Below, piece after piece: positions 1 through 38,814 of a DNA stretch of 38,814 bases; position 1 is the stretch's first letter, and every line of letters begins with the position of its first letter. The stretch comes from a virus. The stretch lies in the IMG/VR virus record IMGVR_UViG_3300042934_000779, positions 1-38,814 of that record; one strand, given 5' to 3'. The position numbers and the translations under genes were made by a program. Under the pieces are notes generated by a model. The model did not search any database, was not told where the DNA came from, and saw only the letters and a list, made by a program, of their open reading frames with translations.

Positions 1-127
1 TATTGGGAATTGTGGAATCAAACGATTTTTCAAATTTGGTTGATGTGGTGTTTGATGCCATTCCTAGTAAGTTTTTCGAAAGAATCACGGAAGGCTTCGA
101 AGAACAAATTGAAGAAACGAATGCCTA
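1..127. repeat. Terminal direct repeat, left copy (circular overlap)
   Basis: These 127 bases are identical to 38688-38814. The exact length of 127 is a common maximum k-mer in short-read assemblers, and the overlap lies inside an open reading frame. I therefore read it as the assembly overlap of a circular or circularly permuted molecule, not as a physical terminal repeat. Removing one copy gives 38,687 bp. Confidence 0.93.
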
Positions 128-179
128 TAACAAAAATCCACTAGCTTATTACGGAATGTCGGAAAGAGATTTTCTATAG
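1..179 (+). CDS. Hypothetical phage protein, C-terminal part (gene crosses the window ends)
   Basis: This is the end of the gene that begins at 38504. Codons run from position 3 (TTG GGA ATT) to TAG at 177-179. Position 3 corresponds to 38690, which is in frame with the ATG at 38504, so the joined product is 120 aa. The end of the protein is acidic and aromatic and finishes RDFL. I do not recognise a family. It stands at the end of the short early gene run behind the Cro-like gene, 15 bp before the Gp157-like gene. Confidence 0.8.
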   Translation, partial: LGIVESNDFSNLVDVVFDAIPSKFFERITEGFEEQIEETNAYNKNPLAYYGMSERDFL

Positions 180-194
180 AAAGGACAATGATTC

Positions 195-674
195 ATGCGG
201 TTATATGATTTAACACAGTCTTATTTGCAAGTACTGGAAATGGCTGAAGATATGGAAATGGAAGTGTTGAAAGATACGTTAGAATCCATTCAGGATGCGA
301 TTGAGGATAAAGCGGAAAACCTAGCAAAGTTAATCCGGTGTTTAGAAGCTGATGCCAAGATTTTAAAGGAAGAAGAATCTCGTTTAGCAGATCGTCGTAA
401 ATCGTTTGAAAATCGTATCGCTAGTTGTAAAGAGTATCTACAAAATCAAATGGAGGTTGCTGGATTGGATAAAGTGAAACGTCCTACCGTTACGGTATCC
501 ATCCAAAGCAATCCTCCAAGCGTGGAAGTAATCGATGAAAGTCTAATTCCATCTGAGTACATGGTACCGCAACCAAGCAAGATTGACAAGAAGTCCATTT
601 TAACCGCTTTAAAAGATGGCTTAGTCATTGAAGGTTGCACTATGAAACAAGGGAAGGGGCTACGGATTAAATGA
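195..674 (+). CDS. Siphovirus Gp157-like protein
   Basis: The 159-aa product looks like the Sipho_Gp157 family. A long, highly charged coiled coil occupies about residues 10-90, followed by a compact basic C-terminal domain of about 70 residues (GLDKVKRPTVTVSI to the end). Family members are early proteins next to recombination genes; a role in phage resistance was suggested for a streptococcal member, but the biochemistry is unclear. Here it lies just upstream of the ERF annealing gene. An AAAGGACA sequence precedes the ATG. The stop overlaps the next start as ATGA, so translation is probably coupled. Confidence 0.82.
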   Translation: MRLYDLTQSYLQVLEMAEDMEMEVLKDTLESIQDAIEDKAENLAKLIRCLEADAKILKEEESRLADRRKSFENRIASCKEYLQNQMEVAGLDKVKRPTVTVSIQSNPPSVEVIDESLIPSEYMVPQPSKIDKKSILTALKDGLVIEGCTMKQGKGLRIK

Positions 675-808
675 CCATCTACTTAATTAATGGTAAGCCC
701 CATATTGCAGCACATAACGGCTATCAAGCCATTTCTGAATATGAATACCATATGGCCATTGAACAAGGCGAAATAGACACAGTAGAGGACGTGAACCTGT
801 ATGACTGA
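671..808 (+). CDS. Small hypothetical protein (45 aa)
   Basis: A 45-aa frame (MTIYLINGKP to VNLYD) begins in an ATGA overlap with the upstream gene and ends 8 bp inside the ERF gene. It fills the gap exactly, with both ends coupled as is usual in phage operons. It is acidic and has no recognisable domain. The tight packing is the main evidence that it is real. Confidence 0.65.
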   Translation: MTIYLINGKPHIAAHNGYQAISEYEYHMAIEQGEIDTVEDVNLYD

Positions 809-1481
809 ACAAATCGATGTTATTGAACCAATCCCAGCACCACCTGTAAAGCTTAATTTATTTCAAAAGATTCATGCTGTCATGCAAGATGTAGAATACC
901 TTCAAAAGGACGATAACATTAGCTTTGGTCAAACAAAATACAGAGCTATCTCAGAAGAAAAAGTCACGTCTACGGTACGTGCAAGCCTTTTAAAACACGG
1001 TTTAGTTATTCTCCCGGTGGAGCAAGACCACCATCGGGAAGGTACTCTTTCAACGGTTAATACGAAATACAAAATTGTTGATATCGATACAGGGAATTAT
1101 GAAGTCTTAGTCTCCAGTGGAACAGGAGCTGACACGCAGGATAAAGGTGTCGGTAAAGCGATGACCTACTCTTATAAATACTTACTACTTAGAACATTCG
1201 CGATTCCTACTGGAGAAGATCCTGACAAAATTTCTTCTGCCGAATTAGATGCTAAACAAAATGCACTGATATCTTCTAAAGAATTAGGAGACCTGAAAGT
1301 GACTGTACTTGAATTCGCCAAGCTTAGAGGGAAAACAGATGCTGATGTTTATGAAGCCTTACACATTGCCGATGTGACGAAATTAACCTCGATGGAAGCA
1401 AAAGAGGTTATTGCAAAAGTAAAAGGTTGGATTGTTTCAGCGAAAAAAGAAATCGCTAAGAAAGAAAAGCAAGGCGCATAG
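801..1481 (+). CDS. erf: ERF-family single-strand annealing protein
   Basis: The 226-aa product carries the ERF signature at about residues 107-127 (GTGADTQDKGVGKA followed by TYSYKY), then FAIPTGEDPD at 133-142. ERF proteins bind single-stranded DNA and anneal complementary strands. They promote phage genome circularisation and RecA-independent recombination, usually as rings. The tail after about residue 145 is lysine-rich and likely flexible. Context supports the call: a Gp157-like gene lies upstream and an SSB lies in the same early region. No partner 5'-3' exonuclease of the lambda Exo or RecE type is recognised. Confidence 0.9.
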   Translation: MTEQIDVIEPIPAPPVKLNLFQKIHAVMQDVEYLQKDDNISFGQTKYRAISEEKVTSTVRASLLKHGLVILPVEQDHHREGTLSTVNTKYKIVDIDTGNYEVLVSSGTGADTQDKGVGKAMTYSYKYLLLRTFAIPTGEDPDKISSAELDAKQNALISSKELGDLKVTVLEFAKLRGKTDADVYEALHIADVTKLTSMEAKEVIAKVKGWIVSAKKEIAKKEKQGA

Positions 1482-1488
1482 AGAAGGG

Positions 1489-1510
1489 AAGGGGAGAAAT
1501 CCCCTTTCTT
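1489..1510 (+). terminator. Weak hairpin after the ERF gene
   Basis: AAGGGG (1489-1494) pairs with CCCCTT (1501-1506) around a 6-nt loop, followed by TCTT and not by a real U tract. It could slow or partly stop transcription, or stabilise the upstream mRNA. A strong intrinsic terminator is unlikely. Confidence 0.35.
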
Positions 1511-1530
1511 AATAAAAGGGAGTGGGACAA

Positions 1531-1650
1531 GTGGGTGTTTTGGTTACTGGAGTTATATGTCTTGTCGTATTATCCACCATTGTTTTAACATTCATGATTT
1601 TACCTAAAAAGATTCAGGCTACCATCTTAGATCGGATTGACCACATATGA
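1531..1650 (+). CDS. Small single-pass membrane protein (39 aa)
   Basis: A GTG start with GGGAG 8 bp upstream opens a 39-aa frame. Residues 2-25 form one hydrophobic helix (VLVTGVICLVVLSTIVLTF), followed by a short basic/polar tail (PKKIQATILDRIDHI). The stop overlaps the next ATG as ATGA. Small membrane proteins like this are common in early phage operons. No function can be assigned. Confidence 0.65.
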   Translation: MGVLVTGVICLVVLSTIVLTFMILPKKIQATILDRIDHI

Positions 1651-1859
1651 TTACAACGGTCCGTAGATATCATAAGCACGAAATAGAAGCTGCTGTTGCC
1701 GAATTAGAGAAGCGTGGGTTTGAGTTGATATTCCCTATCACAGAGGTTACGAAAATTGGTACTTCATCCAGTCAATATAAGTACTCGAAGGGTCGCTATC
1801 AGAATCGCCAATCGAATATGAGTAGTGGTTACATAGCGAAGTTGAGGATAGGCGAATGA
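1647..1859 (+). CDS. Hypothetical protein (70 aa)
   Basis: The 70-aa basic protein has an N-terminal helix followed by a probable short strand (GFELIFPITEV) and a Ser/Tyr/Gln-rich C-terminus. It is coupled to both neighbours (ATGA at each end). No domain is recognised. Confidence 0.6.
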   Translation: MITTVRRYHKHEIEAAVAELEKRGFELIFPITEVTKIGTSSSQYKYSKGRYQNRQSNMSSGYIAKLRIGE

Positions 1860-2068
1860 ACGGAGAACACTTTCGGGAATACATTGAAATCATTTGTTTG
1901 AGTACTCATTCATCGAAAGCAGACATAGCTCGATACTTAGAGGTTACTCCAGAGTTAGTTTGGGGGACTTGGCAAAAAACAGGATTACCACGAACGAAAT
2001 ATTCCTTAGTGATTGCTAGGTTAAAAGAATACGTGAGGAGGGTAGACTATGATAATGGATGTTTATAA
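1856..2068 (+). CDS. Small protein with a possible helix-turn-helix (70 aa)
   Basis: The 70-aa product contains a stretch compatible with a helix-turn-helix at residues 17-45 (THSSKADIARYLEVTPELV, then WQKTGLP). Such folds bind DNA, but I cannot assign a family. Its start overlaps the upstream stop, and its 3' end overlaps the next small gene by 20 bp. Confidence 0.6.
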   Translation: MNGEHFREYIEIICLSTHSSKADIARYLEVTPELVWGTWQKTGLPRTKYSLVIARLKEYVRRVDYDNGCL

Positions 2069-2192
2069 CTGCGAGGACTGCGGTAGAGCCTTTGCAGTAG
2101 AGAAGGATGATGAACCTACTTGTTGCCCTGTTTGTGAAGCAGAGATCTGGGAGTATAGCCATACTGTAAAATGTGAATTGGTTAAGGAATAG
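2049..2192 (+). CDS. Small zinc-ribbon protein (47 aa)
   Basis: A 47-aa frame with CxxC at residues 8-11 (CEDC) and C-C-x-x-C at 25-29 (CCPVC), the spacing of a rubredoxin-like or zinc-ribbon fold that holds one Zn2+. An AGGAGGG site lies 7-8 bp before the ATG at 2049; a second in-frame ATG at 2055 is possible. Such mini zinc ribbons are common in Firmicute phages. Role unknown. Confidence 0.72.
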   Translation: MIMDVYNCEDCGRAFAVEKDDEPTCCPVCEAEIWEYSHTVKCELVKE

Positions 2193-2309
2193 ACTTACCA
2201 ACATTTAATTCATATAGTAACAGGATCACTGGTACTTTCACTATTGGTGAAATGAGTAATATAAATTAGTGAACAGTAGAAGGCTATTGCGACATAAAGG
2301 ATGATGAAA

Positions 2310-2648
2310 ATGGAAAGATGTGAAGGTTGTCAAAAAGTATTCAAACGCATGAAAGATGATTTCTTATTTTGTGGTGAATGTGTTATGGGTAAAAGAACGG
2401 TTGAATGGTTTCTAGCAAAGGAAAATGAATTCGGAATTGAGACAATCGGGCTCGAGTCGATTGATGAATATGGTGACTTACATCGCATCATAGGATATAA
2501 CGGTATCTTAAAGGGTGATAAAGTTAAGTATCAAGATGTGGAATACACAGTTGTTATGGTGTCGAGAATGGGTCATTTTGGCTTATCTGACACAGGGCAA
2601 TTACCTTATACAAAAAGTGTTTATCCAAATGAAGTCAAAGGAGGATGA
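2310..2648 (+). CDS. Hypothetical zinc-finger-like protein (112 aa)
   Basis: ATGs occur at 2301, 2304 and 2310. The AAAGG at 2296-2300 is correctly spaced only for 2310, so I chose that start (MERCEGC). The N-terminus has CxxC at residues 4-7 and a second CxxC about 15 residues on (FCGEC), which together make a zinc-binding knuckle. The remaining part is mixed and probably beta-rich, with no family I recognise. A 117-bp gap separates it from the zinc-ribbon gene upstream. Confidence 0.65.
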   Translation: MERCEGCQKVFKRMKDDFLFCGECVMGKRTVEWFLAKENEFGIETIGLESIDEYGDLHRIIGYNGILKGDKVKYQDVEYTVVMVSRMGHFGLSDTGQLPYTKSVYPNEVKGG

Positions 2649-2875
2649 TGGGGAGAATGAAAGTAGTAGATAAATTGACTTTATTACTAAAGGAAAAACA
2701 CGGTAGGAAACTTGATTTAAAAAATGATGTTTATTACCTGTTCTTAAAGGGTGGAGTATTCTCCTTGTATTATGATGAAGATGAAAAAACTGTAAAAGTT
2801 AATGTTGAATTTTTACCAGAAGATAACACTTTTGTTTATTTTGATGACACAGACTTAGAAAGTCTTATGTCGTAA
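2648..2875 (+). CDS. Hypothetical acidic protein (75 aa)
   Basis: The frame encodes a small acidic alpha/beta protein ending EDNTFVYFDDTDLESLMS. The start is uncertain. AAAGGAGG at 2637-2644 directly abuts an ATG at 2645, is 3 bp from the ATG at 2648 and 12 bp from the ATG at 2657; I list 2648 as a compromise. It is the last gene of this rightward early block and converges on the leftward ribbon-helix-helix gene. No domain is recognised. Confidence 0.6.
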   Translation: MGRMKVVDKLTLLLKEKHGRKLDLKNDVYYLFLKGGVFSLYYDEDEKTVKVNVEFLPEDNTFVYFDDTDLESLMS

Positions 2876-2892
2876 TCCGATGATATAGCGAT

Positions 2893-2917
2893 AGAGGGAG
2901 TTTACTTTTCTCCCTCT
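2893..2917. terminator. Possible bidirectional hairpin between convergent genes
   Basis: AGAGGGAG (2893-2900) and CTCCCTCT (2910-2917) form a perfect 8-bp stem with a 9-nt loop. The right arm lies inside the end of the leftward gene, a usual position for a terminator between convergent genes. There is no long U tract on either strand, so efficiency is doubtful. Confidence 0.4.
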
Positions 2918-3081
2918 TCATCCTCTAATTCCATAGCTTTTAAGATTAATTGTCTTATAGCTTCAGAACGGTTCTTGATTCGGTTTTCAAACTGGAAGTC
3001 CTCAACCTTCTGTAGTAGATCATCGTCAATTGTAATATTAATAATCGGTTTAGCATTTGGGGTTTTCTTGTGGCCAGCCAT
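2902..3081 (-). CDS. Ribbon-helix-helix DNA-binding protein, leftward (59 aa)
   Basis: This leftward frame has AAAGGAG correctly spaced before its ATG. The 59-aa product reads as a classic Arc/CopG-type ribbon-helix-helix: beta strand at about residues 12-19 (PIINITID), helix A (DDLLQKVEDF), a turn with NRSE, then helix B (AIRQLILKAMEL) and an acidic tail. Such proteins dimerise and bind tandem short repeats through the strand. It diverges from a second ribbon-helix-helix gene at 3286, and a repeat array lies between them. Autoregulation or cross-regulation is likely. Confidence 0.85.
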   Translation of the reverse strand: MAGHKKTPNAKPIINITIDDDLLQKVEDFQFENRIKNRSEAIRQLILKAMELEDEEGEK

Positions 3082-3133
3082 AGAAACAACTCCTTTTTTT
3101 TAAACAGTTTAGGAAAGATAGTCCTTAACCTAC

Positions 3134-3260
3134 ATTATACACAGTTAACAAAATAATATACCACTAGACCACTAAAAATACGTCTTAAGACCTAGATGAA
3201 ACCACTAGACCACTAGACTTTAGAGGTGTAGAATAGGGATATGCACCAACAGACCAACAA
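3134..3260. promoter_or_regulatory. Divergent promoter region with three period-8 operator repeats
   Basis: Three sites share a doubled 8-bp unit: ACCACTAGACCACTAA (3160-3175), ACCACTAGACCACTAG (3201-3216) and a variant ACCAACAGACCAACAA (3245-3260). They are spaced 41 and 44 bp apart, about four helical turns. A rightward promoter fits TAGACC (3206-3211), a 17-bp spacer and TAGAAT (3229-3234). A leftward -10 (TATAAT) lies at 3139-3134. The first site covers the leftward -35 zone, the second covers the rightward -35, and the third follows the rightward start. GTCTTAAGAC at 3182-3191 is a perfect palindrome. Confidence 0.7.
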
Positions 3261-3285
3261 GTTAGTGCTTTAAAGGAGGGTTGTT

Positions 3286-3441
3286 ATGAAAAAGCCATGG
3301 GTTACATTAACCATTGACCAAGAGTTACTGGATAAGTTGGACAATGAACGTCGAAAGAAAATCACTCAAGAGAATAAAGACATTTCACGTTCAGCTTACC
3401 TGAGTGATCTATTAAGAAAAGGATTGAAGGTGGCGAAATAA
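3286..3441 (+). CDS. Ribbon-helix-helix DNA-binding protein, rightward (51 aa)
   Basis: A 51-aa frame with AAAGGAGGG before its ATG. It has a strand (PWVTLTID), helix A (QELLDKLDNERRKK), a turn with RSAY and helix B (LSDLLRKGLKV), which fits a ribbon-helix-helix. It differs clearly from the leftward protein at 2902-3081. Its stop overlaps the nuclease start as TAATG, so the two are translated together. The arrangement of regulator plus nuclease resembles a toxin-antitoxin pair in form only. Confidence 0.8.
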   Translation: MKKPWVTLTIDQELLDKLDNERRKKITQENKDISRSAYLSDLLRKGLKVAK

Positions 3442-4037
3442 TGGGAGTAGGGATCACTGAAAAATTATTGAAACATTTGTATGTGAATCGTGGTTTATCA
3501 GACGCAGAGATTGCTAGTTTCGTAGGTTTAGACCGAACAGCTATAGTCAGGATGCGTAATTCTTTCGAAATCGTAGCTAGAAAAAGCTTAGGCGAAGTGG
3601 GAGAAGAATATGTGGAGGAAAAACTAAGAGAACTTGGTCATGATGTCCGAAACATGAATGGTCATTCTAAGACGAGTATTTTTGATTTATTGGCAGATGG
3701 GGGAACAAGAATTGAGGTAAAAACAGCAAAAAACACAAACGGTTCCTTTGTTTTCTCTCTCTCAAATAAAGAAGAATGTAATCAGATTGAATCGGATTAC
3801 CGAATACGGTTAACGAATGGTAGAACGCGCAAGTTATATAGAAAAACCTGTGATTTTATTGTGTGCGTAGGGATTAAGAATAATACCTTTTATCCCTATA
3901 TCATCCCTTCCAGTGAAATCAACGATAAATTACAAGGGATTAGAATTTCACCTTCGATTAATACAAAATATGCTCACTATTATCAACAGTGGGATCAAAT
4001 AAAAAAGCCCGATGTTGGCGCATCGGACCCAAAATAA
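3441..4037 (+). CDS. Putative PD-(D/E)XK nuclease with N-terminal helix-turn-helix
   Basis: The 198-aa product starts with a small helix-turn-helix (residues 15-42, LSDAEIASFVGLDRTAIVRM). A restriction-endonuclease-like core follows: acidic helix at 51-66 (GEVGEEYVEEKL), Asp at 82 (FDLLA), and the E-V-K triad part at 92-94 (IEVKTAK). These match the alpha-beta core with E...D...ExK of Mrr-like or Holliday-junction-type nucleases. The exact substrate is unknown. It is translationally coupled to the ribbon-helix-helix protein at 3286. It may process DNA during replication or act on host or rival DNA. Confidence 0.65.
   Translation: MGVGITEKLLKHLYVNRGLSDAEIASFVGLDRTAIVRMRNSFEIVARKSLGEVGEEYVEEKLRELGHDVRNMNGHSKTSIFDLLADGGTRIEVKTAKNTNGSFVFSLSNKEECNQIESDYRIRLTNGRTRKLYRKTCDFIVCVGIKNNTFYPYIIPSSEINDKLQGIRISPSINTKYAHYYQQWDQIKKPDVGASDPK
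4007..4028 (-). terminator. Possible leftward terminator
   Basis: CCGATG (4009-4014) and CATCGG (4021-4026) flank a 6-nt loop, with six A residues on the left that would read as a U tract on the leftward transcript. It sits in the 3' end of the rightward nuclease gene. No leftward gene is seen to its right nearby, so it may block stray antisense reading. Confidence 0.4.
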
Positions 4038-4094
4038 AACAACTTATTATTAATATATCATATTGGACAAGTTTTATACCAAGGAAGTGAAAGA

Positions 4095-4868
4095 ATGGCA
4101 AAATATAGAGCAGTCCACACTACGTTTTGGGATGATGCTTTTGTTCTGGATCTCACTCCAGAGGAAAAATATTTTTATCTCTATCTCATGACAAACGATA
4201 AAACCACTCAATGCGGAATTTATGAGCTTCCTAAACGAGTAATGGAAATGCAGACTGGGTATCATCGTGAAACCATCGATAAATTGTTAAAACGGTTTAT
4301 GGAATACAAAAAGGTGGATTATAACGATTCAACTAAAGAAGTCATGATGATAAATTGGGCAAAATATAACTTCATCAACTCACCAAAGGTCAAAAAGTGT
4401 ATCCAAAAAGAATTAGAATCTATTAAACATACACCTTTTAAAGACTTGTATTTAAGTAATTTAATACAGTATGGATACCGTATCGATACCGTATCCATAG
4501 ACTATGGGGAAAAAGAAAAAGAAAAAGAAAAACAAAAAGAAAAACAAAAAGAAAAAGAAACAGTAGGCGACGCTGTGAATCCTTATGATTTTTATCAACA
4601 AAATTTTGGGGTTTTAAATTCTTTTGTTGCTGAAGATATCGGAAGTTGGGTAGATGAAACAAACGAGATTTTGGTTGTAGAAGCAATGAAGATAGCTTTG
4701 CAAAATCAAAAGCCTTGGAGATATGCGACAGGAATCTTAAAAGATTGGTACAACCATAATATTAAGACATTACATGATATTCAAGCCCATGAGAAAAAAT
4801 TCAAAGCAAAACAAGAAAAACAAGAACAATCTAAACCTCATACGAAAGAAATGGAGGGTATCTTTTGA
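4095..4868 (+). CDS. DnaD-like replication initiation / helicase-loading protein
   Basis: The 257-aa product has the two-part plan of phage DnaD-like loaders. The N-terminal winged-helix-like region (1-95) begins MAKYRAVHTTFWDD. A very charged KE/KQ repeat linker spans about 139-155. A DnaD C-terminal domain (162-222: NPYDFYQQNFG, then KPWRYATGILKDWY) follows. DnaD-type proteins bind the origin and recruit the DnaB-like helicase, and the helicase gene follows with a 4-bp overlap. The linker is coded by A-rich hexamer repeats. Just before it sits a tandem palindromic repeat that may be the origin. Confidence 0.85.
   Translation: MAKYRAVHTTFWDDAFVLDLTPEEKYFYLYLMTNDKTTQCGIYELPKRVMEMQTGYHRETIDKLLKRFMEYKKVDYNDSTKEVMMINWAKYNFINSPKVKKCIQKELESIKHTPFKDLYLSNLIQYGYRIDTVSIDYGEKEKEKEKQKEKQKEKETVGDAVNPYDFYQQNFGVLNSFVAEDIGSWVDETNEILVVEAMKIALQNQKPWRYATGILKDWYNHNIKTLHDIQAHEKKFKAKQEKQEQSKPHTKEMEGIF
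4474..4495. repeat. Tandem 11-bp palindromes, candidate replication origin
   Basis: Two adjacent copies of GATACCGTATC (4474-4484 and 4485-4495) are each palindromic around a central C. They lie inside the DnaD-like gene, after an AT-rich stretch (about 4430-4470) and before an A-rich repeat (about 4508-4561). Lambda O carries its origin iterons inside its own gene, so this is a reasonable origin candidate. No binding data are available. Confidence 0.45.
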
Positions 4869-6157
4869 ACAAATTTGCCTTCCAGTATGAAAATGAGTGC
4901 TTTGCTCTAGGTTGTATTCTTAACGATCCATCTTTGCTAGATGAAACGACTCTTTTGCCTTATCACTTCTTAGATAAGCAGAACCATGAGTTGTTCAAAA
5001 CCATGAAGATGTTAAAAGCGAACGGGGAAGATATCAACATTATTTCCTTAGCTCAGCTGGGTGAAAGTGAAGCTATGAAGTTTGGTGGTATTGACCATAT
5101 TTCAAGTATCTCACAAAGTGTACCGAGTTATACGATATTTGAACAATATCAAAAAAATGTTATTGATTTTCATACCATTCAAAAAGCCCAGGGTATCGTT
5201 CAAAATTTTATGGAATCATCCAAAGAACGACATCACATGATGGACCTGCAGCAATTATTGAATGATATTACGGTCATGGAAATTGAAACGGTAAAGAAAA
5301 AAGAAACCTTTAAAGAATTGTTAGCCGATAGAATGGATTACCACTATAACACTCCGAAATCAGGTCTTAGCGGTGTCCATACGGGATTCTTAAATATCAA
5401 TATATTCACCGATGGATGGCAACCTAGCGACTTAATCATTATTGGAGCTAGACCGTCAATGGGGAAAACGGCTTTTGTCTTAAATAGCCTATTGAACGGG
5501 AGTCAAAAAGATAATGTATTCGGCACCTTCTTCTCCATTGAGATGGCCAAAGGACAAGTAATTGATCGTTTAATTGCGATGGAATCTGGAATCAATCTTA
5601 TGAAAATGAGAAACCCGAATAAAACCTTTGATGAAGCCGAATGGACGAAATACAGTCAAGCTGTTGGGAAACTCGAAAAACTATCGATGGATATTCGAGA
5701 CGAATATACAGTACCGACCATTCGAGCTGCTATCAAAAAGAACTTAAAAGAACATCCAGACAAAAAGCATGTCATTGCTATCGATTTCTTAACGCTCATT
5801 AAACCGGTTCATCCGAGTGGGAATGTTCATGTAGATGTAACCAACATCATACAAGACTTAAAGCAAATCACGAAGGATATGAACGTACCCATTATCGTAT
5901 TAGCCCAATTGAATCGAGATGTGGAAAAGAGGCAGGATAAACGTCCAGGAATGAGTGATATTCGAGAATCGGGAAGTATTGAACAAATAGCTGATTTAAT
6001 AGCCTTCCTATATCGGGATGAATATTACGATGCCGAAACCGAAAACAAAGGAATTACGGAAATCATTATTGCGAAGAATCGGAACGGATCTCTCGGAACT
6101 GTAAAACTAAAATTCCAAAAACAAACCAACATTTTTCGTGATGTGGTTATAGGATGA
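4865..6157 (+). CDS. dnaB: Replicative DNA helicase, DnaB family
   Basis: The 430-aa product is a complete DnaB-type hexameric helicase. The N-terminal collar domain (about 1-110) begins NKFAFQYENE. The RecA-like motor has Walker A GARPSMGKT at 194-202, Walker B near residue 300 (VIAIDFLTLI), the motif with LAQLNRDVEKR, and the DIRESGSIEQIAD arginine-finger region. It unwinds DNA ahead of the phage fork and is loaded by the upstream DnaD-like protein. The start is TTG with GGAGGG 7 bp upstream, overlapping the previous stop, so coupled translation is likely. Confidence 0.96.
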   Translation: MNKFAFQYENECFALGCILNDPSLLDETTLLPYHFLDKQNHELFKTMKMLKANGEDINIISLAQLGESEAMKFGGIDHISSISQSVPSYTIFEQYQKNVIDFHTIQKAQGIVQNFMESSKERHHMMDLQQLLNDITVMEIETVKKKETFKELLADRMDYHYNTPKSGLSGVHTGFLNINIFTDGWQPSDLIIIGARPSMGKTAFVLNSLLNGSQKDNVFGTFFSIEMAKGQVIDRLIAMESGINLMKMRNPNKTFDEAEWTKYSQAVGKLEKLSMDIRDEYTVPTIRAAIKKNLKEHPDKKHVIAIDFLTLIKPVHPSGNVHVDVTNIIQDLKQITKDMNVPIIVLAQLNRDVEKRQDKRPGMSDIRESGSIEQIADLIAFLYRDEYYDAETENKGITEIIIAKNRNGSLGTVKLKFQKQTNIFRDVVIG

Positions 6158-6357
6158 CGATACAAGAAATTTATCTGATAGCCAAAAAGGAGAACCACTA
6201 TTCATTAGTGCTATTAATTGAATTTCTCACACTGGAGAAAAAGGTCTTGAAGGGAAATGACACCGAGGACAAGCTTACATACTACCTTCAAGACAAATTT
6301 CACAGGAAAATGAATAACCATTTAGCTGAATATGAGGTGAAACGAAATGCCAATTAA
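6154..6357 (+). CDS. Hypothetical protein (67 aa)
   Basis: A 67-aa frame coupled to the helicase by an ATGA overlap; it overlaps the next gene by 11 bp. The product is helical, basic at the C-terminus, and has no domain I recognise. Position suggests a replication accessory role, but that is inference only. Confidence 0.6.
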   Translation: MTIQEIYLIAKKENHYSLVLLIEFLTLEKKVLKGNDTEDKLTYYLQDKFHRKMNNHLAEYEVKRNAN

Positions 6358-6625
6358 ATATATCGACGAGGATACTATTAAGCCTTTTGAATTTAAACCA
6401 TTAGAAAATGACCATGTAACACCAAAACATTACCACATAGGAAATATTGATGTAATTGAGTTTTTAGAACGGTATTTTCCAGAAAACAAATTTACGGTAG
6501 CTGAAGGTTTTTATATCGGGAATATTTTGAAATATGTTTGTCGGCATAAAGAAAAGGGCGGTATGGCCGATTTAGAAAAGGCTGAAAAATATCTTCATAA
6601 ACTTATGGAGGGCATGAAGATATGA
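6347..6625 (+). CDS. DUF3310-family protein
   Basis: The 92-aa product matches the DUF3310 pattern: an N-terminal PKHYHIGNIDVIEFLE motif (about 26-41), then FYIGNILKYVCRHKEKGG (about 54-71), then a helix DLEKAEKYLHKLM. The family is common in phages and is sometimes annotated as a nucleotide kinase, although its activity is not well shown. It overlaps both neighbours and lies between helicase and HNH genes. Confidence 0.85.
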   Translation: MPIKYIDEDTIKPFEFKPLENDHVTPKHYHIGNIDVIEFLERYFPENKFTVAEGFYIGNILKYVCRHKEKGGMADLEKAEKYLHKLMEGMKI

Positions 6626-6849
6626 CAGAATTACAAAAAATGGTCAATGATTTAAGTGACCAACTTAATAAAGAACGTCAAGCCAAAGAATGGGCTCAAC
6701 AGGAATATGCCAGGGTATTAAGCGAGTTGGAACAAAAGGATTATGATTTGCAGAATTATAAAAAGTACTATGAAAGTATTCAAAGGTCGATGGAAGGGTT
6801 TGAAAGAGAAAACAAAGCTTTGCGGGAACTTGTTAGATTATGGATGTAA
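6622..6849 (+). CDS. Coiled-coil hypothetical protein (75 aa)
   Basis: The whole 75-aa product looks like one long charged helix with a heptad pattern (residues 5-70), probably a dimeric coiled coil. It overlaps both neighbours by a few bases. No function can be assigned. Confidence 0.6.
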   Translation: MTELQKMVNDLSDQLNKERQAKEWAQQEYARVLSELEQKDYDLQNYKKYYESIQRSMEGFERENKALRELVRLWM

Positions 6850-7283
6850 AATTAAACGGATTTCATCCAGTGGCAAAACCTAAGCATAATCGTCGAGTGA
6901 AAAAACGTGGAGACCGTAGCAAATTCTCTAAAATGGTAAGAGATGCTGTAAAAGAGTATTTCAACTACCAATGTCAAGAATGCGGCGGAAGGGGTATCCA
7001 TCTACACCATGTATGTTTTAGAAGTCAGGGCGGTCGTGGAGTCCTAACTAATGCTCTATTAGTATGTAATATCTGTCATAAACGAATACACGAAAATAAT
7101 GAACGTGCGATGTATTGGAAAGAAGTGTACAAAGCGAAATATGGTCCATTGTATTACATGGATAAAGAGGATCTAGAGTATAAACAACTCACCAAAGAAT
7201 TGCAGGAAGAAGATAAAGCGGTGAGGGAGTGGATGCGATATAACCAAGGTCTATGTGTTAGAAAAGAGGGAAATCACGATTGA
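6840..7283 (+). CDS. HNH endonuclease-like protein
   Basis: The 147-aa product has a basic N-terminus, then a zinc-bound HNH core: CxxC at 45-48 (CQEC), the HLHH motif at 54-57, N71, CxxC at 76-79 (CNIC), then HKRIH at 80-84. This is the full set of metal-binding and catalytic positions of the HNH fold. It lies in the replication block, away from terminase, so it is not the usual packaging-associated HNH nuclease. It probably nicks or cuts DNA during phage replication, or is selfish. Confidence 0.8.
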   Translation: MDVKLNGFHPVAKPKHNRRVKKRGDRSKFSKMVRDAVKEYFNYQCQECGGRGIHLHHVCFRSQGGRGVLTNALLVCNICHKRIHENNERAMYWKEVYKAKYGPLYYMDKEDLEYKQLTKELQEEDKAVREWMRYNQGLCVRKEGNHD

Positions 7284-7362
7284 TGAAGATGAGCTCCAAG
7301 TAGTGGAAGTGTACCTAAGTAAGCCTTCATCCGTGTCTTATTTAATCTTTTTAGAAAAATAG
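7255..7362 (+). CDS. Possible small protein (35 aa)
   Basis: A GTG start inside the end of the HNH gene, with AAGG just upstream, opens a 35-aa acidic frame (MLEKREITID to IFLEK). It uses sequence otherwise left empty. Short length and GTG start make this a tentative call. Confidence 0.4.
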   Translation: MLEKREITIDEDELQVVEVYLSKPSSVSYLIFLEK

Positions 7363-7422
7363 GCAAAACAAATCCAATATAGATTATATGTCAAATTAAG
7401 TTTGAAAGAAAGGATGAACATA

Positions 7423-7653
7423 ATGAGAAACACTTTAGGTGACCTTAATTTGCACCTATTTGCTCAATTGGAGCGATTAAGTGATGAAGATCTACAAGGC
7501 GATAAGTTATCGGAGGAAATCGAACGTGCAAAAGCTGTTACTACTGTAGCCAATCAAATTATTTCTAATGGAGCTTTAGTGTTACAAGCACAAAAATTCC
7601 ATACGGAGTACAAATCAAAAGACCTTCAAAAGCCGAAAATGCTGGAGGGGTAA
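7423..7653 (+). CDS. Hypothetical helical phage protein (76 aa)
   Basis: The GAAAGAAAGG at 7405-7413 is correctly spaced for the ATG at 7423 (MRNTLGDLN), so I prefer it over the TTG at 7402 and the ATG at 7414. The product is helical, with DLQGDKLSEEIERAKAVT and a hydrophobic centre. Similar short proteins sit in replication modules of Firmicute phages. I know no function. Confidence 0.65.
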   Translation: MRNTLGDLNLHLFAQLERLSDEDLQGDKLSEEIERAKAVTTVANQIISNGALVLQAQKFHTEYKSKDLQKPKMLEG

Positions 7654-7655
7654 CG

Positions 7656-8258
7656 GTGAATAAGCACCGATACACACAAGAACAAATACAATTCATTCGT
7701 GAAATTGCAGAAGGTAAAACTTTAGAAGAAATACAAGAACTTGTTAAACGTAACTACAACCTTGTTGTGAGTGTTCGTTCGGTTCAAGGTGTTATGTATC
7801 GAAATGGAATAAAAAACGGCATGAAAGGCTATACAACACGTTTTAATAAAGGTCAAAGCCCTTGGAACAAAGATATGAAGGGGATACAAACAGGTGGTGA
7901 AGAAGGTTGGTTTAAAAAAGGTAATTTACCACCTTCACATAAGCCTGTGGGCAGTGAGTCCATTCAAGAAGGTTGTATATGGGTAAAAGTAGCAGAACCG
8001 AATAAGTGGGTAAAGAAACATCATCTTATTTGGATTGAATCGAATGGACCTATTCCAGAAGGATATGTAATACGTTTTGCAGATGGAAGCAAAATGAATG
8101 TGGTGCTCGATAATTTATTTTTAACATCACGGAGAGTTCTGACATCTGTAGTGAAACGTGGTATGGATTACGATGACCCAGAATTAAAAAGGACTGTTCA
8201 TAACTTAGCAGAGTTAGAACTTGCGATAAAAGATATCAAAAAAAGGGAGAACGCTTAA
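7656..8258 (+). CDS. HNH_3-like endonuclease, paralogue 1
   Basis: The 200-aa product starts at GTG with GGAGGGG upstream. An N-terminal helix-turn-helix-like region (1-50, YTQEQIQFIREIA) is followed by the basic FNKGQSPWN and FKKGNLPPSHKPVGSE segments seen in phage HNH_3 proteins. The core is KKHHLIWIESNGPIPEGY and FADGSKMNVVLDNL. In this branch the usual His before the DG is replaced by Phe/Ala, so cleavage activity may be altered. The next gene is a close relative in layout, so the pair arose by duplication or by double insertion. Confidence 0.78.
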   Translation: MNKHRYTQEQIQFIREIAEGKTLEEIQELVKRNYNLVVSVRSVQGVMYRNGIKNGMKGYTTRFNKGQSPWNKDMKGIQTGGEEGWFKKGNLPPSHKPVGSESIQEGCIWVKVAEPNKWVKKHHLIWIESNGPIPEGYVIRFADGSKMNVVLDNLFLTSRRVLTSVVKRGMDYDDPELKRTVHNLAELELAIKDIKKRENA

Positions 8259-8259
8259 A

Positions 8260-8865
8260 ATGTTTCGATGGTGGTCAAATGAAGAACTGGACTATTTAAG
8301 AGAGCATTATCCATTACACACGATAAGTGAATTGGTTCCCATGTTTAATGAACGTTTTAGTGCCAATGTGACCTTAAACCAACTTAAAGGTACTTTATCT
8401 CGCCATAAGATTTTAAGTGGTCGTAATGGGCGTTTTGAGAAAGGGCAAATACCTTTTAACAAAGGAATGAAAGGAATTAATTTTGGCGGTGAGAACGGCA
8501 AGAAAACCCAATTTAAAAAAGGGCAGATGCCTTTAAATTACAAACCAGTAGGAACTGAGAGGGTAAATGTTGATGGTTATACCGAGGTTAAGATTGCAGA
8601 TCCAAACAAATGGAGATTAAAACATCTCTATATTTGGGAACAAGTGCATGGTCCACTACCGAAAGGACACTGCTTACTATTTTTAGATGGTAATAACCTC
8701 AATGTGACTTTAGATAATTTACAGCTGATTTCCCGTAATCAACTATTGCGATTAAATCAAAATGACTTAATTTCAAACAATCCTGAAGTAACAAAAACAG
8801 GGTTAATTGTAGCAGATATACTTTGTAAAATCGGAGAACGAAATAAAAGGAGGAATAATCAATGA
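8260..8865 (+). CDS. HNH_3-like endonuclease, paralogue 2
   Basis: The 201-aa product shares its whole plan with the upstream gene. A SANT/Myb-like N-terminus (residues 1-52, WSNEELDYLREHYPLHTISEL) comes first, then FEKGQIPFNKGMKGI, FKKGQMPLNYKPVGTER, and the core KHLYIWEQVHGPLPKGH and FLDGNNLNVTLDNL. The catalytic-loop His is again absent (FLDGN). It starts 2 bp after the previous gene and overlaps ssb by 4 bp. Such genes are often free-standing homing endonucleases, but the DNA-binding N-terminus leaves room for a regulatory role. Confidence 0.78.
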   Translation: MFRWWSNEELDYLREHYPLHTISELVPMFNERFSANVTLNQLKGTLSRHKILSGRNGRFEKGQIPFNKGMKGINFGGENGKKTQFKKGQMPLNYKPVGTERVNVDGYTEVKIADPNKWRLKHLYIWEQVHGPLPKGHCLLFLDGNNLNVTLDNLQLISRNQLLRLNQNDLISNNPEVTKTGLIVADILCKIGERNKRRNNQ

Positions 8866-9287
8866 ACGTAATTATATTGACTGGAAATTGCACGAAAGAT
8901 ATTGAGATGAGATTTACTCCCAATGGGAAAGCGGTAGCAAATGGAACGATTGCAGTAAAAAGAGATTTTAAGAATCAGAACGGAGAGTACGAAACAGATT
9001 TCTTTAACTTTGTAGCTCTAGGCAAGACCGGTGAAATCATGGCTAACCATATTCACAAAGGCGATAAGTTTGGTATTAAAGGAAAACTTCAAAATCGGGT
9101 ATGGGAATCAGAACAAGGAAAGAAATATTTTACTGAAGTATTAGTGGATGGGTTTGATTTCCCTCAAAAAGCAAAAGAAAAAGCAAATGAGAGTAAGCAA
9201 GATTCAACACGATATACAGCAGATCCATCAGATTCTTTTAAAGATTCAGGGCAAATCGATATCAAAGATGACGACTTACCATTCTGA
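8862..9287 (+). CDS. ssb: Single-stranded DNA-binding protein
   Basis: The 141-aa product has the OB fold of SSB (MNVIILTGNCTKDIEMRFTPNG; then FFNFVALGKTGEIMANHIHKG). A disordered Lys/Ser/Asp-rich linker and the diagnostic acidic tip DIKDDDLPF end the protein. It coats single-stranded DNA at the phage fork and recruits partners through the tip. It is coupled to the upstream HNH gene by an ATGA overlap and belongs to the replication operon. Confidence 0.96.
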   Translation: MNVIILTGNCTKDIEMRFTPNGKAVANGTIAVKRDFKNQNGEYETDFFNFVALGKTGEIMANHIHKGDKFGIKGKLQNRVWESEQGKKYFTEVLVDGFDFPQKAKEKANESKQDSTRYTADPSDSFKDSGQIDIKDDDLPF

Positions 9288-9289
9288 TT

Positions 9290-9970
9290 ATGAGATGGGA
9301 ATTAGCTACTAAAGAACAGTTATGGACCATTATTCGCACAGATGGGAAATGCCCTCTTCCTTTATTGGAAGGGGTGTTCCATGAAGCGGTAAGCAGAGGG
9401 ATGATTCAGCAATTTATATTATCGGTTATCAAAAAGAAATTCGGAATATCCGAAAATGGGCAAAAGTTATTAAAGGTAACACATGAGGATTTAATCCAAA
9501 TTGGATATGAAGGGGCACTGAAAGCCTTAAAAGCATTTGAACCAGGTAAAGGTTCACTTAGTAACTTATTATTTATTACCATTTCTCAACTATACGGACA
9601 ACACATTCAATATGTCGATGCACAAAAACGACAACGTGAAGAATTCAGCTACAATCAATTAATTTCAGAAAACGATCACAAGCAAAGAAACATGGAATTT
9701 TATTTAATTGATAAAGGAACTAATGTAGAAAAGAAGGTTATCACTAAGATTCAGCTTGAAGAGAAGTTAAGTTTGTTGAATGATATCCAAAAAGAAACTT
9801 TCCTTAGATTTTTTAAAGGTTTTACTTATGAAGAAATAGGACAACAAATGGATGCAAAGAAAACCACGGTAGCAGCACGAATGAAAACAGCTTTATGGCT
9901 TATGACGGGTAGGAATCTCAATCTTAAAGATTTAGGCATATTTGAAAGAGCAAGTTTTAAGGGGGCTTAG
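9290..9970 (+). CDS. Sigma-70-like transcription factor
   Basis: The 226-aa product resembles a small sigma factor. A region-2-like segment lies at about 62-125 (HEDLIQIGYEGALKALKAFEPGKGSL). A region-4-like helix-turn-helix is at about 160-210 (NDIQKETFLRFFKGFTYEEIGQQM). There is no clear Shine-Dalgarno site; the ATG lies 2 bp after the ssb stop, so re-initiation is likely. It could direct host RNA polymerase to middle or late promoters, or be a sigma-like relic. It is one of two sigma-like regulators here, with the ArpU-like protein at 11586. Confidence 0.75.
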   Translation: MRWELATKEQLWTIIRTDGKCPLPLLEGVFHEAVSRGMIQQFILSVIKKKFGISENGQKLLKVTHEDLIQIGYEGALKALKAFEPGKGSLSNLLFITISQLYGQHIQYVDAQKRQREEFSYNQLISENDHKQRNMEFYLIDKGTNVEKKVITKIQLEEKLSLLNDIQKETFLRFFKGFTYEEIGQQMDAKKTTVAARMKTALWLMTGRNLNLKDLGIFERASFKGA

Positions 9971-9972
9971 GG

Positions 9973-10299
9973 ATGAAACTGAATGAATATCAGGTTTACG
10001 CACAAAGAACACATAACGAAGATTTACCGCAAGTGCAAGCATTCGCAAATTATGCACTTGGATTGAATGGAGAAGCCGGGGAAGTGGCGGATCACATTAA
10101 AAAGGGTATCTTTCACGGTCACGAAATGAATCGCCATGAGTTAGCAAAAGAATTAGGTGATTGTTTATGGTACATTGCTAATCTTTCGAAGTTAGCAGGA
10201 TTCACTCTGGAAGATGTAGCTCAAATGAATGTAAATAAGTTAAAAGCTCGTTATCCAGATGGATTTGATAAAGAAAAGTCGGTGAATCGAGTTGAGTAG
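9973..10299 (+). CDS. MazG-like nucleotide pyrophosphohydrolase
   Basis: The 108-aa product has the MazG four-helix signature: GLNGEAGEVADHIKK at about 30-44 (the ExxE pair that binds Mg2+) and KELGDCLWYIANL at about 56-68 (the ExxD pair). These enzymes hydrolyse (d)NTPs to monophosphates and may clean the dNTP pool or lower ppGpp during infection. It follows the sigma-like gene by 2 bp and overlaps the next small gene by 8 bp. Confidence 0.9.
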   Translation: MKLNEYQVYAQRTHNEDLPQVQAFANYALGLNGEAGEVADHIKKGIFHGHEMNRHELAKELGDCLWYIANLSKLAGFTLEDVAQMNVNKLKARYPDGFDKEKSVNRVE

Positions 10300-10414
10300 A
10301 ATTGAGCTAATTACCGTACTGGAATTGTGGACCCGTTTTAGCTCTGAGTATTTAAACAGCTTGACCTATGAGGAATTAGAAAAGTTATACAAACAGCGAG
10401 TAACCAATGAGTAA
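10292..10414 (+). CDS. Small helical protein (40 aa)
   Basis: A TTG start overlapping the end of the MazG gene, with GGTGA 6-7 bp upstream, encodes 40 aa (MSRIELITVLELW to VTNE). It resembles the very short BH0509-like proteins of Bacillaceae, which also begin MSR and have a xLTxEELExLY segment. I am unsure of that match. It fills the gap before the DUF1064 gene and overlaps it by 8 bp. Confidence 0.6.
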   Translation: MSRIELITVLELWTRFSSEYLNSLTYEELEKLYKQRVTNE

Positions 10415-10814
10415 GTATGGCGCTAAGAAAACAGTCATAGATGGCATTACATTCGATTCTAAGACCGAGGGGCAGTATTACCTTCATTTGAAAGAAAGAC
10501 AAAGCAGAGGGGAAATATTAACGTTTCATCTACAACCAATCTTTACTCTTCAAGAAGGATTCAGAAAAGAAGGCAAACTGTATAAACCGATTCTGTACGT
10601 AGCAGATTTTGAAGTTATTCACCTAGACGAATCGACAGAAATTATTGATGTAAAAGGTTTCGAAACTCCCGATTTTAAGATTAAGAGAAAACTATTTGAA
10701 AAGAGATTCTCGCATTCTCTTACTTTGGTAAAATACGTGAAAAAATTTGGTGGTTGGATAACTGTTGATGAGTGGAAGAAACTCAAAAAAGCTGAAAAGA
10801 AGGGGTCTAAATGA
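10407..10814 (+). CDS. DUF1064-family predicted nuclease
   Basis: The 135-aa product fits DUF1064: SKYGAKKTVIDGITFDSKTEGQYY at the start (a start-side Glu), then the LQPIFTLQEGF strand, ADFEVI (the metal-binding Asp), EIIDVKG (the D-x-K pair) and the TPDFKIKRKLFE helix. The family is a phage branch of the PD-(D/E)XK nucleases related to Holliday-junction resolvases. It probably resolves branched replication or recombination intermediates before packaging. It is coupled to genes on both sides. Confidence 0.85.
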   Translation: MSKYGAKKTVIDGITFDSKTEGQYYLHLKERQSRGEILTFHLQPIFTLQEGFRKEGKLYKPILYVADFEVIHLDESTEIIDVKGFETPDFKIKRKLFEKRFSHSLTLVKYVKKFGGWITVDEWKKLKKAEKKGSK

Positions 10815-10933
10815 CAATCGCAATCAGTTTTCTAGGTGGAATGGCTATTGGGGTAACGGTTATGTCTATTATGTCTGCTGGAGCTTATGGAAAGGGCTTC
10901 GATGATGCAATGGAGCTGGTGAAAAATGAATAA
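10811..10933 (+). CDS. Small membrane protein (40 aa)
   Basis: An ATGA overlap start opens a 40-aa frame with one hydrophobic, glycine-rich helix at residues 3-27 (IAISFLGGMAIGVTVMSIM), then a polar tail. It overlaps the next gene by 8 bp. Function unknown. Confidence 0.6.
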   Translation: MTIAISFLGGMAIGVTVMSIMSAGAYGKGFDDAMELVKNE

Positions 10934-11321
10934 AACAGAAAAGTTATCTCAGTTATATAAAAAAGCAAACGGATTGAATGAAGATTTACCGAAAGAATTA
11001 ATCGATAAGCTATCTCTATACGGTCAGATATTAGAATTAGTCGGGGGAATGCACGCTGATTCCCTCGGTGCTTGGAAATTAGCTGAAGCCTTACGGAAAG
11101 AAACGGTAGCGACTGTTTATTCACTTGATCCAGAGGGAAGTAACAAAGACCGAGAACATAAAGCGGAGATGGCAGCTACTCAAGCAAGACGAGATGAAGC
11201 AACAGCCGAAAGAGAAGCGATTAGGTGGAAGAATGCTTATAACAGTACATTAGAGCAAATTCAAATTATGAAGAAGAGATATGAGCATTTAGTCAATGTG
11301 TTTAATAAGGGTGGGATATAG
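10926..11321 (+). CDS. Hypothetical helical protein (131 aa)
   Basis: The 131-aa product is rich in Ala, Glu, Lys and Arg, with a coiled-coil-like central and C-terminal half (about 75-125, KAEMAATQARRDEATAEREA). I recognise no family. It sits in the last part of the early operon, upstream of the late regulator, and overlaps the next GTG start by one base. Confidence 0.65.
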   Translation: MNKTEKLSQLYKKANGLNEDLPKELIDKLSLYGQILELVGGMHADSLGAWKLAEALRKETVATVYSLDPEGSNKDREHKAEMAATQARRDEATAEREAIRWKNAYNSTLEQIQIMKKRYEHLVNVFNKGGI

Positions 11322-11575
11322 TGATTACCTTAACAATAATTGCCTATGTGATTATTTCGCTATTGATGGCTAGACATAAGTATTGGGATATGGAATTTGA
11401 TGACAACTATGGGAATATTAGTCCTTACTTCATGAACGGTAAAAAGTCTTTAAAATATGGATTTCTGTTTATTCCCAAATTATTAATAATGGTTTTGGCT
11501 GTTGTGACGATAATATATGGAGTTTCAAAAATAATAGTTTCTTCGGTTATTTGGATTTTTACCAACATGCCATGA
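11321..11575 (+). CDS. Two-helix membrane protein (84 aa)
   Basis: GTG start with GGGTGGGA upstream. The 84-aa product has one hydrophobic segment at residues 2-16 and a second strong one at about 47-78 (GFLFIPKLLIMVLAVVTIIYG and on). A soluble loop between them contains MEFDDNYGNISPYF. It could act at the host membrane. No family is recognised. Confidence 0.65.
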   Translation: MITLTIIAYVIISLLMARHKYWDMEFDDNYGNISPYFMNGKKSLKYGFLFIPKLLIMVLAVVTIIYGVSKIIVSSVIWIFTNMP

Positions 11576-11585
11576 AAGGTGGGAT

Positions 11586-11966
11586 ATGATGCTAGATACC
11601 TTCATGCTTTACAATGATTTATGCTTAGAAATTGATGTCATAGAAGAACAAATCAAACTAGCTGAAGCCGAACGAGAACAATGGTGGATAGGTGGAAGGC
11701 TCTTTAATAGTGTACCGATGGATAATGCAGCCGAACGCTTTGATAAGCTCACGGACAAGATTGAGCGCATGGATGCACTGGTGAAGAAGAAACGTGAAGT
11801 GAAGGGTAATATTGAGAAGTTGATGAACCAGTATGAAGAGACACCTAGGAAAATAGCATACATGAGGTTTGTACAGGGGAAGAGTTTGAAGGAGATAGCG
11901 AATGAACTAAATTACACGCATCAGTATGTAAGAAAGATTATGAGTCGAATGAGACAGGCGATATAG
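11586..11966 (+). CDS. ArpU/RinA-like late transcription regulator
   Basis: The 126-aa product has an N-terminal coiled region (1-80) and a C-terminal sigma region-4-like helix-turn-helix (about 88-126: KIAYMRFVQGKSLKEIANEL, then YTHQYVRKIMSRM). This is the plan of ArpU/RinA and DUF1492 phage regulators, which switch on late genes and sit just before terminase. That is exactly its place here, ahead of the 12225-12538 control region. ATGs at 11586 and 11589 are both possible starts; GGTGGGAT lies just before them. Confidence 0.82.
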   Translation: MMLDTFMLYNDLCLEIDVIEEQIKLAEAEREQWWIGGRLFNSVPMDNAAERFDKLTDKIERMDALVKKKREVKGNIEKLMNQYEETPRKIAYMRFVQGKSLKEIANELNYTHQYVRKIMSRMRQAI

Positions 11967-12002
11967 ATTTAATGAATCTTAGATTTTATGGGTGGTGAAA
12001 AT

Positions 12003-12224
12003 ATGAACGTAACGATTAATAAAGGAAGCCTAATTCAATTCACTTATAAAAACTGGAAAGGTGAAACAAGCGAAAGAAAGGCGCTTGTTGGTGATTTTAC
12101 TTTTGGTTCTAACGAATATCACACAGAACCTCAATTTTTAATGATTGGTTTTGACGTTGATAAAATGCAATACAGAACATTTGCGACTAGAGATATGAAA
12201 AACATAAGAACTTTTAATGTTTAA
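12003..12224 (+). CDS. Hypothetical protein (73 aa)
   Basis: GGTGGTGA is spaced 6-7 bp before the ATG at 12003, so I choose it over the upstream ATG at 11988. The 73-aa product looks like a small beta-barrel (INKGSLIQFTYKNWKGETSERKALVGDF; then FLMIGFDVDK), a pattern seen in small SH3- or WYL-like folds. No firm family. It is the last gene before the late control region. Confidence 0.6.
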   Translation: MNVTINKGSLIQFTYKNWKGETSERKALVGDFTFGSNEYHTEPQFLMIGFDVDKMQYRTFATRDMKNIRTFNV

Positions 12225-12242
12225 ACCAATAAAATTTCAATT

Positions 12243-12300
12243 TCAACAGTCAACAAATAGTCAACAGACACGTTGATATGACTGTGTTATGATGATAGTG
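12243..12300 (+). promoter_or_regulatory. Candidate activator-dependent late promoter
   Basis: Two direct repeats AGTCAACA (12248-12255 and 12259-12266) are exactly 11 bp apart, one helical turn. TCAAC (12261-12265) is mirrored by GTTGA (12272-12276). TATGAT at 12288-12293 is a good -10 but has no -35 hexamer at the right distance. The repeats would centre near -48 and -38, typical for a class II activator. The ArpU-like protein encoded 280 bp upstream is the obvious candidate activator. Confidence 0.55.
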
Positions 12301-12306
12301 TAGAGT

Positions 12307-12368
12307 TTTATAGGTATCGGAAAATGCCTATAAATTCCTAATAATTTCAACTTGGTTTGTTAGTTGAA
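12307..12368 (+). other. Two leader hairpins upstream of the late terminator
   Basis: TTTATAGG (12307-12314) pairs with CCTATAAA (12327-12334), a perfect 8-bp stem. TTCAACT (12346-12352) pairs with AGTTGAA (12362-12368), a perfect 7-bp stem. They follow the candidate late promoter and precede a strong terminator. This layout would suit an attenuation or antitermination leader. Confidence 0.5.
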
Positions 12369-12386
12369 TACTAGTTGCTATGAAAG

Positions 12387-12418
12387 AGACGGTGCCAGTG
12401 TCGAGCATCGTCTTTTTT
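12387..12418 (+). terminator. Intrinsic terminator before the packaging genes
   Basis: AGACGGTGC (12387-12395) pairs with GCATCGTCT (12405-12413) with one G-U pair and a 9-nt loop, and a six-T run continues to 12418. It is a strong terminator. It either ends the early operon or acts as an attenuator in the late leader. Confidence 0.82.
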
Positions 12419-12445
12419 GTGTGTTATAGGTCATGTGGGAAAAAC

Positions 12446-12518
12446 ATCTCCTTACTGGTTGGGCGCAAGGGGTGGGTGCGCTGGAGATATCATTAATTGT
12501 CTACAGGGAATAACCAGT
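12446..12518 (+). other. Structured segment upstream of terS (possible RNA element or pac site)
   Basis: Nested pairs can form: ATCTCC (12446-12451) with GGAGAT (12483-12488), and GCGCA (12463-12467) with TGCGC (12477-12481). An alternative pair, ACTGGTT (12454-12460) with AACCAGT (12512-12518), excludes the outer stem. No gene is seen from 12225 to 12538. The G-rich loop region is unlike its surroundings. It could be a switchable RNA fold or the packaging recognition site. Confidence 0.4.
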
Positions 12519-12538
12519 CCTGTGGAGAAGGAATGAAT

Positions 12539-12721
12539 ATGAACGAGCAGAAACTGTTAGAACGAATGAAAATAAGGAAAGCAGCACTCCAGAATGAAAT
12601 TGATCGGGATAAAGGCGGAGGATTAGCTGATTCCTTAGCGAAATGGCAAGAAGTGAAATATTGGATTGAAGCTATCGAAAGAAAGGAATTCCATGATAAG
12701 GAGGACGGTGAAGTGACGTGA
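12539..12721 (+). CDS. Small helical protein before terminase (60 aa)
   Basis: GGAGAAGGA at 12524-12532 fits the ATG at 12539 (MNEQKLLERMKIRK) better than the ATG at 12533 or the upstream TTG. The 60-aa product is a charged two-helix hairpin-like protein. It overlaps the terS GTG by 4 bp. Similar tiny genes precede terS in many siphoviruses, with no known function. Confidence 0.65.
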   Translation: MNEQKLLERMKIRKAALQNEIDRDKGGGLADSLAKWQEVKYWIEAIERKEFHDKEDGEVT

Positions 12722-13146
12722 CTTTAACCGAATTACAAAAGAAGTTCTGTGATTACTACATTCAATCAGGTAATGCGACAGAAAGTTATATGAAAGCTGG
12801 ATATAAAGCTAAAGGTGATGTAGCGAGAGCAAATTCTAGTCGGTTGCTAACAAAGGCTAACGTTCGGGAATATATCCAAGAGCGTAACAAGGTACTTGAA
12901 AGCGACAGAATAGCCGATATGGAAGAGGTAAGAAGGTTTTGGACTAATACATTACGAAGCGAGGAAATGGACCCGAAACATCGTTTAAAAGCTTCTGAGT
13001 ATATTGCCAAAACAAACGGTGCTTTTATTGAGAAACAGGAAATAACAGGATCTATGAACCAAACCGTATCGGTACAAACCGATTTAAGCAAACTGTCAGT
13101 CGAGGAGTTGAAACAACTTGAATCTATCCTCTCTAAGACTCAGTGA
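12718..13146 (+). CDS. terS: Terminase small subunit
   Basis: The 142-aa product matches Terminase_2. The N-terminal helix-turn-helix begins LTELQKKFCDYYIQSGNATESYMKAGYK (residues 2-30). A helical core (HRLKASEYIAKTNGAF) and a short oligomerisation tail (LSKLSVEELKQLESIL) follow. It forms a ring that selects the packaging site and hands DNA to the large subunit. The start is GTG, with an AAGGAGG rather far upstream, so coupling with the preceding gene is likely. Confidence 0.93.
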   Translation: MTLTELQKKFCDYYIQSGNATESYMKAGYKAKGDVARANSSRLLTKANVREYIQERNKVLESDRIADMEEVRRFWTNTLRSEEMDPKHRLKASEYIAKTNGAFIEKQEITGSMNQTVSVQTDLSKLSVEELKQLESILSKTQ

Positions 13147-14503
13147 TGTGAAAAGGGAATTAGCAAGAAAGTCTTTTTGGGAATACTGCAAATTGATCGC
13201 TCCTAGTTTTTACAAAGAAGGCAGAGACTATCTGAAAACCTTCTGTAATGACTTGGAGGCTTTTTATTTTGGTGAAGATGAAGTACTCATTTGTAATATG
13301 CCTCCTAGACATGGGAAATCACGGACCGTTGGGCTATTCGCTCAATGGCTTTTTGGTGTGAATAACAAATTAAAAATCATGACAGGTTCTTATAACGAAA
13401 CCTTGTCCACTACATTTTCTAAATCGGTCCGAAATACGATTAGTGAGGCAAAAGCTGAGGAAGATAAGATTGTGTATAGTGATGTGTTTCCGTCTACTCG
13501 AATTAAACGTGGTGATGCTGCAGCGAATCTTTGGGGCTTAGAAGGTGGTCACTATAACTACTTAGCAACCTCTCCTACAGGAACTGCTACTGGATTCGGT
13601 TGTAATGTCATGATAATCGATGATGTTATTAAAAACGCTGAAGAGGCTTATAACGAAAACGTGATGGAAAAGCATTGGGATTGGTTTACGAATACGATGT
13701 TATCTCGTCTGGAAGAAGGCGGGAAAATTATCATCGTAATGACTAGGTGGGCGAGTAAGGATCTAGCAGGTCGCGCATTAGAGCATTTCAAAGAAGAAGG
13801 CAAGAAAATGAAACACGTCACGATGAAAGCACTCCAGGATAATGGGGAAATGCTTTGTGATGAAGTGTTATCGAAACAATCATACACCAGTAAGATTCGA
13901 GCAATGGGTGATGATATTGCTTCGGCTAACTATCAGCAAATACCGGTCGATGTAAAAGGTGTTTTATATAAAGAACTTAAAACCTATTCAGATATCCCTC
14001 AATTTGAAAAAATCATTGCTTATACAGATACAGCAGACGAGGGAGCAGACTTTTTATGTTCGATTGTGGCTGGAATCTATAAAGGTGAAGCCTACCTTCT
14101 GGATGTGTATTACACGAAAGATGGCATGGAGATCACGGAGATTGAGGTTGCTAAACAGTTTGTAGTGAACAATGTAAATAAAGCGCATATTGAGTCCAAT
14201 AATGGTGGACGTGGGTTTGCTCGTGCGGTTCAACGAATCTTATGGGATGTTCACGAAACAAAAGCAGTAGTCGTGAAATGGTTCCATCAAAGTCGAAATA
14301 AAATGGCTAGAATCTTAACTAACAGTTCCTATGTGATGGAGCATATATACTTTCCTGAGGATTGGCGATACAGATGGCCGGAGTTTTATAAGGCGATTAC
14401 GGAATTTCAAAGAGAAGGAAAGAACAAACATGATGATGCAGCTGACACCTTAACAGGAATTGCTGAAATAGCAAGTAAACGTGGTGTCGGAGTATTAAAG
14501 TAA
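13118..14503 (+). CDS. terL: Terminase large subunit
   Basis: The 461-aa product is a complete packaging motor and nuclease. Walker A is PPRHGKS at 62-68 and Walker B is MIIDD at 165-169. The C-terminal RNase-H-like nuclease shows YTDTADEGAD near residue 300 and KHDDAADTL near 443-451, which supply metal-binding acids. It pumps DNA into the prohead and cuts concatemers. The start is TTG with GAGGAG about 10 bp upstream, overlapping terS by 29 bp. Together with an SPP1-like portal and head genes this suggests headful (pac) packaging, which also fits the circular assembly. Confidence 0.96.
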   Translation: MNLSSLRLSDVKRELARKSFWEYCKLIAPSFYKEGRDYLKTFCNDLEAFYFGEDEVLICNMPPRHGKSRTVGLFAQWLFGVNNKLKIMTGSYNETLSTTFSKSVRNTISEAKAEEDKIVYSDVFPSTRIKRGDAAANLWGLEGGHYNYLATSPTGTATGFGCNVMIIDDVIKNAEEAYNENVMEKHWDWFTNTMLSRLEEGGKIIIVMTRWASKDLAGRALEHFKEEGKKMKHVTMKALQDNGEMLCDEVLSKQSYTSKIRAMGDDIASANYQQIPVDVKGVLYKELKTYSDIPQFEKIIAYTDTADEGADFLCSIVAGIYKGEAYLLDVYYTKDGMEITEIEVAKQFVVNNVNKAHIESNNGGRGFARAVQRILWDVHETKAVVVKWFHQSRNKMARILTNSSYVMEHIYFPEDWRYRWPEFYKAITEFQREGKNKHDDAADTLTGIAEIASKRGVGVLK

Positions 14504-14517
14504 CAGGGGGTGTTAAT

Positions 14518-15903
14518 GTGTATCCAAGTACACCAACAGAAACAGAACGATTAATCAAATTTATAGAAGATAATGCTCCAGTCGATACAGAGATCATACA
14601 GAAGATGATTGATTCTCATGACATCTCTAAGATGCTTGAAGGTGTTCGGTATTACGAGAATGAGGGAAGCATTAAACAACGGACAATTACCTATTACCGA
14701 GATGGTCAAAAGGTCATCGATGAAACGAAACCGAATAACAAAGTCGCTCATGGTTGGCATAAGCTTCTAGTGGACCAAAAACAGGCTTATTTAGTTGGGA
14801 ATCCTATCGTATTCGAAACAGAGGATAAGGGTCTTAGCGAGGCAATTGACGAGGTTTTAGGAGAAGATTGGGATGATACCGCAAACGAGTTGGTTCTCAA
14901 TGCCTCTAATAAAGGTCGTGAATGGTTACATCCTTACATCGATGAAGAGGGGAATTTTGATTATGTCATTATTCCAGCCGAGCAAGTGATTCCCGTTTAT
15001 GATGAGTCGAAAAGAAAGAAGCTTTTAGCCGTTATTCGCTACTATACGGTTGGAGATGTTCTCAAAGTCGAATATTGGGATAGTAAAACTGTCACGTATT
15101 ACGAGAAAACAGCTCATAGTGAATTAGTGATTGATGTGACGGTAGAGAACAATCCTGATAGCCATTTTTACCATAATAATTTAGGGTATGGATGGGAAAA
15201 GGTACCTTTCATTGAATTTAAAAACAATGAAAAATGCAAAGGGGACCTTAGCTATTACAAGGATCTCATCGATGATTATGATAAAAACGTCTCCAATGTA
15301 TCTAATAACCTAGAAGAGATTCAATCTCTTATTTATGTTCTAAAAGGTTATGAAGGTACAAGTTTAGCAGAGTTTATGGAAGGCTTGAGATATTACAAAG
15401 CCATTTCCGTAGATGGTGATGGTTCTGGAGTAGAAACCATTCAAGCCGAAGTCCCAATTGCGACCGTAGACAGTCACTTAGACCGTATTGAGAATAACAT
15501 TTTTACTTTCGGCCAAGGTGTGAATGTCAAAACAGATACATTCGGAAATGCTCCAAGTGGTATCGCATTAAAATTCCTGTTTTCTTTACTGGATATGAAA
15601 TCTTCCGTCCTGGAACGTAAATTCAAAAAATCATTAGAGCAGTTAATGTGGTTCTTATGCGAATATTTACGAATGGCAGGAAAAGGGGATTACGATTACA
15701 AAACGGTCAAGTTCACTTTTGACAAGTCCACCTTAATGAATGAGTTAGAAGCAGTTCAAATGGCTCAATTAAGTAAGGGAATCGTTTCAGATGAAACCAT
15801 CATAGCGAATCATCCGTTTGTTACAGACATTCGAGCTGAATTAGATCGTGTGGAGAAAGAAAAAGAAGCCTATGCTGCTTCATTACCTCCAATAGAGGAA
15901 TAA
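14518..15903 (+). CDS. Portal protein, SPP1 Gp6-like
   Basis: The 461-aa product resembles the SPP1 Gp6 portal family: an N-terminal LIKFIEDNAPV helix, a clip/wing region with KVAHGWHKLLVDQKQAYLVGNP at about 76-97, and a C-terminal helical part with NLEEIQSLIYVLKGYEG. It forms the dodecameric channel at one capsid vertex through which DNA passes. The start is GTG after GGGGGTG. Length and neighbours (terL before, Gp7-like after) match the family. Confidence 0.93.
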   Translation: MYPSTPTETERLIKFIEDNAPVDTEIIQKMIDSHDISKMLEGVRYYENEGSIKQRTITYYRDGQKVIDETKPNNKVAHGWHKLLVDQKQAYLVGNPIVFETEDKGLSEAIDEVLGEDWDDTANELVLNASNKGREWLHPYIDEEGNFDYVIIPAEQVIPVYDESKRKKLLAVIRYYTVGDVLKVEYWDSKTVTYYEKTAHSELVIDVTVENNPDSHFYHNNLGYGWEKVPFIEFKNNEKCKGDLSYYKDLIDDYDKNVSNVSNNLEEIQSLIYVLKGYEGTSLAEFMEGLRYYKAISVDGDGSGVETIQAEVPIATVDSHLDRIENNIFTFGQGVNVKTDTFGNAPSGIALKFLFSLLDMKSSVLERKFKKSLEQLMWFLCEYLRMAGKGDYDYKTVKFTFDKSTLMNELEAVQMAQLSKGIVSDETIIANHPFVTDIRAELDRVEKEKEAYAASLPPIEE

Positions 15904-15906
15904 GCC

Positions 15907-16827
15907 ATGACTAAGAACTTTGATGATCTAGATAAACATTTAGATAAATTGATAAGTAAGTCTGAAAATCGAGTGGTTAAAATTTATGCTGAAGGAAATA
16001 AAACCATCCGAGAACAACTTGCTCTTATGTACGAGAAATTCGAAGTCAATGGTGCTTTAACATTAGCAGATATGACCACTTACAATCGGTTAAGAAAGCA
16101 GTTAGACTCCATTAATGCGGAAATGGTTGCGGTGTATAATCAAACCCTTAAATTGGCTCAAGTGACGATGGAAGAACAGTATCTGGAGAACTATTTTCGT
16201 TCGGCCTATTTGTTAGAGTTTGAAACTCAGCAACGATTAGGATTCAATGTGGTCAATCCAATTGTTATTAATGCCATGATAAACAATCCAATCAGTGGTT
16301 TAACGTTAAAGGAGATATTAGAGAAAAATCGCACAGCGGTGATCTATAAGCTCCAACAAGAAATCACGAGTGGGTTGGTCCATGGGGAATCGTATTCCAA
16401 GATGATGAACAGAGTAGTGGGGGTATTAGATGGAGATCGTACAAAGGCTCAAAGGGTGGTACGTACGGAAGCTGGTCGAGCACAATCACAAGCTCGCATT
16501 GACTCAATTGAGCAAGCTCAAAAGCATTCAAGTAACATCACCAAAGTCTGGGATGCGACGTTAGATACTCACACCAGAAAAAGACATCAACAACTAGACG
16601 GAAAAGAAGCGGATAAAGACGGTTTCTTTACGTGTGAAGGATATAAAGCTAAAGCTCCTCGCCTTTTCGGAGTAGCGAGTTTGGATATAAATTGTCGATG
16701 TAGTGCAAGACCTCAGGTAAACGGTAGGCAACCAAGTGTAAGACGAGCAAGAAACGCAGATGGCACCACTTCTGTTATCCCTTGGACCAATTATGAGGAT
16801 TGGTACAATAATCGAATATCTAAATAA
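15907..16827 (+). CDS. Minor head protein, SPP1 Gp7-like (phage Mu F-like domain)
   Basis: The 306-aa product ends in the conserved head-morphogenesis motif: VVRTEAGRAQSQAR (about 186-199), WDATLDTHTRKRHQQLDG (about 215-232), then DINCRCSARP (about 260-269). SPP1 Gp7-type proteins bind the portal, enter the procapsid in few copies and help DNA delivery. The N-terminal half is helical. It follows the portal gene by 3 bp. Confidence 0.92.
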   Translation: MTKNFDDLDKHLDKLISKSENRVVKIYAEGNKTIREQLALMYEKFEVNGALTLADMTTYNRLRKQLDSINAEMVAVYNQTLKLAQVTMEEQYLENYFRSAYLLEFETQQRLGFNVVNPIVINAMINNPISGLTLKEILEKNRTAVIYKLQQEITSGLVHGESYSKMMNRVVGVLDGDRTKAQRVVRTEAGRAQSQARIDSIEQAQKHSSNITKVWDATLDTHTRKRHQQLDGKEADKDGFFTCEGYKAKAPRLFGVASLDINCRCSARPQVNGRQPSVRRARNADGTTSVIPWTNYEDWYNNRISK

Positions 16828-16868
16828 CCAACTCAACCTGTCCGTATGTTGTAAAAAGACGAAACAAA

Positions 16869-16905
16869 CCTATCGAGTCGTTACTCGTTAAAAACGAATA
16901 GGAGG
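16869..16905 (+). promoter_or_regulatory. Hairpin overlapping the scaffold ribosome-binding site
   Basis: CCTAT (16869-16873) can pair with ATAGG (16898-16902), which is part of the AGGAGG ribosome site at 16900-16905. Inside lie two alternative small stems: CGAGT/ACTCG (16874-16878 with 16883-16887) and TCGTT/AACGA (16885-16889 with 16893-16897). The element could tune translation of scaffold and capsid. Inference from pairing only. Confidence 0.4.
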
Positions 16906-16910
16906 CCATT

Positions 16911-17501
16911 ATGAAAGAAGTACTCAGTTTATTTGAAAAATTCCAAAGCGGTGAGCTAACTGCCGAACAATTCGAGGCAGAAGTGACCAAAGCCGATTAT
17001 GTCCCTCGCAAACGTCTAAACGATAAAATCACAGAAGTGAATACGTTAAAAGACGAGATCAAGGCACGAGATGGACAAATACTAGATCTTCAAAAAGCCG
17101 TAAAGGGGAATGAGGAACTTGAAAAGAAACTCACTGACCTGGAAAGAGCAAACGGAGATTGGGCAGCTAAGTATAAAAAGACGCAGATTGAAACCGCCAT
17201 AAAGTTGGCTGCTAAAGATGCAAAAGATCCAGCCGATGTTTTAGCGTTTATTAATAAAGACGGACTAGAATTATCGGAAGATGGAACTGTTAAAGGTTTG
17301 GATGAAGCTTTAAAAACGCTTCGAGAATCCAAATCTTATTTATTTGGGGATGTAAGTCCTGGATTAAAAGGCAGACAGCCTAATAACCCACCAGGAGAAC
17401 CCAAAGGAGTCACAAAAGAACAATTTAAGTCAATGGGATATACGGATAGATTAAAACTCTATAACGAGAATCCAGACTTATACAATCAACTTAATCAATA
17501 G
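16911..17501 (+). CDS. Capsid scaffold protein, Gp20-like
   Basis: The 196-aa product fits the phage minor structural Gp20/scaffold type. A short N-terminal LFEKFQSGELTAEQFEAEV comes first, VPRKRLNDKITEVN at about 31-44, then a long coiled coil (45-90). A C-terminal region with SPGLKGRQPNNPPGEP and a final helix (DRLKLYNENPDLYNQL) would bind the capsid protein. It sits directly before the major capsid gene, the standard place. AGGAGG precedes its ATG. Confidence 0.88.
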   Translation: MKEVLSLFEKFQSGELTAEQFEAEVTKADYVPRKRLNDKITEVNTLKDEIKARDGQILDLQKAVKGNEELEKKLTDLERANGDWAAKYKKTQIETAIKLAAKDAKDPADVLAFINKDGLELSEDGTVKGLDEALKTLRESKSYLFGDVSPGLKGRQPNNPPGEPKGVTKEQFKSMGYTDRLKLYNENPDLYNQLNQ

Positions 17502-17514
17502 GGGGAATTAGACA

Positions 17515-18327
17515 ATGGCTCAAACAAAAATGGCTAATATGGTGAATCCAGAAGTACTAAAAGACATGATTTCAGCGGAGCTAACAAACTCCATTCGTTT
17601 CGCACCACTTGCAAGAGTAGACCGTACATTAGTGGGTCGTGCAGGTAACACGGTAACGGTACCACGTTGGAACTACATTGGAGATGCCGAAGATGTAGCT
17701 GAGGGTGTAGCAATGGGCACTACGGTCCTATCTCACTCTACTCAACAAGCTACTATCAAGAAAGCAGGTAAAGCGGTTGAAATTACTGACGAATCTGTTC
17801 TTTCTGGATATGGCGATCCAATCGGTGAAGCTGGAAACCAATTAAAGTTATCTATTGCAAATAAAATCGATAATGATGCACTTACTGCACTTGGTACAGC
17901 TACTCTAACTTCTGGTGGAGGTACTGGATCATTAACTGTTGCAGTTGTAGAAGCTGCTCAAGAAAAATTCAATGATGAAGATACAGAGGAAATGGTGTTA
18001 ATCGCAAATCCTGCTGATGCTGCTGACTTACGTGCAAGTGCAGCAAGTGGTTGGACTCGTTCTGGCGACTTAGGAGACCGTTTATTGGTGTCTGGTGCTT
18101 ACGGTGAAGTATTAGGTGCTCAAGTTATTCGTTCTCGTAAGGTAGCGAAAGGAACAGCCTTCCTAGTGAAGCGTGGCGCACTTGCTATCTACTTAAAGCG
18201 TAATGTCGATGTGGAAGATGACCGCGACATCCTAGCTAAAACAACTGTCATTTCTGCTGATGAGCATTATGGAGTTGTGTTAGAAGACGAGTCCAAAGTA
18301 GTAAAAATCAGCGTTTCTGCATCTTAA
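17515..18327 (+). CDS. Major capsid protein (HK97-fold, N4-gp56-like)
   Basis: The 270-aa product looks like the N4-gp56 type of HK97-fold capsid proteins: a short N-arm, RVDRTLVGRAGNTVTVPRWNYIG at about 39-61, IKKAGKAVEITDESVLS at about 82-98, NKIDNDALTAL and a C-terminal beta domain with LGAQVIRSRKVAKGTAFLVKRGAL. It assembles the icosahedral shell with the scaffold. The gene has strong codon bias and a clear GGGGGAA ribosome site, and a terminator follows, all consistent with high expression. Confidence 0.93.
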   Translation: MAQTKMANMVNPEVLKDMISAELTNSIRFAPLARVDRTLVGRAGNTVTVPRWNYIGDAEDVAEGVAMGTTVLSHSTQQATIKKAGKAVEITDESVLSGYGDPIGEAGNQLKLSIANKIDNDALTALGTATLTSGGGTGSLTVAVVEAAQEKFNDEDTEEMVLIANPADAADLRASAASGWTRSGDLGDRLLVSGAYGEVLGAQVIRSRKVAKGTAFLVKRGALAIYLKRNVDVEDDRDILAKTTVISADEHYGVVLEDESKVVKISVSAS

Positions 18328-18334
18328 TTAAGTA

Positions 18335-18366
18335 GGGGAGTGGGTTTGTCCCTCTCCCTTTTCTTT
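18335..18366 (+). terminator. Intrinsic terminator after the capsid gene
   Basis: GGGAG-T-GGG (18336-18344) pairs with CCC-T-CTCCC (18350-18358) around TTTGT with one T-T mismatch, followed by TTTTCTTT. It likely reduces reading into the connector genes, so capsid mRNA exceeds downstream mRNA. Confidence 0.75.
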
Positions 18367-18385
18367 ATGTTAAAGGGGTGACATC

Positions 18386-18511
18386 GTGTTACTTAGACGT
18401 TATAAAGGCAAAGTAGAGCAAGTTAAAAAAGAAGAACCGAAAGTGAGTGGTTCTAGTGATAACAACAGAAAACGTAAAAGCGATTCTTCAACTAAAAACA
18501 AACAATCATGA
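18386..18511 (+). CDS. Small basic protein after the capsid gene (41 aa)
   Basis: A GTG with AAGGGGTGA upstream opens a 41-aa Lys/Ser-rich frame (MLLRRYKGKVEQVKKEE to KNKQS). It overlaps the connector gene by 56 bp in another frame. Short Lys-rich proteins do occur right after capsid genes in related phages. The strong ribosome site favours translation, but the overlap keeps this tentative. Confidence 0.5.
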   Translation: MLLRRYKGKVEQVKKEEPKVSGSSDNNRKRKSDSSTKNKQS

Positions 18512-18770
18512 TCCGTACATTGTAGTGATGATACCTCTTCTGGTTGATTTTACAAAAGATTGGTGTAGCAACTCATTCTTAAATGACCAAGAAGAAGTGG
18601 AACTTCCAAGTGGTGTACAAATCTTTATCCCTAAGGCCATTGAATACCTCATGAATAAGTCAGGGGTATCTAGTCGAACCATGGGTGCGGTGTCCTATTC
18701 CTATGATTTAGACTTCCCTTCATCGTTATTAAAGTTAATTAAACCTTATCGAAAGGTACGATTCTCATGA
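18456..18770 (+). CDS. Head-tail connector (SPP1 Gp15-like)
   Basis: The 104-aa product is the helical adaptor type that binds the portal: MITTENVKAILQLKTN at the start, LLVDFTKDWCSNSFL in the middle, and IPKAIEYLMNKSGVSSRTMGAVSYSYDLDFPSSLLKLIKPYRKVRF at the end, a pattern of Gp6/Gp15-like connectors. The GTG at 18456 gives the family-like N-terminus; a GTG at 18447 is also in frame. No good ribosome site precedes it, so it may depend on translation of the small gene at 18386. Confidence 0.82.
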   Translation: MITTENVKAILQLKTNNHDPYIVVMIPLLVDFTKDWCSNSFLNDQEEVELPSGVQIFIPKAIEYLMNKSGVSSRTMGAVSYSYDLDFPSSLLKLIKPYRKVRFS

Positions 18771-19075
18771 TGGAATATCCTCACACGATAACGGTTCAAC
18801 ATTTAACGACCATTGACGATGGAGCAGGAGGACATACGGAGGTTTGGCACGATTTAAAGACCGTAGAGGCTCATATTCAGCCGATAAGTGGAAATGAGTA
18901 CTATCAGTCTCAAAAGCTTCAAAACCCCGTAGAAATTGACATCTATACACCATATGACGGTGACATTCAGCCAACTATGCGTGCGCTGTGTAATGGTGAA
19001 CCAGTAAACATCAAAGCGGTATTAGATCAAGGCGGAATGAATGAGGTTTTACTGTTAAAGTGTTCACTCAACTAA
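18767..19075 (+). CDS. Head-tail joining / head closure protein (SPP1 Gp16-like)
   Basis: The 102-aa product is a small beta-barrel of the Phage_H_T_join type: YPHTITVQHLTTIDDGAGGHTEVWHDLKTVEAHIQPISG (residues 4-42), then EIDIYTPYDGDIQPTMRALCNGEPVNIKAV. It closes the portal channel after packaging and forms the tail docking site. It overlaps the connector gene by 4 bp (ATGA). An antisense gene overlaps its last 12 bp. Confidence 0.88.
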   Translation: MMEYPHTITVQHLTTIDDGAGGHTEVWHDLKTVEAHIQPISGNEYYQSQKLQNPVEIDIYTPYDGDIQPTMRALCNGEPVNIKAVLDQGGMNEVLLLKCSLN

Positions 19076-19276
19076 ACCTTTTCGTCTAGCTTCATTCTTC
19101 CATTCGCCTTCTTTGATGATTCGTTTCGATGCTTTTCCTTTATTTTTTAAATACAAGTCAACGGTTTTATACTCTGGTGGAATAGCATGAGACGGGACCG
19201 AATGAATGTACTCGTCATATGAAATGAATGTGGTTTCCAGCAGCATTAATTGAAAATCGGATGACATATCGACCAT
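19064..19276 (-). CDS. Antisense small gene inside the connector cluster (70 aa)
   Basis: This leftward frame fills the only gap in the head-tail cluster. An AGGAGGT site (19287-19281 on the minus strand) lies 4-5 bp before its ATG. The 70-aa product is not low complexity: MVDMSSDFQLMLLETTFISYD, then an amphipathic basic C-terminus (KNKGKASKRIIKEGEWKNEARRKG). I do not recognise it. Its 3' end overlaps the head-closure gene by 12 bp. Opposite orientation within a late operon marks it as a moron-type insertion, perhaps expressed in the lysogen. No clear promoter was found. Confidence 0.65.
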   Translation of the reverse strand: MVDMSSDFQLMLLETTFISYDEYIHSVPSHAIPPEYKTVDLYLKNKGKASKRIIKEGEWKNEARRKGLVE

Positions 19277-19301
19277 GTACTACCTCCTGGGTGGTGATTT
19301 T

Positions 19302-19748
19302 TTGAGAATTAACATAGATACAACCAATCTAAATAAAGCCATTCAACAGATTCAAAGCTATGCTGAGAATAAAGCGAATGGGATCAAAGAGGTTATAGCT
19401 GAATCCACTATGGCCATTGAAGGTGGAGCAATTACAAGGGCTCCTGTTTCGGAGATAGATGGTGGGAATCTTAAAAACTCGATTAACTCACAGTTTTTCG
19501 ATAATGGACTCACAGGTGAAGTAAGCGCAAGTGCTATGTATAGCATGTACGTCGAATTCGGAACAGGTATCCATGCAACAGGGGATAAACCTGGTCGAAC
19601 CACACCATGGGTTTATTTCGATGACAAGTTAAAAAGGTTTGTTTTCACTCGTGGTATGAAGCCAATGCCTTTCATGTTACCGAGTTGGGAAGAAGAACGA
19701 CCCATCTATCTAAAAAACCTAGAGCGAGAGTTGGGTAAAATCAAATGA
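19302..19748 (+). CDS. HK97 Gp10-like tail completion protein
   Basis: GGGTGGTGA at 19290-19298 points to a TTG start at 19302 (MRINIDTTNLNKAIQQI); the in-frame ATG at 19275 is less likely. The 148-aa product has the HK97-gp10 signature: helix with ESTMAIEGGAITRAPV, then LKNSINSQ, MYSMYVEFGTG at about 81-91 and a proline-rich C-terminal part. These proteins cap the tail or join it to the head. Its ribosome site lies within 2 bp of that of the antisense gene. Confidence 0.87.
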   Translation: MRINIDTTNLNKAIQQIQSYAENKANGIKEVIAESTMAIEGGAITRAPVSEIDGGNLKNSINSQFFDNGLTGEVSASAMYSMYVEFGTGIHATGDKPGRTTPWVYFDDKLKRFVFTRGMKPMPFMLPSWEEERPIYLKNLERELGKIK

Positions 19749-20146
19749 AAACAGCTCTATTTCCTTTACAAACTATTATTTACCAAAGGTTGTCCAATGA
19801 TTCCAACCTTAAAACAAAAAATATTAAGACATACGACTCGGTTCCTTCCGGTGCAACCTTTCCATACATCTCTTTAGGGGATGATACGGTGAATAATTGG
19901 GGCACCAAGACAGGGGACGGAGAGGATATTACTCATACTTTGCATGTTTGGAGTCGATATAATGGCAAAAAAGAAGCAAAGGAGATTATGAGTCTTGTTC
20001 TACAAAGCTTAACCGATACACCGCTATCTTTAGGGAGTGGTTTTTCTATGGATTTTTCTCGTATGGAATTCATGGAAGTCATAACAGATCCAGACGGAAT
20101 CACTCGTCACGGAATCATGCGTATGCGCTTTAAAATTTCTCAATAG
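19745..20146 (+). CDS. DUF3168 tail completion protein (SPP1 Gp17-like)
   Basis: The 133-aa product follows the DUF3168 plan: an N-terminal helix (LFPLQTIIYQRLSNDSNLK), VPSGATFPYISLGDD at about 33-47, HTLHVWSRYNGKKEAKEIMSLV, and a last beta pair with GITRHGIMRMRFKI. It makes the ring between tail tube and head. It overlaps the Gp10-like gene by 4 bp and precedes the major tail gene. Confidence 0.88.
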   Translation: MKTALFPLQTIIYQRLSNDSNLKTKNIKTYDSVPSGATFPYISLGDDTVNNWGTKTGDGEDITHTLHVWSRYNGKKEAKEIMSLVLQSLTDTPLSLGSGFSMDFSRMEFMEVITDPDGITRHGIMRMRFKISQ

Positions 20147-20157
20147 GAGTGATATAA

Positions 20158-20589
20158 ATGGCAAAAGTTAGAGGTGTCGATATCTTAGTTATGATTGATA
20201 TGGACCAAACAATCGCAACACCTACTGGAGTTCCTGATTGGGAAGCGGTAGGTGGTCAACAAAACGCTACTTTCTCTGATGAAGTAGAAGCAGTCGATAC
20301 GACGACAAAAGATAATAACGATGGTGGATATGATTACGATTATGGCCTATATGGTTGGACAGTAAGTTGTGATGGATTATACGTCAAAAATAACGCTGCC
20401 TATACCGCATTAAAAACGGCCATGAGAACACGTAAAAAGGTCAAAATTCGCATTCAAGAAGAAGGGCAACCAGTAGAAGAAGGAACAGCTCTTGTGATTT
20501 CAAGAGAATTAGAAGCGGGCTATGAAGAAAACGCGACTTATTCTGTTGAATTCCAAGGAACAGGTATTCCAACTACTCCTGTAAGCTAA
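20158..20589 (+). CDS. Major tail tube protein (TP901-1-like)
   Basis: The 143-aa product is a tail-tube beta-barrel: MAKVRGVDILVMIDM at the start, VGGQQNATFSDEVEAVDTTTKD at about 31-52, YGWTVSCDGLYV, and the final AGYEENATYSVEFQGTG. It polymerises as hexamer rings on the tape measure. The gene has a good TAGGAGTGA site, and a strong terminator follows it. That fits the need for many copies. Confidence 0.9.
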   Translation: MAKVRGVDILVMIDMDQTIATPTGVPDWEAVGGQQNATFSDEVEAVDTTTKDNNDGGYDYDYGLYGWTVSCDGLYVKNNAAYTALKTAMRTRKKVKIRIQEEGQPVEEGTALVISRELEAGYEENATYSVEFQGTGIPTTPVS

Positions 20590-20597
20590 TAAGTGGT

Positions 20598-20623
20598 CCA
20601 TGAGGTTTCTCATGGGCTTTTTT
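20598..20623 (+). terminator. Intrinsic terminator after the major tail gene
   Basis: CCATGAG (20598-20604) and CTCATGG (20609-20615) form a perfect 7-bp stem with a GTTT loop, followed by GC and six T. A clean rho-independent terminator that limits reading into the tape-measure genes. Confidence 0.88.
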
Positions 20624-20652
20624 CATTACAAAAAAACAATTGGGGTGTCCAT

Positions 20653-21012
20653 ATGAGTGAAGCAACCTTTAAAAAGGTGAGGCTAAATGGCGAAGATCAT
20701 GTATTAAAATTCGATTTTAATGCCATTGCGGAATTAGAAGAGTACTATGACAAAGGAATTCATGCCATTGTATCCGAAGAATCAGCAGGATTTAACACGA
20801 TTCGAAATATCTTTTGGGCAGGTATGCTTTGGAAAAATCCTAATATAAAAGTTCATCATGTTGGGATCATGCTCGAAAAGGATTTAGAAGTAAACGATGA
20901 ATTTGACTTCGATAAATTAATGGAAAAGGCTATTGATGCTCTTTTCAGCAGTAAAGCCTTTAAGTTATTAAGCAAAAAAGTTGAGCAGAACAATAAAGAA
21001 AAAAACGTCTAG
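20653..21012 (+). CDS. Tail assembly chaperone G (zero-frame product)
   Basis: The 119-aa product begins MSEATFKKVRLNGEDHVLKF, with GGGGTG upstream of the ATG. An upstream ATG at 20593 lies in the terminator and is unlikely. Position and size match gpG-type chaperones, which coat the tape measure during tail assembly. At its very end the frame carries the slippery heptamer that yields the longer gpGT form. About four out of five or more products usually stop here in known phages; the ratio is not known for this one. Confidence 0.85.
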   Translation: MSEATFKKVRLNGEDHVLKFDFNAIAELEEYYDKGIHAIVSEESAGFNTIRNIFWAGMLWKNPNIKVHHVGIMLEKDLEVNDEFDFDKLMEKAIDALFSSKAFKLLSKKVEQNNKEKNV

Positions 21013-21350
21013 GTGGCTTAGATTGGGAGTTTCTTAAAGAAATATCCTTTGGAGCTCTTAATTTAAGCCATGATAGGTTTTGGAAACTGACACCTTCGGA
21101 ATTCATCGATTTATACAATGGATGGCAATGGAGGGAAGATAGACGGTTAGATGAAATCAAAGCTTCACATGAGTTGAGAATGAGAGAGTTTTCGGTTTTA
21201 GCTAGTTGGCTAACACAACCTCATGTGAAAAAACCAATGAAACCGACAGATTTTTATAATCCGGAAAGAAGTAAAGAACAACGAAAAACAACCCCAGAAA
21301 AAACAAAGAAAATGATATCTATGCTAGAAGAGCAAATGGGGGTGAAATAG
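20653..21350 (+). CDS. Tail assembly chaperone GT (-1 frameshift product)
   Basis: A -1 shift at 21000-21006 joins the zero frame (20653-21006) to an open frame of 114 codons that runs from CGT at 21006 to TAG at 21348-21350. The extension (RLGGLDWEFLKEISFGALNL to EEQMGVK) has the GLDWEFLKE and LTPSEF features and a Trp-rich centre typical of the T part. It has no usable start of its own, and it ends exactly at the tape-measure ATG. This is the conserved gpG/gpGT arrangement of siphoviruses. Confidence 0.87.
21000..21006 (+). promoter_or_regulatory. Programmed -1 ribosomal frameshift site (A AAA AAC)
   Basis: The heptamer A AAA AAC is in the correct phase (GAA AAA AAC in zero frame), two codons before the TAG stop. 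Both tRNAs can re-pair after a one-base slip. It is one of the strongest known bacterial slippery sequences. I did not identify a clear stimulatory stem downstream. Confidence 0.88.
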
Positions 21351-23339
21351 ATGGCAACAATTGCAGAAATGGCAGTCCGAATAGGCGCGGATATCAGTGG
21401 TTTTGAAAAAAGTATGGGCGATGCTACCCGTGAAGTGAATACGTTCGGAACAGAAATAAAAAACTCTACTTCTAATATTACTTCTAGTTTATCGGGTGTA
21501 AGCGATGAAACTCGTACCATGGCTCAAAACATGCAAGAAGCCTATAGTCAGCAAAGAGCAAGTTTAGCAGGCTTTAAAGCGGAACAAATGGCGGTTAAAT
21601 ATCAGTTTTTTGAACTAGCAAAGGGTGCTAAAACCTACGCAGGAACAACCAATGAGTTTATGGGTGAAATCCTCAAAGCAGGAAAAGCTCAAAAAACCGT
21701 CACCGAGAACATGATGAAAAACAACGATATGCTCAAGACCAATTTTTACACCACAGTTGGAACCATGTTAGCAAGAAGTACTCAATCCGAAAAAATCGCT
21801 CAAAATTTCGAGAGAATGAATAACCCATTGTATAAAGTAAACAGTGGCTTATTAAAGGTTACTCAAGGGTTAGAGGGGATTGCGAAACAAGGACAACCGG
21901 CAGTCATGGCTTTAAAAATGTTAGGTCCAACTGCTAACATGAAAGAATTAAATGACATGACACGACTCATTACCGCTGGTTTAATGCGTTTCCAAATGGT
22001 TGCTTTAATTGCAGGTGTAGCAGCTGTCGCATTTTATGCGAATTTAAACAGTGCAGCTATTGAAGCGGTTCCAGCTTATAAAGAAGCTACGGAACAATTA
22101 AGTAAAGCAACTGAAGGTATTTTTAAACCGATGGCTGAGTTATTCGGGGTTATTATGACTCCAATCGTAGAATTTATTGCTCAAATTTTCGAGATGATCC
22201 AAGCGTTTAACAAAGCGCATCCAGTATTAGCGAAAATTATCCAAGGTTTTCTCATGCTAATCCCAGCCTTAACTTTTATCCTGGCTCCATTAGCGATTGG
22301 AATAGGGTACTTTGGAGGATTACAAGCTGCCTTAGCGAGTGTGTGGATGTTAATTGGACCTGTAGTGATTGGATTTGCTTCTATGATGGGAACAGTCTTG
22401 TTGGTAGCTGCGGTTATTACCGTATTAGCGACAGCGCTATGGGCATTGTGGACTAAAACTGATTGGTTTAAAACGGCCGTCATTACAGCATGGGAAGGTA
22501 TCAAAACAGCAACCATTAAAATATGGAATTTCATTTATGAAAACGGTGTAAAACCTGCTATCGATGCGATTGTAGCATTCGGGCAAAGCACACTAGGAAA
22601 ATTTGCTGGATTTTGGCAACAAAATGGCGATACCATTAAAACCATTGTGAGTGTAGCTTGGTCAGCGATTAAAACGGTCTTTACGGTCCATCTAGCATGG
22701 TTGACGGCAGCGTTCTTAGTAGCTTTTACTGCGGTCAAAACAGCCGTGTCTGTGGCATTTCAAGCGATCAAATTAATTATTAATGTCGTGGTTAATACAG
22801 TTTTAGGTATCTTTACCGCCTTTTTCGCTTTACTTCGGGGAGACTGGAAAGGCGCATTAGAAGCCGTACAGGGAATCGTCAAAAATAACTTCGATGACGT
22901 GATTAGCTTTATTAAAGGATTAGGGAAAACCTTCCTCGATGCTGGTAAGGGATTAATTGAGATGATGGCAAAAGGAATCAAACAAGCAGCAGGAAAAGTA
23001 ATTGATAATGTGAAGGATGTTGCTGAAAAAGTACGTGATTTCTTACCGTTTTCACCTGCCAAAGAAGGTCCGTTATCCGACTTAGATAAATTAGACTTCG
23101 GTGGTCCAATTGCAGATAGTATTGATAAAGCGGTTCCTACCGTAAAAGGACTCATGTCTAATCTCTTATCGATGCCTGATGTTAATGTATCGCACGGATC
23201 TAATGCAGTATCAAAAGGAAATACAGTCGAAAATAAACCTGTTACGATTAACGTGACCATTCCAGCAGGGGACGTAAAAGAGTTTACGAGTGTTGTGGAC
23301 TTCTTTAATCGTCTACCTCAAGTAGCGAGAGCGTGGTGA
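21351..23339 (+). CDS. Tail tape measure protein
   Basis: The 662-aa product starts MATIAEMAVRIGADISGFEKSMGDATREV, the typical N-terminus of tape measures. Long helical and coiled regions follow. Strongly hydrophobic segments at about 218-235, 292-345 and 345-375 could cross the host membrane during DNA entry. The C-terminus has the typical FLPFSPAKEGPLSDL motif (about 564-578). Length sets tail length; by the usual rule of about 0.15 nm per residue, the tail would be near 100 nm. It starts right after the gpGT stop. Confidence 0.94.
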   Translation: MATIAEMAVRIGADISGFEKSMGDATREVNTFGTEIKNSTSNITSSLSGVSDETRTMAQNMQEAYSQQRASLAGFKAEQMAVKYQFFELAKGAKTYAGTTNEFMGEILKAGKAQKTVTENMMKNNDMLKTNFYTTVGTMLARSTQSEKIAQNFERMNNPLYKVNSGLLKVTQGLEGIAKQGQPAVMALKMLGPTANMKELNDMTRLITAGLMRFQMVALIAGVAAVAFYANLNSAAIEAVPAYKEATEQLSKATEGIFKPMAELFGVIMTPIVEFIAQIFEMIQAFNKAHPVLAKIIQGFLMLIPALTFILAPLAIGIGYFGGLQAALASVWMLIGPVVIGFASMMGTVLLVAAVITVLATALWALWTKTDWFKTAVITAWEGIKTATIKIWNFIYENGVKPAIDAIVAFGQSTLGKFAGFWQQNGDTIKTIVSVAWSAIKTVFTVHLAWLTAAFLVAFTAVKTAVSVAFQAIKLIINVVVNTVLGIFTAFFALLRGDWKGALEAVQGIVKNNFDDVISFIKGLGKTFLDAGKGLIEMMAKGIKQAAGKVIDNVKDVAEKVRDFLPFSPAKEGPLSDLDKLDFGGPIADSIDKAVPTVKGLMSNLLSMPDVNVSHGSNAVSKGNTVENKPVTINVTIPAGDVKEFTSVVDFFNRLPQVARAW

Positions 23340-23343
23340 GATA

Positions 23344-25422
23344 ATGCCGACAATACAAATTACAACCATAAGTAAGGACACCTATGTATTTGGTGGTTCA
23401 CCTGATAGTAGTTATGGAAATGCTGGACAATTGATGGTCGGATACAACGGGGTAGATAATTACTCCCTCTTTATCGACTTTGACCGAACGCAACTCAATG
23501 CCTTATTAGGTAAGAAAATCATTAGCGCAACCTTAGATATTTATTGTTATGACAGGTCTTTTTCGGGTGGAGTCGCAATAGGGGCAGTACCAGTTAAAAG
23601 TACATGGGACAATAACACCACTTGGGGAACAAAACCAACTGTGGATTTTTTATATGCAGGTACTCAGCTTAATCCTGGTAACGTAGGACTAACATGGTTG
23701 ACTTTCGATATTAAAAAGGTACTAGAGTTTTTTGCTGCAGGGAATACTTTTCACGGAATTTCCTTACAGACCATGAACGTGATTAGTAGTGGAGCTTATT
23801 ACTCTTTTTATTCGAAAGAACATGCTGACTCCAGAAAACCTGTCCTAAACGTTATTTATGATGAAAATCCAAGTATGCCTGCTTTGACTTCACCTAATGG
23901 CGGTGAAACGGTTGATAAAAGTTATTCCATTACTTGGAGTCCAGCAACCGATGCTGAAACGGTTCAAAGTTCTTTAAAATATCATGTCCAGTTAAGTACG
24001 AATAACGGTTCTACATGGAAAGATATTGTTGCCCTTACCAATGCAGGTGTGACCTCTTATGGCTATGATTTTACAAATGAGCCCGAAACGAGTACGGCTA
24101 AGATTCGAATACGTGCTTATGATGGCTTTAACTATGGAACGTGGGACGAAAGTAATGGTGTTTTTTCAATAGCACATAATACAGCTCCTACATCTCCAAC
24201 CAATTTAGTCCCTTCGAGTGAAACGGTTGCTCGTGGAGTAGGTCAACGTTTTTCGTGGCAGCATAACGATCCAAATGGTACAGATCCGCAAAGTAAATTT
24301 GACTTAGAGTGGCGCATTCAAGGTAATTCTACTTGGAATGTTGTTACCCAAACGACCACCAATAGTTATTATGATATGGTAGCGAACACTTTACCGATTG
24401 GAACCATTGAGTGGAGAGTAAGAACCTATGACCAAGGCGGTTTGGTGAGTCCTTATTCTACGATTTCGGTTATTACGGTTGGGGAATCACCAGGATTACC
24501 AATCATAACGAGTCCATCCAATGGGGCTACGATACCAATCGCCAAGCCTACCATTCAATGGAGTGCTCCGAATCAAACGGACTACCATGTGAAGATATTA
24601 AATGCAGCTGGCACGGTAACGATATGGGAAGAAATTAAGACAAGTACTAATAAAGCGGTAACAGTAGGAACCAATTTAAGTAATCTAACATCGTATAAGG
24701 TCCAAGTAGCTGTTAAAAGCTCAGGTTTGTGGAGTGGCTTTGCCAATGTGAATATTACGGTGTCTTTTACTCCTCCGGCCTTACCAACATACGAGGTTAC
24801 AGTAGGAGATTCTTATATTCAGATTGATATTCAGGATACAGTCCCGACTGGTACACAACCGAACGTCCTTTATCATGATATTTACAAAGAAGTCGAGGGG
24901 ACATATGAGTTAATCGCTACTAATGTTCTATCTCAATACAAGGATTATCATGTAAAAAGTGGGGAAACAATCAATTATTTTGTGCGATCCATTGGAAATA
25001 ATAATACCTATGTTGATACCTCTACTTTTTCGGAATCAATCGAATTTAAAGGTGTTTGGTTGCATGTGGTGAATAATCCATCCGATACCATTCATCAATT
25101 TAAGTATGATGGTGGTGGAAGGTCCAATAGTTGGGGTATCGAAAACGCTATTCATCTATTTCAAGGACGAAAACGACCAGTAATTGAAACTGGTGAAATG
25201 GAGAGTTTTTCAGTAGCTTTTGCTTTAAGAATTCCAACTGAAAGTGATAGACAAGCCCTTGAAGAGATTGTCTACAGTCAACAAACGGTCTGTTATCGAG
25301 ATGGTAGAGGACGAATGGTTTTCGGTGTCTTTGTGGATGTTCCGATAGACGATGAAACCAATGGTATTTATACGACATCCTTGTCCCTTTTAAGAATCGA
25401 TTTTAACGAGGGGATTGATTAG
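23344..25422 (+). CDS. Distal tail protein with N-terminal DNRLRE-like and fibronectin-like domains
   Basis: The 692-aa product combines three parts. Residues 1-175 resemble a DNRLRE beta-sandwich (TKDTYVFGGSPDSSYGN-like start, then YSLFIDFD and KPVLNVIY). Residues 176-560 hold several Ig/fibronectin-type repeats (for example ITWSPATDAE, FSWQHNDPNG, IQWSAPNQ). The last 125 residues look like a phage distal-tail domain (WGIENAIHLFQGRKRPVIETG, then YRDGRGRMVFGVF). It probably sits at the tail tip and binds host carbohydrates. Position between the tape measure and the tail endopeptidase-like gene fits Dit. The large N-terminal adhesin part is unusual for Dit. Confidence 0.7.
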   Translation: MPTIQITTISKDTYVFGGSPDSSYGNAGQLMVGYNGVDNYSLFIDFDRTQLNALLGKKIISATLDIYCYDRSFSGGVAIGAVPVKSTWDNNTTWGTKPTVDFLYAGTQLNPGNVGLTWLTFDIKKVLEFFAAGNTFHGISLQTMNVISSGAYYSFYSKEHADSRKPVLNVIYDENPSMPALTSPNGGETVDKSYSITWSPATDAETVQSSLKYHVQLSTNNGSTWKDIVALTNAGVTSYGYDFTNEPETSTAKIRIRAYDGFNYGTWDESNGVFSIAHNTAPTSPTNLVPSSETVARGVGQRFSWQHNDPNGTDPQSKFDLEWRIQGNSTWNVVTQTTTNSYYDMVANTLPIGTIEWRVRTYDQGGLVSPYSTISVITVGESPGLPIITSPSNGATIPIAKPTIQWSAPNQTDYHVKILNAAGTVTIWEEIKTSTNKAVTVGTNLSNLTSYKVQVAVKSSGLWSGFANVNITVSFTPPALPTYEVTVGDSYIQIDIQDTVPTGTQPNVLYHDIYKEVEGTYELIATNVLSQYKDYHVKSGETINYFVRSIGNNNTYVDTSTFSESIEFKGVWLHVVNNPSDTIHQFKYDGGGRSNSWGIENAIHLFQGRKRPVIETGEMESFSVAFALRIPTESDRQALEEIVYSQQTVCYRDGRGRMVFGVFVDVPIDDETNGIYTTSLSLLRIDFNEGID

Positions 25423-25423
25423 T

Positions 25424-26509
25424 ATGCAATCACTAATGGATGCGGTGAGAAAGGCTTTACACAGTCCTCACCGCAAGTTGTCTTTCCGGTATGAATTGTT
25501 AAATAAAAACCTTCAAAAGATTGGTGATTTACGGACGGTTAAAGGTGGGGAAATCACGCACAGTGCGTTTGCGACCATAAAAAGGACAGCAAGGTTTTCC
25601 ATCGTGGATACTGGAGAGATTGACTTCATGAACGATAGAATCAAGCCTTATGTCCGAGTGTGGGTGCAAAATCAATGGGTAGAATTCCCTCAAGGGGTAT
25701 TCCTCTTGTCCACTCCCATCCGGAAAGATAGCACAGGGATCGTCGAAAGAGATGTTGCTGCCTATGATGGTTTGTTGGTTTTAACAGATGATAAGTTTGA
25801 ACAACGATATACCATACCAGAAGGGTTTTCCTACTATGAGGCTATCGTTGAACTATTACTTAGCGCTGGAATCACTCAATACAATCTAGAATTTACCGAT
25901 AAGGTGTTATCTCGAAGCATTGAATTTGAAGCTGGGAAGGAAAAGTTGTATGCCATCAATGAACTTCTTGGTTATTTAAACTATACTCCCTTACATGTGG
26001 ACGTGAATGGTGTTTATACCTCTTCCTATTATCGGAGTCCTGCGGTTCAATCTATTGATTATTCATACAAAGATGATGAGTTGTCAGTAACGTACCAGGG
26101 CATGGAAGAAGAATTGGACCTATTTACTATTCCAAATAAGTGGGTAGTCGTTTGTTCGAATCCAGAAGATACTCCTTTGTATGCTAGTTATACGAATGAT
26201 AATCCCGACAATCTTACCTCTACGGTCAATCGGGGAAGAACAATAGTGGATTACAGAGAAGTATCGGATATTGCGGATCAAGACAGTTTAGATGACTATG
26301 TTCAGCGTATTGCCTTTGAAGCGAGTCAAATTTATGGGAAAATCACGTTTGAAACGGCTATCATGCCGATGCACGATTACGCTGATATATTAGAAATTGT
26401 CTATTCTCCATTAGGGATTAGCGGCAAATACAGTGAAACATCTTGGACCATGCCTTTAACCATTGGTGGAAAGATGAAACATGAAGCAAGAAAGGTGGTC
26501 ATGATTTGA
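25424..26509 (+). CDS. Baseplate / tail-associated (Tal-like N-terminal domain) protein
   Basis: GAGGGG at 25409-25414 suits the ATG at 25424 (MQSLMDAVRKAL) rather than the TTG at 25415. The 361-aa product resembles the Gp27/Gp44-like baseplate hub that begins Tal proteins: RYELLNKNLQKIGDL at the start, VEFPQGVFLLSTP, ERDVAAYDGLLVL, then VYSPLGISGKY. It forms the trimeric plug of the tail tip. It lacks the long C-terminal lysin part of larger Tal proteins. It is coupled to the next gene by an overlap. Confidence 0.78.
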   Translation: MQSLMDAVRKALHSPHRKLSFRYELLNKNLQKIGDLRTVKGGEITHSAFATIKRTARFSIVDTGEIDFMNDRIKPYVRVWVQNQWVEFPQGVFLLSTPIRKDSTGIVERDVAAYDGLLVLTDDKFEQRYTIPEGFSYYEAIVELLLSAGITQYNLEFTDKVLSRSIEFEAGKEKLYAINELLGYLNYTPLHVDVNGVYTSSYYRSPAVQSIDYSYKDDELSVTYQGMEEELDLFTIPNKWVVVCSNPEDTPLYASYTNDNPDNLTSTVNRGRTIVDYREVSDIADQDSLDDYVQRIAFEASQIYGKITFETAIMPMHDYADILEIVYSPLGISGKYSETSWTMPLTIGGKMKHEARKVVMI

Positions 26510-26739
26510 TTACACCTGAAATGTTTGTCCAAACCTTTAGTAATGAAAAAATCCAAAAGAATATCCAATTTGCGAAGGTCAATCCGAGTCATACATCGGG
26601 TCGACCTTCTGTTGTTTATGATATGGATATAGCTACAGGCACATTGAGTAAGCCTTTACCGTATTTGTCGAGCTACACACCGAGCGCAAACGATAGGGTA
26701 ATGGTTGTACATGGTGTGATTGTAGGAAAAGTAATTTAA
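26506..26739 (+). CDS. Small tail-tip associated protein (77 aa)
   Basis: A TTG start overlapping the previous stop encodes 77 aa (MITPEMFVQTFSNEKI to VHGVIVGKVI). The last half looks like a small beta-barrel (SANDRVMVVHGVIVGKVI) of the kind found next to baseplate hub genes in Bacillus phages. Role probably structural, not known. Confidence 0.72.
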   Translation: MITPEMFVQTFSNEKIQKNIQFAKVNPSHTSGRPSVVYDMDIATGTLSKPLPYLSSYTPSANDRVMVVHGVIVGKVI

Positions 26740-26759
26740 TTGAGAAAGGGGAAATGTAA

Positions 26760-28280
26760 ATGTCATCAAATGTAAAAACCTCAAAAACAGATGGTAACAA
26801 GTGGCGAGTGGATCAATACTACAACCCAGCAACAGGTGAGTACGAAGTTTTAGAAGGTTCAAATGGAGCAAGCAAAGTCACACTAGCTGGCAGTAATGTA
26901 GCACACAATCGTCTCTTAATCCCTGTCACAGAACCAAAGGAATTAACCATTCCAACATATGATGGTTCTGGTCAAGCGGTACACCCATCTGTAATCTTTA
27001 TATCAACCGGATTTGGAGGATATAAATGGTGGATGGCTTTTACACCATTCCCGAATTCTGACTCAAAGAAAGAAAATCCTTCTATTTTGGTGTCTGAGGA
27101 TGGGGAGGATTGGTTTGTTCCACCCGGAGTTACAAACCCACTAGTCAATGCACCAGCAGGAGACGGGAATTTCAATCGTGATCCCGAATTAGTTTGGGAT
27201 GGTACGAAACTATATTTGTATTATGGGGCTACCGTTTCAGGTTCACTCAAAACTTATCGCATGGAAAGCAGTAACGGTATCAATTGGTCTGCACCAGTAG
27301 AATTAACAAGAAGTGATACTGGTTTACCTCTAGGATTCGGATCAATGTGTGTGGGTTATTTTGGTGCAGAAGGCTGGATTATATGGGACGCATCAGTTAA
27401 TGCGGGGCAAATAAGCAGATGGACATCTACTGATGGTTTAGCTTGGAAACAAGTTGGAGCTTTATCAAGAGGCGGATTTGCAAGACACACCCTTAACGGT
27501 CATACTTTACACCTTTCACTTTTTGCTGATTCAGAAGGGTTTCATTTTCTTACATCTGCATACAGGAGAGGCGGTCAAGCAGCAGGACATAACGAATATG
27601 ACCACGGAGTGCATTATGGATTTTCAAATGATGGATTAGATATATTCTTTGACCCTACTCCAGCGATTCAACCTCAAATAACTGGATGGATGGGTGAAAA
27701 TGTTTATAAAAGTTCCATGGCACGTATTAAAGGTTCAAAATATCGTATTTACTTTTCGACAGTAAGTGATACAGGTGAATGGAGCATTGGTTTTATTGAT
27801 GTAAAATTACAACTATCTCCATTATTAGGGAATGCTATCGGAATAAAAGGGAAGCCAAGCAATCAGAAAAAAGTTGTAAGCCTAGTTACTAATGGCCAAA
27901 TTCGAGACACCACAGGAAGATTCATTAATCAAGGTGTTCTTGCTCCATCAGCTTCTAAACAATATGTGGAGGATTGGAATAATTATCAACATCATGCTTT
28001 TGTAGTACGGAACTCGCTTGACCAAGCCGTAAAGTTTAGTTTCTATTCTATGTTTGGTTCTAGATCAGACACAATAAATTATTTAAATGCAACAAAAGAT
28101 GGGTTTGATTTAGTGACATTCTCTATACCTGCAAACGGACAGTTCACACCTGTTTCTATTGACGAAAATAACATTCCGTTTCTTGGTGGCATACATTCTA
28201 ATGATATAGGTGTATGGGTTAAATGCAATACAGCACCTACAACAGGAAGTTTAGAAGTAGATCTAGTCATGTGGAATTAG
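26760..28280 (+). CDS. Receptor-binding protein with glycosidase-like beta-propeller
   Basis: The 506-aa product has a short N-terminal attachment region (1-45). A repeating propeller-like part follows (about 50-360) with blades such as NPSILVSEDGEDW, FNRDPELVWDGTKLYLYYG, YRMESSNGINWSAP and ISRWTSTDGLAW. This pattern is typical of five-bladed GH43/GH32/sialidase-like folds. The last about 100 residues form a separate beta domain (HHAFVVRNSLDQAVKFSFY to DLVMWN). It is likely the host-recognition fibre or a cell-wall glycan depolymerase. Catalytic acids cannot be assigned by eye. Confidence 0.72.
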   Translation: MSSNVKTSKTDGNKWRVDQYYNPATGEYEVLEGSNGASKVTLAGSNVAHNRLLIPVTEPKELTIPTYDGSGQAVHPSVIFISTGFGGYKWWMAFTPFPNSDSKKENPSILVSEDGEDWFVPPGVTNPLVNAPAGDGNFNRDPELVWDGTKLYLYYGATVSGSLKTYRMESSNGINWSAPVELTRSDTGLPLGFGSMCVGYFGAEGWIIWDASVNAGQISRWTSTDGLAWKQVGALSRGGFARHTLNGHTLHLSLFADSEGFHFLTSAYRRGGQAAGHNEYDHGVHYGFSNDGLDIFFDPTPAIQPQITGWMGENVYKSSMARIKGSKYRIYFSTVSDTGEWSIGFIDVKLQLSPLLGNAIGIKGKPSNQKKVVSLVTNGQIRDTTGRFINQGVLAPSASKQYVEDWNNYQHHAFVVRNSLDQAVKFSFYSMFGSRSDTINYLNATKDGFDLVTFSIPANGQFTPVSIDENNIPFLGGIHSNDIGVWVKCNTAPTTGSLEVDLVMWN

Positions 28281-28319
28281 TTTAGTAACACTAACGGCGT
28301 TCGTATGTGAGACAATAAG

Positions 28320-28360
28320 AGTAAGAAAATAATATAAATTAAGTAAGAATTTAGTAAGAA
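28320..28360 (+). repeat. Three AGTAAGAA direct repeats
   Basis: AGTAAGAA occurs at 28320-28327, 28342-28349 and 28353-28360, with starts 22 and 11 bp apart, so all lie on the same helix face. They lie between the tail fibre gene and the terminator before the holin. Possible protein-binding sites; no known match. Confidence 0.5.
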
Positions 28361-28361
28361 T

Positions 28362-28388
28362 GAGGGCTGTTTATCAGTCCTCTTTTTA
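28362..28388 (+). terminator. Intrinsic terminator between tail and lysis modules
   Basis: GAGGGCTG (28362-28369) pairs with CAGTCCTC (28375-28382) with one G-U pair and a TTTAT loop, followed by TTTTTATTTT. It would separate structural from lysis transcription unless read through. Confidence 0.82.
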
Positions 28389-28408
28389 TTTTCGGGGAGA
28401 GTGAAACA

Positions 28409-28816
28409 ATGGAAAAGTCGTTTCAATTTTTAACAGCCCTTTTAGCTGGTTTAGTACAGTTTATTTACGGTGATTGGACCATATTATTATCAATACTACT
28501 TACATTATCCTGTATTGATTATTCAACAGGCATGGTTGCTGGATACATCGAAGGTGAATTAAAAAGCAGAATAGGGATGATTGGTATTGCCAGGAAGGTT
28601 TTTATCTTTTTAATGGTTGCTGTTGCACACCTAATAGATCTGTTACTCATTGAAAGTGGGTTAGAAACAAAAGCATTAATCATGACAATGGTAATTGTTT
28701 TCTATGCAGTCAATGAAATCCTAAGCATTACAGAAAATGCAGGTCGTATCGGTTTACCTGTACCCGAACAAATCAAAAATGCGATTGTGGTCCTAAAAGG
28801 TAAGGGTGATAAATAA
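28409..28816 (+). CDS. Holin (phage_holin_4 / toxin-secretion type)
   Basis: The 135-aa product has several hydrophobic helices (about 6-35, 60-80 and 85-110) and the family features DYSTGMVAGYIEGELKSRIGMIGIARKVF (about 35-63). The C-terminus is short and charged. Holins of this type open the membrane at a set time to release the endolysin. The next gene starts at the last base of its stop, so holin and amidase are co-translated. GGGGAGAG precedes the ATG. Confidence 0.93.
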   Translation: MEKSFQFLTALLAGLVQFIYGDWTILLSILLTLSCIDYSTGMVAGYIEGELKSRIGMIGIARKVFIFLMVAVAHLIDLLLIESGLETKALIMTMVIVFYAVNEILSITENAGRIGLPVPEQIKNAIVVLKGKGDK

Positions 28817-29508
28817 TGAAAATCTTGTTAGATGCTGGCCATGGAGCTAATACACCAGGTAAAAGGTCTCCAGATGGTATACAAGAATTTGAGTTTAATA
28901 GTGCTGTAGCTGCACTTACAAAAGATATTTTGAAAGATTATGAATGTACGGTAGAATATGCCCATGATCCGACAGGTAAAGTGGATGTTCCTCTTGAAAA
29001 ACGTGTAGATTTTGCCAATCGTGCTGGATTTGAAGTGTATGTATCCATTCATGCGAATGCCTTCGGGAATGACTGGAATGAAGCGAATGGGATTGAGACA
29101 TATGTTCATACTAATAAGCCTAAATCAGCCTTAGAATTAGCGCAAAAAATCCAAGATAACTTGATTAAAGCAACCGGAAGAAAAAATCGGGGTGTCAAAA
29201 CCGCTGAATTTTACGTGTTAAATAAAACGAAAATGGATGCGATTTTAATCGAATGTGGTTTTATGACTAATAAAGAAGAAGCTTCCCTTCTGAAGAGCTC
29301 ACAATATCGTTTAAAATGCGCTGAATCCATCGTGAAAGGTGTAGTTGAACACTACAAACTAAAACCAAAGGTGAAGCCTGTAAAGCCTGTAGCAAAGAAA
29401 ACAATCTATTTGAAAACAGGTTCATTTCCAGATAAAGAATCTGCTGAAAAAATGGCAGCTGACATCCGTAAATCATACGGAATTATCGTTCATGTCATGG
29501 TTGAATAA
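28816..29508 (+). CDS. Endolysin: N-acetylmuramoyl-L-alanine amidase with SPOR-like C-terminus
   Basis: The 230-aa product is an Amidase_3. LLDAGHG at 4-10 gives Zn ligand H9, the EFEFN segment near 24-28 gives a Glu ligand, SIHANA at 77-82 gives H79, and ECGFMTN at 146-152 gives the catalytic Glu 146. A Lys/Pro linker (about 180-194) leads to a short SPOR-like domain (195-230, TIYLKTGSFPDKESAEKMA) that would bind peptidoglycan. It cleaves the bond between MurNAc and L-Ala. There is no signal peptide, so release depends on the holin. Confidence 0.95.
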   Translation: MKILLDAGHGANTPGKRSPDGIQEFEFNSAVAALTKDILKDYECTVEYAHDPTGKVDVPLEKRVDFANRAGFEVYVSIHANAFGNDWNEANGIETYVHTNKPKSALELAQKIQDNLIKATGRKNRGVKTAEFYVLNKTKMDAILIECGFMTNKEEASLLKSSQYRLKCAESIVKGVVEHYKLKPKVKPVKPVAKKTIYLKTGSFPDKESAEKMAADIRKSYGIIVHVMVE

Positions 29509-29512
29509 ATTG

Positions 29513-29542
29513 AGTCCTACTCTTCGGAGTGGGGCTTTTTTT
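29513..29542 (+). terminator. Intrinsic terminator after the lysis genes
   Basis: AGTCCTACTC (29513-29522) pairs with GAGTGGGGCT (29527-29536) through a UUCG tetraloop, with two or three G-U pairs, and a seven-T run follows. Strong end of the late operon. Confidence 0.9.
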
Positions 29543-29618
29543 ATTTTCTGAAACTTTTTAGAAGGATTTCCGTAATAACTATGGAAATAATTACTATTAA
29601 GTTTAGGGAGATGAGATT

Positions 29619-29903
29619 ATGTTTGGTTCAAAAGAAAAAGGTACAGTTATTACAGAAAATGAATTCACTTGGAAAAAGAACAGAATCGCTATCGAAAATG
29701 GTTATTTAGTTTCTTCTGGATTAATTAATGTTGTGAGAATTCCTGTTAAGCACATTGAGACGGTTACATACAGCATTGAAGGAATGAAGGAAGTACTTAC
29801 ACCTGAAATAAAATTGATTGGTAAGGGAACCATTCTAGGTACTTTAAAAGTGGGTGTGGATCTAAGAGACGATATTCAAGACTGGATACTCGAAAAGATA
29901 TAA
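29619..29903 (+). CDS. Hypothetical PH-domain-like protein (94 aa)
   Basis: The 94-aa product reads like a small bacterial PH-type beta barrel: FTWKKNRIAIENGYLVSSGLINVVRIPVKHIETVTYS, then EIKLIGKGTILGTLKVGVDL and a closing helix DIQDWILEKI. Its start has GGGAGATGA. It lies after the lysis terminator and before another terminator, so it is an independent transcription unit, typical of lysogenic-conversion cargo. Function unknown. Confidence 0.65.
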   Translation: MFGSKEKGTVITENEFTWKKNRIAIENGYLVSSGLINVVRIPVKHIETVTYSIEGMKEVLTPEIKLIGKGTILGTLKVGVDLRDDIQDWILEKI

Positions 29904-29975
29904 CATTTTATAATCATCGTAATTTGTCGTACGAAATATTAAATAGGGACTGACATTTTTTTATCGGACCCGAAT

Positions 29976-30011
29976 AAACTGTATAGCGTAGCACAGCAAG
30001 CGCAACAGTTT
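29976..30011. other. Imperfect hairpin upstream of the accessory cassette
   Basis: AAACTGT (29976-29982) pairs with ACAGTTT (30005-30011). Inside, GCG (29986-29988) can pair with CGC (30001-30003). No gene covers it. It directly precedes the terminator and the ribbon-helix-helix gene. In a conjugation-like context an oriT-type site could look like this, but nothing here proves it. Confidence 0.35.
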
Positions 30012-30014
30012 CCC

Positions 30015-30041
30015 ACCACCTGAAAAGGTGGTATTTTTTTT
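30015..30041 (+). terminator. Intrinsic terminator, left boundary of the cassette
   Basis: ACCACC (30015-30020) and GGTGGT (30027-30032) form a perfect 6-bp stem around TGAAAA, followed by A and eight T. It isolates the cassette that follows from the phage late operon. Confidence 0.85.
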
Positions 30042-30069
30042 GAAATTTTTTTGGGACAAATTCTTTTTT

Positions 30070-30085
30070 GGTCATAGCGGTCATA
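30070..30085. promoter_or_regulatory. Direct repeats GGTCATA in the cassette promoter region
   Basis: GGTCATA occurs at 30070-30076 and 30079-30085, 9 bp apart, about 40 bp before the ribbon-helix-helix gene. A weak promoter (TTGGTC at 30068-30073, 16-bp spacer, GATAGT) overlaps them. Short tandem repeats are usual targets for ribbon-helix-helix dimers, so self-regulation is likely. Confidence 0.45.
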
Positions 30086-30121
30086 CCATGATAGTAGCCC
30101 AAGAGGAAGGAGATAATCACT

Positions 30122-30352
30122 ATGACAAAGAAATTCGCAAAGAGTGTGTCATTTAATGAAAAAAACGAAACTGACAAAGCCATCCTAAAACACGTCGCAA
30201 GGCGCAATTTTAGCGGATATGTAAAGAAGCTAATCTTGGAGGATATGAAGGTAAAGGAAAAGAAAATAGCTCCAGAACACAAACCACTGTCTAACGAAAA
30301 ACCGAATTCGGAGATCCGTATCAACAGTGGCAATTTAAAATTGAAGGATTAA
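30122..30352 (+). CDS. Ribbon-helix-helix protein of the accessory cassette (76 aa)
   Basis: The 76-aa product starts MTKKFAKSVSFNEKNETDKAILKHVARRNFSGYVKKLILEDM. It has a strand (KSVSFN), helix A and helix B with the NFSGYVKKLI end seen in plasmid-type ribbon-helix-helix proteins. A long basic, disordered tail follows from residue 43. Similar proteins accompany plasmid mobilisation, partition or phage FtsK-like genes in Bacillus. GGAAGGAGA precedes the ATG. It is third of its fold in this genome but differs clearly from the pair at 2902-3441. Confidence 0.78.
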   Translation: MTKKFAKSVSFNEKNETDKAILKHVARRNFSGYVKKLILEDMKVKEKKIAPEHKPLSNEKPNSEIRINSGNLKLKD

Positions 30353-30417
30353 CCAACAAAGTAATTAACAACCGTACCAATCACATAACCAATGACTACC
30401 CAGCCTAATTGAATCAT
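30349..30417 (-). CDS. Possible antisense membrane micropeptide (22 aa)
   Basis: A leftward frame of 22 aa (MIQLGWVVIGYVIGTVVNYF, then VG) is almost entirely one hydrophobic helix with G-x3-G-x3-like spacing. AAAGGTAGTGGG lies upstream of the ATG; a GTG at 30426 would give 25 aa. It overlaps the end of the ribbon-helix-helix gene by 4 bp. It resembles small type I toxins or membrane regulators in form only. Very short, so tentative. Confidence 0.4.
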   Translation of the reverse strand: MIQLGWVVIGYVIGTVVNYFVG

Positions 30418-30496
30418 TAATCCCACTACCTTTCGTAACAGTTTATTACTATCCTTTCCTTCAACTTAGAATTTATACACGAAAGGGGAAAACATC

Positions 30497-30856
30497 ATGT
30501 TTAAACGTACTGAGACAATGAATTTCAAGCGTTTTATGCAAGAAGGGGACTATATAGGTAAAAAGAATAAAGAGGTTTATACCAAGATTTCGAAGTCTGT
30601 AACAGTATATGCCATTGTCGGTACTCCAAAGTTAGTGTTTGCAGCTTCTGCCGTTGGAAATGGTGCATTTGATAAACTTTACCAAACATTCATGAACATT
30701 TTTGACGGTGGAGTTGTTTTAGCACTTGTGATTTGTGGAGGAACTTGGGCTTTTGGTTGGCGCACTCAGGCAATTGAACGAATCATTTATATTGCTGCAG
30801 GTTATGTTTTAGCTCGTCACGCTCAAGACATTCGAGACTTCTTAAAAACAATATAA
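30497..30856 (+). CDS. VirB2/pilin-like small membrane protein (119 aa)
   Basis: The 119-aa product has a basic N-terminus (1-33) and a hydrophobic segment (34-54) that ends LVFAASA, a plausible signal-peptidase site. Two further membrane helices follow, at about 71-88 (GGVVLALVICGGTWAFGW) and 95-107, separated by a short positive loop (WRTQAIER). This signal-plus-two-helices plan with a basic hairpin loop is that of VirB2/TrbC pilins. AAAGGGG precedes the ATG. It is followed at 13 bp by the M23 gene. A holin-like role is a possible alternative. Confidence 0.6.
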   Translation: MFKRTETMNFKRFMQEGDYIGKKNKEVYTKISKSVTVYAIVGTPKLVFAASAVGNGAFDKLYQTFMNIFDGGVVLALVICGGTWAFGWRTQAIERIIYIAAGYVLARHAQDIRDFLKTI

Positions 30857-30869
30857 GGTGGTGTGATGA

Positions 30870-31583
30870 ATGAAAACGGAAATTGTAGGTAACACAATGA
30901 AATTTCAAATCACCAGTTCTTATAAAGCAATGGAGAACTTTAGAGATCAACCTCACAAAGGTATCGATATTAATTTCCCGAATGGGACCGAATTACACAG
31001 TGTAATGGATGGGGTAGTCGAGAAAGTGGTTCATTTGAAGGATAACATTGGAAATGGTGTTTTTGTAAAATTCGAGGATGGAACAACAGGGATCTATGGC
31101 CATATGTCAAAGGTTACAGTCGAGGAGGGGCAGGTTGTTCATGCTGGGGATTTGCTTGGCTTTAGCGGTAATAGCGGTCATGTCGTCGGGACAAACGGAG
31201 GATATCACTTACATTTTGGATTAAAAGATTCAAATAGTGGTGATTTCTTAGACCCTACACCACTAGGTGATGCTCTTATCGGTATGAGCGATAAAGTTCA
31301 TCGAAACTTAGGTGAAAAAATGTTAGATGGTTATAACAATTTCGCGGATAAAGTTATACAAAAAGAAACAGAATGGATATTCAAACCTCTCTGGAATGGT
31401 CTTGAAAGAGCTTGCCATGATTTATTAGAGGCATTTACTTTTTATTTGCCCGATATAATGATGATAGTTACTTGTGTAGCTGCTTTATTTATCATGTTAG
31501 GACTGAGAGCACCAAAAGTATTCGCTATTTATTCAGGAGCTCTTATTGCTGCTGTTGGTTGGTTAGCGAATGCCCATAGTTAG
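30870..31583 (+). CDS. M23 peptidase with C-terminal membrane helices (237 aa)
   Basis: Residues about 15-130 form a LytM/M23 zinc endopeptidase: HKGIDI (H29, D33), YGHMS (H78), GDLLGFSGNSG, and YHLHFGL (H113, H115). These are the zinc and catalytic positions, all present. After an amphipathic region come two membrane helices (about 193-211, LPDIMMIVTCVAALFIMLG; and 216-234). There is no N-terminal signal peptide, so how the enzyme faces the wall is unclear. In conjugation systems such enzymes open peptidoglycan for the channel. It is not the phage endolysin, which lies elsewhere. Confidence 0.82.
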   Translation: MKTEIVGNTMKFQITSSYKAMENFRDQPHKGIDINFPNGTELHSVMDGVVEKVVHLKDNIGNGVFVKFEDGTTGIYGHMSKVTVEEGQVVHAGDLLGFSGNSGHVVGTNGGYHLHFGLKDSNSGDFLDPTPLGDALIGMSDKVHRNLGEKMLDGYNNFADKVIQKETEWIFKPLWNGLERACHDLLEAFTFYLPDIMMIVTCVAALFIMLGLRAPKVFAIYSGALIAAVGWLANAHS

Positions 31584-31595
31584 GAGGGAATAAGT

Positions 31596-34271
31596 ATGAG
31601 CAAACCAAAATCGATAAAATGGAATCAATTTTTCCGGATGAATGTTAATCAATATAAAACTTATCAAATGATTCCTCACTTAAATATGTCAAACGCTCAG
31701 AATCGGCACCTGTGGAACGCAATGCACAAAGCCTATGAGTTGTATCATTCCATTCCTTCTCGCTTAGATTGGAAGTTTAAAGATGGGTTTAAAGTATCAT
31801 TTAGACCAAAAGATATTATCTGGTTTGATATGGTCCTCCGAAATACCAAGGAAGATGGAAAAAGAGTCGAGTTTTATTTTACTACATCGGAAACCATGGC
31901 AGACAAAATGAAAAACATTTTAGAAAACAAATGGAATGTATCGGTAAAAGAGGTAAAATCTAATCAATTAAAAGTGAGTGAAAAGAATACCGATATTTAT
32001 GAAATGAAATACATGCACCATGATGTATTTAGCTTAAATACCAATCACCAACATCAAACTACACCGATTGGATCATTACTTCATTCGCTAGAAGAATTAG
32101 AGGAGGGAGATTTTGCGCGAATCAGTATTTGTAATGAAAGAGAAAACCGTAAGAAATGGCTTGGGACTTCGGCTTGGGCTTTAAAGCGATTAGGTAAGGG
32201 GCAAGTGCCGAAACGTCCAAATGCAAGCGGTAAACAACTCATTAGTGCTTTTAGTAAAGTATTTGTCTCCATAGCAAACGAAGTAATTAAACTACTCCAG
32301 GACATTTTGAATGCCTTTAATAATGTCTTTTCTCCTAACAATAAATCCTTCGACCAAAAACTAATCGAAAACAAAAATGAACTCAAAGACGAATTAAAAA
32401 CCTTGAAAGTATCAGATCGCACACGAGAAAAAGCCAATGCAAGTGTATGGCGGTCACATATTCGAGTAGCTGTACACAGCGAAAAGAAATTTAATCGAGA
32501 TAATGTCAGTAACATTCTCACTAGTGCTTATGGAGAACTAGCTGAAAACAATGAATTTAAAGTGGTTAAAGTCTGGTTTAACGGAATTAACATTTCCTTT
32601 AAAGGAATGAACATTAAAGTTGGATCACGTAAGCAGGAAATCATTAAAGAATTAAATACCTTTGAATTATCTAAGAAAACAAAAACGGATATCAATCCTA
32701 ATTTAGTCTCTTGTGATGAATTAGGAAGGATTATTCAATTACCTACGGCAGAACTTCAAAGACGTTATGAAGATGCCATAAATGCTAATAAAAAAATAGA
32801 GACAGATATTTCTAGTGTCTTTATTTATAAACCTAGTGAAGAATTTGTGGAGATAGATGATATCAAAATTAGTATTGGAAGTAACAACCTTTCCATGGAC
32901 GGAAAAAAATTAAAAACAACGTCCAAAAAAGAAAAATCCATCTTAGTGGGTCATAGTGAGCAGAAAAGCGCATCCGTGCCGATTGGAATTCCGGTTAGTA
33001 ATCCAAATGAGTTTTTTAAAGGTTATGTGTACTTGGGGGGAATGGGAGCTGGCAAAGATACAGCGATTCAAAATTTTGTGACCGAAGCTTCTTTACATCA
33101 AAACATATCTTTTGTTGTCATTGACCAGGTAAATAAGGAAGGTTTGGAAGGCATGGCAAACGGTATTCGTGATAGTTTACCTCCTGAAAAGATTATTGAT
33201 ATCGATTTATCGGATGAAAATTATTTACCGCCTCTGGATCTAACAGAAGTCATGCAGAAAATTGGTCGAAAAGGATTAGACCGATTTGCCAATGAACTAA
33301 TAGACTTTTTCGGGGATATGGAGTCGATGGGGCAAAGCAGAAAGATATTAAGGGACTTTGCAAAGGCTTCAAACGGCAGTCTATACAACATTAAAAGACT
33401 ACTGGAAGAAGAGGAATTTAGAGCCGAAACGGTAAAACGATTGCAAAGTGAAAATAACGGAAGGTTAGCTCAAGAAATAGAGAAGTATTTAAGTGAATAT
33501 GGCGAAAAGAAAGGCGAAATAGTGGTAGTAAAGGATGGTCAAAAGTCCTTAGATAATAAAGCTTCGGCCATTCTTAATCGTTTAGATGAATTTTTCGGAG
33601 ATTCCACCTTATTTGAGATTTTCGCACAACCACCGAAAAAAGAATTGAATTTCGAACAATGGATGAAGGAAGGCAAAGTTATTATTTTTAGAGTGCCGGA
33701 CCGTATATTATCCACTGTAGCGGTAAGAACATTAGTCCATTGGATCACATTGAAAGTATTAATGACGAGGCTGTTAATGTCTACTGAGGACCAATCCAAT
33801 GGAACCTTTATGATATTCAATGAACCACAAACGTACTTGGAAGGAAATAAAGGTTTAGCGAAATTATTATCGAGAATAGCGGTTCAAGGTAGAAAGGAAA
33901 GATTAGGCAGCATATTCGCCTGTCATCATCTTGGTCAGATTAAGGAAATTGAAGAGGATTTAATTTCTGGTGGTGTTCATTGGATGTTATTTAAAAACGA
34001 CAATGAGGATACCTTCAAGCGGTTAGAGAAGCAATTAAATCCGATTGATGTAGAAACAGCTTTAAATATTCCTAACACCAAAACCACTCGTCATGCTATT
34101 TGTATCTTGAACTTTGGAGGGGAGCGCAAACCTGCCTTTATGATCCAAATGTTAAAACCAAGTTATGAAAGATACAAACCATACGATAATTCATTTTTAA
34201 CGAAACGACATTCTCAAATGTTTGGAAGAAGTTATAGTGAAATTGAAACCATGTTAGCTACTGGCACATAG
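31596..34271 (+). CDS. HerA/FtsK/VirD4-class ATPase (891 aa)
   Basis: The C-terminal motor begins with Walker A GGMGAGKDT near residues 481-489. A VVIDQVNKEG strand and a Walker B-like GTFMIFNEP near 735-743 follow, with Asn in place of the usual Asp before the Glu. A GRKERLGSIFACHHLGQI motif then fits the T4SS coupling-protein/VirB4-like branch of the superfamily. The N-terminal 450 residues lack strong membrane helices; they include YFTTSETMADKMKNILENKW and a coiled region near 260-290. AGGAGGG precedes the ATG. Likely role: pump DNA or protein together with the two preceding membrane proteins. It is larger than the usual phage FtsK-like proteins. Confidence 0.75.
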   Translation: MSKPKSIKWNQFFRMNVNQYKTYQMIPHLNMSNAQNRHLWNAMHKAYELYHSIPSRLDWKFKDGFKVSFRPKDIIWFDMVLRNTKEDGKRVEFYFTTSETMADKMKNILENKWNVSVKEVKSNQLKVSEKNTDIYEMKYMHHDVFSLNTNHQHQTTPIGSLLHSLEELEEGDFARISICNERENRKKWLGTSAWALKRLGKGQVPKRPNASGKQLISAFSKVFVSIANEVIKLLQDILNAFNNVFSPNNKSFDQKLIENKNELKDELKTLKVSDRTREKANASVWRSHIRVAVHSEKKFNRDNVSNILTSAYGELAENNEFKVVKVWFNGINISFKGMNIKVGSRKQEIIKELNTFELSKKTKTDINPNLVSCDELGRIIQLPTAELQRRYEDAINANKKIETDISSVFIYKPSEEFVEIDDIKISIGSNNLSMDGKKLKTTSKKEKSILVGHSEQKSASVPIGIPVSNPNEFFKGYVYLGGMGAGKDTAIQNFVTEASLHQNISFVVIDQVNKEGLEGMANGIRDSLPPEKIIDIDLSDENYLPPLDLTEVMQKIGRKGLDRFANELIDFFGDMESMGQSRKILRDFAKASNGSLYNIKRLLEEEEFRAETVKRLQSENNGRLAQEIEKYLSEYGEKKGEIVVVKDGQKSLDNKASAILNRLDEFFGDSTLFEIFAQPPKKELNFEQWMKEGKVIIFRVPDRILSTVAVRTLVHWITLKVLMTRLLMSTEDQSNGTFMIFNEPQTYLEGNKGLAKLLSRIAVQGRKERLGSIFACHHLGQIKEIEEDLISGGVHWMLFKNDNEDTFKRLEKQLNPIDVETALNIPNTKTTRHAICILNFGGERKPAFMIQMLKPSYERYKPYDNSFLTKRHSQMFGRSYSEIETMLATGT

Positions 34272-34315
34272 GGGCATACCCTACGTGCCTTTCGGGGTAA
34301 AAGGAGGAATGCTAC

Positions 34316-34474
34316 ATGCGTCCAGTAGTCATTGAAATGGTAAAAGGTAAACCTGTTGTGGTCAGCTGCCCGAAAAAGGTTCAGGTGATTTTTCGTGAAC
34401 CTAAAAAACGGACTTTTAAAAAGCGGATCAAGACGATGGTTTATCAAATGAAATCTATTATGGGCATCCAATAG
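34316..34474 (+). CDS. Small basic protein (52 aa)
   Basis: AAAGGAGGAA lies before the ATG. The 52-aa product (MRPVVIEMVKGKPVVVSCP, then VIFREPKKRTFKKRIKTMVY) has a hydrophobic N-half and a strongly basic C-half. It could bind nucleic acid or acidic lipids. It is the last gene before the right-hand terminator of the cassette, whose stem begins in its 3' end. Confidence 0.65.
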   Translation: MRPVVIEMVKGKPVVVSCPKKVQVIFREPKKRTFKKRIKTMVYQMKSIMGIQ

Positions 34475-34487
34475 GATGTCTTTTTTT
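34463..34487 (+). terminator. Intrinsic terminator, right boundary of the cassette
   Basis: GGCATCC (34463-34469) pairs with GGATGTC (34474-34480), one G-U pair, AATA loop, then seven T. With the terminator at 30015-30041 it encloses the cassette as one transcription unit. Confidence 0.88.
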
Positions 34488-34541
34488 CTTCATTAATATA
34501 GACAAGCCTCATTCACATAGAGTGTATAGAGGTGAAACAAC

Positions 34542-34715
34542 ATGTATAAGGTAAAAATTGTGAGAGGTCCTCATACTGACGAGAACATTGTTAAATGCTA
34601 TCATATATTAGCGAAGCATATCAGAAAGGAGATTCTTCATGATAGCGATTTATGCGAGGGTATCGACAGAAGAACAATCAGCGAAAGGATACGGCCTAAA
34701 GAATCAGATAGATGA
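34542..34715 (+). CDS. Small protein overlapping the integrase gene (57 aa)
   Basis: A GAGGTGAAA site precedes the ATG. The 57-aa frame (MYKVKIVRGPHTDENIVKCYHIL to KESDR) overlaps the first 77 bp of the integrase in another frame. Its first 35 residues share a pattern with the small protein at 38072 (KV-x-[IV]-[KR]-GP, then Y-x-[IL]-L-x-K-x-I-x-x-E), which suggests an ancient duplication. It may act as a leader that couples or tunes integrase translation, or as an excision factor; neither is shown. Confidence 0.55.
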   Translation: MYKVKIVRGPHTDENIVKCYHILAKHIRKEILHDSDLCEGIDRRTISERIRPKESDR

Positions 34716-36129
34716 ATGTAAAAAGAAAATAGGAAATAAGGAACACTTAATTTTTTTAGATGAGGGGATTTCTGGAGAAGTTTTAGACCGTCCAGGATTA
34801 ACACAATTACGGGAAAGTGTTCTAAGTGGAATCGTCACTGAAATTATCAGTTATGATCCTGACCGTCTTTCCAGAAAACTTATGCACCAACTCATGTTGG
34901 ATGAAGAATTTCGCAAAAAAGGGGTATTTGTTGAATTTGTTAATGGCGAATATGCCCAAACAGCCGAAGGGCAATTATTTAAAAATATCCGTGGTTCTAT
35001 ATCCGAATTTGAAAAAGAAAAAATTAAGCAACGGACCAAAGGTGGAAAATTGAGAAAAGCTCGCGAAGGAAAAGTGTTAGGGAATTATGGTCTTTATGGG
35101 TATGGGTTTGATAAAGATAAAAACACCTACACCATAAATGAAAAAGAAGCGAAAGTGGTTCGGATGATATTTGACTACTTCACAGATGCTACAAGCCCAT
35201 TTAAAGGCATTAATGGGATAGCGAAGCACTTAACTGAAATAGGTATTCCAACAGCCAAAGGAAAGCAAGTATGGCATCGTCAGGTAGTGCGGCAGATTCT
35301 ACTCAATGAATCCTATACCGGTCGTCATGCACATAACAAACATAATACCGATGGAAATTATGTCCGTAAACAATCAGGGCAAGCGACAATCCAAACATTG
35401 AGACCACAAGATGAATGGATTTATGTAAGTATTCCACGGATAATTTCAGACGAACAATTCAACATCGCGCAAGAATTTCTCGCTCAATCCAGGAGACGTT
35501 TCGCCAAAGAATCCTTAAATCAGTACTTATTATCAGGGCTATTAGTCTGTAAGGACTGTGGAAATACGTTGAGTGGCCGTAAAGTGAATTGGTGGGACAG
35601 TTTTAAATTCATTTATTCGGACATTAAAAATACAGCTGGAGCGAAACAAAAAGGCTGTGGTAATTTTGTGCAAGCGGAAGAAATAGAGGAAGTGGTTTGG
35701 AGTCATGTGTTGGAGCTGCTTAACGAACCTGAAAAGATTCTTCAATACAAAGAGAGCACGAAAGAAAGAGAATATTACTTAACTGAAATGGAACAGATCG
35801 CAAAGGAAATCGAGAAAAATAAAAAAGGACGACAACGATTATTATCGTTAGTCGCCATGAGTGAGGATCTTGATTTGACCGAAATCAAAGATCAACTAGA
35901 AACACTTCAAATACGTGAGAAATCTTTACAATCACAGTATAACCAAATTGAAGAGCAATTAAAAGGTTTAGGTATAGATAACAGTGAATCTTTAATGAAA
36001 CGAGCGATTGAATTAAGACTTTCGATGAAAGAGGACCTTACCTTTGAAGCTAAAAAGGAAATCATCCGTTCACTGGTGAAACAAATAGCGGTAACGAAAG
36101 AAAAAGACGTAGAGATTTATCTGTTTTAA
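34639..36129 (+). CDS. int: Large serine recombinase (integrase)
   Basis: The 496-aa product is a complete large serine integrase. The catalytic domain starts IAIYARVSTEEQ with nucleophile S9 and includes SYDPDRLSRKL and the ISEFEKEKIKQRT helix. A recombinase domain (about 150-260, GLYGYGFDKDKNTYTIN) and a zinc ribbon (CKDCGNTLSG near 303-312, and a KGCGN pair near 338-342) follow. A coiled-coil region (about 370-460) ends in a last basic part. It cuts attP and attB as a tetramer with a 5'-serine link. AAAGGAGA precedes the ATG. The candidate attP starts 6 bp after its stop. Confidence 0.96.
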   Translation: MIAIYARVSTEEQSAKGYGLKNQIDECKKKIGNKEHLIFLDEGISGEVLDRPGLTQLRESVLSGIVTEIISYDPDRLSRKLMHQLMLDEEFRKKGVFVEFVNGEYAQTAEGQLFKNIRGSISEFEKEKIKQRTKGGKLRKAREGKVLGNYGLYGYGFDKDKNTYTINEKEAKVVRMIFDYFTDATSPFKGINGIAKHLTEIGIPTAKGKQVWHRQVVRQILLNESYTGRHAHNKHNTDGNYVRKQSGQATIQTLRPQDEWIYVSIPRIISDEQFNIAQEFLAQSRRRFAKESLNQYLLSGLLVCKDCGNTLSGRKVNWWDSFKFIYSDIKNTAGAKQKGCGNFVQAEEIEEVVWSHVLELLNEPEKILQYKESTKEREYYLTEMEQIAKEIEKNKKGRQRLLSLVAMSEDLDLTEIKDQLETLQIREKSLQSQYNQIEEQLKGLGIDNSESLMKRAIELRLSMKEDLTFEAKKEIIRSLVKQIAVTKEKDVEIYLF

Positions 36130-36134
36130 TTATA

Positions 36135-36182
36135 GCTATACTAATGACATAGAAAATGAAATCTTAATGTCATTAGTGTAGC
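36135..36182. other. Candidate attP site
   Basis: GCTATACTAATGACAT (36135-36150) and ATGTCATTAGTGTAGC (36167-36182) are inverted repeats, 16-bp arms with a single mismatch, around a 16-bp centre. Total span is 48 bp. Large serine integrases use attP sites of about 50 bp with such arms, and the site is usually next to the integrase gene. The crossover would fall near 36158-36159. There is no T run, so a terminator is less likely. Confidence 0.72.
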
Positions 36183-36283
36183 GTAAATTTTTACATTGTT
36201 ACAAATTTGTGATAACCGCCTTTTTTGTCGGTTTTTGAAGTATAATAGGAGAAATCCCAGAAAAAAGGAAGGAGAATAGTCCT

Positions 36284-36727
36284 ATGCCTTGGTCGAAATA
36301 CTCACATGAACGAGTTAATACTTATTATGCTGAAGCGTTAAAAAAAATCGAGAAAAAGAGAATTGATAATCCGTACATTGGAATACAACAGTTACTGATC
36401 CGAGGGGAATTATTAAAACGTGATTTCACAAAAAGACAAATGAATATTCTTAATGGAATTCTTACTCTTTCATATTTATTAGGGAAAGAAAAAGCGATTG
36501 TTCCAAAAATGCAAGATTGGGAAATAGTTGGAGTTTCTAAAGTTAAAATCCGTAACGAACTAACTCAATTAGTCAATATGGATGTCATAGAGTGGAAAGA
36601 AGAGGAAAATTCATTTAGAGTGAAGGACATAAGAGAATGGAAAGCGAAGTATCATAGTGGGTATAACAATGAACGAGCTGATGAATTATTTGCATTAAAC
36701 ATTCGAGATGCAGGGATTGATATTTAA
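36284..36727 (+). CDS. Winged-helix protein similar to phage replication protein O N-terminus
   Basis: The 147-aa product has a central winged-helix-like segment (about 40-105: IRGELLKRDFTKRQMNILNGIL, then VSKVKIRNELTQLVNM) like the N-terminal DNA-binding domain of phage O-type proteins. The ends are basic and helical. It has AAGGAGAAT before the ATG and TATAAT at 36241-36246. Since the DnaD/DnaB pair already covers replication, it may instead be a regulator or excision-related DNA-binding protein. It would be the first gene at the left end of the integrated prophage. Confidence 0.6.
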   Translation: MPWSKYSHERVNTYYAEALKKIEKKRIDNPYIGIQQLLIRGELLKRDFTKRQMNILNGILTLSYLLGKEKAIVPKMQDWEIVGVSKVKIRNELTQLVNMDVIEWKEEENSFRVKDIREWKAKYHSGYNNERADELFALNIRDAGIDI

Positions 36728-36736
36728 TATTTTTTC

Positions 36737-36783
36737 ATAACCTAAGTGACCGAAACGGGTAATACGAAATGGTTATTTTTTTA
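36737..36783 (+). terminator. Possible terminator after the winged-helix gene
   Basis: ATAACC (36737-36742) pairs with GGTTAT (36771-36776), followed by seven T, but the loop is 28 nt, with only weak pairing inside (ACC/GGGT). Plausible though not strong. GTTCGA/TCGAAC at about 36791-36807 is another short inverted repeat nearby. Confidence 0.4.
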
Positions 36784-36833
36784 TTCTCTAGTTCGATTAG
36801 GTCGAACTTCCTAGTAGACGAGAACGCATATAG

Positions 36834-37058
36834 CTAGCGTAGATCGTCTGCGACCAATTCCCATTGATATAAATCTTCGATGCTGCAATTTAACTCATGT
36901 GATATGATTTTAGCTCTCTCTAAAGTCATGATGTGCCTGGCATTTACATATTCAGAAATTTGCGATTTGGGAATACCAGTCCGTTCGGCTAATTGCGTTT
37001 GAGTTAAACCTGCTTTTTTCAATCGGTCGCCAAGTAAACACTTGCCGACTTTGAACAA
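36834..37058 (-). CDS. XRE-family regulator, leftward (74 aa)
   Basis: The 74-aa product has a full XRE helix-turn-helix (KAGLTQTQLAERTGIPKSQISEYVNARHIMTLERA, about 15-49) and a short tail (ELNCSIEDLYQWELVADDLR). It has a TTG start with GGAGGTG about 10 bp upstream on the minus strand. A good minus-strand -10 (TATAAT, 37089-37084) lies ahead of it. It shares the 37059-37205 region with the LexA-box promoter, so it may control that promoter as well as itself. Confidence 0.85.
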   Translation of the reverse strand: MFKVGKCLLGDRLKKAGLTQTQLAERTGIPKSQISEYVNARHIMTLERAKIISHELNCSIEDLYQWELVADDLR

Positions 37059-37072
37059 AAAAATTTACACCT

Positions 37073-37098
37073 CCAATGTAACCATTATACTACAATGG
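37073..37098. promoter_or_regulatory. Promoter and dyad of the leftward XRE gene
   Basis: CCAATGTA (37073-37080) is mirrored by TACAATGG (37091-37098) with one mismatch per arm. Inside, ACCATT (37081-37086) is mirrored by AATGGT. The minus-strand TATAAT (37089-37084) falls within the dyad. The arrangement fits an autorepressed promoter. Confidence 0.5.
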
Positions 37099-37156
37099 TG
37101 GAAAAATATAACTAATTAGTTTCAAAATAAATCTTTCGTTCCTAATTTAATTGTAT

Positions 37157-37185
37157 TATAATAACATATGACAGAACATTTGTTC
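37157..37185 (+). promoter_or_regulatory. Promoter with LexA-like SOS box
   Basis: A consensus -10 TATAAT lies at 37157-37162, with a weak -35. GAACATTTGTTC at 37174-37185 matches the Gram-positive LexA (DinR) pattern GAAC-N4-GTTC and lies at the expected transcription start. It would keep the following micro-ORF silent until DNA damage. Match judged by eye against the known consensus. Confidence 0.68.
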
Positions 37186-37205
37186 GGTATACGGGGGTCA
37201 AAAAT

Positions 37206-37304
37206 ATGAAAAATGAGATTAAAGTATCCCAAATGCTTGCAAAACTAGAAATTTTCATCGTAAAAAAAGAAGAGGAAAAAAAAGATACAAAAAAATGCTC
37301 CTAA
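37206..37304 (+). CDS. SOS-controlled micro-ORF, candidate antirepressor (32 aa)
   Basis: GGGGGT is spaced 7-8 bp before the ATG. The 32-aa product (MKNEIKVSQMLAKLEIFIV, then KKEEEKKDTKKCS) has an amphipathic helix and a very charged tail. It converges on the repressor gene and shares its terminator. LexA-like control and position suggest a peptide that inactivates a repressor, as known for LexA-controlled antirepressors in other prophages. No sequence family is recognised, so the role is inferred. Confidence 0.6.
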   Translation: MKNEIKVSQMLAKLEIFIVKKEEEKKDTKKCS

Positions 37305-37317
37305 ATTATTTAGGAGC
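37297..37317. terminator. Bidirectional terminator containing both stop codons
   Basis: GCTCCTAAAT (37297-37306) and ATTTAGGAGC (37308-37317) are perfect arms around one base. On the minus strand the stem is followed by A and seven T; on the plus strand by TTTC. The TAA of the rightward micro-ORF (37302-37304) and the TAA of the leftward repressor (37312-37310) both lie inside the palindrome, at mirror positions. Confidence 0.82.
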
Positions 37318-37693
37318 TTTCATTTCTTGTCATTATTCTAATTGCTTTAATATACTCAACCATTTTTTGGACTTCTTCATCAGATGGTTCGATCTCATCA
37401 ATTAAATCATATTTTCTTTTAATGCTTTCCAGTGATAGATCGCGTTCATACAATAGAGATTTTTCGTTATCAGAAAATATTTTTTCATCCTCTTCTGAAA
37501 TAAAAAAGTAGGTAACATCTATGTCAAAGTATTCAGCTAACTTTTCTAACAATTCAACAGAAGGGCTATTGATCCCACTCTCTAATTTAGAAATATGAGC
37601 ATGGGAAACACCAATTTTTTCTCCTAGTTCCCTCATGGACAATTTTTTTCCAATTCTCAATTTATGTATTTTTGAACCAATATCCAACTTCAT
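37310..37693 (-). CDS. ImmR-like XRE repressor (127 aa)
   Basis: The 127-aa product has an N-terminal XRE domain (about 5-60: IGSKIHKLRIGKKLSMRELGE, then VSHAHISKLESGINSPSVELLEKLA) and an acidic helical C-terminus (about 68-127). Length and plan match ImmR of ICEBs1 and phi105-type repressors. There is no S24 self-cleavage domain, and I see no ImmA-type protease with an HExxH motif nearby. It should hold lysogeny by binding GTAACT-type operators. The minus-strand AAAGAGATGA serves as ribosome site. Confidence 0.9.
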   Translation of the reverse strand: MKLDIGSKIHKLRIGKKLSMRELGEKIGVSHAHISKLESGINSPSVELLEKLAEYFDIDVTYFFISEEDEKIFSDNEKSLLYERDLSLESIKRKYDLIDEIEPSDEEVQKMVEYIKAIRIMTRNESS

Positions 37694-37709
37694 TCATCTC
37701 TTTATGCTT

Positions 37710-37739
37710 ATTTTACTAGCATTGTAACTCTTAGTAAAC
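37710..37739 (-). promoter_or_regulatory. Repressor promoter with partial operator
   Basis: On the minus strand TTTACT (37738-37733), a 17-bp spacer and TAAAAT (37715-37710) form a good promoter for the repressor. A degenerate operator GTAACT-ctt-AGTAAA (37724-37738) covers its -35 and spacer, so the repressor, or Cro, would shut this promoter at high level. Confidence 0.65.
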
Positions 37740-37778
37740 AAGAGTGGTTAAGTTTCTAAAAAAATTTTATTAATAATG

Positions 37779-37833
37779 TTGACTAATAGTTACATCTTGT
37801 GGTAACTTATAGTTACAAGTAACACATAGTTAC
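37779..37833 (+). promoter_or_regulatory. Early promoter region with three operators
   Basis: Operators follow the pattern GTAACT-N3-AGTTAC: TTGACTaatAGTTAC (37779-37793, partial), GTAACTtatAGTTAC (37802-37816, perfect) and GTAACAcatAGTTAC (37819-37833, one mismatch). TTGACT at 37779-37784 is a strong -35; the matching -10 is not clear (TAACTT at 37803 or TATAGT at 37808). The last two sites are 17 bp apart. They precede the Cro-like gene. Confidence 0.75.
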
Positions 37834-37852
37834 CGATTGAGGAGGTGGTAGG

Positions 37853-38041
37853 ATGAACAATCAATTAGCCAAATTAAGAGAACAGAAAAAACTAACACAA
37901 GAAGAATTAGCTTTGGCTGTTGGTGTATCAAGAGCACACATTTCAAAATTCGAAAATGGAAAAGGTTCACCGAGTATAAAAGTATTATCTCAAATTGCAA
38001 AAAAATTAGACGTAAAGCTAGATGATATTTTTTTGCTCTGA
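37853..38041 (+). CDS. Cro-like XRE regulator (62 aa)
   Basis: The 62-aa product is a single XRE domain: LAKLREQKKLTQEELALAVGVSRAHISKFENGKGSPSIKVLSQIAKKLDV. It diverges from the repressor and shares its recognition-helix pattern (VS-x-AHISK in both), so both likely bind the same operators with opposite effect, as in lambda-type switches. GAGGAGGTGG precedes the ATG. It is the first gene of the rightward early operon. Confidence 0.9.
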   Translation: MNNQLAKLREQKKLTQEELALAVGVSRAHISKFENGKGSPSIKVLSQIAKKLDVKLDDIFLL

Positions 38042-38044
38042 ATG

Positions 38045-38059
38045 GTAACTTATAGTTAC
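38045..38059. promoter_or_regulatory. Operator copy downstream of the Cro-like gene
   Basis: GTAACTTATAGTTAC is repeated exactly as at 37802-37816, 3 bp after the Cro-like stop and just before the ribosome site of the next gene. It may act as a roadblock to early transcription or aid repressor looping across about 240 bp. Confidence 0.75.
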
Positions 38060-38071
38060 AGGAGGGAAACG

Positions 38072-38197
38072 ATGAAAGTGACAGTCATCAAAGGTCCGTT
38101 ATTCGAACAACGGAGAGAACAGGCTTATGAATTACTTTACAAAATCATTCAGGAAGAAGTGAAGAAGGAACAGAGCAAGCCTTCAAGAGCTTCTTAA
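38072..38197 (+). CDS. Small early protein (41 aa)
   Basis: GGAGGG precedes the ATG. The 41-aa helical product (MKVTVIKGPLFEQRREQAYELL to PSRAS) shares its N-terminal pattern with the small protein ahead of the integrase at 34542. The pair may be distant paralogues. Function unknown. Confidence 0.65.
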   Translation: MKVTVIKGPLFEQRREQAYELLYKIIQEEVKKEQSKPSRAS

Positions 38198-38213
38198 TAA
38201 GGAGGAAATGACA

Positions 38214-38507
38214 ATGACAATCGAACAAAAGCTAGAAATGCTTCGTAAGGCCATGGAAATGGGTGCTCATGTTGAAGTTAGTTTTCATAATCCAAAGGAT
38301 TCGTACACTCGATTTAACAAAGAGCAAGCCGAGGAAATCACTTCAGAATTCAATCAAGTAGATTTTGTTCCAAAGTATCACGGTGGATCACATTGGTTTA
38401 AATCCAAACACGAAGATTTTTCAATCTCTGTTTTCTATCAACCGGTTGCTTCGGATTTCCTTGAAGAAGATGTTGTGTTAGATGGCATGAAAGAGGAAAT
38501 GGCATGA
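38214..38507 (+). CDS. Hypothetical early protein (97 aa)
   Basis: GGAGG at 38201-38205 is 8 bp from the ATG at 38214 and only 2 bp from that at 38208, so I prefer 38214 (MTIEQKLEMLRKAMEMG). The product has an N-terminal helix, then a beta-rich part (HVEVSFHNP; FVPKYHGGSHWFKSKHEDFSISVFY). Such proteins are frequent in early regions of Firmicute phages. I know no function. It overlaps the next gene by ATGA. Confidence 0.65.
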   Translation: MTIEQKLEMLRKAMEMGAHVEVSFHNPKDSYTRFNKEQAEEITSEFNQVDFVPKYHGGSHWFKSKHEDFSISVFYQPVASDFLEEDVVLDGMKEEMA

Positions 38508-38814
38508 ACTTAGTCACCAGTTGGAATCCAGAATTCATTCAATCGCTTGCAGCTCGTGTTCAATCCTACTTGGATGAAATGGTTTATACCGAAGCTTTTG
38601 ACTTTGCAAATGAAGATGGAGATGTAAATTTACAAGAAGAAGAAAAAACACAAGAAGCGTTAGAAAACATTCTGGTAGATGATGGTTTATTGGGAATTGT
38701 GGAATCAAACGATTTTTCAAATTTGGTTGATGTGGTGTTTGATGCCATTCCTAGTAAGTTTTTCGAAAGAATCACGGAAGGCTTCGAAGAACAAATTGAA
38801 GAAACGAATGCCTA
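38504..38814 (+). CDS. Hypothetical phage protein, N-terminal part (gene crosses the window ends)
   Basis: ATG at 38504 overlaps the previous stop. The frame is open to the window end and continues at the window start to 179, giving 120 aa after removal of the duplicated 127 bases. The product is strongly acidic with a probable coiled region (QEEEKTQEALENILVDDG). No family is recognised. Confidence 0.8.
   Translation, partial: MNLVTSWNPEFIQSLAARVQSYLDEMVYTEAFDFANEDGDVNLQEEEKTQEALENILVDDGLLGIVESNDFSNLVDVVFDAIPSKFFERITEGFEEQIEETNA
38688..38814. repeat. Terminal direct repeat, right copy (circular overlap)
   Basis: Identical to 1-127. One of the two copies should be removed to obtain the unit genome. 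Confidence 0.93.

Follow-up and report, generated by a model that had tools for sequence, protein, structure and literature searches.

A VirB2/VirB4-like cassette of phages of endospore-forming bacteria encloses a conserved antisense micropeptide gene with a forespore-type promoter

The phage SPP1 proteins gp31, gp31.1, gp31.2 and gp32 were proposed in 2018 to form a transmembrane translocon (PMC6316719). The SPP1 module genes belong to an early operon that is transcribed early in vegetative infection, and lytic growth does not require ORFs 31.2 and 32. A related set of TrbC/VIRB2, Replic_Relax, FtsK/SpoIIIE and RHH genes is listed for the Bacillus pumilus phages Novomoskovsk and Bolokhovo, where it was interpreted as plasmid-segregation remnants (PMC9658697). 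Genome entrapment in spores is a described phage strategy, and entrapment of the phi29 genome is cited in PMC9429907.

We analysed a 38,814-nucleotide stretch of viral DNA (IMG/VR record IMGVR_UViG_3300042934_000779, hereafter the window) that harbors a cassette of five plus-strand ORFs, all present and intact. The first gene (30122-30352) encodes a 76-aa ribbon-helix-helix (RHH) protein, as an earlier sequence-only reading had proposed, here classed as ParR/CopG-like and DNA-binding (phrog_17574 match, 1.3e-20), and is followed by genes for a 119-aa TrbC/VirB2-like membrane protein (30497-30856), a 237-aa protein combining an M23 endopeptidase domain (~residues 28-120) with a C-terminal two-helix membrane domain (30870-31583), an 891-aa VirB4-like ATPase of the SPP1 gp32 family (31596-34271; phrog_5156 match, 1e-197), and a 52-aa small basic accessory protein (34316-34474). 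SPP1 gp31-gp32, compared here through IMG/VR locus L057 with its SPP1-like content, and the syntenic genes of phage GBK2 keep the same order and encode homologues of the RHH protein, the VirB2-like protein, the two-helix domain and the ATPase. Unlike SPP1 and GBK2, the window fuses M23 to the gp31.2-like protein and carries the module in a serine-integrase phage, flanked by its own terminators. RHH, VirB2 and ATPase genes are annotated together in Novomoskovsk and Bolokhovo as in the window, but these phages carry Replic_Relax and the window does not. The earlier suggestion that the gene set was undescribed is not supported, given the published SPP1 translocon (PMC6316719) and the related set in PMC9658697.

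Upstream of the cassette lies a conserved plus-strand element (29953-30041) formed by an ACAT(GCAT)-N-CATA-like motif, a hairpin and then a terminator (stem 30015-30032 plus T-run). Twelve relatives carry GCATnTTTT-N-GCCGCATA, a predicted hairpin and a terminator in the same position, and the element had no match in Rfam. A hairpin scan also found a plus-strand terminator-like hairpin that closes the unit (34462-34481). The terminators claimed for both sides exist as terminator-like sites, but the scan count of 8 terminator-like hairpins is no excess over shuffles (6.1 ± 2.6), and the first terminator appears better supported by conservation in relatives than by the scan. Candidate sigmaE promoters were enriched 5′ of the RHH operon (26% versus 2.8% at a score of at least 12/14), yet we do not claim one because the site overlaps the conserved hairpin element and the relatives are not independent. 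At the other end of the unit, the 52-aa protein has a clear match in one tested relative only (L070, 4e-12), leaving a conserved role unsupported.

The ATPase contains a Walker A motif, GGMGAGKD, that begins at residue 481, in line with the first reading, a Walker-B-like FMIFNEP at 738 and GRKER at 765. No Pfam family matched it, VirB4 included, and with a terminase encoded elsewhere in the window (13118-14503) a packaging ATPase or standard FtsK identity was rejected. Foldseek comparison of an AF2 model (pLDDT 88.7) gave TrwK/VirB4 as the best matches (E 2e-12), and VirB4/TrwK was nearest over ~950 alignment columns, before HerA and VirD4/TrwB. The predicted structure supports a type IV secretion system (T4SS)-class ATPase that is VirB4-type by fold only; the original HerA/FtsK/VirD4 assignment was correct as to T4SS class and misplaced the nearest kin. 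Because the ATPase is structurally nearest to VirB4/TrwK, the cassette layout resembles virB2-virB3-virB4, and in order and protein sizes it is like R388 TrwL-TrwM-TrwK, a VirB2-VirB3-VirB4 core. Likeness to the T4SS core extends to a TrbC/VirB2 similarity below the curated cut-off and to an ATPase whose predicted fold follows VirB4 along almost its whole length. Unlike a T4SS, the window has a single ATPase and no recognised VirB6, VirB8, VirD4 or relaxase, and its VirB3 position is filled by a two-helix domain whose VirB3 homology is putative. A Pfam scan that covered the ORFs of the module and some of the remaining ORFs in the window matched neither VirB6 nor VirB8.

The 119-aa protein matches Pfam TrbC/VirB2 at 1.3e-5 and 25.7 bits, just below the 27.9 cut-off, and within its family 22 of 42 members match TrbC and 8 match T4SS_pilin (E ≤ 0.01), supporting the original VirB2-like description. 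Its model comprises three helices with a hairpin region at pLDDT ~95 and had no significant Foldseek match. The protein matched no holin family, and the window holin is encoded at 28409-28816. In the following gene, the M23 domain matches Pfam PF01551 at 9e-22 with the ligand motifs HKGID (29) and HLH (113) in place, which bears out the membrane-bound M23 peptidase of the sequence-only reading and supports a predicted active-type enzyme. The C-terminal two-helix domain occupies the VirB3 position and is homologous to SPP1 gp31.2 and GBK2_31 of GBK2, both without M23. It had no Pfam VirB3/PrgI match and one relative matches TrbC (1.1e-4); a search with the VirB3 reference PF12666 returned no match anywhere, control genomes included. 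With an hhalign probability of 1.7, the VirB2-like protein and the two-helix domain were rejected as mutual duplicates.

The gene order is widespread in other phages, as the first reading required of a real unit. Among 56 non-redundant phage loci, almost all show the cassette in synteny, and the RHH/VirB2/two-helix/ATPase order is kept in phages down to ~20% ATPase identity. Profiles of the small proteins found no matches away from the ATPase, and this linkage, together with recurrence of the order in distant phages, places the cassette beyond chance. Five diverse ATPase probes matched only phages of Bacillus, Geobacillus, Lysinibacillus, Brevibacillus, Alicyclobacillus and Terrisporobacter, D6E, and one Microcystis-labelled phage; host-range controls matched ~90-100 genera. 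By these probes the module is restricted to phages of endospore formers, one doubtful record aside. An RHH homologue is the first module gene in 49/56 loci. Actin-like ParM (PF17989) is present in 17/50 records, where its gene lies upstream and typically overlaps the RHH start, and has no match in the window. The relaxase families PF13814, PF03432 and PF02486 had no match in the window record, in agreement with the absence first noted, or in nearly all relatives. Relaxase as a general part of the module is rejected, the one clear match being SPO1, where a gene of Replic_Relax, a MOBC-type relaxase family, adjoins the ATPase gene.

Between the RHH and VirB2-like genes we found an element that the sequence-only reading missed and that seems unannotated in the well-studied phages checked; no antisense micropeptide was seen among the published SPP1/GBK2 module features. 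In the window, the minus-strand gene (30349-30417) encodes the 22-aa peptide MIQLGWVVIGYVIGTVVNYFVG with one predicted membrane helix and is the only match of its kind in a window scan. The family consists of antisense Gly-zipper membrane peptides of 17-30 aa, encoded tail-to-tail with the RHH gene, usually with a 4-20 nt overlap, and codon differences among relatives are mostly synonymous. An ungated count placed the micropeptide on the minus strand in 39/47 loci and on the plus strand in 0, versus 0.4% in shuffles and 0.1% elsewhere. Peptide and sigmaF/sigmaG-type promoter occur together on the minus strand in 48/61 loci (plus strand, 1) and in 11/17 clusters at 50% ATPase identity.

The window promoter-like site (30450-30478, minus strand) has a −35 GTATA, a 14-nt spacer and a −10 GGAAAGGATA, matches 11/12 consensus positions and lies 32 nt 5′ of the ATG. 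SigmaF-like sites of at least 11/12 precede 27/39 micropeptide genes versus 1.6% of shuffles, and sigmaA-type sites are not enriched there. With spacers of 5-30 nt allowed, 25/31 promoters have 14-15 nt; spacer peak and boxes match the published sigmaF spacer of 15 nt, the PsigG spacer of 14 nt and the csfB boxes GTATA/GGGGAGGCTA. By promoter and spacing, the micropeptide gene is a predicted member of the forespore (SigF/SigG) regulon. No forespore promoter was found for the cassette protein genes themselves.

We propose, at a probability of about 0.4, that the unit is a VirB2/VirB4-like membrane DNA translocase active while the host sporulates. Its most plausible job would be to move phage DNA in the forespore or hold it there, with the micropeptide as a forespore-side partner or off-switch. 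This relaxase-less VirB2-(VirB3-position)-VirB4-like translocase would be tethered to phage DNA by the RHH protein, with the two small membrane proteins forming a channel or base, the ATPase powering transport and the optional M23 domain trimming peptidoglycan. We infer action during sporulation because the module is confined to endospore-former phages and encloses a micropeptide gene with a forespore promoter. DNA would be the substrate, a reading favored by the RHH and ParM links, and the likeliest task would be its delivery to, or retention in, the forespore, giving a spore that carries the phage genome (a 'virospore'). Once there, sigmaF/sigmaG may turn on the micropeptide gene, whose product could work on the complex from the side of the membrane facing the forespore, or whose antisense transcription could silence the RHH operon, or both. 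A fuller version is doubtful, in which a dedicated endospore-entry machine, tethered to the phage genome by RHH and sometimes ParM, pumps DNA of lytic and temperate phages alike or holds it in the forespore, with the forespore-made micropeptide either completing the machine or stopping it. Several observations count against these proposals. A sigma-like factor encoded in the window (9290-9970) could read the micropeptide promoter instead of host sigmaF, and the protein genes have no forespore promoter and form an early operon in SPP1. The SPP1 micropeptide promoter is weak (9/12), SPO1 has no convincing micropeptide, and phage MaeS, recorded from the non-sporulating host Microcystis, carries one. 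A prophage reaches the forespore with the chromosome regardless, so a temperate phage needs such a machine less.

The same promoter and antisense arrangement could instead serve a translocase that works in vegetative cells, in membrane DNA handling, exclusion or secretion, with the forespore transcript and micropeptide only shutting it off, so that neither the spore nor the dormant phage genome is harmed by the pump or hydrolase. The antisense, tail-to-tail overlap with the RHH gene, the lack of a forespore promoter on the operon itself and its early transcription in SPP1 fit this explanation, which we consider somewhat unlikely and which alone leaves the confinement of the translocase to spore-former phages unexplained. 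That confinement, along with the forespore-type promoter and the RHH and ParM links, is equally unexplained by an anti-superinfection or anti-defence complex that blocks competing phage DNA or exports or neutralises something in infected cells. Such a role is improbable, even with SPP1 genes that are early and non-essential, authors who suggest exclusion among possible early-gene roles, and membrane proteins beside an ATPase of the HerA class, which defence systems employ as well.

There is a slimmer chance that the micropeptide acts as a small toxin, blocking completion of sporulation so that the infected cell lyses and does not become dormant, and that the translocase is unrelated; a short hydrophobic Gly-rich helix, a forespore-type promoter and phage sigma factors reported to disrupt sporulation are compatible with this, but the strict peptide-translocase linkage over 11 of the 17 ATPase clusters suggests a common function. 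Conjugation-like cell-to-cell transfer of the phage genome draws on the VirB2/VirB4 kinship, the wall hydrolase and the SPO1 Replic_Relax gene, and is the least probable of these explanations: the three relaxase families go unmatched in the window and nearly all relatives, no separate coupling protein is recognised, and the module is found in lytic phages. DNA export by lysogens, raised by the sequence-only reading, is weakened as a general role because obligately lytic SPP1 and SPO1 carry the module, which is usually relaxase-less.

The cassette indicates that T4SS parts have been reduced in phages to a minimal predicted membrane translocase. The proposed outcome would be that of phi29 entrapment, in which the spore carries the genome of a lytic phage. 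Phage genome entry into spores is an old question, for which phi29, described as using host ParABS/Spo0J sites, is the mechanism usually cited. The cassette may provide a concrete and widespread candidate for spore entry in model phages (SPP1, GBK2, TP-84 and relatives), with the specific prediction that the antisense micropeptide would be expressed under SigF/SigG.

The 38,814-bp virus record encodes ssDNA-annealing, DnaD, DnaB, terminase, portal, capsid and tail proteins together with a holin, a serine integrase and a Cro/CI-type regulator. A 506-aa tail-region protein (26760-28280) weakly matches glycosyl hydrolase family 32 (2.4e-4). Between the lysis genes and the integrase lies a plus-strand unit encoding a ribbon-helix-helix (RHH) protein (30122-30352), a VirB2-like protein (30497-30856), an M23 peptidase with a two-helix C-terminal domain (30870-31583), an ATPase (31596-34271) and a 52-aa protein (34316-34474), and all five ORFs proposed in the sequence-only reading are present. 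The terminator-like hairpins said to flank the unit both exist, and conservation in relatives backs the first, but a window-wide scan found no excess of hairpins over shuffled sequence. The suggestion that the set was undescribed is not borne out. In SPP1, gp32 was proposed to form a transmembrane translocon with gp31.1 and/or gp31.2. The same paper describes the genes as syntenic with GBK2 and expressed early from PE5, reports HHPred matches to TrwB, VirB4 and FtsK, and lists ORFs 31.2 and 32 as non-essential (PMC6316719). A similar set in Novomoskovsk/Bolokhovo was interpreted as plasmid segregation relics (PMC9658697), and the gene set is therefore not new.

The window ATPase matches no Pfam family, and 60 relatives gave only scattered weak Pfam matches. 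We built an AlphaFold model from the alignment of 60 sequences (mean pLDDT 88.7) and compared it to the PDB with Foldseek, which returned VirB4/TrwK of R388 as the top match (E 2e-12) over ~950 alignment columns that thus include the N-terminal half. HerA proteins and VirD4/TrwB ranked next, at E 2e-9 and over about 460-525 columns. TM-scores are low (~0.3 against VirB4 entries, rmsd near 15), so that the label VirB4-like is based on local structural alignment and E-value; in the model, differing domain orientation may account for the low scores. The ATPase sequence profile weakly matches TdpA and HerA in the PDB. The 119-aa VirB2-like protein matches Pfam TrbC/VirB2 at 1.3e-5, 2 bits below the cut-off, and its relatives match TrbC (22/42) or T4SS_pilin (8/42) at E<=0.01. 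The M23 protein retains the HxxxD and HxH ligands, and its two-helix C-terminal domain has stand-alone homologues in phages that lack M23 (SPP1 gp31.2, for example), making M23 an optional part of the module. Its sequence has no obvious N-terminal signal, and a basic loop between the two C-terminal helices predicts that the M23 domain is external. The order VirB2, VirB3, VirB4 in the R388 T4SS parallels that of the module, and the protein sizes are similar (101, 104 and 823 aa in R388); profile and Pfam comparisons did not establish kinship of the two-helix domain with VirB3.

Relatives were gathered from IMG/VR by profile-guided scan. Iterated profiles were run on 56 non-redundant loci whose upstream sequence was long enough, and they recovered the VirB2-like protein (53 loci), RHH (49), the two-helix domain (35) and M23 (19). 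The same profiles matched none of 5,341 ORFs away from the ATPase, which rules out profile drift as the source of these matches. Whole-record searches found actin-like ParM in 17 of 50 records, its gene mostly ending within the start of the RHH gene, and the RHH protein is thus likely a ParR-like adaptor in ParM-carrying phages. ParM lies downstream rather than upstream of the ATPase at loci L049, L052 and L077, with a ParM-RHH pair in L049 and L077, which suggests that the partition cassette moves independently. None of the 50 records contains PF03432 or PF02486, and PF13814, a MOBC relaxase family (PMC5357655), has a clear match in SPO1 only. This Replic_Relax protein (gp27.3, 9639-10463 of the SPO1 locus) directly adjoins the VirB4-like ATPase, with actin-like ParM (gp27.9) nearby, so that in this lytic phage a relaxase-family gene neighbours one for a T4SS-like ATPase. 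Upstream of the RHH gene, a conserved element (29953-30041) contains a GCATnTTTT-N-GCCGCATA motif, an inverted repeat and a terminator; it recurs in SPP1, L034, L042, L049, L058 and other loci and has no Rfam match. In some relatives it looks like a sigmaE-type promoter; it can also be likened to a small RNA/centromere-like site. CATACC / GTCATA repeats just before the RHH gene (30072-30110), likewise found upstream in L034, L048 and L049, may serve the RHH protein as an operator or centromere.

A predicted antisense micropeptide gene occupies the gap that separates the RHH and VirB2-like genes. A strict mechanical test, which required an ATG, a Shine-Dalgarno, a length of 15-32 aa and a hydrophobic stretch, was passed on the minus strand at 39/47 loci and on the plus strand at 0/47, compared to rates of 0.4% in shuffled sequence and 0.1% at other places in the same loci. 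Typical products include MFIAALIVGYGIGLAVNSLVG (GBK2), MHFFISLLIGYIVGVLV (SPP1) and MIQLGWVVIGYVIGTVVNYFVG (window, 30417-30349, with a weak Shine-Dalgarno). The stop codon usually overlaps the RHH gene end by 4-20 nt, and codon differences between relatives are mostly synonymous (12 synonymous versus 2 replacement among 21 codons for GBK2 and L049). No feature is annotated at this site on that strand in GBK2, Ray17, 049ML001, TP-84, Stahl, D6E or MaeS, and SPO1 has no convincing copy.

Micropeptide leaders carry GHATA - spacer - GGNNANAHTR, which we take to be the sigmaF consensus. The motif fits csfB, whose boxes are GTATA and GGGGAGGCTA (PMC4383634), and is in line with the usual 15-nt spacing and the 14-nt spacing of PsigG (PMC5942855). 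Scored as a tally of matching consensus positions rather than with a trained matrix, sigmaF-type sites with at least 11/12 positions occur in 27/39 leaders, compared with 1.6% of shuffled sequences and 1.8% of positions elsewhere. SigmaG-type sites show a similar enrichment and sigmaA sites show none; no forespore-type enrichment exists upstream of the RHH, VirB2 or ATPase genes. When spacers of 5 to 30 were permitted, the length was 14 or 15 nt at 25 of the 31 good sites. A joint scan found peptide plus promoter on the minus strand at 48/61 loci and on the plus strand at 1/61; since loci share ancestry and their counts are not independent, 11 of 17 clusters (50% ATPase identity) is the fairer figure. 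Micropeptide and promoter criteria were set after some of these loci had been viewed, for which the other-strand, other-place and shuffled controls are a partial remedy. The window promoter scores 11/12, has a 14-nt spacer and lies 32 nt ahead of the ATG, the distance seen most often, and with a promoter also required the micropeptide is the sole candidate in the 38.8 kb; the SPP1 promoter is weak (9/12). The window also encodes a phage sigma-70-like factor (9290-9970; superfamily TIGR02937, 4.7e-14), weakly closest among specific models to SigY and the SigB/F/G group, that could read the micropeptide promoter.

We surveyed hosts by tblastn with the ATPases of the window, TP-84, SPO1, a Terrisporobacter phage and L058. 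These five probes matched only Bacillus, Geobacillus, Lysinibacillus, Brevibacillus, Alicyclobacillus and Terrisporobacter phages, D6E and one Microcystis-labelled phage, whereas in the same search the window terminase reached 91 genus names and the L058 DNA polymerase 103, including Lactococcus, Streptococcus and Staphylococcus. The small module proteins and micropeptide of the Microcystis-labelled phage, MaeS (MT362618), resemble those of Bacillus megaterium phages Slash and Stahl, and its forespore-type promoter scores 12/12, so that its recorded cyanobacterial host looks doubtful. L058-type phages are without the micropeptide and have polymerases closest to Paenibacillus phages. The ATPase family also occurs on a few plasmids, mostly in spore-formers.

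Host restriction and the forespore promoter together point to a module acting in sporulating cells, and phage genome entrapment in spores is an established phenomenon (reviewed in PMC9429907). In the simplest joint model, the RHH protein would tether DNA to a two-component membrane base with a VirB4-like motor and an optional wall hydrolase, and this machine would bring phage DNA up to the forespore membrane or carry it across; arrival of the DNA would be sensed when sigmaF/sigmaG switch on the antisense peptide, which may then complete or stop the machine. The main rival explanation is that the machine serves vegetative infection and the forespore transcript is purely an off-switch. Transport into the forespore and a pure off-switch both predict SigF/SigG-dependent peptide expression, and they diverge on whether loss of the translocase would lower phage genome entrapment.
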